The notes under the pieces were generated by a model. The model worked only from the letters and a program-made list of their open reading frames with translations. It had not been told where the DNA came from and ran no database searches. This document shows, piece after piece, positions 1 through 64,000 of a stretch of 64,000 nt of DNA (position 1 is its first letter; the number at the start of each line of letters is the position of its first letter). This DNA comes from Apophysomyces variabilis (lineage: Eukaryota; Mucoromycota; Mucoromycetes; Mucorales; Mucoraceae), in contig MZZL01000041.1 in the NCBI GenBank assembly GCA_002749535.1, positions 93,058-157,057 on the forward strand. Reading direction: 5' to 3'. The translations under genes were made by a program, and so were the position numbers.

Positions 1-3000
1 TCCTGCGGAAAGGAACAGTGAGGAAAAATTCAGCAAAGGTATGATTGAGTCTAAAACTGGCAGCAAACCGCCCTGGATTTTACAACAATTTGCGTCTTTC
101 TCAATGAGTCAGCCTTTCATATCAATTTGAAACGAAGTATGGGTTCGTCAGAGAAGGGAACTCCTTCAATAATTACAGTGCCAACAAGTGAAGCTAACAC
201 AACATTAATTTTAGGTGCAATATCTGCAACTAGCTTTATTGATTTATCATCCGTCAACCTACCTGTGACCCATAAGGACGTGGCATCCTTGCCTTTGCAG
301 CTTGGACGATCTATTACTCATTCTCAGCGTGCATCTCCCTCTAAACTCCAATGGTAATGACACCATGTCAACCAGGCCACTAAGCTTTCCATTCGAGTCT
401 GTGCAAGGCGTAAAAAAGATCTTACCGAGCAATAGGAAGACATCTCTGGGTTCCTTTGTTTGACATCTCATTTATCACCCCTCAATCTTTCACGCACATT
501 GCCCTTTTATAACCATTAAGCCCCGCAAATATCAATAATAAGGGAAAGCCAACTTAACTACGCCATTGCGATATTAGTGCTTGTTCGGATCAGTGAGCAT
601 CCTTCCATCAAATATTTGTTCTCTTCACTTTGTTTATGAGGAGGCAAGAGATGTTGGATGCTTTCGAAAACAAGTACACGCACATTTTCGCATCAGGTAA
701 CTTCATTTCCGGGACAGAATGATGAATTGGCTGTCAATAGACTTTAATTTTCGAGAAATCAATAAAAACAAAAACTTTTTAGAATGGGAAAGGGGTGGTT
801 TCTTTTTGATAAAGGTGAAGAAAAGTTACTGTACAACAGGACCTTTTGGACGAGAAAGGAGGAAAAATATTTACATAAGCCTTGATTCCAAAGGATAATA
901 AGTGAACGAGGAAAAGAAAGAAAAGCGATATAGCCATCGTCTCTCTCACACACAATAAGAAGGTTAATTTTGAACTTGAGCTAGAAAAGGCACTCGACTG
1001 CCTGTTTGTTTGTCCCGAATGATCTGCAAGATATGTTTCATGCCTTTGCGAGCCTATGCAATACAACATTAAGTCTTTTCGTCTGTTTACCAATGACATT
1101 ATTCCCAAATTACCTTTGCTGCGTTGGCTGCGAAGCTACTTTGACCGAACCCTTCGATCCGGTTTGTCATGCCCCAGCCAAAACGAGAGATGATGCGTGC
1201 TTCGGTCTTGCAACTGGTCCATTCCGGGTGCTGATCGTGTGGTTTGAATATTTGGGTTTCTTCGATTTGCATGATTCGGACGTGGTTAAGGTTCTTTGTA
1301 CGAGTAATCATTGTGTTTGTCTTAGGATCAACCTCAGACTCCTCGATGATGAACGCTTCTGAATTTTTAAGGAACTAGAAGAACAACATATGTCAGCGTA
1401 CCATGCTTTGTAATACAAGCAAATTCATTCTCAATGACATACACTTTGAGGGAACCATTTTGGGGCTTTGCCCTTCTTTAGTATTAATCGAGTTGTTTTC
1501 AATACACCACGCTCATCCACAAAACGATCCAATACGTCCACTGCCAGAACTAATAAAGAAAACAATGGGATTTTTTTAAGTACTCAGTCTGAAGGATGCC
1601 TATAATTTTTTTGCTTACCGTGTGATGCGAATGGATTCGGATAGCGTAACCAGAACGCGAGGGTTACATTCTGCCAGGGATATCTACGTCAATTATTCTC
1701 TCTGGTTAGGTTTGTTTCCATGGGAAAAAGTGCCTTTTGAACTGCCTTACTCGTAATTAAACACATGTTGATAGAACTTCACCATGGTTGAGTAATAATT
1801 AAGAAGTAATGAATGTTGTTAGAGGGGGAGAGAAGAGAATCGAAGATCTCGTAGAAGTAATATAGCGAAGTTGAATGACAGCAGGGGGTGGAACCGAACG
1901 CGGAAGAAAACAAAGTGAGCCCACTTAAATAAGAGAAATTGGCCGTTATTTTTTTGCACGAAAGTTAACAAATAACATCTCAAACATGTGATCACACGTT
2001 CGACCTTTCATGCTCCGCTTCGGACACCTTCCCCACACTTCCATCTCGATTTGCCGCGATCTCCTTGTTATCTTTTCGTCTAGTAGTAGACAGGCAATAT
2101 GAAAGTCACTGTAAATTGAACCCATGCAGTCAATTGAGATCCATCTTTTCTTATGCGCTATACAACGCATGATCGCATAGGTACAAACATGGTTACATTG
2201 GCTTCGCCTTGGTCCTACATACCTGATAGAGACTTACGCACGGTTTCCTTTCCACTTGCTTAATGAACTAAATAGTAAGTTTGCTCGTCCATATCTAACT
2301 TTTGTAGCCTTTTGAATTGGGAAGGTAGGATCCGATAAAGATTAGTATACCCATAAAAAAACGATGTACTGATTATCTTTATTTCTCGTACATCTTTGAC
2401 CACATTGTCTGTAGCAAAGCATGAACAATAGAGAACGCACCGGGAACAAACGGACCATTGTTTGGGAATACAAGCATCTGTCACATTAGGATTCGCAAAG
2501 GAAACGAAACAGAAATTTAAATCACGCAATCTGACCTGCCAGATCTATCGCGTGATTTTTTCTTTCTCATCAAGAACGCAGGCATATTACTGTTGGTAAT
2601 GTACAGTGATCTCCTTGTGAATTCAATCTTTGATTTTGTCGTGCACACTATTCTGGATACTGCTGTTGAAGTACACAATATCTATGGGATACTATTTCTT
2701 TGCCAGGCTAATAGCTCGATTCTCGACGTGTTGCCGCGTATTACCAATCTTTACGCCGCTCTGAATAAATGTTGCCACCGTAGAAATCTATCATATGCAT
2801 CAGTGTGCAATACCATGAGATAGGCACAAAGAAACGTTCAAAAATTTGTAAATATTAGTTTCACGCACCTTTATAGCCAACATGAGCTTCGCTTGGGTTG
2901 CCGTTTCTTTGTGTTGCCATTCTTTTATTACATTGCGCAGTAGTATAATTTTTCTACCAGAATCATATCAACCGACGCAAGATGTATGAACTTGGCAGAA

Positions 3001-5116
3001 TACATTACTGCCACTTGCTTAGTAGAATAATCAACATTCAAAACATTCAACCATAGACAACAGTTGAGCAAGTTCTACACCATAAAGACCATCAGTGCAA
3101 AAACGGGGATAAGGTCATTAAAAGGTACCCTATTTATTCAAGCAGTCCAAAAAGCATCTTCGTCCAGAACTGAGCAGCTATATGTCAGCAATAATATTTA
3201 GAAGCCAATACATCAATGTAGCCCACTTTGTATTCAGTGCTCTCTGGTGAGTGGATTCAAAGAATTCCCCAGGTATTTCTCAACCGGAGTTGCGCCGTAT
3301 GGCACATTTCGCCTTTGAAAACGTTGTAACCCCTAGGCATCAATTCTTGCATTTCACGCTTTGCCATGTTTGGCGTCTTTCCAACTGGCGGCTCACATCC
3401 TATAACCTCTTTTGCCCATGTGTGTCCTTACATTCTGATACATCCAAGAGGGCCAACCTATCCGAACCCATACATCTTTGGACTATCTGTTCCCGAAACA
3501 TGTCCTAATGTCGTGGTAAAGTGGTGTAGTCTATCCTTTTTCTCTATCGTAATATTCTACTTCGTATAAATAGGCCTTTCCATCGTCGGTGTATTCCAGT
3601 AGATAATAGAGACCTTTACTCGTTTTCAAAAGGAAACCAATGTGCGAAGCAAGATATGCCGCTAAGGGCATGCTTATCATCAGGGATGCTTTTAGTATTA
3701 CACCTCCTATGTCGCCTAAATTTCACTGAACAACGTAGACTCTGAGAATTGGATTATCGGAAGACGCTTCTCGATATTCGGACTTATTGCATGTAGACGA
3801 TGTTGAGCAGGCTGACTGTGATTTAGATGACTCGGACCGCATAAAGAGAAAGGTAGTGCGAAAGGACGGAATATCATAGGAAACTACACACGTAGGTACA
3901 TAAATTTTTGTTATTTATTTATATGTACGATAATTTCCGATTGCTTTAAAGACGTTTGAATATTTCGTATATATTTCTGTATCTAGTTTTGGCAAGGTTG
4001 AGGACGTGCAGAGAGAAGCAGCTTTTTCAGAACTTCGAAGTCGTCAATTTCGTGATAAATAATCGACCAAGCTGTTCACGAAGGCAAGTGCCTTTTTTTT
4101 TTATTTTTTTTTTACTTCAGATAGCATTGTCAGCGTAGCGGCCTGTGCGTTTATTAGTAAATAACAGTTTATCTTGATAGATAAAAGAGCAACACCCATT
4201 GACAACTGTTTCTCTCCAGATATTACGAAATCAGCTACCCTGTCCATGAATGGTAATCCAATGACATTATATGGGATTTGAGTTGACAAATTCATGATAA
4301 ACATCAATAAAGTTGTACTTCAGTGATCCGGCAGGAAGGATCCTGGATTACATTCACTTTGGTTCTAATGACCTGAGAAATCTATCTGGTGGACAACACT
4401 CAAGTATAGATCGATACGCCCGAATTGAAACGGATGCCACGGAGCAACCAAGCAATTTCCAATTCCTTGGAGTGATATCGTTTCGTAGGTGCATGAGAGG
4501 AATCATTTATTAATGGTAAGACAGCAACATTATTCTCACGAATCGACCAATAGATGGTAGTTTGAGATGGCAAACGTAGTTCAAGTACAAAACGCATAAA
4601 GTTGCTATATATAGTAGTACCAACAGACAACCGTCAGTTTACAGGATTGACAGCTTTGAGTCGGTGCAAAAGCTTATTTTTCTATGCATGTCGCCAAACT
4701 TGCCAAAACTGCACTTTTATATCTTTGGCATCAACCGTGTCTACCACAACCTGAACTCGCCACAAGTGGAATGCTTACCATATTTCTTCCTTATTTGCCG
4801 TGGCCGAGCTGTATGTTATCTATAAGTCTCACGAATCAACTTCACTACTTAATACAAATTGATATTTATGCAGCTGACGCATCAGCCTACAACATCAGGT
4901 CTTTGTTTCGATACGATCAACGATCAGCATGACGTGGGAATCCGACTTAATCGTTATCCAGACAATTGAGATCTGCAAGGGTTGGACTAGTAACAACCTA
5001 ATATATTCGATTGTTCTAGGCCAATCTTCTTATCATAAAAAGACACTTATTTCTGGCTATCCTTCGCAGGATGCATTACTTGCTACATAAAGCCCGGCTA
5101 GTTCACTGCCTTGGAA
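1..5116. other. Gene-poor region
   Basis: Apart from the transposase scrap at 109-357 I see no convincing gene here. Open frames are all under 120 codons, overlap each other on both strands and lack splice-linked continuations or family motifs. The base composition is AT-rich with scattered A and T runs (for example near 4088-4112). Decayed mobile DNA is the likeliest content. Confidence 0.5.
109..357 (+). pseudogene. Tc1/mariner transposase fragment
   Basis: A conceptual translation reads FHINLKRSMG, then EKGTPSIITVPTSEANTT and LILGAISA. This order matches the part of Tc1/mariner transposases just after the first catalytic Asp (a 'F-H-I-N-x-K-R' segment, 'G-T-P-A', 'V-P-T-T-R', 'I-L-G-A-I-S'). 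The reading frame is open for only about 80 codons and stops at 355-357. No start, no second or third catalytic acid and no terminal repeats are visible, so this is a decayed internal piece. The family call rests on remembered motifs. Confidence 0.5.
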
Positions 5117-6453
5117 ATGGGCTCATCGTCGTCTACACTTGTCTCGTCGTCTTCAGTTACTTCGTCATCTGCATCAAATGACGGCAAAAAAGAAGAAGCA
5201 TTTTGCGATGATCCAATTATAAAAGTTTTCGTTGTGACCAGAAAGCTAACCATTTCAGAGGTGCCCCTTTTGGCCATTGCATTATTGTTCCCAACAGTAG
5301 GCTTGCCATTATTTGCTGTTTACAACAGTGTGCAAGAACAGTTTTTGGCAAATGGAATTCCACCAACACACACGGGGCTCCTTCTGGAAACAAGCACAGG
5401 TCATTATTATTTACTGGAATACACCAATGATTCAAAGGCGCATTTGTACGAAGTAGTATACAAGTTGAAGAAAAAGGAGGGAGATAATCAATCCGATATA
5501 ACACAGTTCGATGAATCGGATTTAGCGCATTTGTACGAAGTAGTATACAAGTTGAAGAAAAGGAGGGAGATAATCAATCCGATATAACACAGTTCGTTGA
5601 ATCGGATTTAGCGCATTTGTACGAAGTAGTATACAAGTTGAAGAAAAGGAGGGAGATAATCAATCCGATATAACACAGTTCGTTGAATCGGATTTAGCGC
5701 ATTTGTACGAAGTAGTATACAAGTTGAAGAAAAGGAGGGAGATAATCAATCCGATATAACACAGTTCGTTGAATCGGATTTAGCGCATTTGTACGAAGTA
5801 GTATACAAGTTGAAGAAAAGGAGGGAGATAATCAATCCGATATAACACAGTTCGTTGAATCGGATTTAGCGCATTTGTACGAAGTAGTATACAAGTTGAA
5901 GAAAAGGAGGGAGATAATCAATCCGATATAACACAGTTCGTTGAATCGGATTTAGCGCATTTGTACGAAGTAGTATACAAGTTGAAGAAAAGGAGGGAGA
6001 TAATCAATCCGATATAACACAGTTCGTTGAATCGGATTTAGCGCATTTGTACGAAGTAGTATACAAGTTGAAGAAAAGGAGGGAGATAATCAATCCGATA
6101 TAACACAGTTCGATGAATCGGATTTAGCGCATTTGTACGAAGTAGTATACAAGTTGAAGAAAAAGGAGGGAGATAATCAATCCGATATAACACAGTTCGA
6201 TGAATCGGATTTAGCGCATGTGATGCTTGGTCACTATCCTCCTTTGGTTGACGGGTCAGAATATATCGAGATGTGCGGATCTATATGGGAAAAAAGGCGT
6301 GTTCGAGGTGAACCACCGCGTGGGAAAACGCCAAAAGTAGCAAAACGTGAGATGCAAGAATTGATGCCCAGAGGCTACGGCCTTCTAAAGAAAGAAGTAT
6401 GTCACACGGCACAACGCAGATTGCGCGAGAGCTGGGGGATCCTTGACGATTAA
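5117..6453 (+). pseudogene. Unknown small protein gene interrupted by tandem repeat expansion
   Basis: The 5' part (ATG at 5117, stop at 5585-5587) encodes about 156 residues: a Ser-rich start, a hydrophobic stretch around residues 45-75 and then TGLLLETSTGHYYLLEYTND, an ordered, globular-looking segment I cannot assign to a family. The 3' part (6133-6453, stop TAA) encodes a different conserved-looking tail with VMLGHYPPLVDG and a basic Lys/Arg-rich stretch. Between them lies a nine-copy repeat (5438-6213). First and last copies are 87 bp and keep the frame; the seven inner copies are 86 bp, each losing one A from an A-run. The first inner copy shifts the frame into a TAA at 5585. The net shift over seven copies is not a multiple of three, so the two halves are in different frames. 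An ancestral gene with only 87-bp units would have been continuous. An assembly artefact cannot be excluded. Confidence 0.5.
5438..6213 (+). repeat. Nine-copy 86/87-bp tandem array
   Basis: Unit starts are 5438, 5525, 5611, 5697, 5783, 5869, 5955, 6041 and 6127, counted directly. Units 1 and 9 are 87 bp (29 codons, reading AHLYEVVYKLKKKEGDNQSD in part). Units 2-8 are 86 bp because a five-A run is four A. Units 2-7 carry CGTTG where units 1, 8 and 9 carry CGATG. Copies are otherwise near identical, which suggests recent amplification of a unit that already had the deletion. Confidence 0.93.
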
Positions 6454-7303
6454 AGCGAACGAAAACCGAACATATAGTTTTCTATATCGATGAATTATCT
6501 CTTTGACATCGGTCCAATATGTTGTGATTAGTGTATAGTCAAATAAAGCTACATCGACTGTTTGAACCAAAATGACTTTATGTGCCAAGGTCTTTCCAAT
6601 GCGCCAGCATAACAGTAGGTTTCTGGCCGGTTTCAGGTCCCTTGTGGCTGTGGAGACATTGACACTCAGTCTTTGAAAAGACTTCGTTAGCCTCAGTATG
6701 AAATGGTTGTGTAAGTATGCGTAAAGCATACCTACTTCTAACTATTTATATATTTCGTGGCTATACAGAACTGCTTGGTAGATCAGTGCTTGAATAACTT
6801 CAACGCTTATGCTTCTTACTATACAGGTCGTGAAGACGAGGCAGCGAACTTAGTTGGGTCTTCTCTACCCCTAAACCACATTGTCTCGAAACTATCATTA
6901 AGACCACATCTCACTTTTCCAATAAAGACCCTGTCTTGTATTCTTTAATTAACGTTGAATATCGATCATCGTCATCATGGACTTAACATGAAATTGCTAC
7001 TTTGATACATTTCTGGAAAAGTGCGTTTTACGATTGGTTCTATGTTTATATTCACGGATTGTTCTATAATCCTTCACTTCCTATCTTACTAAGGTTTTGC
7101 GCTAATTTACAACATGTTGCTATAACTATCACAAAGTCCAACCCAAGTTAATCTGCCTTAGCCAGTTGATTAGTCAAGTAAGTCAAAAGGGAAATTGCTG
7201 AATTTCTGTCTTCCAAATTATTTAGGTGACTTCACATTGAAATGCCGTTTCAGGGGAGAAAGAACAGACGAACAAGCATTCTGTTCTTTGTTCTGCAAAG
7301 AAA
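6454..7303. other. Intergenic region
   Basis: No gene supported. Short frames on both strands do not connect by plausible splice sites. The last 100 bp are the likely promoter and leader of the gene starting at 7304. Confidence 0.5.
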
Positions 7304-8769
7304 ATGTCATTGAACAAAGAATACTATGATGCGAGTATAGCCTCCGATGAATCAGATTATGGGATTACTGGCAATGGAAGCCTTAATCACCCAAGTATCG
7401 ATCGAGATCTTTATGAACTAAGTCTACCACGACACAGTTCGTTGTTATTACACACTCCACGAGGTCGGTAAGTCCCCAAGAAACAAACGGGATGACCATG
7501 ATAGTCCTGTTGACCCTGCGCAGAGTTCGACCAGCCTATGCCAAGAGAAGTAGGATGGTCTTCCGAGGTAAATAACAACTCCGCGCCCGTTAAACCTACC
7601 GATGACAGATCGTGGTTTTCGGAACCCTGCCCTACAAAGACGGACTATGCGGAAACACCACACATGACACAGTCACCATTTGGATCATCGCGAATATCTC
7701 ACGAATCGCTCATGGCAGATATACTTGATAATACCAACTATATCACATTGGAAGAACTAGACGAACATAAAAGACAACGCGAGCGAGCTTCGGCGGAACT
7801 GTTTGGGGACTATCCATCGAGGACACGCCTACGTCTTCAACGATCCTTGTGTAACACGAAACGTTATCTGCAACCGTCTCAAACACCTCTAAGCCAGCGT
7901 TCCTCATTGTCTATGGATGGCCTAGACGAGTCCTCCATATCCTCCGTGCGAAGACCTAGGAAAGGGGATCGATCATTGACCAAAGAGCGAGACATGATGA
8001 AAGAGGTTGACGAAAAATGTCAACATATAAAGGCATCACTCGAAGACCGTATCAAAGTACGTTAAAAGAACGGGCCAGATCGCAGTTGTTATTTTCTGAC
8101 CATATCTCCAATCAGATGCTTGAGCATGAATTTCAGATGGCAAAACAAGAACTGAACGAATCGAAAGAAAATCTTGAGCAGTTACGGAGGATATCAAGGA
8201 GAGTAGATCGTGGTATGTTATGCTTTGGTTATATCTGCGCGTTTATTCAAGTACTAAAGAATAAAGGACATAGAAACACAAACGAGCGCAGTAGATGAAA
8301 TAGCGATACGCCGGGAAGAGAAGCTAAAGATGGATCAGGAGGTTGAAGAAGCGCGAGCTATAAAGGTGCCTAGTCACAAAGACATGGATTTCGGATACTG
8401 ACCTATTTGTAGAAAGTCTTTGAGAATCTCGGTTTGGAGGATGTAACTGACTTGGCAAAGACGGTTACAATGTGGAAGAGCAAAGCGCGGATGCTTGATG
8501 AAATGAAAGACTATGCGAGTCGTGTAGACAGGGTCATCTGGGATACGCCTTGTTTCGCCCTTTCCGATGTCTGCGACGTACAACGACCGCTAAAGACGCA
8601 TACCGGGAAAGTGTGCAAACATCATCATGAGAAATACGAACAAGCTTTAAGAATTGCTGAGCAGGAAAGGGCGCGAGCGATCAGTTATCCGGAAAATTCA
8701 CCAGACCGACTTCGTGCAACCATGGAACGATTAAAACAATGGTCAGAGATCGTCCGACAGATCGTTTAA
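7304..8769 (+). CDS. Hypothetical coiled-coil protein, spliced
   Basis: Function unknown. A chain of in-frame exons is well supported from 7538: exon to 8056, then 8116-8212, 8274-8365 and 8413-8769 (stop TAA). The introns have GTACGT, GTATGT and GTGCCT donors, branch-like CTGAC and TACTAA, and CAG/TAG acceptors; phases agree at each join. The N-terminal half is polar and Ser/Arg-rich. The middle has long charged helices (for example KQELNESKENLEQLRRI and REEKLKMDQEVEEA) that predict coiled coil. A likely first exon starts at ATG 7304 and reads MSLNKEYYDASIASDESDYG, but its join to the next exon is unresolved: the good GTAAGT donor at 7468 leaves the wrong phase, whereas a weaker GT at 7464 fits. 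The gene could instead start at ATG 7538. It ends 173 bp from the tail of the FDXR gene on the other strand. A cytoskeletal or spindle-pole role is possible but not shown. Confidence 0.6.
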
Positions 8770-8942
8770 ATATTCCCCTTCAAACCCTCTCACAGCACCT
8801 GTCCTTTCTTGTCAGTCGTTTGTTTTCTCTCTATAAGCGGATTTTATTGTCTATTATGCTTATGTTCCAAATTACATTGTACATGATACAAGCTATATCT
8901 AGGATATTGGTTTTTCTAGGGTTTTCGTATAAAAAATTTCCA

Positions 8943-10578
8943 TTAAGAGCGTAACACGGCCAGCATATCTTCCACGCAATGGAATTTCTCACGAGGCTTG
9001 CCAATCTTCGCACCCGCTGCGAATTCGGCAGCTTCGATTTCCTTCCATTCTTGATAGCTTACTGGTCGTGAACCTCTTTCTTTCAAAACAGGGATCAAAT
9101 CTTCTGCACCACCTTTTTGTTGACCATCCAACATCGGTTTTCCTTGTTTTATATCGTTTATGATGGTATCTGCTGTTTCGTAGGCATCTGTCATTGTGGA
9201 CACGATGACTCCGGTCGGACCTCGCTTCAACCATCCAGCTGTATACAGACCAGGCAGCTAGAGGAAGAAGGTTCGCGTTATTACTTTTTGATTCCTGCTT
9301 TGAGCCTGCCCGGGCGTATGTGTATGCGTGCAGTAACTCCTTACCTCTTCTTCACCATCCAACACCTTTCCATAACGATTAGGTACGCGTCCTTGACGTT
9401 CATCAAATGGCAACCCTTCTATGGGCAAGCTTTTATATCCGATGCTTCGCAAGACAAGCCCAGTTTCCTGTGTTTCAAAGACGCCTGTGCCTACTGCTTT
9501 ACGCTGTTCTAGCGGACCCTCCAGTTGGTTCAGTTCGTACTGAATTGCTTTTACTGCAGATCCATCTGCATTGGTGATGATCTCGGATGGACTCCGCAGG
9601 AATTGTAGTGACCAAGATCGATCCCCTCCTACAGTAGATGCTCCCTTCTCCAGTAGTCCCATCAATCGTTTCAACGGTCTGGTTTTACTGAGCAGAGGAG
9701 CAGCCGCCTCAATTTCGGATTTAATGAATGAATGGTCTGCTCGGAAAGAGACACCGGGTAACGACATTTGTTCGCGCAGTTCTTTAGAAGTGAAGGATAC
9801 CTGCATGGTTTATATTATCGGACCCATTTCTTTCGTTAGAACCTAGCTCTTTTCTAATCATCCTGTTATATGACTGACCTGCAATGGACCTCTGCGCCCA
9901 ACCACATGCACATGACGGATTCGACTCTTCGATAGTGCCTCCAAGGCGTATTCGGTAATATCTGTCTTACGCAATTCATCAATAGGACTTAATAGGATGC
10001 GTGCCACATCCAAAGCGACATTTCCTTGTCCAATTACAACGGCTGTGTCCGTATCATCCAGTGGTAGTTTCAGGGATCGGTGGGCTGGATGACCGTTGTA
10101 CCAGCCAACGAATGCCCTAGCGGAATCCACACCATAGACGTCTTCGTTTGGAACACCTAATCTCCGATCCTCACTTGCACCATAGGAAAACAGAATCGCA
10201 TCATAGTGTTGCTTCAGTTCAGGGACCGTCAAATGTTGCCCAATGTGAACATTGCCCAAAAATCGGAATCGTGCGTCTTCAGCCACCTTGTCAAATGTGC
10301 TCATGACATTCTAATTGTTTCATTGCATAAATTAATAAGAGTGGTAAGTGTTTTTTGACGACGCTCACCTTCACTTCTGGGTGATCGGGGGCTACACCAA
10401 AGCGAACAAGACCGTGGGGAACAGGAAGACTGTCATACATGTCAATGGCCACGTCCGGGCATTCTTTCAGTAATCTATGCGAAGTATAGAATCCTGCAGG
10501 ACCGCTCCCCACCACAGCAAGGCGAAAGGGGGATGTTGCTGCTGCTGCCGAAGTGAATGCTCGGGTCAAATAGGTCAT
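8943..10578 (-). CDS. FDXR: NADPH:adrenodoxin (ferredoxin) oxidoreductase, mitochondrial
   Basis: A flavoprotein that passes electrons from NADPH to mitochondrial ferredoxin, used for iron-sulfur cluster and heme A synthesis (yeast Arh1). Four exons join in phase: 10369-10578, 9879-10310, 9345-9800 and 8943-9257, giving 470 residues, close to the usual 460-490. After a short Ala/Ser/Thr-rich, Arg-containing leader (likely mitochondrial targeting) comes the FAD-binding LAVVGSGPAGFYTSHRLL at about residues 20-37, then VPHGLVRFGVAPDHPEVK, diagnostic for this family. The NADPH-binding site VVIGQGNVALDVARIL is near residue 150, and HVVGRRGPLQVSFT follows. The C-terminal part has LYTAGWLKRGPTGVI, the expected second FAD contact. 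Introns have GTGAGC, GTCAGT and GTAAGG donors. Nothing is missing. It is transcribed away from the 2.2-kb gap that precedes the adenylyl cyclase gene. Confidence 0.95.
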
Positions 10579-12835
10579 ATCAGGGGTATTTCAGGCAGTT
10601 CGGGAAAGCCGGGCAAGCAGAATTCCCGCTCATTCTTAAAAGGCTTCCACTCATGTCTTTTTCTCCGCAATGACTAAGCATGGATACGTATGTTTTGATT
10701 GGGTAAACATAGGAGAAGCAGGTTGACGATAAAAGACAACATGGTCAATGTTGCCGTTGTCTCTCTTGTCATTGTTATTATTTGCAAAAAGGATTGCTCT
10801 GTTCATATCAGGAATGAATGAGAATATTCTCAAATAAACAAAGATTGGAAAAGCTCTTGTGCTTCAATGATCATTCTCGATGGACGGATCTCGGACCGAT
10901 AATTTACCGCAGTACACCGAACATTGGATAAAGTTACCGAATGGAATGGAGAATACTGAGTTGTCTTTGATTGAACTACAGAATACCAAGAGGTACTCTC
11001 CATCTCTCTCTCTCTCTTTTATTCACCCGTTTTGGTGACATGGACCTTGTATCACCAGTGCGCACGGTCAATCAGCTCAATGCACAAAATACGGCTTTTA
11101 TGTGGCACAGGCGTCGATGCCATGCATTCTTATTACTCATGCGGAATTGATGCTTATTTACCGCTCTGGTCGAAGAGCTTATCAAAGTTCCTGCTGTGAC
11201 ACCACCAAAGGACTTTAACATCGATGTAACAGAATGACTTTATTTCTTTCTTGTTTCCGATGGATAACCGTTCTATAGCGACAGGTATCATGCTTATTTT
11301 CTCAATGTTTCATATTGCGTATCATTCCCACGTAATAAAATATGGAAGCAGAATGCATTGCGGATCGTGTGAATGCGAACTTATATGTAGCACAAACCTT
11401 CTAACTTCTTCGACACTTGTTATCAGCGCAATTACATCACTTCTCATCAGCTAAAGTGGTCTTAATTAAGGTCACTAACATAATAGACTGCATCACATCC
11501 ATCGCTATCACTGGTACCGCTAAATAAACGTAAGGCTAAGGAGTATATTAATACGTTGGTGTGCATCAACACAAATCAAATGCATACATCTTGTATCCAC
11601 AAAATTTATAATCAGTCCTACTGCAGCCAAATATTTTGATATTCAAACCCCATGTTTCTCAGCATTCCAGATATAATGCTGTTACAAAACTTGCTGATCC
11701 ACCTAGCCAGCCTTGATCCATAGTACACAACTCATGTTTGTTGATTCTGCTGCATCTGACAGTGGGAAAGATCAGACTATCACAGTAGCGTTCCATGGCT
11801 AAAGTGAGGCCATTGAAAATAACAAATAGGTAATGGTAACATTTGATATACATTACTTGTAGTCATCGTGACTGATAGTTACGGATGCTTTAAGCATGTT
11901 CAAAGTCAGACATTAGCGTCGATCAATGGGCTGGGCAGTTTTTCTCTATAAAGTATTGCGCACCGTATCCCATTTTGGATGGACAAATACCTACACTGCA
12001 CAAGAACTCTACCATATTTAAGTACTTTTGTGTTTAGTAGAGGTGGGGCAACAAAAAGGAATTCAAAGATCATAGCCGAGGCTGGAAAAAAAACGAATGC
12101 AACGACCAAGGACTCCTGCTATAGATTCTGGATATGAGTCTATTGCATGTATCCACTAAGGTCATTCCACTATGCAGATGGGTTACAATAATAATTCACG
12201 AATCAATTTCGCGGGTACTAAAATAGCCTGTGGTATAATCTGACAGCATTCAGTTTGCTGATCTGTCTTGGTAAGCCAAATAATCCGATGCCCGAATTCA
12301 GATCTACAGAGACAGGTGAAAGTGAAAACTTTAGGCAATTGCTTATCCCTTTGTTTTATATAGTAGCTTAAGTTACCTAGAGTTATGATTTTGCCTAGAC
12401 TGAGCCATTCGGTAGGGTAAAATAGAAAAAATTAAAGCAACGTGACAGGTGGAAAGCTTTGCTGAGCCAAACTGCTTCTGGTAAAGCAAATGAACATAAC
12501 AGGGACTCTGGATTTACTTTAATAAAAGTTGACCAAACTGGGCTAAAGGTTGCTTTGATTGCTTTGGAAGGGGGCTGAAGGCACATCAAGGGCACAGGTA
12601 TCGAGATAGAGAAAAAGAGTAATCACCCAAGCTCGGAAGCGCATGAACAATTTCCCACAATTTAAGGTTCTGGCTCAGCCATTTTTCCCTTAGCGAAATA
12701 TAGACGCTCTAAACCCATCGCCTTCTTTTTTCCCAACAACCTTCATTGTCTAGTGTGCACGATATTGGTGTAACGAAGAGAAATCTGTGGAGATAATCGC
12801 TATTCCGCTCATTCAAGCCTGGGGTATGCTTCGTG
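10579..12835. other. Intergenic region between divergent genes
   Basis: This 2.2-kb stretch lies between the FDXR start and the cyclase start. It holds only short, unconnected open frames. A CT-dinucleotide run near 11001-11018 is the only low-complexity feature of note. I see no transposase motif or RNA gene. Confidence 0.5.
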
Positions 12836-15800
12836 ATGGTCAATATTGCTCCCTATATTGCTAAAGCAAGTGGCGCCCTGCTCATCGATGCAGCAATCGA
12901 ACTTACACCATTGTTAGTACGTACGATCATTACATGCACGGAATGAGAATTTAAGGATTCCTTATACCCATACTCAGTATGGTGTGGTGCTCATGGTCGA
13001 TGTCGTTGGTAAATCATCGAGAAACAAAGCTTAGTCTTTCTCTTCTTTTTTCGTATCTAATCAAAAAGAAATCATGGTCTATTACCCGGTTAGGTTTCAG
13101 CATGGTAAATAATTCTTGCGTTTCTGTTTTTTATCAGATCAAGACTAACAAGAAAGAAAAACTCCCTAGCTGACGACGCTTGCTACGGAAAAGGGTGAAT
13201 CAGGCGCTGAGGCAATAGCATTGGAGATCGGAGCATACATGGGCGAAGCAAGTAGACTACCCAAAAAAAGCTGGGGCTATGGCATTGTTTGTCCACTTAC
13301 CCAATTCTGATTTTGTTTGGTTACTCTATTGCCTTTTTTTTCTTTACATAGTGTATCGAAATTATCGAGCATTACGGTGGAGATGTTGTCAAGGTAAAAA
13401 AATTCAATTGCAATAACAGAGGGTTCTTGTCTGTTCGAGCATGGAAATTTGGTTACTAAAAATCTACTTGATATTTACGCAGTTTCTCGGGGATGCCGTG
13501 CTTGTCAGCTTTCAGCCAGATCCAGCAGATAGCGAAACTGCCAGCGATCCATCATCCAACAGCGAGGAAAATTTAAGAGACACATCAGCCCGACAAAAAT
13601 ACGTTTTAGTGCGTCGAGCAGTGGAATGCGGTCTACAATTACTAGCACGCCAATCACATTACCGTGTATATTTAACGGCAGAAGAAAGATCAAAACATCG
13701 ATCCTCCACCACAGGCGAAATTGAACGTCGTACTGCACGGGATAAAAAAGAACGCTTTTTTCTGTTTGATAGTAATACAAGTGGCGTTGATAGCGAGAAT
13801 CAGCGATCCTCTTCCTCATCTGAACGTGTGCCATTTAACTTAGCCTTTCAAGATGGAGATTTACAATATCCGGAAGAATACAGCATGACTTTCAGTATCT
13901 GGAATTGCCTTCCCTTCTTAGGGCTGAGCAACCGGAAAAGCAGGTCTTATGCACGGCGTACAAGTGTATCCAGTGATACTTCTGGACGTGATATCAATTC
14001 GATCGATTTGGAACTCCATATAGCTTTAGCATGCGGCAATCTGACAAACCTCATATTAGGCGAAATAGAGCCGGAAGATACTGAACCACCCCTATCTCCC
14101 TCCGCCACCAGCGATAAGCGAAAATCATTTATTATGTCAGAGAAAGAGGATTATCAAGTTGAATACAATGGCCGACTCGAATATGCCGTCTGTGGACCGG
14201 TAGTAGAATCGCTCGAGGAAGCATTGTCCGCTGCGCAAGCTGGAGAAATGAGTATTACTCGGGAAGCCTATCACATCATTCTGAAGCAAGCAATGAACTT
14301 AACCTACGAGAAGCGACGGCAATTCTACATTGTAAAAAATGCTGATACCAATGCACATGCACGAAAAGGAAATGCTGTGCTACGACATCATCCTTTGTCT
14401 TCAACGAAACTTCCTCTTTCAACACCCAATGTACATTATTTGGCAGATCGACCAGGACTTATGAAAAATGCAGCTAAGCTCAATATCGAACCTATAGTAC
14501 CTCGAATACGCAATACAGCCTATATGGACATATCAAGCGAATCCAATCCTCATTATTTCAAATATCTGAACCGAAGCGCACTTTATCGATTACAACATAG
14601 TACAGATGATAACTTTCCTGCTCAATTTCGAGATGCGACAATTATGTTTATCAGTCTGGGAAAATTGGACGTTGGGTCAAGCGATGGCATCAACCTTGCA
14701 CAGGAAAGTGTATTGCTAGCCATGAGAACACTAGTGAAATATGAAGGTATTACTGAACAAACTCATCAGTACACTTTATGGAAGAAATACTTATGCATAA
14801 GTCATTTAGGCATGCTGCAGCAATTTGCAGTAGATGACAAAGGTTGACATTTTCTGCAACATCACTGTCGAAGTTAATCTATTTTTTCTTTTCTATTTTA
14901 GGTTCTACCTGTCTAGCTGTTTTTGGCCTTCCTCCACTTTCACATGAGCGTGAGGCTGTCTTTGCCGCCAAGGCTGCCATTGAGTTGCGTGATGCCTATC
15001 GAAAACTTAATTTGCCTGATTTCTCCATTGCACTTTCGACTGGCATTATATTTAATGCTGTTCTACCACAAGGAAACCCTTATCGTCGGGATCCTGGTAT
15101 TGCGGGTGATACGATTGTATTGGCCGTTCGTATGCTGAAGTTTCCCTTTGCTAAGAAAAACATTGTTTGTGATATTGCAACTAAGCAACAGATTGGTGGC
15201 ATCTGTGAGTTTGTAGATTACGGAGAAAACTTTGTGAAAGGAAAAGTCAAACCTGTACCTATTTATGGTATTCACCGATTTGGACCTGGTGGGAAGGCTA
15301 AAAGAATATCTCTGCAAAGCCTGGAGAAGAATACAGACTTTATTGGATACAAGTCAGAAATGGCCAAAGCAACCCAATTCCTGGACGATTGGGGAGAGAC
15401 ACAAAACCACCACTTGTTGATTATTTCTGGTCCTTCAGGGGTTGGTAAGAGTTTCTTTTGCCATGCTTTGAATCGAACAATTACATCTCATGGCGTGTCG
15501 TGCTGGTAAAGAAGATTCTTCCGTTATCAAAGCTATCCATAAATTAACCTTATCCTATATGTCTTTTCTTTTGTTTTTAGCTGGTCATCATCAACAGAAG
15601 GTATGCTGTAAATGAGTTGCGCAAGAATCGATTGTTTTGACATTAAGGTTTGTAGTCGAGAAGAGTTCAAAATACTATCTCGTGAAGAACCTGTTGCTGT
15701 TGTTGTTTGATATTATTGACTCGGACAAAGTGCCCCAAAATTCCAGAAAACGGATATCGCATCTTAGCACCTCTGTTCATCCTCATATAACCAGTATATC

Positions 15801-18800
15801 ATCCAATGGAATGGGAGGTTCCAGTCCTTCCACAGACTCATCGATTTCCTTTCCAGGGAACAGATTTCGGCGTCTTACTAGCGGCTCCAATGTAACACGA
15901 TCATCGTACGGGTGTACAAGCATGCGTAGCCCTGACGTACCAAACGAAATCGCAGAACTCATTATACGTTGCCTTCGTAAATGTGGTGAAGATGAGGGTT
16001 TCCTACCATTATTCAAAGTTGTCTTTGCGAACCTAAGCGACCTAGAAGAGAACAAGTACACTTGCCGCCTGGATGGACGAGGGCGGGATGTTCTATTAAT
16101 TGGCGTCATTTATCGAATGATCCGCTACGTGTCTGAACATATTGGCTTGGTGTTTATCTGTGATGATGTGCAATGTGAGTAGGCTTTTACCGTGCCCCAT
16201 AGTGATTTTTATGCTTTACTAAATTTACATGTTACGATAGGGGCTGACTCTGCATCGATTCGTATACTGCAACAGATCCACGAGCACTGCCAAAACGTAC
16301 TGCTGATTCTGGCGACAAGGCCTATCAAGGATTATAACGTTACATTTGTTAAAGAGTTTTGCGCAACGGGCTTTTCGGAAGAGATCCCTTTGAATGGATT
16401 AGGCACGGATGAAATTGGTGAAATTATCTTGCAGACATTCGAAACAGCAGTGTCTAAAGTCAGTCAAAAGATTGTAAACGTGATTCAGGTACATGTTAGT
16501 TGACTTTTGCCTTGAAACAAATGCTAAATGATTTGAAGAAACGTACTGGAGGCAATCCACTCTATGTCAAGTAAGTGCTAGATTTATATATTAACCAAAC
16601 CATATACTGAATGAGCATTTGCAGGAATATGGCAATTATTCTAAAGGATTTTAATCATGTCACTGTTGTCGATGGCGAACTGGTTCCAAGTAGTAGTGGG
16701 TTTGATCTTGAAGACCTGCTTGGTAATTTTGATTACAAGCGTATTATCAAAATGCAATTTGATCGATTGGATGCATACTTTCAAGAATTCCTTACGGTAG
16801 GGACCTCTTTTCTTTCCCCAAAGGATAACGGAGATTAATGTTTACTGCCACAGATTGCCAGTTGCTTGGATCAGACTTTTACAATCTTTGAAGCTCGGGC
16901 TGTCATCACGTACAACAATAATCCCCTCCTTACTGAGACTGATCCTCGAAAGATTCATGAAATGATTTCCAAATACGATGTCTACAACTTCCTACAACAA
17001 GTAGTGGATAGTCCCATGGAGACGACAGATGAAGTCTACTCTTTTGCTCATATCACGATTCCCCAGAGTATCTATGATATGGTTTCTTATGAAACTCGTA
17101 TCTCCATCCATCGGGCTCTTGCTCAGTATTATGAAGCACGGCTGACCAGGGAAAATGATGCGGACTTGCTTGGGAAAGTCACTAGACACTATCTTCAAAC
17201 AGATTGGTTTGGAAAGCAAATTTTCTATTTGGAAGCATTAGCAGAGGTCAACATGAAATCCTACCTTCTACCGGAAGCTACCAGTAATTTACAACGAATT
17301 GTACAGATCTTGGACGAAAACGAAGATCTTGCTATGCGATATGGTCGTACGCACCGTAGTGATATCTATCGTCGACTGGGAATATGCTACACCATGCGTA
17401 CGAAGTTAACCGAGGGCGAGCGTTATTTGTTCAAAGCATTAGAATGTCTTGGAGAGCCGTGGCCGCAAAGCGAACCTGAATTTCTGTTCAAATACTGGAA
17501 AAACCGGTTTTCTCAATACCGACATCGTCGTTGGGGTGTGCTGAATAAGTACACCATGAAAACGAAGAAAGAATTGGTTCGACGTATCGTCGAAATCATG
17601 GCACAGCTTTCCAATATATACTTCTATACAGGAAAAGGCCGCGCGTTTGTGTATACTTGTCTTGTCGGTTTAAATGCTTGCGAACGGCTTGAGGAAGTTG
17701 GTCCCGATTATACTTTATTCCTCGCCAGGAACTCCTTGTTATGTTGGTTAAACGACCAAAAGAATCATAGTGTATTTTACATTACCAAGGCGTTGCGACA
17801 TATGGACAAGAAGAACGATGCTGGCACGCTTACCATTTGTGCATTTTTATACTTTGCCGCTGGAAAATTCAAGATGGCAAGAGAACTACTGTATCAATCA
17901 ATCGATGCTGTGAAAACGTTAGGTGTTGTCACTGACTGTCAAGCTTTCTATCGCTCGGTTGGCCTGGTGATCACCATGCGAATTTTTGAGGGCACGCTCG
18001 ACAATTCAGACGACGACTTTCTGTTGTTAAAGCAGATGGCTGACACGGCGCATAGTAATGGCGACTACGAAGCTGAGATATGGCTAGGCGTTTATAACAT
18101 TGGGAATGCATTGATAAAGAACCACTTACGGCATTGCGAACCATTTGTCGCTCTGTTGGAGGCACACGTCAAGCAAGCAGCTGATTACAATCGTATTGCG
18201 ATTCATGGAACGCTTTTGTACTATTATGCACGAAGTCGCAATTATGAATACGCCCGACGACATACGCGAAACCTTGTCAGCATCTTACCAGCACTCACAG
18301 TGACACGTAAGTTATCTTGGGGTTGTGTGATGAGAGAACCAAACGCTGAAGTCCCATATCTTGGGCCACTCTATAGCAAATATTTTCCCTATTTTTGGTC
18401 TTATCTTTGCAACCATGGGAATGTATTGTATGGTTGAAGACGAACAAGTTGACCTGGTGTCGACTGGCGACTCAAAAACCTATGATCGATTTGTTTCAGG
18501 CGTGGCCAGATTAAATCATGCATTTCAGCAAGTGAAATTCTGGGAATTTACACAACCCTGTCTGTATTTGGCAAGAGCCCTCCCTTACATCAGCACAGAT
18601 AGGACAGTCGAAGGTTATATGGTGAGTTTCCGGAAGTGTTGGCAAAGCGATGTCTTATCTCTAAATCTGGAGCTTTAAATAGGTACTTCGACATGGTGTG
18701 TTTGAAATGCATTTTATTCAAGAGATACGGTTCCTTAAGGCGTATTACTGGTCTATGCTGGGCAAGTACGCATTTACTCCAGCTGACCGAATAGAGTGGA

Positions 18801-18913
18801 CCGAGAGAGCAAAGGCCGATTTAGAAAACTTGCAGATACCCTCTCATATGTATTGTAATCCGGACCCTGCGAAGTGCTATTCGCGGGGAACACCAGCAGA
18901 CTTGTGTGCATGA
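12836..18913 (+). CDS. Soluble-type (ADCY10-like) class III adenylyl cyclase
   Basis: Makes cAMP from ATP; animal relatives are bicarbonate-stimulated. Proposed exons: 12836-12916, 12978-13008, 13094-13104, 13170-13247, 13352-13393, 13483-14842, 14902-15505, 15581-15600, 15656-16174, 16241-16488, 16539-16570, 16625-16796, 16854-18306, 18377-18621, 18683-18913. All phases agree, giving about 1,708 residues (human ADCY10 is 1,610). The order matches the family: first cyclase domain with VDVVGFSM (metal Asp about 35) and GGDVVKFLGDAV (second Asp about 85), second cyclase domain with LAVFGLPP and AVRMLKFPFAKKN, a P-loop GPSGVGKS near residue 712, a Walker B-like VFICDDVQWAD, then a helical TPR-like C-terminal half. 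An extra Ser-rich segment of about 115 residues interrupts the first cyclase domain. Oddities: exons of 11 and 20 bp, and a GC-AG intron at 13248. The join at 16489-16538 has an unusual AAG acceptor and is the weakest. The start is the first ATG after an in-frame stop; an upstream exon is possible. No membrane segments are evident. Confidence 0.88.
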
Positions 18914-18941
18914 ATCATCGAATTTTGTTACTGTATCTTTT

Positions 18942-18965
18942 TAAACCTGGCAGGTTCCAGGTTTA
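18942..18965 (+). terminator. Hairpin just after the cyclase stop codon
   Basis: A perfect 9-bp inverted repeat (TAAACCTGG ... CCAGGTTTA) with a 6-nt loop begins 28 nt after the stop codon and is followed by AT-rich sequence. It would fold in the 3' UTR. A role in 3' processing or mRNA stability is only inference. Confidence 0.35.
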
Positions 18966-19559
18966 TTATTTTAACTTTTATAATTAACTTTTTCAACTTC
19001 TCCTTTTTCTGGATAGTTCTAATAAACAAAGGCGATAGTAAGCCCTCTGGTAAACGATCATTAATTACTGCTTTTTGCAAGTGTCTTTGTACGGCTTGAA
19101 GATGCCTATTCACACATGGTCGCCTCGAATAGGCTTATTTCATTGAAATACTTTTTGAAATATATTTCGATAATTGCCATCATAAAGTACTAACAAATGT
19201 TGAAATTGCCTGTCATAATTGACATGCACTATGCACGTCTTAAATAGAAAGCCTCTTCTATCTGGATCGTCATTCATCTCAGCTCTATAAGTATTATATG
19301 GATCAGATTTAGAGAAACTTAAATATGTTGATAATCAACTCATCTTTAACTTATATATTTATGTTTTATATTGCTCAAGTGCTTGAAAAGGCGTAGAGGC
19401 TACATTTTATTGCCGATTGCGTAATCAGAATTACACATACGCCATAGTAGCAATAAGCATTTTGCGCTTTTTCCGCTATTGACGAAGTTCACGCTCTGAT
19501 ATGTTATGAGCTCATCAACTTGGATTATTGTATTCTTTATTATCTTTGGAATGGTGATG
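18966..19559. other. AT-rich intergenic region
   Basis: No gene seen. It separates the cyclase gene from the transposase relic. Confidence 0.5.
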
Positions 19560-20905
19560 AAACAGGCGAGCTAGACTTCGATGATGACAACGATGACAGG
19601 AAGATAGGTCAGGCTGGGCGTAGCACCGGGGCGCCGTGTTGCCCAGAGATAACTAGACAGTTGCTCTAAAATAGTTCGCAAACATGCTATCTTTTGATGG
19701 TACTCGACAGAAACAAAGGGTATCCTCCATAGATTTTTATGAAAGCAAAGCTGAAATGGACGGTAAATAGAAGTGCAGGTAGGGAGCGGGCAAATATTCA
19801 CCGATTCGTATTCATTCGTATTTCTTCCTTACAATGAGATGTGTAAGTCCTGGAGAAACACTTCATGACTGCCTCTATCGCTTCTCTGTCAGTCATTTCT
19901 TCGTCGTACGCCTCGACGCACTTCCAAAATAAATTTTGGAAAAGTCGCATCATTGTTGTAACATGCTCGTTTGGCGAGCAAATCATCAAGAATTTCAGGA
20001 AGTGCACTTTTTGACGACTTGTACGTATAGCCGCAACGGCGTCGAGCTTCCTTCTTGGCGGTATCCCAATAACGTTCAACACAGTTAAATCACAGCGCCA
20101 TTTAGGATATTCTTACAGTATGTATTCCCGTTTTTACGGTTCTTGAAGTTTGGCTGTGTTGCAAGCAAATGCTTAGCACAACACCTATGATCTTGTTTCT
20201 CCTCTCTTTTGCATGCAAAGCGCCATTCCTTTGCAGGGCGATATGGGTCGTCTTCTTCCCATACCTCACCTTCTCGAAGTATGTACTCAAATGCTTTCGA
20301 CATTTTTACTTTTTCTTCAACAGTTTTGCCTTTTAGCACTCTAACACTTGTTGGATAGCAATAAAGGTTCTGAGGGTATCTTTCGCCTCGAAAAACAAAG
20401 CTAGTGGGGCAAAAGATATACTTTTCTTGCTTCGTAACTTGCCTTCTCCTTCAAAACCATTCTCTCTGCGATTAATGCATGTGCCTTATATGCATTCTGG
20501 TTTGAAGGTTGGTCATTTACAAAGATCGCGTGGCAGCCAGGATGTAAGTTTTCGTATAAAGGCATAGCGCCGTTAATGAGTTGCTCCATCATACCGTCGC
20601 TCTTCCAGTACCTTTCCCAATTATTGCCAGAGCAAAAAATCTTGGGGAACGTCCACCCTCAAATACACATACTGCTATGACATGGGTATTGGAAATTCGG
20701 TGACCATAAGCGATTTTCCAGGGCCTTTTTGGTTGCATTACCACTTCTCCCGGAAGGAGTCAGATCTTTTTCTTCTGGTCGTTAGAGTAAGAGGTAGATT
20801 TATCATGCGCGACAAGAACTAGTATCTTTGCTCCATCGTGCAATTTGGATTCAACAAGTATCTTTTTATACTGCTCCACGAAGATGTAGCAGTTCATTCT
20901 ACAGA
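19560..20905 (-). pseudogene. Decayed DDE-superfamily transposase
   Basis: Read on the minus strand, successive fragments in different frames follow the order of a large DDE transposase common in fungi. First comes KILVLVAHDKSTSYSND (family form is usually HDEST), at about 20790-20870. Then comes KIAYGHRISNTHVIAVCVFE, then LHPGCHAIFVNDQPSNQNAY at about 20500-20550 with the second catalytic Asp, then NTYCKNIL and VERYWDTAKKEARRRCGYTY near 20030-20110 carrying the third acid. At least four frame changes or stops break it, and the first motif has Lys in place of Glu. It cannot make an active protein. Terminal inverted repeats were not found by eye. Confidence 0.65.
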
Positions 20906-21492
20906 TTAGTCTTCAAGATTATTTATGCGCATCGGTCTGTAGGCAACTGTTAAGATAGGCGATGGTTTATACTTCTTTTTTTATGTGCTCTTCGCACACA
21001 GACGCTCGTATATTAAGACGGATCCTGACATTTCAGGATCCACACGTTTCTCATATGCTCATCACCGTCTTAAAGATTCCTGATTCAAATCTCATTACGG
21101 CACTTCTTCGCCCTCGCCCTCTGTACTTACGCATTTGCCCGTTATAAGTAAATAGCGACGTTGGTCACAGCCTGTGCTATCACAGTATGCTGTCGTAAAG
21201 TAGAATAAAGAAAATCAAGGATATATCTTCAAAGACTTGCAAGAAGTGTTTGTTTATGTGAATATATATTGAAGTAAAAACGTTGCACTTCATAATGATT
21301 TCCAAAAAAATTCAAATGAAAACGGATGCGACTAGCGTAGCTACCAAGAATCACAACGTAAACTTATAGGAAATAGCACGAACTGCCCTGAAGAGAAGGA
21401 GAACAAGAAAATATAAACCAGACAGCTAGCAAATAAAACGAAAAGGATGGATCGCATAGCTGGCAATAACTACACGGCAACTACACCGTTCG
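20906..21492. other. Intergenic region
   Basis: No gene supported apart from the short inverted repeat at 21020-21041. Confidence 0.45.
21020..21041. repeat. Short perfect inverted repeat
   Basis: GGATCCTGA and TCAGGATCC are separated by four bases (9-bp stem). It lies about 115 bp upstream of the transposase relic. It might be part of that element's end, but no matching copy was seen on the other side. Confidence 0.4.
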
Positions 21493-22139
21493 TCAGTAAA
21501 TGCCATGGATGGTTTTGACATGACGGTTTCTGGAGTCTTTGCGGGTAAAGGACTTGCCACAGTGATCACAGTCATGCATTTGTCGTCCAGCGTACCGGTT
21601 ACCCTGAAGAGATCTTCTTCGAAAAGGTCTAGCAACCTCCATGCAATCGTAAGTTAGATTATCTTGCAAAGCACGGAACAGAACCGACGAGTTGGTACCG
21701 TTATTACCTACATATACTGAAAGTATAAACTATATGACACAATGGCTGGAATCTTACTATGCGTACCAGTCCTGATCCCTGGCGTTGTCAATATACTTGC
21801 TGCTCCTGCTTCGAGCGTAGAATGAACATCTTGGATTTGTGGATTATGGTTGTTGTTGTTATTGTTGTGATTTGAAGACTCAGGCAGAGGTAATTGCAAG
21901 AGGATATTTTGTAAGTGGGAACCCAGAAGGTCTTCTCCTAATCCAAGGCGGGCACCGTGCGCTGCCAGTGTGTGGCTTGGAAGGAGGTCAGAGCAACCAG
22001 CTGACGGTGGCATCGTGGGGTTTGTGCTCAAAGGGACTGCATCCATCGGAAGACACTGTTTCAACTCCGCAATTGACAATGCCAAATGATACTGACGTAT
22101 CTCAAGCTGCTGGATAGCATGGAATAAATGGTTCGACAT
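21493..22139 (-). CDS. C2H2 zinc-finger protein, single finger
   Basis: Probable DNA-binding protein of about 195 residues in two exons: 21767-22139 and 21493-21707. The intron (21708-21766) has a GTACGC donor and a TAG acceptor, and removing it restores the frame. The N-terminal part is helical (FHAIQQLEIRQYHLALSIAE) and then low-complexity, with an Asn-rich patch. The C-terminus holds one C2H2 finger, CDHCGKSFTRKDSRNRHVK followed by TIH, spaced C-X2-C-X12-H-X4-H, ending six residues before the stop. A lone finger at the very C-terminus suggests either weak DNA contact or dimeric binding. Orthology is not recognised. The start is the first ATG in frame; a longer frame upstream uses no ATG. 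Confidence 0.6.
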
Positions 22140-23255
22140 GGACAAAGATGGTATACCACGAGTTGGTTAAGCAAAACAAATTTTAGGTGCTGGAAGTGAA
22201 TGTGATTGTAGGATCACGTAAAAGGAAGAAAACAATGGGTATACGAATTATGCCCGAGATTGACGTCTCAGAAACAACTTCATTTATATACCAGGGGGGA
22301 GAGAAGGCGGGAAGGGGAAGTGAAAAGGGTAAAAGCACATCAGTGTGCAGGGTCGTACAGATAGGTGAGGAAATGCCTTCGATGAGGGCAATCACATTTG
22401 TTGCGCGGGTGTAACCTAGCTATGTAAACCTTTGGAGATGTGCTCTAAAAATCCATGTGTGACACGTGTAAATGTGGATATGTGCGGATAGTGCTCTAGC
22501 TTTCATACGTAATTAGGAATCAAGCAGTGAGACACTTGATATACATTATAGAATATGCTTTTGCTGAGGTTATTGTTGTGCTGTGATGGTCATATAGTCG
22601 CAATACCGTGCATTCATCCTCTTCGGCAAGAACCTGTACTTAGTTGATGGCAATCCCTATGCACGTTACAATTTGGAATGTCAGTTCTTTCCACATGATG
22701 GGTTCCTTTTGTGCTACCCATTTTCTTTCCTCATCTTTTTGCTCACAAAACAAACTCGCTTTAGGACCCTTTCCGGGTAATTCACGACAACTAATGGGCC
22801 TACCTGAGCATCCCCTTCGTTACACAACTCTGCCAGATCTGTTTAAATCCTTCCCTACTTGTCACTTTGACCATGCAACTCCCTTTATCACTTTTACTTG
22901 TTGCTCCCCATGCATTATTAGCACCAAACTGTCTGTCTCTTGATCTTTCTCTGTTTGCATTTTTTCAACATTTCTCGGAGCTATCAAGGTGACTTCTTCC
23001 TGGGGCAATTCTGTAACTGTGATAAGATATACCATACGGTTTGTGAGTACAGCGGAAGACGCCCGCAGAAGGGGCAGCAAAGCCTCATGTAGGCTGCCGC
23101 GCTCGGAAGTCATGAAGTAAGCTGCAAAAAAGTGCACACTCTCATTAATGATCAGCAGTTCTAGGAACTCGAGTAACTGAGCTTTGCACCTGCACTCTCA
23201 TGCGAGCGGCTTGTTTCTGAACGGCGGAGAAGGACCGATACAACCGGTATGATCG
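22140..23255. other. Intergenic region with an unexplained minus-strand ORF
   Basis: A minus-strand frame at 22862-23137 reads SLHEALLPLLRASSAVLTNR and VYLITVTELPQEEVTLIAP, which looks protein-like. It has no recognisable family, no clear start and no supported upstream exon. I treat it as a possible relic or lost exon. Confidence 0.3.
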
Positions 23256-23520
23256 ATGATCAATTCCCTTCACCGCCGATTCGTTACAGATCTACAGAGA
23301 ATATACGAGGAACTGAAATTATCAATCTTATTATGTCTGCAAAAAAAAGAAAATCATTCCTCTGCTGGAGCAAGTTGGGTACGATTTATTATGCGCCCTG
23401 AATACACTCACTCAGATTTCAATACTGCCAATGGAATCACAATGTCTTTCACTCTGGATTGGACTGCTGCAGGGAAGAATACCTTTCATTGACATGCAGA
23501 GACTGCTGTATAAATTCTAA
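23256..23520 (+). pseudogene. Possible small gene with a frameshift in an A-run
   Basis: From ATG 23256 the frame reads INSLHRRFVTDLQRIYEELK and then meets a run of eight A at about 23340. Beyond it the protein-like frame changes: DLLCALNTLTQISILPMES and PFIDMQRLLYKF, ending at a TAA near 23520. Seven A would join the two halves into one helical protein of about 87 residues. Either the run is miscounted or the gene is broken. Family unknown. Confidence 0.3.
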
Positions 23521-23724
23521 TAGCAAAAGGTAACACAATTTGCCTTTATGTATGTTTATTTTGAACAAACACAATTCTCGCACCAGATGATCTCTTGGCT
23601 ATACCATATAAAACAATCGATCTATCGATCTAACCATGTCGGTCTCAAATGCACAACGCCAGTCTCACCTCATATCGATCCAAACGTATATTAACCGCTT
23701 AACACCCGAGATATTTACATTGAT

Positions 23725-25859
23725 TTATTCAAACACAAATTGTGTATCACGAATCATATACATCCGCATGTTTCCATCATTAACATGGGATGCGATATGG
23801 AAGTCCAGATAATTGGGGCTGCAGTCGATATCGCCACTAGAGCATATCTCATCAGCACGTTCTTCAAGGAGGCTTGTCGCTTGCGAGTCGTCATATAAAC
23901 TACGTCATGGATCAACTTTGTTTAAGAGAAAAGCAATGCCATGAGCTTACTTTGTAGGAGGAACGTCCGCAAAAAGATGCGCCTGACAAATGAAGCCAAA
24001 AACCCCGACATGAGCTCGTTCCTTTTCGTCTACGTCACTTACCGCATGTTTACCATAGCTATATATACATAATTTTGATCCACGCGCATCTTTGACCAGA
24101 AACATCATCAAGTAGGAATAGCGTGATAAAGATGTATCACATCTTTCACATTTCATTACGGATATCGGGAATCTATATGAAGTGTCAATGTACTCTGATC
24201 CTTCCCCTTGTTAAATAGAGATCTACGTACACTTCGTCGCAGGGTTGGCACCATTTCACGCACCATTCTTTGATATTTCTTGGCTTGTAATCCATGATAT
24301 AAGCGCGAACCCGGTAGATGTCGACAGCCTAGAAGACTGGTTATACTCCAGTATCTTTTCACCCTATTTCCTTAGTCTTACTCTTTCACTATTACAAATG
24401 TCTTCGATAGCAACTGCTTTTCGTCTAGGTCCTCTTATTGCTGGGTGAATATGACAAGTTATAAAATAGCCGATCTTACAAAGAAAACAGTAACACCCTT
24501 ACCTGTCCGTACTTTATGTGCCATATGTTCATAGATTTCGTCCTGATGGCTTACACCCGTAAGAAGTTGATGATACGTATCTCGTCGCCTTCGATGAATT
24601 CATATGGTTCAGCCCAATTCAGCTGCGCTTCCCCGCTTAAAAAAAGGCTTAAAAAGGTTTCACTCACTTTTTGATAGATGCCACTAAAGGATCGTCGCTC
24701 TCCATTATTCTGATTTTTGGGTATCTCATCGCTGGATTTCTTGTGCCATGAACACGTATCTCAAGATTATCCATGTTGCTAATTCTTTTCACTGCGTTCT
24801 TGATCATGACAAAGTCACCTGCCTTTAATGTAGAACATTGTACCGCGTTTTCATCAAACAAAGAGCACTGTAACAGAAGGGATGATTCGATGCTGCCATC
24901 GTGCGTGTCATTCATCATTGGTTTTGGATTGCGAGTATAATCTGTCAGAAGCAGCGTACGTGAACTATAGTTACGGTTATAGTCCGCCACCGCAACAACC
25001 TAGCGACCAAGTTCGTTGCATGTTTACTCGATTTAATTCGCTTTCTGCTTCTTTACCTCTCCGATGTAATCAAAGAAACCGTTCTCGTTGTTTAATATAG
25101 CTTCTGTCGTTAACAGAGGTCGCTTGCTGGAAATGGCGGGAATTGCTAGCACCTGGCTAGTCTTGCCTACAATATCTGTATACCAAGTTTTTAGTAGTCT
25201 TGCAATAACCCAATCTCCGGAGCGCATGGTAAAAGCAAGGTTTTTTGATCGTCGAGGAGAGAGATCTTCATGGTTAAAGACCAACCAAGTTGATGGCGAT
25301 CGACCGATAATCTGTAAGCGCCCATTAAACCGAGCAACCTGCATATTTAACGTCGCCGAAAACTCAATGTGAACATCACGAGGTTTGCTTTTTCTTTTTG
25401 TCCGTTATTCTCTTCGTTATTTACCTTGGCCTCCCTCAAGAAAATGATATTCCCTATTCCGTTGACTTGGGGAAGGCTCTCTTTCTGCGCATGGAACACC
25501 ATGATTCGAACTTCGTCATCCCTTGTCGTTCCTGTGGAAGGATCAACTATACCCATCGTATAAAAATAGTCTACAGACGTATTTAAGCCAGACAGCAATA
25601 GTCATCATCCGTAACATGCAATGAAGTCTCGAACTTATTCTACCTCGAAGCCCGCTTGATGATTGTCGAATGGGTCTGAAGGAGTTCACCACACCAACTA
25701 TATCAACATTCTCATTAACCCTGTCTGTAAGGTCGTCGATCAATCGAACACCATGACTCTATAAGCAAGGTTTAACATGGCACAAGAAAAAGAAGGGAAG
25801 AAACAGCTGCAAGTTAATCGTACTTTCAGTTCTTCACCGTAGTCAGGCACAGTTGTCAT
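23725..25859 (-). CDS. POT1: Protection of telomeres protein 1 (single-stranded telomere DNA binding)
   Basis: Binds the telomeric 3' overhang and caps chromosome ends. Eleven exons join in phase: 25824-25859, 25644-25758, 25425-25570, 25057-25338, 24668-24999, 24503-24588, 24382-24440, 24231-24328, 24043-24172, 23951-23982 and 23725-23899, giving 496 residues (S. pombe Pot1 is about 555). The first OB fold shows VDIVGVVNSFRPIR, YFYTMGIVDPSTG, FNGRLQIIGR and STWLVF in the family order. The second has GDFVMIKNAVKRI and IRVHGTRNP. The C-terminal part reads IYRVRAYIMDYKPRNIKEW with CQPC and later CERC, suggesting a zinc-binding pair as in animal POT1; the zinc role is inferred. Two donors are GTACGA/GTACGT and one acceptor (24589-24590) is an unusual AAG supported by phase. 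The gene diverges from the F-box gene. Confidence 0.85.
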
Positions 25860-26519
25860 GTTCTGGCTGATCCGAAATGTGTCTGTCAAACACAACTTGG
25901 AATGCCTTGCAAGCTGTGATATTTAATTTCCGCTGCGAAGTACAAGCAATATGACAATACGAGTAACAGCAAACAATAACAACAGCATGATTATGAGCAT
26001 TTCCAGCGGAAGCAATTGTAGGGAGCGTTACGGCAAGAAAAGCATTACAACCTTATCATTGGCGTGTCAAGATTACTATGGCTGACTGCACACGTTTATG
26101 TCAAATAATCTAGGAAGATGGCATTCTACAGTCGTAGAACGCAAATTTCATGGAGAATACCATGAATGGCCCGAGATATCGGATTAACTGTTCGTCTACG
26201 GTAGGATGACCGCTTCTCGAATATGTTAAAGATAGCTTTTATAGGCGTAAAATATCTCACATAAGTTAATGAGAACCATTTAACTAAAATCAACCAGAGA
26301 AACGACCCATAGTTTTAACACTAAAAATCTGGAATCCTAATGGTTACTCTGAACATAGAGATCACAAATTTACAGCTTGGAAGCTTTCCGGAAATGGTAC
26401 AAGAAGAATATGGATTTGACTCGATGTAACAAACTGGATTCGTGCAACCTCTGAACCCCCGCGCGCTTGTCGCGGAAAGTTAATTGTACACTTGAACATA
26501 AAACAGCCTAGATATCCCA
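25860..26519. promoter_or_regulatory. Shared upstream region of POT1 and the F-box gene
   Basis: The two genes start 660 bp apart on opposite strands, so this interval must carry both promoters. No specific element was recognised. Confidence 0.4.
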
Positions 26520-28265
26520 ATGACGGATTCAATACTTTTGGAATTGGAATCTGCGAAAGACCATTCAATGCACAAAACATCAATAAACGATTTACCACGC
26601 GAGATCCTGCAGAAGATCGCCGATAGACTGACACAAAGAACAGTACTTAATCTGGTCTATGTCTGCCGATCGTGGAATGCCATATTGACCCCTCTGCTCT
26701 ACAAGCACATCGAGATTTATTCAACGGATCAATTCCATCAACTGCACAACGCCATCTTGTCGACAGCCTCGAACAGGCAGCTTGGTAGGCTTGTGCACGA
26801 AATTTGGTTCTCGAAAGAATTTGACGAGAACGCACACATTTTACCTCTCAAAGAGGTTACTTGCCGTAACGAAACATCGTACTGTTCAGGCCTGTCTTCT
26901 TTTCTACTTGAATGGGAGGGCCTTCAGAAGATTCACATTGAATACCGACTGAAGTTACCTGTGGCTTTACCGTCGCAATTTCTCCAAAATCGGCTCCTTA
27001 CTTTGACAATGAGGATAGAAAAGATGGAAGAATGGATTGACCTGATTTCAAGTTTTCTCTGCCTCCAAGTCTTAGACATGTATTTTATTGCCAATGAGGA
27101 GAATGAAACGGAAGGAAAAGTATCCTTTGCTCAGTTGGAGACGCTTCAAAACAATCTTGTGCATCTCCAATCCCTCACTATGGAACATCTTCGGGTTAAT
27201 GGCGACATACCGAAGGAGATAGTCCCATGCCAATCTGTATGCAGCCTCTCACTGAGCGTGAAGGAGGGGACGAGGTGGGGTCAATATTTTGCTGAAAAAT
27301 ACCCAAAGCTGGAATACTTGGAGATAATGGACACTTATGAAATACCTGTTGATACGGATAACGAACTTCAACCGCTCGTCAGATCATGTTATCATCTTCG
27401 AACGTTTTTGATAGATAATGAGCCAGCCTACCGATCTGTGCTGCGCTCGCTTGGAGAGATAGGTATCCGGTTAGAATATATTTTTTATTTAGATAATGAT
27501 GCCTCTTGGCTATCTGAATCCATCCGACGCTTCCATAAAACACTTTCGACAGTCCATCTTTGCAGCGATGTTAGGTTGCCGATCGAAGAAATCCTGGACC
27601 ATTTAAAGACTTGTCCATCATTAGCGGATTTACGACTAGTTTGCGCTTCCGATACGCTGCTTATTGACTGGCTTCTGGACGAGTTAGGTGGTCTCCAACA
27701 TCTACATCTAAGTGGAGCCTATGTCGTAATAAAAGCACGCGATAGTGCAACAATACCTCATAAATTAAAAACGTTGACAATGATGGCGCGACACACGGAG
27801 GACAACGTTTACATTTATCTCTCGCGATGCTGCCCTCACTTATCCTCGTTAGACTGCTGGTATTACAAAGATGACCATCGACCGCGCAAGATATATTATC
27901 CAAACCCAGGGCTAAAGCATCTCGGTATCAATATCCGAGGGGATTGTATCTACCAGATAAAGAAGGTGGCTGAAGGAGAATCTATCTGGGAATGGAACAA
28001 AACTCATAAATCATTTGTTGAAAAGAAACAGAACAGAACGTGTACACAATGGTATCGGAAGCTTAACGGGAAGATAGTTGGACTTTCATCTTCTGCAGTG
28101 GCCAAGTTTTTCAACGATCAGGATGACAGAATCAATACCATCCAAACCGGGATAGCGCAACAAAATAACCAAATGTTTGAAGTGTCATACACGCTTCCTG
28201 TGGTATCTATTGTATGTCACTATGTAGAAGAAATTACATTAAACTGGGCATCCATATTTAATTAA
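26520..28265 (+). CDS. F-box protein with leucine-rich tail
   Basis: Likely substrate receptor of an SCF ubiquitin ligase. It is intronless, 581 residues. An F-box sits at about residues 22-65: NDLPREILQKIADRL, then VCRSWNAILTPLLYK, the usual order for binding Skp1. The rest is a series of degenerate leucine-rich repeats (for example LEYLEIMD, LADLRLVCASD, LKTLTMMAR, CCPHLSSLDC), typical of the many fast-evolving F-box/LRR proteins in this fungal group. The substrate cannot be inferred. The start is the first ATG of the frame. Confidence 0.85.
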   Translation: MTDSILLELESAKDHSMHKTSINDLPREILQKIADRLTQRTVLNLVYVCRSWNAILTPLLYKHIEIYSTDQFHQLHNAILSTASNRQLGRLVHEIWFSKEFDENAHILPLKEVTCRNETSYCSGLSSFLLEWEGLQKIHIEYRLKLPVALPSQFLQNRLLTLTMRIEKMEEWIDLISSFLCLQVLDMYFIANEENETEGKVSFAQLETLQNNLVHLQSLTMEHLRVNGDIPKEIVPCQSVCSLSLSVKEGTRWGQYFAEKYPKLEYLEIMDTYEIPVDTDNELQPLVRSCYHLRTFLIDNEPAYRSVLRSLGEIGIRLEYIFYLDNDASWLSESIRRFHKTLSTVHLCSDVRLPIEEILDHLKTCPSLADLRLVCASDTLLIDWLLDELGGLQHLHLSGAYVVIKARDSATIPHKLKTLTMMARHTEDNVYIYLSRCCPHLSSLDCWYYKDDHRPRKIYYPNPGLKHLGINIRGDCIYQIKKVAEGESIWEWNKTHKSFVEKKQNRTCTQWYRKLNGKIVGLSSSAVAKFFNDQDDRINTIQTGIAQQNNQMFEVSYTLPVVSIVCHYVEEITLNWASIFN

Positions 28266-30456
28266 AATAAAGGAAAAAAGCATCACCGGACCATCTTGGT
28301 TCTTTATCTCACCATAACCCGAACTGATTTCAGAGAAAGGATAGCATTAGAGGGACCAGTTTACACTAGAAGCCTGACCATTTTTAATGTTTGTTTAGCT
28401 GCCGTTACGTTTATTATCGTTTGAATGTTTTCTTGTTGTAAAAATGGAACGAAATCTCTGAAGCAGAGTTTCAAACCCCCCCCGCCAGGCACACCTCCTC
28501 CCAGCTGCCTGAACGTCAGTACAGTGTGTTAGAGGTTGCTTAAAATACTAGCAATAATAAGTAGTAGGGTAGAAGCGCAGGAACAAAGCACAGGTAGCGC
28601 CCTAGCAACCGATAGAATTTCGGAGACATCGATAGGCTATACAAGGTACGAACCCTGAGAATAACGGGTAAATAGTGAGCCCATAATATTATCCAAGTAA
28701 TAACTTTGCTTTAGAGAAGTAGAAGCTGTATACATGGGAGTACAAGTGGGAATGCTAGATAAAGTGCTGTCTGTTTTTGTTCTTCCTTGAAGCCGCTATT
28801 TAAGGTGAGTTCACGAATAAAAGAACGTTCTCATGCAATGTCCACGGCAAAAAAAGGACTGGATGTCATTTCAAGCCAGACGATGTGAAGCAATTACTGC
28901 TGTATTTCCGTTGGCTTATAATAAATTTAACCGCACGCCAAATGTGTGTGTGTCCTTAACAATCTTGTCTCTCTATTAGTATACGTTTGAACACAGCGTC
29001 TATGACAGACATATTTGCTCGAGACAGCTCAAACTCTATTAGTATACTGTATTTTCGAGTAATTTTGGCGCGCAAAAATATTTTGCCGGTATTACAACCA
29101 GTTTCCTGCAAGCTGGTTCGACCGTAGTACTCTTCAGTTGATATATAGAAGTCTTTATTCAGGAGAAAAGAATACGTCCAGCAATGAAGTAGAGGAACAG
29201 ATTCGTTAGAGATATTTTCTGACGCTTTCCAAGTAGGCCAAAGGGTCCTGTTGTTCTCAGTAGCAATTTGGTATGTGTATGCAATCTTGATGTTTGGGTC
29301 AAGAGAGCTGAGCTGCAATAAGTGGGAAGAAGATATTACGAAGGACAGTTAAATAGGCATTGTGTAAAATCTTCAGCAGTAATGAGAAGGGTCAAGTGCT
29401 TTGCAAAAGTGCAATGAGTAGTTGAATATATTGTCTAATTGACCTCCATGCGTTTTATATACGATAAAAATGCTCAATGATAGGATCCTTATATGGAGGA
29501 CTATTGCTTTGTTCCTAGAAACATGTATCTTCAGTGAACACTGTCAATTTGTCTCTGTTTCTTGCATATTCTATTGCCAACAGAACTAACTATTCCTATG
29601 CTAACTTTGTCATTCGCTCTGTATTTTTTCAACGTAAGATCAAAGTCCATAAGCTATGTTATACGAGGCAGATACATAGGCTTCAAACATTCATTCTGCT
29701 CTTTTTCTTTTGCCTATTTGAAATAGTTTTCCACAAGCGATACTGGCTTATTTATGTTCTTATGTCTCCAAATTGTTTTTCACGTTTTAAACTATTAATC
29801 TTACTTGGTGCATCTTTATTTCACAACACCATATCATATCAGTCACTTACGTACACCTCTTGAATATCTTACATTAAAACGAAGACTTCATTTTTAGCAA
29901 TATCTTATGTTAACGTAAAACATATGCTAGAAGTCGCCACAAATTCATTTCCTGCAGCCGCACGCGGCTGTAACGGAAGGAGCGAAGCGAGTGCAGAAGG
30001 ACTAGTACCAAGTACCTTTTTTTGCGGAAACATTTGCACTGCTCGAAAGAGTTTTTACCGCAGTCTCAACGTCGCTCTCTGCCGTGTTATGCAAAATCAG
30101 CTATTCCCGTGGTCGCTTCCCTACCTGTGTCTCAAATCAAATCCACCTCTGGCTAAAATTGTTCTATCATTGTCGTCTGTCGTCGTAGTTAGCATGCTTT
30201 TCTCTTGTCTGTACATTCACCCTGTATTTGAGCTGTCTCGAGCAAATATGTCTGTCACAGACGCTGTGTTCAAATAGAGACGTTAAATAAAACCAACAAA
30301 TTTAAACGTAATGCAAAGCGTTTTCCCCAATCGCCAGCTACTGGTAAATCACTTTTGAAAAGGAAATCACAGGCCCAGAGTGACTGTTCCAACTATATTA
30401 AAAAAAAAGGACTTCCTTTCCCGAAACTTCTCATTGCAAAATACGTACACGTCGCC
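28266..30456. other. Gene-free region holding an inverted-repeat pair
   Basis: No gene supported. A run of nine C occurs near 28477-28486. The only structured signal is the 48-bp inverted repeat pair described as a putative element at 28986-30274. Confidence 0.5.
28986..30274. mobile_element. Putative non-autonomous DNA transposon with 48-bp inverted ends
   Basis: The segments 28986-29033 and 30227-30274 are inverted copies with one mismatch in 48. The interior (about 1.2 kb) has no transposase. At the left end a 14-bp direct repeat (CTCTATTAGTATAC, 28971-28984 and 29034-29047) flanks the repeat arm. No clean target-site duplication is visible at both outer ends, so the boundaries are provisional. 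Confidence 0.5.
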
Positions 30457-32323
30457 ATGAAGTTAACAGTATCTGCTCTATCCGAATGGCACACGGAATC
30501 TCCTTCAGAAATCACTGAAATCAATGCCTCCAAAAAAGAAATATCGCATATTGATGATATCTCTGTTTGCGCTCAAGTACGCAAAATTAACCTTTCCAAT
30601 AACAATCTTTGCAGCCATGACGCTCTTACTGGTCTTCGTCAACTAAGAGACATTACATGGCTTAATCTGTCTCACAATAAACTTGAAACTTTCAATGGTT
30701 TACAAAATTTCAAGGCACTGCGAGGTAAGCCCGGCTCGCCAAAAAAAAAATTATGTTACTGTGAGCTTATGCTGAAGAACTTTCTATTTCTTTCGTTCAG
30801 TGCTTAACATTAGTCACAACCATCTGAGCTGTATCAGTGAGCATGCCGCCAGTTTAGAAGGTTTAAAGGCGCTTATTTTAAACCATAACCAAATCAAGAA
30901 AGTAGAAAACATATTTGATCTGACAGGTGTCAATACGATAGGTAAGCTTGACTTTAATTGCCTGCAATACTTCTTTCCTGACATTCGAATTATATTTGCA
31001 TGTAGTATTATCTCATAATGAGATTGAGGAGCTCCCTGTTATGCCCAAATTGGTCAACCTTACGAAACTATCAGCAGCACACAACAAACTGGAACAAGTA
31101 CCAGATTTATCAACCAACACATCCTTAAAAGAAGTTAGACTCAATGATAATGCCATCACAATGATACCCGATACAATGCGCCAATGTAGCGCGCTAGAGA
31201 TCCTTGACTTTGGCAACAATATGCTCAAGGAATGGAGGTAAATGGATTGTGAAAGGTCTTACTTAAGCGTGCTTTGCTGAGTTATCCTCTAGACATGTGG
31301 CTGCTTTGGGTTCGTTATTAAAACTACATAATCTGAACCTTAAAGGGAATCCTATTACAGAAAAAGAGAATTACAAAGAAAAGGTGAGAAGAGGGGAGGA
31401 AATGGCCAGGATAGTAGCGCTGAGACACATATACATACGGTCGTCTTTAGATTCTTCAACTCATACCTTCATTACGCGTATTGGATGGAGAGCGATTTGA
31501 TGAGAAGTTTCTTGAGCGTAAACGCAAACAGCAGGAAAATCCTAAACTGATGGAGAAAAAGGAACGCTTAAAGAAGATGAAGAAAATGAAAGAGGAAATG
31601 AAAGCAAGCGGCGAGGATGGGGTCACGGCGAAAAAACCTAGACACAGAAAACTGAAAATGCTCGAGCAGGAAGACGGGAACGATGAGAAAGCGGCTGCAG
31701 AACTCGCAAGCAAACGGAAACGAGTAGACACAGAGGATAGTGCAAAAGAAATTAAGCAAAAGAAAATGAAGAAAGAGGAGGTTTCAAGCGGTAAAGTAGT
31801 TGTTTCTGCTAAGCAAGAAAAACCGCAGGAACACAAGTCATCCAAGACAGCAATAGATAGAAGCACGCCTGTAGCAGGTCAAACCAAGCGAAGGCATGAG
31901 TTTACCAACGAAGAAGGAGCGACGGACGTCAAGAAAAAGAGCAAATTACAAAGAGAAGCCAAATCAGAAGGAAGTCTGAAAAATGCAGTGGAAATGGAAA
32001 GGAAGAAACCTTCGAAAGCCAAGGCTAAGAAGAAGGATTTGGCAAATGAACCGAAAGCCAAAAAGACAGATAAAGATAGCTTCTTTGCCGAGAACACGAG
32101 CGGCAATGCAGAACCCCCAATGTCGGAACCGAAACCAGTGCCTGAACCAGTAGCTACAGTAGCCCAAGCTAATACAGGAGTAGTTGCAGTAGTGAACAAA
32201 TCCAAAAAGAAACCGTCAGCCAGAAAAGCCGATGTGGATATTGTAGCGATGTTGGAGGAGAAAAGCAAAGTGGAGGAGGACACTATTGGCACTGGTTTAG
32301 GTGTGGGCGGCTGGGATGAGTAA
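30457..32323 (+). CDS. Leucine-rich repeat protein with basic C-terminal tail
   Basis: Five exons in phase: 30457-30724, 30801-30941, 31006-31237, 31293-31383 and 31451-32323, giving 534 residues. Residues about 1-330 form SDS22-like leucine-rich repeats (VRKINLSNNNL, DITWLNLSHNKLETFNGLQN, ALILNHNQIKKVENI, KLSAAHNKLEQVPD, KLHNLNLKGNPIT), closed by a capping motif LIPSLRVLDGERFDEKFLER. The remaining 200 residues are extremely Lys/Glu-rich, with stretches suited to nuclear or nucleolar localisation, and end in a conserved-looking GTGLGVGGWDE. A nuclear scaffold or ribosome-biogenesis role is plausible but not proven; I do not recognise a named ortholog. The ATG at 30457 was chosen because the repeats start directly after it; the frame stays open upstream to 30355. 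Confidence 0.82.
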
Positions 32324-32834
32324 GTAAGCCGATTTTATAGTTTAGAGCGTTTTCTGTTACGATTTGTCTGCGACAAACGTACAATTGTTGAAATACAAGT
32401 TTTTGCGCGTTTTTAATCGATCTTCTTGGTACATGCGGAGAATATAGTCAAGATAGAGTAAATTTCTATTTGATAGATAGTATCGATCATGCCACTGTTG
32501 CCACGGGGAAAAGGCTGCCCTTTATTCGCGAAAGAGAGATGTGTTTGTATCATTGGGTGAAATGATTGACTTATCCCGTTTTGGATACTTTTCTGAGATT
32601 AGCGTTTTCATACAAATTGTTTTTAGAAACTCCATATGTGTCAGAACCAGTTGGGGATTCTCACCACAAAGAGTGAATCGAACCATTCAGCTGGAAGGTG
32701 TGACTATGACTAGTTTCATCGCAGCTCCGCTTTGTGTAAGCGTTCTCTTAGGACTTCCTCCCTAACGTGAGGCGCAGCTTAGCTGAGACCAACTTTTTTA
32801 TCTTCTGCTTTTTGTGCCATACTCTCCAGTTACC
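32324..32834. other. Intergenic region, probable bZIP gene promoter
   Basis: About 510 bp between two genes on the same strand. No open frame of interest and no specific element recognised. Confidence 0.45.
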
Positions 32835-34371
32835 ATGTCCTCTCAATCTCTTCAAGTAACTCCAACCTCGACCTACGATTCGCGTTGGAACATCAATGAT
32901 AGTGCCTTAGATCTACTTAATGCAGCCATAGCTAGCCATCACCAACCTCATTCGATTGCATCGGAAGAAAAAGTCTTAACTTTTAACGAACACATTCCGG
33001 CTGGACTGGAAACTAAAAGAGAAACGAAAGACTCACCAGAAGCACAAAGTAATTATCTCATTTTATGTCATAGTGTCTTTGTCTCATAGTATGTTATAGC
33101 TCCATCGACGAAGAGAAGAATTGGTAAAACCGAACAAGGTATAGAAAGATGGGCAAAATGGTCAAGTCGAGCCTTGTTTTTTAAACCTATAATATTTAAT
33201 AGATGAAACCAAAAAAGATTCACAGCAAGTGCCTTCTACACCAAAACGACCGGGACGAAAACCATTAGAGAAAACACCAGACAATGTAAACTTGCGTAAT
33301 ATCATGTCAGCGGCCAAGTTGTTAATAATGCTATCCTAACGGCAGGAACTTCTACAAGATCCTAAACAAAAGCGTAAAGCTCAGAATCGCGCTGCACAAC
33401 GAGCCTTCCGGGAACGCAAGGAAAAGCATGTCTCTGAGCTACAAGAACGCATTCGTGAACTGGAAAAGGCTTGTGCAGAAAAGGACGATGCTCTTATTCA
33501 AGAAAACAAGAGACTTAAAGAAGAACTGAAAAGACTTCAAGAAGAAAACTATGCACTCAAAGGCACGATGTTCACGTTTGAATTCCCTGTACCAACAGAC
33601 ACCGAGTCTAGCCCACCATCTACGAAAGGAGAAACTGCACCTAGTCTGAGTAACCATAGTTTTAGCAGCGGAAATAGCTGCAGCGGCGGAGAAGAAGGCT
33701 CAAGTAGCACCAGCAGTGATCACTCTCCAGAATCCCATACCGCGCATGAGGAAGATGCTGTCAGCTCCGTGTTCTCATCGAAGGATACGGTGTACACGTT
33801 TGGCCCATTGCCTCGAGAGCATGATCTTGATTTTCTGGCTGTGCCAGGAAACGGAACACCGGCAACACCCGCTCTGGGAGAACTGTTTCATGGCAAGGAT
33901 GAACTCTTCACTGGATATCGTGTACCTTCAAATGATGATTTCTTGTTTGACAGTGAGCAGCTATCGACTCTGTTCGGTACCAATGATTTATTTGGTTTTA
34001 CGACACCCGCTGCCCCCACCACCATCACCACCAGCACCACCAGCGCTGCTGCTGCTGCTGCCAGCATTACTGCCTCAACTTTCAATTCCGACCAACAATC
34101 ATTCGCATATTCTTCATCCGAGAATTTACTGGAACAAGCACAAGTGCCATCACAAGAAGCATGCGCGTATGACGTACGCGGGACGATCCTGCAGGCAAGA
34201 GAACAAGGACGAAACGCATATGAACTACGAGAACAACTTGAAGAATGCCCTGACTTCAATCTGGATATGCTCTGTGAAGATCTTAGACGAAAGGCAACAT
34301 GTTCCCAAGCATCCTATCTGCTCAGTGATAAAGATGTAGATGCATTTGTGAAGTGTTTTGGATCAAAGTAA
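32835..34371 (+). CDS. bZIP transcription factor of the Pap1/Yap1 (AP-1-like) type
   Basis: A likely redox- or stress-responsive activator. Four exons in phase: 32835-33048, 33100-33138, 33203-33285 and 33346-34371, giving 453 residues. The basic region at about residues 119-140 reads KRKAQNRAAQRAFRERK, with the Gln and Phe typical of the fungal Pap1 class, followed by a leucine zipper (ELQERIRELEKACAEKD onward) to about residue 185. A Ser-rich and then Ala/Thr-rich middle follows. The C-terminus carries Cys residues in EECPDFNLDMLCEDLRRK, then ATCSQ and VKCFG, like the C-terminal cysteine-rich domain through which Yap1/Pap1 sense oxidants and mask nuclear export. Whether the disulfide switch operates here is inference. 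The start is the first ATG after a non-ATG extension. Confidence 0.9.
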
Positions 34372-35815
34372 GCAACTAGTTAGCAACGGTTACTCACATC
34401 ATTATATAAGCAAATCTGACGAAATTAACCCAATATCACCTCTTTCTTTTTCATCGTAAATTTTAATAATGTTTCATTCAACCAATATCAACGGAATAAA
34501 GCGCAAGAAATAACAAAACATACAGTTGTTGTCCATTAACCGAAGGGCAAAAAATCATTTGCATCTTGATTGCGTTTATGCTTACGGCTCAAAGCGCATG
34601 TTCATGACTGCACGCTCTACCTCAGCGAAATTAAATCTCTACTAAATTAAGGATACTTGACAATCATTTTTCTGTAACATTGAACCTTTGTAGTCTCTTT
34701 TCTTCATTATATATAAAAGCCTTTCTCGAATGTTCATGGCAGCCATATGATCGCGATTCCAGTACATTACCAAGCATCATCCTTTTGCAAACTAACACCG
34801 TATGCATTCTTCCTTTTGGATTCTGACAACTGTCGGCGTTGTATCTTTGCTAACAGAAAGTAACCTCTTGACTATTTTTGCTCGTTCCCTTTGCCTACCT
34901 GATGAACGATTTAAGCATTGGTCTGTTATACCTAGAGCGTTCTTATTTAACTGGTAATACGGTAATAATCCTACTTTAGACCTCTGCTGTAAATTTCCAC
35001 TAACGGTTACATAATGTTGCGTAACGTACCTGGAAGAATCTATGAACTTTTTGTGGAGAGGCGGTTTTGACAGGACGTAATCCCTGCCAATCAATTTCCT
35101 TAATTGTCTACGACCGGAGAATATTACTATTGATTTAGTTAGTGTAACAATATATGCGATCTTTAGGTGCAGTTTTCTCGACATACATGCCATCACTATC
35201 ATTGTCATTTTTAGCAGCTCAGAAATCAAAGAACGTAATATGGTTTGCATGTAGACAAAACAACAATCCACTATAAGCTTTAATGTTCATGCCAATGGAA
35301 GTGTCGAAGAAATGCACCGTTCCATAGTCATTAAATATTTCCAACATTGATTTCTACATTTTAAGGATACGATGAACACAAGCGGCTACCAATATATGAA
35401 CGTGTCATGGAGCAGCAATGACGGCAACGGTGAGGCATTGAGTACGTACAGTTTATATATATGTAACTCGACTTACAAACGAATAAGAGAGCTTCACTTT
35501 CCTTCGTTCCTTTTCTATCTCGAGAACATTAAAATCAAACATTGCATTTTGGTTGTTGTACCTTGTGCATTTATTCACTCTTGTTAAAATGAGTAACAGT
35601 AGTTTTCTTTTTGCCACACGATAGATGAGGCAATGTATAAGAGTTTTAGCTGTTCTTGTTTCGCTTTCTATTCCTATTGTGGCTCTTCTCGTTCACAGCT
35701 TGACCTTTTTATTAATCTCTAACGTCTAATATGCGACAGGAACCATGTACCAAGTTGATAATGATCAAGGCGCGAAATAAAGATTACCATTTATTGTTGT
35801 AAACATTATATCATT
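34372..35815. other. Intergenic region between convergent genes
   Basis: A minus-strand frame of 159 codons (34792-35271) is open but has no recognisable domain and odd composition for a fungal protein. I do not call it a gene. The rest is AT-rich. Confidence 0.45.
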
Positions 35816-37485
35816 TTAGAAAAAAACGCGCCTATCAATCTAATGGCAAGTAAAAACTCTCGATTAGAAACAAATGCCTCAAGAAATCGAAAACTCTTAC
35901 TTTGATCATAATAGGTGGTTCCTGGGTATTGGGGCGGGAAATTTCGGCAAGTTCTCGGCCAGCCTGTATGAAGTTCATGCATTAATGAGTACAAAGAAAA
36001 AGGGAAGAAAGGAAGGCAAGATAACTTACGCTCCAGGTACCGCCTTCAATCAGCTGGGTCAAGGACAATGCTTTTCTGCTTAGTCTTAATGTCTCACGCA
36101 CGCGTTCAGCAACAAGATCGAGATAAGCAACTGTCAGTGCCCGCCATTCGATCACGACAGGATCGGACATGTCGAAAATCGGTGTCACTTCAACCCTTGG
36201 TTGTCCAGGCAAAAGTGAGTTTCTTCGGTAATTCTCCAAGCCACGTTCTAAATCAGCTTTCTTTAAACTGATAAAACCCGTATCAATAAGCAAACCACCT
36301 ATAGAAAAATAAAAAAGAACGCATTATCGTAAGCCAATGCTTGTTGCTTTTTTAGTCTCCTCTGTCTGTTCTTTTACCATTGCGATAATCTGGAAGAGGT
36401 GTTAGAAGGTCAGTTCCTTCAATAGTTGCTCCCAGAAGTTTCTCCATCGGTTCAATAAGAGAATAAACGAGCCATTGAGACATTTTGTGGAAAGATACAA
36501 GATGTTCGGTTGACTGGGGGTTGTTCATATCCTGTATGGCTTTACATGGCCAAACATCGCCAAGGCCCTGGGACCCGCCCTTGCCGTTGTTTTCTGCTGA
36601 CCAGAATTCAGCCATTTCCTGCACTACGGGCCAAAGTGTCTCAAGATGGATCAATGGACCTTTTTTGGTTTTGATTGTGGTAGGATGCTCCAAAAGATAA
36701 TCTAAATTCCAAAGGCGTTAGGCACTATAAGGAAAATGACATATGGAAATCTTACCCATCAGGTTCCCTGGGCGTGCAATAGTTCCACTGCCAAAGAAAT
36801 CTTGACGTTCCCGCAATGTATCTGCGAGATGGAGCAGCAATTCTAATCGGTCTTCCAAACCTACGAGAACATTCTTGCTTGTGAGCTGGAAACCTTCACG
36901 AAGAGTTTCCATGGTAAGACGTCCCAAAGCCTCAGCTATACAAGTTGACAAAATTAGCTAGTTGTTCATAAAGGAAAGAAGAATAAGAATACACTCACAG
37001 TCAACTCGATGCGGCTCATTCGGATCGCTGGAGAAGGTACCAGAAATAAAAAGATCTAATACAGCAACAGCAACGCCTTCTGTTCGTCTGTAAGTTCTTC
37101 CTGTTGCGATTTCTCTATAGGACCATGAATGGCCGGCCTCCACGTCCAATAGTACAGCAATGGCAAACAAATCCAAGACCCGTCTGGTTTGTTCGAGTGT
37201 ATCTTCACCAAGATTTGCCCAAGAATTGATCAGATTTTGTATTCTGGGTTTGCCTCCAACGTCAAAATGGCGCCAACGGCCGTGTGAAGGGATCTTTGAA
37301 GGATCACCGTAATCGCGCTTGATAAGGGAAACGACGATTTGTACAACATCTTCAAGCTTTGATTGATCCACGTTGAAATGCTGCAGACGGTCTTTCACCG
37401 AGGCCTCTTGAACTCTAAAGCATCTTTCTCGCACTGAACGAAGGCTGACAAGATATTCTTCATCAGGAGTCAATGTTGGAACCAT
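35816..37485 (-). CDS. URC4: Urc4-like uracil catabolism protein (DUF1688)
   Basis: Member of the DUF1688 family required in yeast such as Lachancea kluyveri for the URC uracil degradation route; its exact reaction is not settled. Six exons join in phase: 36999-37485, 36756-36935, 36378-36701, 36030-36298, 35901-35963 and 35816-35839, giving 448 residues, a normal length. Family-like segments in order include LRSVRERCFRVQEAS at the N-terminus, SHGRWRHFDVGG, LINSWANLGEDTLEQTRRVL, SGTFSSDPNEPHRVD, ETLREGFQLTSKN, DVWPCKAIQDM, FHKMSQWLVYSLIEPMEKLL, and TGLLTPLPDYRNGG-like text before the C-terminal WRALTVAYLDLVA. The last exon is only 24 bp, coding eight residues after an intron with a GTAAGA donor. 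Its 5' flank has a GA-rich tract (37568-37593). Confidence 0.88.
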
Positions 37486-40170
37486 GATACAATCCTTTTC
37501 TTTTTTGTTTTTGGCTGAAGAAAACGAGTGGAAAAACGACTGCTAACGCAGGTATAGGAAGTAAAAAAAAGAGAGAGAGAGAGAGAAAGGGGGAAAAGTC
37601 TCTTTAAAAATGAATATAAAAGTAAAGTTAAAAGAAAAGAGAAAAAGGCCTTGGTATATGAGGGCCTTTTTATTTCCTATACTCCAACGTTTTCTACAAC
37701 AACCCTTTCCCATATAGGGCAAAGATCAACAAGCCAGTCAGACATTGACCGTGTCTTTCTGTCTTGGTTTATTTTTCTCCTCCTCCTACCTACCATCATG
37801 GTCGATCAGCTTAAAAAAGAAAAAAGGGAGCTCTCTATTGACGCAATTAGGCTCCAGGTAACAGACTAGCTCTTCTCCCCCTCCTTCTTCTAGTACCACT
37901 TCCCTCACCCCCCCAACCCCTCCTTTTTTATTTTAAAGGGCAATTTTCCCAAGCTTTATTGATTACAAGTTACTCAAGAGTGGTCAGGCCATGCTATCCA
38001 TAAAGTAAACCATCATATTACCCCTTCCCTCTCTATATCTCTCTCTATCTCTCTGGTTTCCCACACGCACACACGCATACAACACGTAGACACAAGACGA
38101 GGAGTTTAGTGATGGTGATGGTGATGCAAGGGTAGACTTGGTTTCCTTTTTGACTCATCTTCTCCTTGTATTCTCCTTCTTTTGTAAGCTTTGTTTCTTT
38201 CGCTTGGCAGAACAGATGGTCGGCTGATGCGGGTCGCCTCTTCCGACCTTACCCACAGAGCCACGTGTGTACTCCAGATTTTGTTGCTTCGCAACAAGTA
38301 ACTCAATTGGACATCACCAATAGTACTATCAATTATTAGAAAAGGAGAACATAACATAGTAGGAGAAGATGTCAGTTAAGCAATGCGCATTTAGCCCATT
38401 GCTTTAACGTGCGAAATTTTATTTTACATCACCCGTTGTTTTGATTAAAGATATCTTTTTTAACTTCCGTAGTAGTTAAGCCCTTTTTTTTTTCTTTAAA
38501 AACGGATAAAAGCGATTGCAATACAATGCATTATCTTTGCTATTACTTCGCCACCGAAGTTGTTCAGGCCGGATTGGGCGGCAAGTACGCCTCAAGTGGG
38601 GAAGGAAAGAAAAATAGGAAGGACCATGGATCGTATTTCTAGGCACAGGAAACTATCTTTGTATGACAACGACCGAAAACCGTGCACCTGCTCTAACCAC
38701 TCGCACACTCCCCCCTATTTTCCCTTTCTTTCCCAAAATTTCTCCTTAATTATACACACGTCGTTTATTTGAATCAAGTTTTCTAATGTGTTTTCTAGCA
38801 TTGTGCTCCTTGCGTAATTTGACAGGTTTTCAGGAGATCACGCCTCAACCTATTGAAAATTGGATATGCTCAGGCGTTAAGGAATAATCTCCAAAAACAG
38901 AACACTTGAGAAAGAGGCGTAAGGAAAGCCTCCCTTTTGGTGCCAGTTGGTTACTAGTGGTTACTTTCTCTCCTACGTATCTTCTATGATGCTGACACTG
39001 TTCCTAATTTGAAGAAAAAAACAAACAAATTTAAATATCCGTCAATAAGAAACCCCCATAATCAATTTCATTGTTGCTTAGCACGATACTTTGATACTGT
39101 AGGAAAAAATGAGAAAATGAAAAAGACGGTATGTCATAATCATATTTATGAACCATAAACAAGCTAGTGTCATGCTATTGCCTTGCGTTGGAATTAACTA
39201 GAATAACCTAGGAAGAAAACGCTGACATACAAGTATATTTTGAGAACGTGATTGTTTTCTCCAATATCTAATGTGACATGGCATTTATTTGCTAGAAAGC
39301 AATAATAACCACGCGTGATTATTTCTTACCGTTTGCCTGTCAGTTTTGTCTCTTCTTATTATATGCAAACCTATTCAATGGAATTGCATCCTAAGAAAGC
39401 TTACCATGGTAAGTATGGGTAAATGCGCATGCATTGATGAAATGCAATGCAATTGGACATGGATTGCATCTTATATGCTAGTTAATACCTTAGAAAAACA
39501 GGATAATCTGTCATTACTATCGGCGCCCAAACCATCCAGAGAATTGGATCGTACCACATCATGTCTGCTTTGGAAACGGGCATAGATTTTAATGAGTGCA
39601 TGATTGAGTTATCACGACCTCCTTAAAGCAAATTTAAACTTTCCCAAAACCAGAGTTTACAGCTGGCGTTTGATTTATAGGTCAAACGTCACCCTATTCG
39701 CCATAGCATTTGAATTTCTAGTTACATCATGAGCTTCAATTGACTATTTAGAATGAAGCACTTATAGGTGGCATTGTCTGATTCCTTGCAACGTGCAAAT
39801 GCGCAATAGACAAGCCAAAAATCAGGATATATGCTCTAAATTGAGTGGATCTAGATTTTAGAGTGCTAATATGGTGAATTAAGACAGATACTGAATGCAT
39901 TCTGAAAACTTGCACGGCATGCAATATCAGGCCGTACTGCTCCAAAACATGAGCATGTTACGTACAGTAAATAAAAAACGCTACAGATTGATTGTATATA
40001 GGAAGATGGTTTAAGCATGTTCATGTGAAAGCTATTATACATAGAATAGCATTGCATATGGTGTCTTTCAGGAGCTAAGTTCTTTTGCTATTAACCACAC
40101 GGCTTCTTTGGAAACACAGTTTTAACTCGGTAGTACACTACTCTCCTTCTTTCAATTTCACTCAACCATA
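37486..40170. other. Long gene-poor region with simple repeats
   Basis: Immediately upstream of URC4 there is a GA tract, then CT-rich and CA-rich microsatellite-like sequence at 38020-38095. Beyond that there are only short unconnected frames and AT-rich sequence. No transposase motif recognised. Confidence 0.45.
38106..38357 (-). CDS. Doubtful small ORF ending in six histidines
   Basis: An ATG-initiated frame of 83 codons. The C-terminal third is basic (RNKAYKRRRIQGEDESKRK) and the last six residues are His, from alternating CAT/CAC codons. No splice signals, homologs or domain known to me. It may be chance in a simple-repeat region. Confidence 0.2.
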   Translation of the reverse strand: MLCSPFLIIDSTIGDVQLSYLLRSNKIWSTHVALWVRSEEATRISRPSVLPSERNKAYKRRRIQGEDESKRKPSLPLHHHHHH

Positions 40171-41056
40171 TTAGGCATGCACTGCTTTAACTGAACGCTC
40201 TTTAAGACATTGAGTATCATTGGTAAAGGATGCCGCAAACCCCTCGGCAAAGTCCAGATACAGTGGATCCTGGAAATAGGACTGTTCCACATATGCACAT
40301 GCAGATACAAGGCTTTCAAAATCATTGAATCCTACTTTTCTTTAATAAATGGTTAGCTAAACAGTAAATGCATCTAAGTTGTAACCAACCTGGAGCAGGA
40401 CGACCCGTAGATACGTCATTAAGCCAAGAAAATTTAGCTAGCAACATCGCCTTCCAGCTTATGAGGTCTAAACTTGTTATTCCGCTCCTCAACCTTGGAG
40501 AAACCAATTTGCCGCAATTCCTCCGGTGCTCTACAGCTGTATGTGGAAGCCAGAACAATCCTGGTTGGGCTGCACAAAACTCAACTAGGATTTGCATGGC
40601 ATTCTTGGGCAGGTTAATTAGATAACAGCTAAATTATCTTGCCTTGGCCCCATCGCCCAGTTTGCCTGCGCTGGTTGTGGTAGACATTTTCTTCCTTGGT
40701 CAAACATAGTGCACTCGCTCGGTTGACACACGTTTTTCCCAAAGTAATAACTTCAACCGTTCCAATGCCTTGTTTGTGTCCATTTGTGTGCACCGTGGCC
40801 TGTGCGATGGAGTAAATCTTTCTTTGCATGATCACCTTTTAGCTTATACACCTCGTACGAGTTGCCTTTTATGGCTTGTCAGGAAAGGACTCCCATTTGC
40901 GAAGAAAAACCATTCGGCACGAGAAGCTTTTAACCGCACAAATATCGATATTCCTAGGTGCATGACGACACCATACTTTATACTGCCATATGGATTGTTC
41001 TTGCGCAGATTCGTAGTGACAACCAAAGCAAAGGTAAAACGTTGTATCGTTTCCAT
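40171..41056 (-). CDS. Unidentified spliced gene beside the assembly gap
   Basis: Exon-like minus-strand frames follow one another in a believable order. Near 40178-40330 FNDFESLVSACAYVEQSYF leads to LYLDFAEGFAASFTND and a stop at 40171. Upstream, 40400-40597 reads MQILVEFCAAQPGLFWLPH and FSWLNDVSTGRPAP, joined to the last exon by a GTTGGT...AAAAG intron with a GCTAACC branch. Further upstream 40640-40835 reads VHTNGHKQGIGTVEVITLGK, and 40860-41056 reads FALVVTTNLRKNNPYGSIKY. The joins between the upstream pieces are not secured and one would need a GC donor. I recognise no family. The gene may extend past the N-gap into 41540-41960, where more frames of the same strand occur. A decayed retroelement is the main alternative. 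Confidence 0.3.
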
Positions 41057-41078
41057 TGACTGATTAAGAGCCGGAAAG

Positions 41079-41110
<32 letters not shown>

Positions 41111-41111
41111 A

Positions 41112-41429
41112 NNNNNNNNNNNNNNNNNNNNNNNNNNNNNNNNNNNNNNNNNNNNNNNNNNNNNNNNNNNNNNNNNNNNNNNNNNNNNNNNNNNNNNNNN
41201 NNNNNNNNNNNNNNNNNNNNNNNNNNNNNNNNNNNNNNNNNNNNNNNNNNNNNNNNNNNNNNNNNNNNNNNNNNNNNNNNNNNNNNNNNNNNNNNNNNNN
41301 NNNNNNNNNNNNNNNNNNNNNNNNNNNNNNNNNNNNNNNNNNNNNNNNNNNNNNNNNNNNNNNNNNNNNNNNNNNNNNNNNNNNNNNNNNNNNNNNNNNN
41401 NNNNNNNNNNNNNNNNNNNNNNNNNNNNN
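41112..41429. other. Assembly gap (318 N)
   Basis: A run of N flanked on both sides by the same sequence, ATTAAGAGCCGGAAAG followed by a long A run and GAA (left copy from 41063, right copy from 41430). This suggests the two contig ends overlap and the gap is artificial or marks a homopolymer that stopped assembly. Confidence 0.95.
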
Positions 41430-42117
41430 ATTAAGAGCCGGAAAGAAAAAAAAAAAAAAAAAAAAAAAAAGAAGGTAAATACCAAGCAGGGAGAAACAAA
41501 TTGGTTTCGGAGAATCAGTGTTGCCACGACATCTGTCATATTATGGACGGGCCTTGATCTGGGATTTCGTTCACTGACAAGTTAATGCTCAAACCACTGC
41601 TGTTTGCAAGCAAAGCGAGTAATACAGCCGTGTGTAAATGGTTATTCTTTTTATTTGATTTCAATTCTGTGATATTGATTGTATTGCTTAGAGGGTATGG
41701 AGCAAGTGTCACAGCAGATCTAGCAGTTAGTGGAGTAGTAGATGTCACCAATTCTTAGCCCAATATGCAGGTTTTTATAAGGTACTTTGGCCAGATCAAA
41801 AGTACTTTTGTGCCGGCGAACAGAGTATCTTTGCCCTGAACGGAAAACAAATTTCACTCTATCAAGGCATCGTAACAGAGTGCTCAAGGTCAAAAAAAAA
41901 GCCGCGCTTTTTACTGTACATAATATAACTATTGCTAAGACCTTGGATAAAAATAACAAGGAATTAATATGGTGTTGCTACTTTACGACAATACTGATTC
42001 AAAGAACAATTAGATAGAAAAAAGCGAGAAGAAATGCAAACGGCATGGTGCATGTGTAAAAAAGGATCGCCGCCGATATTAGCGCGCTCTTATTGGGCCA
42101 CACTATCTTTCAGTGTA
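41430..42117. other. Region between gap and tRNA gene
   Basis: Minus-strand frames at 41536-41751 and 41720-41959 look mildly protein-like (LLALLANSSGLSINLSV; YSVRRHKSTFDLAKVPYKNL) but no family or secure splice join is seen. They may belong to the same unknown gene as 40171-41056. Confidence 0.3.
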
Positions 42118-42145
42118 ACTCTCGGTTAAAATATTAGCCGAGAGT
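42118..42145. repeat. Hairpin downstream of the tRNA gene
   Basis: ACTCTCGGTTAA and TTAGCCGAGAGT pair over 12 positions (one G-T pair) with a 4-nt loop. It lies 17 bp past the tRNA 3' end, just beyond the T run. Confidence 0.5.
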
Positions 42146-42151
42146 AATGCC

Positions 42152-42157
42152 AAAAAA
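42152..42157 (-). terminator. RNA polymerase III T-run terminator
   Basis: Six T on the minus strand begin six bases after the tRNA 3' end, the standard pol III stop signal. Confidence 0.75.
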
Positions 42158-42162
42158 GGAAA

Positions 42163-42235
42163 CGAGGCTACCAGGGGTCGAACCTGGAATCTCCTGATTC
42201 GTAGTCAGGCGCCTTATCCATTTGGCCATAGCCCC
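42163..42235 (-). tRNA. tRNA-Arg (anticodon ACG)
   Basis: 73 nt, intronless. On the minus strand the acceptor stem GGGGCTA pairs with TAGCCTC (one G-T). The D-stem is GCC/GGC, the anticodon stem CCTGA/TCAGG encloses the loop CTACGAA with anticodon ACG, and the T-stem CCAGG/CCTGG encloses TTCGACC. The discriminator base is G; CCA is not encoded, as expected in eukaryotes. ACG is normally edited to ICG and reads CGU, CGC and CGA arginine codons. A T run follows. Confidence 0.93.
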
Positions 42236-42760
42236 TTTCGCGCATTTGGCAAGATCACGTGATTTAATTATCACGTTGATGGATGTACTTCTTTGATCAT
42301 AAAGAAGTGTTGTAATAAGTTAAAGAAGTCTTTAGCTATCCTTTTTTGGCATTTTTAACTGGAAAAATATTTAAGCGGGAAATCGCAACTTCTTATAGTT
42401 ATCTAAGTGATTAATTAGAAAAGCTAAATTTTATTAGCGTTGTAAATAGATTAATATAAAACATATTAAACTTTTATTCATTTTTTTATAAACATTTTGT
42501 TTAAAGATCTCTTTAACTTGCTATTAATAAGCTTTGCTTAATGTTTATGTTAGTTATAATATGACTTTTTAAATAATGCAGAATAGTAACTTTGTATAAC
42601 TATATACGAAAGTCTTTAACAGCAAAGAGAATAATAAAGTAACAGAAGCTTTTTCTTTGTAGCATATTTGAAAGCAAAGCACAGTCACTTTTCTGATATG
42701 CTGGCTCAAATTTGCGGTCTCAAAAAAAAAGGCTGCTGTGTAAAGCTTAACTTCATTGAC
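42236..42760. promoter_or_regulatory. AT-rich interval between tRNA-Arg and RPC82
   Basis: Very AT-rich from about 42340 to 42660. It contains the upstream regions of the tRNA (minus) and RPC82 (plus). No defined element recognised. Confidence 0.4.
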
Positions 42761-44833
42761 ATGTCACAAGAGGCTAGATTATGTCGAGAGATTCTTGAAG
42801 AAGAGTTTGGCCCCTTTGTTGCTGTAAGCGATATGTGTAGTCTCTCAAAAAGTCCCTGCTACTAACGGATATGTTGTAGAAAGTCGCCCATCAAATGATC
42901 TTAAAGGGACGATTGTCTCTATACGACATTACGCGTTTTACTGAATTAACACAACGACAAGTGCGCGAGAGCCTAGTTGTACTGATCCAGCATGGCATGG
43001 CGTTCTTTACCGAACCGGTAGCAGGACAACGCGAGCCAACATACTATAAGATTGAGCCCGATCGTATTACCATGAGATTGAGAATGGCTCCTATCACACT
43101 TTTGACGGAAGAACGCTTCGGGAAAGAGGTCATACAGAGATAATGAGCTTTGCCAGTACAAAGTTATTAACATTTTTAATTAGGCTGCTGCCATTTGTCG
43201 ACTTTTGTTCATTAATGGTCGCATGAGACTTCCCGATGTTTGCGCTTGGGTGTCTTCCAATGAAGAAAAGGCAAAAAACAGTAGGTTAACTGCCCTCCGT
43301 AGAACTATTTTGCTTATATCTCTTGGGATTGGTCAATTAGAACTAGCTAATTATCGCAAGGCGTTTACAAAATTGGCTGCGGAGCACCTCATCATGGCTG
43401 TCATGCCAGAACATAGTCGCTCGGCCATTGATCGATTTTTGGCAGCAGAAGAGAAAGAGACTGAGAAATACACAATCACCACAGCAAAAGAACTTCAGGC
43501 GATCAAACGAGCGGCTCAGGCACAGGTTGATGCGGAATATAGTATGAACGAAAATATCGGTATGGTAAGTCATCATAATATGCGTTGTAAATTCCTTCCA
43601 TGCTTACATCATTGTACTTGTAGAAACGTAAAGCAATTGATGCGATGGGACCGGAAGGAAAGGTTGGTAAAGAAACTTTAACGTTTGTGATAAATGAGAG
43701 GATTAACACGGTATTTAGCGCCGTAGCTATGAAACTGGCGCAGAACAAGATGAGGAAATTGAGATTGATGAATCGGTGTTTTTTGCCATCAACTACGAAA
43801 GGTACAATATGCTTTTCCGGAACGACGTACGTGTATCAAAGGAGTAACGAATGGTAGACTGATGCATCTATAGGCCATTGTAGACTTTGCTACTTTGCGA
43901 ATTAATCGAACTGCAGGACAAATCGTCAAAGCATTTTTTGATTATGGCAAAGACAAAATGAAAAGCTTAAAAGAAGAAGATTCACGTAAGCATCAAATGG
44001 CAGAAATGGACACAACAGTGGACCTTACATTCTTTTATATTTCCTTGCAGCTTCGGCAACACCATTGCACATCGCCAATATCGTACCACCAGAAGTTGCC
44101 GGTCAGGGTGATCTTGTCTTGCAACCAGATCCTACAGAACCTAACCGAAAACCAACCTTACAAGAAACAATCCGTGGTTACATTATGTTGTTGAAGACGG
44201 ATCAAGCTGGTTTTGTGAAATCAAAGGATGAACGGGGTGCCAGCCAATTTGCAGTTAATTTTGCGAAACTACGCCAGAGTATGAAGCGAAGGTTATTAGA
44301 AGGGCTTGTCCGCGAAAAGTATGGCGTGGCAACATGTCGCATTTTAAGAATTCTGATCGAAAAAGGCAAATTGGATGAATCCCAAGTTCAGAAATTGGCC
44401 ATGTTACCACCCAAAGACACTCGAGAAAAATTAGGATTACTGAACACAAAAGGATTCGTTGAAATTCAGGTAAGCATGTTTATAGAGCTTTGCTCTTGTC
44501 TAAATAAAATAATTATAGGAAGTGCCTAGATCGGCTGATCGAGCGCCTGGTCGATCATTCCATTTGTGGTATGTGCCATTAGAGAAGATTTACCAAGAGT
44601 TACTCGTAGACGCATATCGCACCATTGGCAACTTGCAGCAGCGCAAGCGAGAGGAACTAAAGATCCGCAGCCGGCTGTTGGATAAGTTAAACCGAGAGGA
44701 TGTGAAGGAAAATATGGACCTACTGGGAGAAGGTGACAAGGCAGAAGTTGCTCAAATGGAGAAGGTGTTGGAACGGATCGAAGTATCGAAGAAGCGAATA
44801 GACGATATGGTTATGGTTCTTCGAGATCTCTAG
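42761..44833 (+). CDS. RPC82: DNA-directed RNA polymerase III subunit RPC3/Rpc82
   Basis: Subunit of the pol III-specific initiation subcomplex (Rpc82-Rpc34-Rpc31) made of winged-helix domains. Eight exons in phase: 42761-42823, 42880-43128, 43184-43564, 43624-43666, 43744-43826, 43874-43985, 44051-44469 and 44519-44833, giving 554 residues (human 534). Family segments in order: ARLCREILEEEFGPFVAKVA, RLSLYDITRFTELTQRQV, SLVVLIQHGMAFF, FINGRMRLPDV, LAAEHLIMAVMPEH, SVFFAINYERYNMLFRND, VDFATLRINRTAGQIVK, EKYGVATCRILRILIEKGKL, LAMLPPKDTREKL, and a C-terminal coiled coil with MEKVLERIEVSKKRIDDMV. One donor (43129, GTCATA) is weak, and residues coded by about 43235-43330 might hide another intron because the frame there diverges from family text. 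It sits 525 bp from a divergent tRNA gene. Confidence 0.93.
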
Positions 44834-45011
44834 AGTCTTTAAATCTAATAACACCCCACATTCCGTGGGTACCTCGTGTAACTTATCGCACCTGTGTTTT
44901 TCATATGCTGCAGTTTTTTCCTGTTGGACAAAGTAAAATCGTTTACTTGGCCCCGCCGCTTAAAAAAAGCTGGCTTGTTAGCTCTTTTCCTCTCCTTAAA
45001 AACACTTCATC

Positions 45012-46742
45012 ATGAACTGGGTTGTGTTCATTGCTTGCTTGGCATGGATTACTTGCTCGGTTTCTGCCCAGGGTTGTGCGTTCGACACAACCATGACCGT
45101 CAACGGTACAAACCAAAAGGGGAAAAAAAAGAAAGAAGGAGCTCCTGTAGCTAATCTGTATTGCATTCAGATACATCCAACCGATTCTCTGTTGAATATC
45201 GGGATTATTACAAAGTCTTGACGAATCACATAACGAATGAAAAGTATGCGTTGGTCTATTGTAACAAGACCTTGGCGGATACGGCTGGATATCACGCAGT
45301 GGTAAACGTTCCCGTCCAACGTGTGTCTGTTGCCAATGCGCTAGATATTTTACCATTCATGGAGGTAATTATTTGTGTAGTTCTTTTCCTCATTCAATTG
45401 ATAAAACGTATATATCGCCAAAATAGTTACTCGGTCTGCAAGACAAGGTTGTCTTTATCCAAGATCCTAAGCAGGTCACCTCTCCCTGCTATAACGTTAC
45501 GGACACGGCTGCTTCCCATATAGACGTCGTCTTTACCAACAAGTCTAACACGGATTCTGGCACATCCCCTGCCTACGTGTCTTTCTCTGCCAGTGACGAT
45601 TCATTGAGTCCACTTGAGGTTTGAAAAAAGATTGGGATACATCATGGCAAAACTTGAGGCTTATACGCGATCGTTTCTTTTGATACAGAAAGCAAGTTGG
45701 CTAGTGTACGTCGCATTCTTTTTCAACCAGGAAGGCAGGGCCTTCGTCTATTTTAACGATATCATGAACAATTATCTTTGCCATAAAAACAACCTGGCAA
45801 ATGCACCTAGTCAAACTTATGTTGCCTGGACTAAGTACGACGCTCCTACTAAAACCTGGAAATTGCTTCGTGATCCATACTATCAACAACTCATGGCTGA
45901 CGCGGGTAAGGAATACACTCATAAAGAGCAGAAACGCTGGATACTAACTTATTTTATTTCTTGTAAATAATGGGATCAAAAGGTGTTGCTAAGTTGCTTC
46001 AACCTAATTCAGCCCAATCGGCAGATTTCACGAACTTGTTTGAGTTCCATGTTCAAATGCAACATGCCGAGAGTGTTATTGACCTGACGCCCATGGAATA
46101 TCTGGGTGATAAGGAGCCTTATCTACAATGGCTGACGCTCGGTGGTTTCAACAATGACACAGATAATTACATGGAGCCATTCAAAGAAAAGAAGAGGGTT
46201 TTCCGAATGGACGGTTTGACTAATGCCAATGGTTATTCAGGTAAAACTTCCATGTGGAACCTATTGACAGATAAACAAAGCAAAAACTAACATACAAATA
46301 AACAGATTGGCCCGAGAGATCTCCCGTCCGACCTGATCTTGCCTTATTAGATATGATCCACCTCTTTTATCCTGATTATAACAAAGAGTACCAGTTTACT
46401 TGGGTACGCAATTTTGCCACGTTATCAGACCCGCGTCAAATCAATCCTTCCACATATGTTGCTTGTGCCAATCCTCTGGCAGCACTGAACCAGGCCAACT
46501 GTGTTATCAATGATCAGTTCAAACCGCCCAACTCGCCTACGCAACTTTCAGAAGGCGACAAAGCGGGTGTTTCTGTTGGAACGATTGTCTTCTTCTTCCT
46601 TGTCCTCGGTGCAGGTATCTTCCTGTTTCGCCGCTACCGTCGACGTACAAGACACCGATTTTACCAAATGGATAACAACGCGGAGTCATGGACAGAAATG
46701 GATGTTTCCAAGGCATCTCAGCGAGCATCACACGCAATATGA
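45012..46742 (+). CDS. Secreted, membrane-anchored protein resembling periplasmic binding proteins
   Basis: Probably a cell-surface ligand-binding protein; the ligand is unknown. Six exons in phase: 45012-45105, 45171-45364, 45427-45618, 45689-45905, 45983-46240 and 46306-46742, giving 463 residues. Residues 1-20 are a signal peptide (MNWVVFIACLAWITCSVSAQ). The ectodomain shows RFSVEYRDYYKVLTNHITNE, VQRVSVANALDILPFMELLG, WLVYVAFFFNQEGRAFVYFN and SPVRPDLALLDMIHLFYPDY. This order resembles the two-lobed TroA/BtuF-type binding fold (loop 'SVANALDIL PFLE', 'RPDLALLD'). A single transmembrane helix near residues 415-437 (VSVGTIVFFFLVLGAGIFLF) is followed by an Arg-rich cytosolic tail. Several N-X-S/T sites are present. 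Weak donors: GTACAA at 45106 and GTTTGA at 45619. It lies 178 bp after RPC82 on the same strand. Confidence 0.75.
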
Positions 46743-47160
46743 CTTTGACAGTCGTACAGATTACCTAATCCATCTTACACTTCATCTAAACTATGTATTA
46801 TCATTATTTCTTTTTTCTTTTTCGTAAACAACATGTCCTTTTCCCTCAAATGGACGAAGAGAAACAAAGTTTGTATTTAATACAATGGGAGACATTTTCA
46901 TACATCAATTCTTTTTTCATTTATCTAAAAAACCAAAAATATGGACAAACCGCGAAAAGGATAGAAGCAATCAAAAAAAAAAAAAACAAATACGAATCAT
47001 TTGACAAGGGAAATCAAACGAACTGGTACATGTCGGACAACTTGTACGCACGTGTGTGGGTGTATGTGTTTGTTTGTGTGTTTGTGCAGAGGAAAAAAAA
47101 AACAAAAGAAAAATCCGGTATGTTAAATTGGATATCAGGGCAATCAAAATGTTTTTGGCT
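46743..47160. other. Shared 3' flank of convergent genes
   Basis: AT-rich sequence with T and A runs and a GT-rich stretch (47048-47090). No gene. Confidence 0.5.
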
Positions 47161-49347
47161 TTAACAGACATGGCTGTCACTGCTATTTCGTTCACTTGAA
47201 TAGTACGTAGAGACGTTATGCTGTTCATTGTCATTACCGGCATGGTAATGGCTGTTTCTCTCGTCATCCATTCGGCGCCCTTGCAGCAGCTGCTGTTGTT
47301 GTATTATTTTTTCTTTCCGTCGACCACTTTCTGTCCTTCGGAGCTCGTCCTCTGCAAAGTACTGCGTAGGTTCTTCCGTGAAGACAACCGATTTATGACT
47401 TTTCGCTACCGAGGATGAGCGTGAACTACGACTGCTGCCACTGCTGCCACTCCCCTCCTCCATAGTGACGGAGCAAGCAGAATGGCAGTCGGCAGAGGTA
47501 GCCGACCCATTCGATAGCCACGACTGATGGCTTTCTTTGATATCCTCGGGTAAATTGTCGCCAACGGCATAGGGAATAGACGATAACCTTCGGTTGTGAT
47601 TAATGGACGACGAATGGGTATCGGAAGTCGGCGATTGGATAAGGAGGGATCGCCTTTTGGCGCGGTACTGAGACGGCCGCATCGGTTGTTGTTGTTGTTG
47701 TTGTTGTTGTTGCTGATGTTGTGGTTGGTAATAATTCTTCTCATATTTGGGAGGGAGTGAACGTGTACGGTATGGGCTACGCTGTTCTTCATAGCGTTGG
47801 CTATTGGAGAGGAGATCGGTTGTCGACATGGAGGAAGCAGTGTGAGGGGTCGGGGAGGATATCGTTGTGCAATCAAGGGAATCAAGTCGTAAGTAATCGT
47901 ACTGATCCGAGGTTTGGGTATTTTTGTAGATCGTGCAGAGAACAAACACATAGCATGTCCATAGAAATGTTGCAGCCATGCTGACGTTCACATATGTTGC
48001 TGGATCTTCAATGTAATATCGAACATGGCGTATCCATCCAACATATCCTCCCAAAAACAAAATTCCAGCAGCCATGGCCATAAGGGAAGCCAAAAATCCA
48101 CATACCATTGTAATCGAGAGAAAAATGGACTGATGGTTACAAGTCGTTGATGCTGATGATGTTTGACCTGTCAACCGTTCATACGCTGACCGATGGTGGT
48201 AATGGATGCTTTCTCGTCTCTGCAGCTCATCTTCTTCCTCAACAAAGTCTCCTATTCCGTAGCCAGATGATCGATAGCTGAACATGGAAGGACGGAAAAT
48301 GATTTGCATGACACGTGCGATGGCGCCAATGATCATCATATAGCCTAATGTATTGTGTACTTGAGCAATGTATTGGTCATCTTGTGTAAAGCCAACAATG
48401 ATAGCTGAAAGTACGGAGAAGGTTTTTAGCTTACACTGGGAAGCACTCCAGAACGTTCATATAGGTTACCTTTCCCAGTCAGACAAATAATGATGGCATT
48501 GACTATGTTCCGTTCCTTGATGACCAGCATCCAGGTTTGCACGCTTATACAAATCGAAAGTAAACCACCAGGAAACCAAAGTAGACCCAAGTTGAAAGCA
48601 CGCCAATTAGTGCCTAATATGGGTGTATCTATATTATCCAAGAACATGAGGACTTTATCTGCACAGATGTTTGGCTACTTTTTTTTTTTTTTGCAGAATC
48701 CTTCACTGTCTTAGCGCTTTACCTGGCATGAATAGACTAAGTAGTCCACATAGCGTTATGATTAACGCTTCACAGTATTCTGGCGTATAGGCTTTTGGTA
48801 TTTGCAGGATACCCAATAAATGAGTGATCGCCACTGTGCCATATGCTAGAAAACCACTTCCCATAGCAAGCGGCATGATCGCCTGGGTATAACTTTCGAA
48901 ACTTTCTGAAAACGAGAGGGCAGCTACCAACAGGTAGGTATAAGCAAGTAAAAGCCCCACCCAGGCCAAGAACAGATGCATTCTTGGAGGCACGTGCGCG
49001 AGCCAAGCTGGGAAAGGTATTCGTTTTGAAAGTTCTGTTTTGGATAGTCCTAAAAGGGCTTGCGCAAGAAGCAGTAATAGTAGCAGATGACCGACAATGA
49101 GTAGGAAAGTGTTAGGACTCGAGGATTGCACAGAACTGATCCATCCCGTGACGAAGCCAACGATGGCAAAAACGAAGCCTGTTGCTAAGGTGATGAAATG
49201 AGATGTCCGACGTCGGCGAACGCCCTGGATTATTGCAAAGGGATAGCAGCCGAGAAAGGCCATAACCATGGAAGTTAGGTGAATGATGACTGCGGGTTGT
49301 CGAAACGGGGCATGGACAGAGAAAGGTTGTGCGGACAAAGAGTCCAT
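47161..49347 (-). CDS. Ytp1-like multi-pass membrane protein
   Basis: Membrane protein of the fungal Ytp1 class, distantly related to cytochrome b561; function poorly known. Three exons in phase: 48723-49347, 48470-48658 and 47161-48404, giving 685 residues. Exon 1 encodes several hydrophobic helices with conserved-looking text: IIHLTSMVMAFLGCYPFAII, FITLATGFVFAIVGFVTGWI, MHLFLAWVGLLLAYTYLLVA. Exon 2 continues with FNLGLLWFPGGLLSICISVQ. Exon 3 opens with GFTQDDQYIAQVHNTLGYMM (His in a membrane helix, as in b561-type proteins), two more helices near IFLSITMVCGFLASLMAMAA and FLWTCYVFVLC, then a long polar cytosolic tail with a Gln run and Ser-rich segments. Heme binding is plausible from the His residues but not shown. 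Ends tail-to-tail with the binding-protein gene. Confidence 0.72.
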
Positions 49348-50308
49348 GATAGGACGGGTTGGGGTGTATGAAAAGTTAGCTCTTTTTTTTTCCCCTTGTT
49401 ACTGAGACTTTTCGTTTAGCTCTCCGCTTTTGTCCAAAAGGAACAAAGCCCAAACTAACCAGTTCTTATTTATCTCACCCGATATTTCACAAAAAATCGG
49501 CTTTATCGGGAAGCGTATTTTTTTGATAATTTAGGGAAACAAAAAAAAGCGGTTCCGAAATACTAGGTTTCTTTTTTAATTTTTCATTGTTTTTCCCTTA
49601 AGCCCCCCCTTAGATGCATAAGAGGTTTATTGGTATGACACTACAGCAAAAAGAGAGGTATGAAATAACCTTCACGTGCTTACATCGCCTAACCAGTAAG
49701 AAAAAACTATCCCTGTTACATATTCCCCATGGTATCCATTGGCAAAGCTTGGCTAGATAGAATACGCATGATTTGAGTGATCAAAGGAGATAGCTCGAGA
49801 TTAATGTCGCGCCACTTAGCAATAAGAGAAGGAAAAAAAATACTTCTGTCAATGCAACTGTTTGGAATGACACAAAGACTTTTTTTTATCTACTGGGCAA
49901 AACGAACATGCTGTGCATTTTGCCTCGTCCATCAAAACACGTCATACGCTCTTTACCTTTCCCAGAAATGAATTGTCATATTATTCGCTATGTCAGATAT
50001 GAGTATGCATATTCATTCAGTATGTACTAGTAGTACATAGTGCAGCAGAGCCAGTCGTGTTAATCAGAGTATGCGCCCGCTAGTCTCACGTCTCATCACT
50101 GCAGAAAAAAAAAAGAAACAAAGATCTTCAAATTTTATTTAAACTAGATCCAACAGCTGGAGATTGACATCGATCTGTCACTGTGAGACGGAATCTTCTT
50201 TTTGAATTACAGATGTCAACCCACGCGGAAAAGAAACAAGAAAAATTCATCAAAAACAATAGAACTTTAGCTTTCTCTTTCTATATAGTCGTGCAATTTT
50301 TATTAAGT
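49348..50308. other. Intergenic region
   Basis: No gene seen; T-rich stretches just upstream of the Ytp1-like gene and short unconnected frames. Confidence 0.5.
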
Positions 50309-51360
50309 TTAACCAATGATAAGCTTGTCATCCTGGAAAGTGTATTCTACAATTGTTCATTGTTATTAAAAGAAAGAATTATCAGATGAAGCACAAAATG
50401 ACAACAGGATAAACTTACCAGGGATCTCGAGGTTAAGGGGTGCGGGACCCTTTCGGATACGACCCGAGATATCGTAGTGAGAACCGTGGCAGGGGCAGTA
50501 CCATCCACCGTAATCACCAGCTTCACCGATAGGGACACAACCCCTATGAATGGCAGGAATTAAGTATACAGCACAATGATACATTTCGTTCTCTTTTTCC
50601 ATTGCCGCTTACAAATGAGTGCAGACACCCAACATGACAAGCCATTCAGGTTTCTTGGCACGCTCGGAGTCCAGTTGAGGGTCACGAAGTTCCTGCACGT
50701 TCACAGTGTTGGCTTCGGCGATCTCGTCGGCAGTACGGTGACGAATGAAGACGGGCTTGCCTCTCCACTTGATCGTAACGTTCTTACCCTCAGGAATAGA
50801 AGCCAAATCAACTTCCGCCTTGGCAAGAGCCAACACATCAGCAGAAGCTGACATGTTAGCCAAGAAATCGCTGACCGTGGCTTGAGCGCCAGCAGCAGTA
50901 ACCAAACCCGTGGTGCCAACCATCATATAGGCGAATGCACGGCTCGTCTCACCGCCTGTGTTTTGCTTTTTGTACTTGGAGAAATCAGGCACAGTCGTTG
51001 TATGGTTGAGACGCTTCTGGAAGCTGTTGATAGGTGCCACTAAATAAAGCATCGTTTGTTAGTGACATGGACTGCATGGACGTAAAGAAACCAAATTCTT
51101 CTTTGGCATCGTATCCAGAAAAATGTTTGTTTTCGTTTCCTTTTACCATTGACGGAGGATCGGCTAACCAGACCGCCAGCGGATCGCTGCTGATTCGAGA
51201 CACCAAACAAGGTGGGTGCTGAGGAAGTCTGGTGATGTTCGTCCTCGGAAGAGCTAGACGAAACATGGAACACTTGTCTCAAAGCGGTTCCAGAGGCAGG
51301 CACATTGGTATAGGATCGATTGGCGAGCGAACGCGCAAATGTACGCGACAAAGAAGCCAT
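50309..51360 (-). CDS. RIP1: Cytochrome bc1 complex Rieske iron-sulfur subunit
   Basis: Carries the 2Fe-2S cluster that takes electrons from ubiquinol in mitochondrial complex III. Four exons in phase: 51147-51360, 50613-51039, 50419-50543 and 50309-50346, giving 267 residues. An Arg/Ser-rich leader ([17 protein letters not shown]) is a mitochondrial targeting sequence. The single membrane anchor is [20 protein letters not shown], followed by the flexible hinge region [15 protein letters not shown]. Cluster ligands are in CTHLGC and CPCHGSHY, both complete, followed by [14 protein letters not shown] and the C-terminal DDKLIIG. Intron 2 splits the first cluster box inside the Leu codon of CTHL. 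The start is the ATG at 51360; the longer frame upstream is not needed. Confidence 0.97.
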
Positions 51361-51977
51361 GGGCAACGAGAGAGGGGGGAGTTGAATAAATTGAAGAAAA
51401 CGGAAAGAATAGATGGCTGATATATTTTGGTCGTGACGAGCCACCCCCGGGGTTCCGCATCGTACACAGCAAAAATGACGTATATCAGCTGGATACTAGG
51501 AAACGGTTGGCCATGGCATCTTAAACCATGATTACGTGCACACCACTAACGAAACTCCAAGAATCCGTCCAGCAACTGTAGTAGGCTTCTATGGTTTGGG
51601 CACCTTACATGACGTGATGATCTGCATATGCAACGGAATAAACTATAGATATCGGACCCTTCGGCGTAATGTTTCCTTGCTACTCTATAGTTTGCACGCG
51701 GCTACTGGATTCTTTCAGTAACGCTCTCTCGATCCCAGAATATGTCTTATGGCAAGTCGAAGAGGGTCCATCGGAAATAAGAAAGCTCTTTAGTGACATA
51801 TTAACGGCACAGAGTATGTCGCTTGTATAATTAGACCCTGCCTTTATAGTACACAAATAATATCTTTCCTCTACCGAAAGATAGGTTGACGATGATCATC
51901 AGGTTTTGGGGGAACTGAAACTGTGTTTTTAATTATTTTCCATCAAATAAATACGAGGTATTGTAGTCATGGGAAAA
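51361..51977. other. Intergenic region between Rieske and nitrilase-like genes
   Basis: No gene; promoter of the Rieske gene is expected at the low-coordinate end. Confidence 0.45.
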
Positions 51978-53969
51978 TTAAATGGACAATTGACCTTGGC
52001 GCTTTCCCTTGTATTCCTTCCATGCCAAATAGCCTGTGGCAAGAATACTAGCAACAAGACAGGAATACCCAAAGGTGTCGCCAATGTATGCATATAAGGT
52101 GACTCTGTGCTTCTGCAATGGTAGGTAGAAAAGGCGAATCTCATCATAGATCGTCGGATTCTTCTGAGTGAAAATGCCATTGGCGGTTGGCTCAAAGACA
52201 CCGGACATGCCCTCAGTGACACATCGGAACAACGTGAAACCATTCTCAACCGCTCGCAAAGCATTGCCTTGAGTATGATAAGTACCCATGGGCCCTACGA
52301 CATCATTTGTGAGAGTCGCTCGAAACATACAAAAACAAACGTACCCCAGGTTTGCGAAGCCTGTAACATCAAATCCACGCCATTTTGACCTGCTTGCCAA
52401 ATGAATTGCGGGAAGTTATAATCGAAACAGATAGCAAGGCCAACTCTGCCAAATTCTTCGGTGTCGACGTACTGAACAATAGGTTCTCCTGGAGGTTGAA
52501 GTTCCTATCAACGAAGGACTTTTAGACGACAACCCAAAAACCGAAAGGACAAAAAGAGGAAAAGAAAAGGATAAAGGAAACTTACGACGATGGGGACGGG
52601 ATGGGCCTTGTTGTAGTCAATCAATATTTCACCTTTAGGAGAAACCAGGATAAGTTTGTTCTCCAAAGGAGGATTGTTATATGTGCCATAAGCAGCAGCC
52701 AGATAAACGTTGTTTCTGGTAGCAAATTGTTTGGATAATGCACGGAAACGAGTCTCGTCCTCTTCATCCGCTGTGAACGCTGTGAGCTCAGACCACAAAA
52801 CGATGCGAGCACCCTTTTGAACCAATTCTGTGGATCGGTTAAACCAGTATGTGTAATTCTGGATAGGTTGACTAGCAGTCTGGCCAGCCAAACAACCGAC
52901 AGGAACAGAAGGTGGGACGTAGTCCTTATAAGACTCTTGGAACATAGAGTCCTTATGAATATTGACTTGAGCGCCACCATACGTCAAGACAAGAGCCATC
53001 AAGAGGCCATACAGTACGAAAGGATGCTTAGCGAGCGACAGGTACAAGGAGCAGGGCCATTTTGCTCGTCGAGATACCGTATTCGCGTTGTTTTCTTCTT
53101 CTTCTTCTTCTTCTTGCGCCTCCCATTCTGCGGAAGATTTAACAAACAATTCTGGCAAAGTCCATAACTCCAATAACGTTGTGCCAAACAAAGCCATGAG
53201 AAAATCGATGGCTGGTCGTCCTGCCAGCGAGGCAATTTGGATCAAGTCAGACCAACCCATCGCTGAGCTGGAATAAGTCCCGTAGTCTCCAACCAGTAAG
53301 CCTGTCAGTAACCACAGGCCGGTCCACATAGCTGGAAAGACGAGAACACGAGACACGACACATCCTGATCGAACTGCCAAGCGATCTGCAGCTGTGGTTG
53401 CAATGAGAATCAGATTGAAGAAGAATGCTCCAGCTAAAAAAAAATACACACGAGTAAGAAAAGAACATTGTGCGATCCATGGGCTCCCATTACCAAAGAC
53501 TATATGCACGTATTGGAACTTTGACGTTGTTCGATCGACCGTCAGCAGGCCGAGGTAAGCGATTGCCAAAGCGATAGAGGTGGTTACATAGGCGATACCA
53601 ATGTTTCTGCAATGTTGGCGGGTATAAGAGAGCAATGTTGGTACTATAAACCAAGTAAAAATGGGTATGACATGGTAACCGACGCCAAAGAGACTGCTCA
53701 GGGATTAAGTTTGTTTGCTGCATTTTGTTGTATCTGACTGGCTGGGCTTACTTTAATACAAACAGAGACACAGCATAAGCTGCATGCGTCAAGAAGTCTT
53801 CTTTCACGAACTTTTGAAGATTCATGAGTGACAAAGGGAAAAGAAAGAAAACCGGAGAGCCGGGGCAAGGTTGAACAGGACGATATATAGTCCCAATGCG
53901 GGGAAAAAATGCCGACTCCGCTGCTCGCATAAGAACAATGTATGCAAATAGGCCAAAAGAAATTCCCAT
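51978..53969 (-). CDS. Apolipoprotein N-acyltransferase-like (nitrilase superfamily) membrane protein
   Basis: Likely an acyltransferase or amidase of the carbon-nitrogen hydrolase superfamily with the Lnt layout. Five exons in phase: 53752-53969, 53494-53693, 52586-53433, 52345-52504 and 51978-52294, giving 580 residues. The N-terminal 270 residues contain about six hydrophobic helices (FGLFAYIVLMRAA, TSIALAIAYLGLL, FFFNLILIATTAA, LWLLTGLLVG). The catalytic domain follows with the Glu-Lys-Cys triad: Glu in IVLWSELTAF, Lys in LIDYNKAHPVP and Cys in GLAICFDYNFP. A final hydrophobic helix is near TFGYSCLVASILATGYLAW, again as in bacterial Lnt. The third intron-like segment (53434-53493, 60 bp) is a multiple of three and could be retained without changing frame. 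Fungi lack bacterial-type lipoproteins, so the substrate is unknown. Confidence 0.85.
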
Positions 53970-56900
53970 GGACCAATGCCAAATGATTTCAAGACAACAG
54001 ATAGATGAAGCCTTTCTTTGCTGTACTCAAATGTATTCCTTATAGAATCAATTGTTATTGTATGCTCATGTTATACTAAACAACAACAGCCCTAGCAGGA
54101 AACAGTGACTCTCCGCTACTGCTCATGTTTTGCTTTATGGGCCCCAATGGCCCCAATGCTCCAATGGTCATAGCGGGCACGTCCTTTATCTCTCACCCAC
54201 TTCGGAGAGTTAAAAGGCGAACAATTTTAGGAGTAATTGAACTTACCAATCCTGAATAAACACAGATTTGGCGTCGCCATCTTACTAAGGTGTGTAAAAT
54301 AAGTCAGCCGATGCTCACCATACAATAGTGATAAGGTTGTTTTGTCTTTCTTAGCATGTGTCTTTAATTTAATATCCAACATGAGGCAAATGTTGATTAT
54401 TGGTAACCTTATAAAATATAATAGGCGTTAAAGGGTCGATTTAGCAGAACCTCCTATTCATAAATTTATGTCTCGCAGCATTATCATTCTATACTTTAAC
54501 GTGTACTTTTTGTCCACGTAGTTAATTAGATTCGTTCATGTCCTTCTCTCTAATGAACCTTTGTTCATATGAATAAATGAATGGCGGTATTTAGGTTCAT
54601 CATCCGACTATTGCCTCACTATATCTAATGGCTATGCTACACTTTAGCAAAATAATGGTTATCCTAACATTCGTATATAATCCATGAATGGGGTCTCATT
54701 TCATAAGCATGTTTACACTGATTTCATGCACAGAAAACTGCTTGAGCGCTGGCCAAACTTTTTTTCCTTCGTGACCGAACACGCGGACAGCCTGGCCATA
54801 AGAGCAATTTTTCGGTGCTTTTGCCCGCACCCCTCAACAAATAGAGAGATACTATCTCGAGATAACGGCGCTATAGTTTAGCCATGTTAATTCCCTCCAT
54901 GTGAACCGCTGTTATATTCCTTCCAGCTACTATCTACCATAGTTATATCTGCTTCTATATGTAAATTCTTACGAGCACGTAGTCTTACGTTGTTTGATAG
55001 TTTGTTTTCAAAAGTTGTGCCAAAGGAGAAAACCTACTTTCCGTTCACCGGCTTCAAACGTGGGCGACAAGTCCGAAAAACGAACAGATGTCCACTCCTG
55101 TGTTACCTCAGGCCATTTTAGCCACTGCGTATTTTAGCCCATGTTGTCAAAAGAAAAACCTATCTTATATGGAAGGCTTCTCTCTGTTGATGATCTTTTA
55201 CTATTAAAGCAACATTAAAATTAACGAAGGCAAATTGCCCAGCTTCCTCAATTAAATCTCAGAGGATGCAACATAAATAAACCGAATGTCGCAGGTTTAT
55301 AGAGATCGGTATAAACCTTCCATGATTCGCAGACGTCAGAAGCATCTAGCCAAATTCATTTGAGGGCAAATATAGCAAATATGGCAACTATGCAGTGTGT
55401 TCTTTGACAATGAGCCTGCAAAGAAATTATCCTTAAAGTTAATACTCTCATGGGCAATGTATACTATTTTCCAGACCATGCCAATAAAACAGGAAAGCAG
55501 CTAATGACATGGTAGCACTATGAACTCACATAATGAAAATTTTAAGCTAGATTTTTTTGCTTCGTTAATTTTATTCATAAGGATACATTAGCTGACTAGT
55601 TATGGTTGGTCGCAGATTATAGTTTTGTGGATGACATAGTTATACCGCGGATACAGCGAGAATAGTGTAGTCCGGTTTCTCCTCGTATGCGTACCAAAGG
55701 TCCGATACATTGTCTCGTTGGCATCATCGTTCTCAACCGATGCTCATGCACATTAACTAGAAATGGCTTGGCGACGGCCCGCAAGTCGTACGCTCTCAGC
55801 GGAGATTGTACACTGTGGTACAGAGAAATGGATAGCATAAGGAGAGCGTTACAAAAGCGCTATCCACTTCATTTCTATAAACTTTTAAGCTAAACTACTC
55901 AAAACTATGCAATTGCATATTGAAAGTGCAGATCCCTGCTCTCTAATTACGGGTTTTTACATTCAGAATAGGAAATAACATTAACGTCAGACTATAATAG
56001 TAGAGATATTATTGCACCCCAGTCAAATGTCATGAGTATATTCGGATCGCCCTCATACTTTGTTAGAACCCCTTCCCTTCGTAACTTGTCCACTGAACTA
56101 TTTTTTTTGGGGGGGGGGTTATGATACAATCTGAAACCATGATACCGTATCTTCTTAATCGCACAACGGCTTTGTCAATGACTACATTTTGCTGTTTTAG
56201 ATCCTGAATGCCAGCTATGCTTGTCGTTCTCTGTCTCCGCTGAAGTGCACAATTGACTTATTGAATGCATATTTTCTTTTTCTTACTTTCCCGTATTTAC
56301 CAACGGTTAGTCTTTTGCTTAATTTCATCATGCGGGTTTCCAAGAAAGGGTAACCTCGTATAATGAAATTTTCGGTGAATTACTGCAGTTTATCTCATTT
56401 GATGCCGAAGTCACTTGCGCGTCAATGGGTCTAGAGCAGCCTGAAAAATCTATAGTAATTGAGCACGACGACAAAAAGATACACTTTTCTGCTTTTGGCG
56501 TGTTGCACAGAGGAAAAGAGTAGCGAAAGAGAAAAAGGAAACAAGGCTAACACAATACTACTGGTTCATTTTGTATCCATTAGATCAAATAGAGCTGCTA
56601 TGCTTTCTTTATCACCATCGCATGGATTGCTGTTCTTTTCGATGGGGTATCCTATTGAAGGAGAAAGAGCGGTATGAAAGTCTCGTGTCTTTGGTCACCG
56701 GCTCTCCCCACGGCTTCGTGTTTTGTCCTACAACGCAGTGAACGAGCCCTTGCTTCTAGCTCACGTGCCTTCTGTTTTTGTCTGTGCTGTTCATGCAAAG
56801 TGTTTCGCTTATCGTGATCGCCCACTGTACACCATACTGTGGAACCCTCTTGAAACATTTACCAAATTAAGCTGTTGTTAGCAATTGGGCATTTGACATT

Positions 56901-57770
56901 AACTGTCGTTCGAAATTGATGTAGAAAGAATGATCGGATACACAAATTTCTGCGTGTCTTAGGTTCTTTCGTTCACGGGCACAGAAAATGGGTATTTTTG
57001 GTACGGACAAACGGAGTTTGGTAATCGCTTTGTGCTACCATCAGGGTCCGCGGCACTTTCACCCTGTTGGTCTTTTTAAGCAAGATAAAGCACAAGTGAA
57101 TTAGGACGACGTTATGAACAGAAGGTACTCTAAAAAATTCTGCAGGCTCTAATACGTTACTTGTTCAAGTGCATATTTTCAGTTATCAGGAAGTGGAGTG
57201 ATCCTGCCACGTGGTCGGAGGGGATCTTTTTAACAAAATATAGTGGGATCGACAGGAAAATAGAATATAATCGGAAGATCAGCAAATTGCATGACTATGA
57301 TTGACTGGCTATTAAATCAAAAGAACAGGGGGGGGTTTTCTTTTGGTTCTCATGAAAAAGTAAAAGAGTGAGATCAGTCCTTCCTGCCTGTTTCTTATTA
57401 TACAGGCCATGACATTCTCCCTTTTTCCGATTTCCCTTATCGTATAGACAATAGTCAAAGAAACAAAAAGTGATTTTCGTCGCACAAATGGTACACTCGT
57501 GTCGATGAACCTGATTAAGATTGAAAATAAATCCAAGACAGCGTAGGGTTATTTGTTTCTTTTGTATGACGACGATAATTTTTTTTTTTGGGATCGTGGT
57601 AATCATCCGACTCCCCGCTAACCACGAGAAGGATGACTTTTTGGGATTGGTGGCGGCCTTGTTGGAAGTTTAAAAATATCTTCTGCTCTTTTTTAAAATG
57701 ACCCTTCTTTTCCTCTATTCAACAGTTCCCTTTTGTCTTTTTCCCACTCTTTCTCCGTTCCTTTAAACCT
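53970..57770. other. Long gene-poor region
   Basis: About 3.8 kb without a supported gene. Includes a triple GGCCCCAAT-like repeat near 54138-54170 and a T/G homopolymer junction at 56101-56119. Frames on both strands stay under 105 codons and share no family motif. The last part is the likely promoter and leader of the C2H2 gene. Confidence 0.5.
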
Positions 57771-58880
57771 ATGCAAGCCGAAAAACCAAAACTTCCTTCC
57801 ATCAAGTTCATGCTTGAAGGTGTGACAGCAGCAACAGCTGGCGATGAACAAGGTGACAAGAAACAGCAACAGCAACAACAGCAACAACAACAACAACAAC
57901 AACGTGGCCATAGACGCCATACCTCGGATCAATACACTCTCTTCACGCCATACGAACTGTCTCCTAAACGACCCGTTGCCATGCATCCCCATGTTGAACC
58001 AAGTAACACTAATATGGCCGTTGCTGGTCTACCACATCACATGCAAAACCTCTCTCTTTCCTCAACAACTCCCCAGCCTGCACCCGTCGAGCCAAATCTG
58101 ACCACAGATGTGTGCCCCGCCGGTCTATCGCCGTTTTTCCACTTAGCTCAGCATCATCGTCCTGGTTCGATGCTTCTAAACCATCGATCCCCTCGAAACA
58201 TGCACTCGCGATCCTTCTCTGACTACACTCACCCCTACACGCATCATCATCATCATCATCACCCTCATCATCCCCCTTCTTCCCGTACTCCTAGTAATAA
58301 CACCAATTCCACAAGCGGTAGTGCTTATTTGGCCCCGATCACCATTCATCGTCGAGCGGTGTCAACCAATACTCTCGACTTGATTCTCCAACCAACGATG
58401 CAGCGGCCACTGGACCAGGTGAACGCCCCACCCTCTTTGTACGCTTCCTCTTCGACCTCGACCGCCACGACAAGCGCACCCTATAGTCCCACGATTGCCC
58501 CAGTGTCACCCACTACAGAGGAATACCCATCCGATGACTATTCCGGGTCGGAGAAAACTCGGTCCCCTTCTCCCCAACAAGACCAGCATTCTCCAAACAA
58601 CAAATACCATTGTCCTTACTGTAACAAGGGCTTTTCCAGACCCTCCTCTCTGCGTATACATACTTATTCCCATACGGGTGAAAAGCCTTTCGAATGCCCT
58701 GAGGAAGGTTGTTACCGCAAGTTCAGTGTCCAGAGTAACATGCGTCGCCACCTTAGAGTCCATCGTATGGGTAGGGCCCTGAAACGATCTTCTAATAACG
58801 CTGCCGATCGATCGACCCACAAACCAATCGCTGCAAAACCCGACTGGGCTGGTGTGAAGCAACCATCATCATCAACATAG
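57771..58880 (+). CDS. C2H2 zinc-finger transcription factor with poly-Gln and poly-His
   Basis: Intronless, 369 residues. After a short N-terminal motif KLPSIKFMLEGV there is a Gln run (about residues 32-45) and later a His run (about residues 155-165), both typical of low-complexity regions in regulators. Two C2H2 fingers occupy about residues 280-333: CPYCNKGFSRPSSLRIH then TYSH, linker TGEKPFE, and CPEEGCYRKFSVQSNMRRHL with RVH. The spacings are C-X2-C-X12-H-X3-H and C-X4-C-X12-H-X3-H. The TGEKP linker marks true DNA-binding fingers. Targets are unknown. The finger pair resembles a class expanded in Mucoromycota. Confidence 0.85.
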   Translation: MQAEKPKLPSIKFMLEGVTAATAGDEQGDKKQQQQQQQQQQQQQRGHRRHTSDQYTLFTPYELSPKRPVAMHPHVEPSNTNMAVAGLPHHMQNLSLSSTTPQPAPVEPNLTTDVCPAGLSPFFHLAQHHRPGSMLLNHRSPRNMHSRSFSDYTHPYTHHHHHHHPHHPPSSRTPSNNTNSTSGSAYLAPITIHRRAVSTNTLDLILQPTMQRPLDQVNAPPSLYASSSTSTATTSAPYSPTIAPVSPTTEEYPSDDYSGSEKTRSPSPQQDQHSPNNKYHCPYCNKGFSRPSSLRIHTYSHTGEKPFECPEEGCYRKFSVQSNMRRHLRVHRMGRALKRSSNNAADRSTHKPIAAKPDWAGVKQPSSST

Positions 58881-60441
58881 ACTGTTTTTTTTTGTTGTCA
58901 TTTGTTATAGTATTTCCTTTTTTCCGCTCTGTAGGGATGCCGGTCATCCTAAGTCAGTAGATACCATCGCCTCTTTTCTTTTTCTTTTTCTTTTTTTTTT
59001 TTTACCACTCTCTATCTGTTCTTTTTCTCTCTTTCTGTTTAATTTTTGTTCATAATACAGAAGGCCAAGTCCTCCATTTTCTTCTATCTCTCTCTCTCTC
59101 TTTCTCCCTTACCGTATAAAGAATGACTGATCGTCGGGCTCACCCGATTAATCGATTTCTATTATTTCCATTAAATCATGACTAAAAATAAAAAAAAGTT
59201 TGATTACCTGAGCTCGTTTCGTACATCCCTTAATTCCCTGTTTCAGATAACCAATATAAATTCCATTCGCTTATTCAAGGATCCTATTCGAACCGTTACT
59301 TCCAACGAGCGAACTCATCATAAAATGCAGAACAATCGTAGATTTCAAAACAGGAAACTCTTACATGACACAGCCACATTGCATGTGTCACAGTACTATT
59401 TTTATAGAATATCAAGACTTTGCTTTCTCTACTGTTGTCTTTTGCACCTTTTTCGTTTTCTTTTTTGCTCTAGCATTGCTCTCTCTTATCATAGCAAAAG
59501 ATCATATATTGTAACAATGCTATGATGTCGTCCACACTTCCACAAAAAAACCCATTTCTCGCATTACTAGCCAATTGCATCCGGTGGGCTCAGTCAACTT
59601 TACCCAAAAGGCAGGGACATTAATCGGCTTAGTTTGTTAATACAACTAGCGAAATGATATATCAATTTTATTGGCACAGTTGCTGCAGACTGCATATACT
59701 AATTCTCCATCATTCGGATCAGTCTTATGGAAGTTGAAGATGCTGATAAGAGTGGTAATTCGAGTCATTTTATGGAACCTGGTAATACTTGTTTTTTCAA
59801 CTACTGTGAGCTCTTCTTCTTTGTATGTCACAATTACCAGACAGAGCCCCCTTCCTCCAGTTCAATAGTGTGGACGTGGTATCAGTGGCCGTGCACATAT
59901 CTTGCCATTATGCGACTATGGAAATTTTCTTCTAGATCTAAATCTGAATATATTTACCTCCATCCTTTTGTTGTCTGTAGGGTTAAATAAGACTTCTTTG
60001 GCTGTAATCACCCTACAGCCTCCAAATCAGCTGCTCATTGCCAATACTCTAGGTAGAAAGCGGTTTCAGTATCAACGTCCAAGCGTATCAGAATGGTTCT
60101 GCCTTTCTGTTTCCTGGGTGTTCAACTTGATCATTTCTTCAGCAGATACATTTGGGATTGGAGTTTCCTATATATTCTGCATTTACTGTGTTTTTCCATT
60201 TGCCTGCTTGTTTCTATTTTTTTTTATTCGCGGACTGGGATTGCTTTTGCATGATTGGATGAAAATATTTGCGGTCAGACTACCTTTCTTTTCGTACAGT
60301 CGTGTCCATGTTCACTATTTACCGAGATAGTTTATTTCAAACCACAGCAAGACGAGTTTATTTAAAGAAGTGGTTCTCTATTTTTGCATCTAACGAAAAA
60401 GCCCTCAGAGTGTCTGATTCATCCTTGACAGTCTGAGCGCT
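58881..60441. other. Gene-poor region with pyrimidine tracts
   Basis: Just after the C2H2 gene there is a strong T/C-rich tract (58960-59110). A hydrophobic plus-strand frame (59902-60330, 142 codons) has no family resemblance and is not called a gene. Confidence 0.45.
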
Positions 60442-60720
60442 TTACTTTTCGCGCTGCTTGAACAAACGCTCTTGAAGGTTATCGTCAACTCGTAAGGACT
60501 CCTTTCTTACCCTAGCCTTCACTTTGGCCCAAAACTGTTCTATTGGGTTGAGAAAGGGAGAGTAGAGAGGAAGATAGAGACCTTTGTATCCTCTTTCTTT
60601 GACCAACTGCTTAACCTTGACTGGTGTATGGATGGGTACATTATCTATGACAAGATACTAAGCGTTCATTCCGTGGCAATCCAATCTTTTGTGATTGCCT
60701 AATAGACAAAGTTTAAGATA
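60442..60720 (-). pseudogene. Tc1/mariner transposase C-terminal fragment
   Basis: The minus strand reads VIDNVPIHTPVKVKQLVKER and then LYLPLYSPFLNPIEQFWAKV, ending at a TAA at 60442-60444. The Asp of IDN and the Glu of NPIEQFW are separated by 34 residues, the DD34E pattern of Tc1-like elements. A stop codon lies just upstream of the Asp motif, and the N-terminal half was not found in readable form. It is a decayed copy. Confidence 0.7.
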
Positions 60721-63530
60721 TAATAGAAGAAAAGGAAAACATAGCTACATTCAGGGAAAATAAAAGTGGAATATAAGGCAATACAATTGAGCAGAACCGG
60801 AACTGGGTACCATTGCCCTGACAGCTTCTGATCCCATAACTGACAGACAAGGATATGATAGCATCAATGACGTATGGAAAGGAGCGAAGAGGGTTTATTT
60901 CATCTATAGATGTTCCATTCTGTTCAAGACCTTCTATCAGACTGAGTCCATTTTTACTCTTGGGAGAATTGTTGTCTTATCTCTGAATTGTTGTCATCCA
61001 TAAGACATCCATCGATTTCTTATCCATGACTGTGACTTTTGGTTTCAGTAATCACGTATTATTTAAAAGCGAAGGGACAACACCTTTTTGGCTCTTTGGC
61101 TCTGTTCTCCAAAAACATCCCCGGTATGTACTTCGCATTGATTATATGTACAGAATGACTGATGTCCCGGTTCTGTATCCTTTAGCCTGCATGACCTCTG
61201 TCCCGAACCACCTTGGTTATGTGAGTAAGCTCTCTGCACTCCACTAGGTAAGTGAAAAATAAATGTTGTCTGTTTATGCAAAGTATTATTCATTATCTTC
61301 TGCTTCCAAGTCCTCGCCAGGTGTTGCATCGCTTCAAGTCCTCTGCAGTGCGTTACACTCTAACCGGCCACTCCCAGATGCCGTGTCTCTTTCTCGCCGC
61401 CCCCACCGACACAGGTGCGGGGCCGGCCCCTGTCTTTGGGCAGGATTACCCTTCGGGGGTAAATAAAAAAGATGTCAAGCTATCCTTCCATTTACTAACC
61501 ATGAACATTCTTTTACACTGCTCGAATGAATTTTGTGTTTACGGAAGGACCAAGTTGAGGTAAGTAAAATATATTTCCCGCATAATCCATTTACTAATGA
61601 CGCATATTTCTATCCCTTTTAGCGCAAACTTGATCCTTGCATGGACGCAAATTTATTTAGAGTAGCGTAAAAATTGTTCAATAAACAGTATCTCAGGGTA
61701 TCTCGTCCTACGGGATCTGATCTTTGATGAAATTGCATTCCTGTGTATTTCTTTGGTTACTGAGCGTAGAAAGTATCAATGACATACGGGACTACATTTA
61801 TTGCCTTTGATCTTCCTTTATTCCAAGATTGATATTTAAACAAGCATTGCCTCAATGTAATCGTTACTGATTCTTTTGGAATAGGAAATGACACCAAGAC
61901 GGGATATTATAATCATTTTTTGACCTCCCATCGTTTCTATGCCAGGTCTTAAGTGAGCCATCATTGTTCCCTAACCGACATGCCAGCAGTATCTTGGATG
62001 AGTTGATGTTGTGTAACTGTAGCAAGCAGTTCATTGGCTGGTGATTTTTTTCTTGGCATTCAGCTCTTTGGTCGGCACTCACTTGCAATCTGTTAGCATT
62101 GCCAGTCTTTCTTATGACGTGCTGTGACGGGTAAGACACGCATGCGGATGTCAGCCCATATGCTCTGGAATTGCAAGTTCGCTTGTAATGTGTATTAACA
62201 TCTCAGTGCTTTTTCCCCGCTTGACCGAGACAGAAAATGTCAATGGCGGACCCTAAAGCTGCCGTTTTAAAAAAGTAGAAAGAAGGTTCATCTGAGACTT
62301 AAACTAGAACAAACTGACGGGTAAAAGGCTCTTTTTCTGGATGCCACATGCTGGGATCCCCATATACCAAATGGATCTTCGGTCTTCTCTTTCCCAACAT
62401 GGGTTTTGGAGTGAGCTCTCAGTTCTAATGACAGATAATTCTTATCTCAGGGAATTGCCGTCGCGTTTTTTGTGAAATATTGATGGACTGTTCTAAAGTG
62501 CTCCTTTACCACGCGACAAGCGGTTCACTCATGGCAAGTGTTGTCATCGGCGTTTAAATCCGACTGGTTCCTGGTTTTCAAATCTGATATTTCAACGACG
62601 AGCCGAGAGAGAGATCAATAAAACCATTCCGCATCGCGCCGGCCCATGAGAGAGTTCGCACTAAGCCTAGCTTGGACGAGAACTTCGCTCAAATTCTAGC
62701 AATCGCTTATGTTTATGCGAATCCGACTTAGCTCACCATTGCCGAGAGGAATGCGACTGCGTCGATCCATCTTTTTTACGCTTTAAGGACCATGATGCCG
62801 GCGCCAACTAATCTATGGCAAGAAAGGGCTGCCTCATCGCTGTTTCTGGAGGTCCGCACTGCTGTATTCAATGGAAATGAACAGGAAACGCTGCGGGAAG
62901 TTGACATCGAACATGTCATGGCTTAATGCACGAAGTATTGTATCGTCAAGAGTGACGTTTAACACTTCAAGAAGCCTGTTTGGTGAAGACAGTGGAATCC
63001 CCCATAGGCATTAAATTCAGCGGGTCTCAAGCGGGTCAGTCTACTGGGCCCGTGCCAATGTATAAACCCATGGTCCAGTGGATCGTTCTGCTTGAGTCCT
63101 ATGTGAGCCAGAAGCCCAGCTAGTCAGGCAACAACGGGCTGCTTGTTGGGCTGTCCTAGCTAAGCTTCAAGCCTTAATCCGTATTATTGGAAACGAATGT
63201 TCACCTGTGCAAATTGGCATTGCTTGCAGGAATATTAGGCGCAGACAATAAACAAATGGCTAATATAGTCTTAAGATCAGGAGGAAATTGTATACAATAC
63301 AATCGATTGACACCATGGCTAAAATCGCAAGCAGTCTACATGTTTACATCATGCCATAAGTAAGGATGAAACAGTAGGTTTTGCGTTCAGATTTAGATTC
63401 GGATTTGTGTTGTGCTATGTTACAATTGAGTTAGGTAGGTTTATAGTCGTGCTGATCAGTTGATAATTATCTATGGCTTATCAGCATTTGATTGCATAGA
63501 ATCTTGCTTTGATACTTTCACTATGGGAAA
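60721..63530. other. Region of decayed repeats
   Basis: Scattered protein-like scraps occur without a continuous frame, for example a GC-rich patch at 61400-61450 and a plus-strand scrap at 62792-62926 reading FLEVRTAVFNGNEQETLREV. These look like old mobile DNA but I cannot name the family. Confidence 0.35.
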
Positions 63531-63593
63531 TTTTTCGTCGGGTTCGTCGGGTCTCCTTTAGCTAACGACGAACCCGACGAACCCGACGAAAAA
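63531..63593. repeat. Perfect 21-bp inverted repeat built from a 9-bp unit
   Basis: The arms 63531-63551 and 63573-63593 are exact reverse complements with a 21-nt loop. Each arm is made of CGACGAACC-type units, and a further copy follows at 63605-63621. Strong hairpin potential. Confidence 0.85.
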
Positions 63594-63669
63594 ACGTCTG
63601 ATTTCCGACGAACCCGACGAAGCTACCACCGTCGCAGTTACCCCCTTTCTCTCCACCTATTCCTAGCTT

Positions 63670-64000
63670 CTAGTATCCGTTTCTATTGATTATGCATTGT
63701 AAAGAATAAGACAGTATAATTAAAACAGGGCAACGAATAGCTTTATTTCTTTTTCGCTTAAGCTTTTCTACATTTGTAGCAACCTGAGTGATTCGAAGCA
63801 TTTGTCCTTTTTCTTCTGTTTCGTCCCTCAGTCTCTTTCGAGCTATAAACATAGAAGAACAGAGAAAGCTTAAGTCATTTAAACTGTCGTTCGAAACTTA
63901 CCAACGAATGACACTGGAGGACACTGTTTCCCCTCTTATCTCTATACCTGGTGAATGTTGCTGCGAACTATTTCCATGTGATGTAAGAAAGAAATTTTAA
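63670..64000 (-). CDS. Possible gene fragment at window edge
   Basis: On the minus strand a convincing intron (63843-63901; GTAAGT donor, TATAG acceptor) lies between protein-like frames. Downstream of it two frames compete: one ends in CYKCRKA at 63758, the other reads RKRLRDETEEKGQMLRI to 63670. Which one continues the upstream exon cannot be decided without the sequence beyond 64000. Confidence 0.25.

Follow-up and report, generated by a model that had tools for sequence, protein, structure and literature searches.

An ADCY10-type gene of Apophysomyces variabilis and a fixed active-site change in its Mucoromycota relatives

Soluble adenylyl cyclases (sAC) of the ADCY10 type combine two N-terminal class III cyclase domains with a P-loop NTPase and a long helical, TPR-like C-terminus. 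Enzymes of the Cyr1 type have leucine-rich repeats, a PP2C domain and one cyclase domain, and Cac1 of Cryptococcus presumably belongs to this type. We take the adenine-recognising residues of human sAC to be Lys334 and Thr405 in the human numbering. The passages cited here on the human enzyme name Asp47 and Asp99 as metal ligands, Asn412 and Arg416 as the NXXXR pair, Ala415 as a ribose contact, and Lys95, Val167, Arg176 and Met337 as bicarbonate residues, and state that bacterial orthologues do not conserve the remaining residues of the human bicarbonate site (PMC4506562). According to the cited part of another structural study, adenylyl cyclases recognise adenine through a Lys plus an Asp or Thr, and in a fungal guanylate cyclase the equivalent of the NXXXR Asn makes no hydrogen bond to the sugar (PMC7384201).

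The window analysed here is a stretch of 64,000 nucleotides from the Mucorales fungus Apophysomyces variabilis. The locus studied is one spliced gene (Table 1), and the bounds given in the preliminary description are exactly its start codon and the end of its stop codon. The homology-guided splice model has 15 introns (13 GT-AG and two GC-AG) and a coding sequence of 5073 nt. Across the splice junctions, all 75 of the 75 13-residue windows compared with five mucoralean proteins were free of gaps, with 9-13 identities per window; the joined exons are thus supported by conservation across the junctions. The deposited orthologue of Apophysomyces ossiformis (P0001) retains intron 1 and lacks exons 2-4, so that the first metal Asp appears to be absent from that protein. 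The splice check, the site mapping, the 65-row tree, the AAA_16 search and the conservation by region used the final 1690-aa model; the first protein search, the genome search that gave the paralogue, the alignment with 120 homologues, the HMM triads, the quick tree and the TPR_12 match were run with an earlier query of 1708 aa and 14 introns, in which the active-site residues discussed below are identical. Elsewhere in the window, a long open frame at 26502-28265 resembles, by eye, an F-box protein with leucine-rich repeats, and one at 33340-34371 a bZIP (Yap-type) transcription factor; an open frame at 40844-41581 gives an extended run of X in translation and corresponds to a masked stretch or gap with homopolymer tracts at its flanks.

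Table 1. Positions of the gene and of its parts in the window (aa, amino acids)
Feature	Position	Strand	Basis or remark
Whole gene, start to stop codon	12836..18913	+	16 exons, 1690-aa sAC-type protein
Intron 1, GC-AG, donor GCAAGT	12866..12917	+	Resulting N-terminus matches mucoralean homologues (P0003, P0004, P0005 and others)
C1 cyclase domain, residues 32-370	12981..14340	+	Family profile against human ADCY10
Asp38 (C1)	12999-13001	+	Site mapping
Microexon, 11 nt, inside VGFSM of the first metal-site motif	13094..13104	+	Both junctions ungapped in 5/5 homologues
Intron 4, second GC-AG, donor GCAAGT	13248..13351	+	Splice model
Lys84 (C1)	13391-13393	+	Site mapping
Asp88 (C1)	13492-13494	+	Site mapping
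Glu329 (C1)	14215-14217	+	Site mapping
C2 cyclase domain, residues 466-650	14626..15302	+	Family profile against human ADCY10
Intron 6, in-frame, 63 nt	14747..14809	+	Alignment of mucoralean homologues
Val589 (C2)	15117-15119	+	Site mapping
Val592 (C2)	15126-15128	+	Site mapping
Arg593 (C2)	15129-15131	+	Site mapping
Gln510, Gly582, Lys629 (C2)		+	Site mapping
AAA_16/STAND-like P-loop NTPase, residues 671-913	15363..16287	+	Pfam AAA_16, E 6.7e-9, above cut-off
Walker A GPSGVGKS, residues 693-700	15429-15452	+	Within NTPase
Walker B region VFICDDVQW	End spans 16174/16241 junction	+	Within NTPase
C-terminal region, residues 1011-1690	16683..18910	+	Without confident domain

The preliminary description saw in this gene the layout of ADCY10 rather than that of Cyr1, and both parts of that claim are borne out, the first for the tandem cyclase domains and the NTPase. 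A 30-row family profile searched against the PDB found human ADCY10 (E 1.8e-59) in two aligned stretches, C1 and C1-C2; the predicted fold of a relative, P0062, agrees with tandem class III cyclase domains; and an AAA_16 domain with a Walker A motif follows C2. No Pfam match to leucine-rich repeats or PP2C was obtained in the protein, and two cyclase domains are present. Of the two Pfam models named for the check, AAA_16 matched, and Guanylate_cyc left the cyclase domains of this protein undetected. For the C-terminal ~700 residues, the only Pfam match to the earlier gene model was a sub-threshold TPR_12 (E 0.14). C1 carries a long variable insert at residues ~99-262, by which the protein differs from human ADCY10. 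The pair of metal Asp residues occurs only in C1 (Asp38 and Asp88), the counterparts in C2 being, by eye, Ser475 and Ser518.

Mapping of the human sites onto the protein gave Asp38 for Asp47, Asp88 for Asp99 and Arg593 for Arg416, so that the metal ligands and the catalytic Arg are present. On the ribose side, Asn412 corresponds to Val589 and Ala415 to Val592, and the NXXXR motif of C2 is consequently broken (Val589...Arg593). In the purine site, Gln510 stands for Lys334 and Gly582 for Thr405. Of the two residues that contact bicarbonate through their side chains, Lys95 is kept (Lys84) and Arg176 is not (Glu329); Val167 corresponds to Val320 and Met337 to Val513. Compared with human ADCY10 (PDB 4clw, 4clf, 4oya), the protein therefore differs at Asn412Val, Ala415Val, Lys334Gln, Thr405Gly and Arg176Glu.

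These differences extend far beyond a single species. The main alignment comprises the protein and 120 homologues, and 109 of its rows are from Mucoromycota: 64 from Mucoromycotina and kin (P0001-P0063 plus the protein of the window) and 45 from Mortierellomycotina (P0064-P0108), assigned by match rank and source names, with P0026 and P0065 placed without a source name. Position 412 is Ile or Val in 109/109 of these rows and Arg416 is kept in all 109. Asp99 is kept in 106/109 (two gaps, one Ser), and Asp47 in 77/77 rows with a residue there, the other 32/109 being gaps. Lys95 is present in each of the 107 rows with a residue at that position. Arg176 is replaced by Asp or Glu in 103/109 rows (otherwise two Ser, two Gly, one Ala and one gap), and Lys334 by Gln in 105 of the 106 rows with a residue there (one Asp), giving a purine pocket of Gln with Gly, Ala or Ser. 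The C2 Lys (Lys629 in our protein) is retained alongside both metal Asp residues and the catalytic Arg. When 346 proteins were realigned with an HMM, the triad 412-415-416 read [IV]VR in 109/109 Mucoromycota and in 0/237 others, in which it was NAR (222), NSR (11), YAR (2), NAG (1) or AHR (1), with Asn kept in 234; as the HMM was built from the main alignment, the two tallies are not independent.

The cyclase core of these proteins (C1a and C2) is not decaying, as judged from sequence conservation. Averaged over 18 Mucoromycota representatives, identity to the query peaks in C1a (0.74), followed by C2 (0.61), with 0.46 and 0.57 in the two NTPase parts and 0.52 in each of the C-terminal parts. 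It is lower in the second half of C1 (C1b, 0.40, with 20-40% gaps in three of the representatives) and in the inserts (0.32-0.37). The metal, Arg and Lys positions are retained while the two ribose-side positions have changed together.

Protein searches (best 120 of 140, best 120 of 363 and best 120 of 217 matches) and genome searches place the gene among fungi. Among the best 120 of 140 matches, the closest is that of A. ossiformis (93%) and the top 63 are from Mucoromycotina and kin; the concern that the best matches might be Cyr1-type or bacterial proteins is thereby set aside. Relatives are found throughout the Mucorales, and in the same genome (38.7 Mb in 126 contigs) a paralogue on contig C95 is 55-84% identical over seven pieces, in support of a fungal gene. 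The named mucoralean relatives are labelled hypothetical, uncharacterized, unnamed product or domain-containing protein, and chytrid sources already use the name 'Adenylate cyclase type 10' (P0127, P0283). No animal proteins occur among the named rows of the third search (best 120 of 217). Side observations from these searches concern domain combinations and copy number. In P0237, P0238, P0253 and P0260, protist and other proteins, precomputed Pfam matches put a class III cyclase and a PF00233 cyclic-nucleotide phosphodiesterase in one chain. At least 31 protein models among the matches listed in the second and third searches belong to Chytridiales sp. JEL 0842, a large lineage-specific expansion (for example P0109, P0111, P0121-P0137, P0284), although some could be incomplete, could stem from fused gene models or could match elsewhere than in the cyclase domains.

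As the preliminary description had supposed, relatives also exist in other early-diverging fungi, as sAC-like proteins of zoosporic fungi and chytrids. A careful tree of 65 rows, from which columns 412, 415, 176 and 334 were excluded and which omits human, euk_P0236 and bac_P0115, sets fungi apart from all other rows (support 100/95). The sAC-like proteins of zoosporic fungi (Batrachochytrium, Spizellomyces, Synchytrium, Allomyces, Blastocladiella, Anaeromyces) lie on the fungal side of this split as a separate subgroup (98/93); they share Gln for the adenine Lys in 28/28 rows (including P0117) but, unlike Mucoromycota, retain Asn in 28/28. The proteins of the chytrid expansion (e.g. Chytridiales sp. 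JEL 0842) cluster with those of Mucoromycota (100/99), which are themselves a group (100/99), yet keep Asn in 41/42 rows. A quick tree of 68 rows that includes the human protein recovers the same fungal groups, with the human row on a very long branch (3.67). Because it groups with these zoosporic proteins, the gene is best read as belonging to an ancient fungal lineage within the sAC family. The tree fits an early fungal duplication and a single loss of Asn on the branch that led to Mucoromycota, as we infer from the distribution of that residue.

Two other genes of this genome, on contigs C83 and C87, have a Pfam Guanylate_cyc domain adjoining PP2C and keep the metal motifs and VNKASR. The combination of PP2C and cyclase marks them as probable Cyr1-type genes, with leucine-rich repeats seen by eye. 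They are likewise class III cyclases, but have PP2C, one cyclase domain and an intact NXXXR, in contrast to the absence of a PP2C match and the two cyclase domains of the protein studied here.

Is the protein still a cyclase? Judging from the residues that are kept and from the predicted fold, the composite C1-C2 site may bind metal-nucleotide, and we put at about even the chance that it does so with its cyclase chemistry lost or greatly changed. C1 and C2 would then still fold together around the metal-nucleotide, the standard conversion of ATP to cAMP would be lost or much reduced, and the pair would serve mainly as a nucleotide-binding regulatory module on the STAND-like NTPase; the C-terminal region may bind partners, and the fungus would rely mainly on its two Cyr1-type enzymes for regulated cAMP. 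A non-cyclase role is favoured by the replacement of Asn with a bulky hydrophobic residue and the coupled change of Ala to Val, unseen in the 237 other homologues, and by the existence of 6yii, by its title a cyclase-like ATP-binding protein (no paper on it was found among the open-licence papers searched). Against such a role, both Asp residues and the Arg are retained, as expected of an active cyclase too, C1b is poorly conserved (0.40), and the fungal guanylate cyclase has an Asn without a sugar hydrogen bond (PMC7384201). In addition, the cited passages on Ma1120 of Mycobacterium avium report that this cyclase has naturally lost the NXXXR Asn and kept the Arg, as in our protein, with Ala rather than Ile or Val at the Asn position, that it is an active adenylyl cyclase, and that introducing Asn reduced its activity (PMC4215837). 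Loss of the Asn is therefore no proof of loss of catalysis, and with this counterexample a firm claim of inactivity on account of the lost Asn was withdrawn. The change from Lys to Gln, common to the zoosporic relatives that keep Asn, is likewise uninformative on inactivity. By analogy with Ma1120, the protein could instead be an active but unusual cyclase, in which Arg alone would stabilise the transition state and the remodelled purine pocket would alter or relax substrate choice, giving an NTPase-driven source of cyclic nucleotide independent of Cyr1. We rate this somewhat below an even chance. It accords with the retained metal ligands, Arg416 and C2 Lys, with the strong constraint on C1a and C2, and with the Mucor lusitanicus result that overexpression of cyr1 did not change the trait tested; the authors, in the passage cited, suggest that another adenylyl cyclase gene may be involved (PMC9226013). 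However, Asn has given way to a bulky hydrophobic side chain and not to Ala, a second bulky change lies three residues on, and the [IV]V pair is absent from 237/237 other homologues, 234 of which keep Asn. A contaminant, an assembly error or a decaying pseudogene could have accounted for the failure of the Pfam Guanylate_cyc model and for the first metal Asp missing from the alignment in 32/109 Mucoromycota rows. This is hardly credible, and was refuted for the reading frame by the splice model, with 16 exons and an open frame, and for the origin by the paralogue on another contig and the mucoralean matches, with 93% identity to A. ossiformis, relatives across the Mucorales, and C1a and C2 as the most conserved parts.

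The preliminary description had also proposed a second cAMP input linked to CO2 or bicarbonate. This is not supported in that form: Arg176 is Glu329 and Asn412 is Val589, and these two replacements make cAMP synthesis by the protein itself uncertain. We consider it improbable that the gene encodes an ADCY10-like, bicarbonate-activated adenylyl cyclase acting as a CO2-linked second cAMP input, although architecture and fold are as in ADCY10, Lys95 is found in 107/107 Mucoromycota rows with a residue, and the physiology of Mucor would suit such an enzyme. In the passages cited, 75 mM bicarbonate restricts Mucor to the yeast form, PKA activity is raised when CO2 induces yeast growth, and an adenylyl cyclase is proposed to be activated (PMC3764228; also PMC6989107, which cites sAC work for the step from bicarbonate to adenylyl cyclase). 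What weighs against it is the loss of the NXXXR Asn, the change of Arg176 to Asp or Glu in 103/109 Mucoromycota rows, with Glu in our protein, the two Cyr1-type genes of this genome, and the earlier description, in the passage cited, of bicarbonate activation of a fungal adenylyl cyclase, that of Cryptococcus (PMC8122340). The loss of Arg176 is not decisive, since bacterial orthologues are described without the other human bicarbonate residues (PMC4506562). A candidate statement that bicarbonate control is missing because Arg176 is lost is weakened on the same ground, and by the finding of Arg176 in 0/67 non-human rows of the 68-row alignment; in the main alignment, one outgroup row (P0118) carries Arg there. 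Bicarbonate may still act on the protein in some other way, given that Lys95 is kept and that bacterial orthologues, too, depart from the human site. The gene is a candidate for the cyclase step in Mucor, the gene for which is not named in the cited passages.

The architecture is already known, and we would call new the fixed active-site change across Mucoromycota; no paper on an ADCY10-type gene in Mucoromycota was found, by title or abstract opening, among the open-licence papers listed. Cyclase-family genes of two kinds occur together in this genome, and the remodelled active site belongs to the kind built like the bicarbonate sensor of animals. In addition, the roughly one hundred sequences provide a natural collection that combines a retained metal site with loss of the transition-state Asn. 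As the yeast switch of Mucor in response to CO2 or bicarbonate is credited to adenylyl cyclase in passages that leave the gene unnamed (PMC3764228, PMC6989107), which gene senses CO2 becomes a directly testable question. It is possible, though we lean slightly the other way, that in the ancestor of Mucoromycota an ADCY10-type cyclase gave up cyclase activity and became a regulator of a STAND NTPase that still binds nucleotide, and that this regulator has been kept since and was duplicated in the Mucorales. If this is true, a large group of fungi would possess a 'cyclase' whose signalling involves no cAMP production, and Mucor would respond to CO2 through a different protein.
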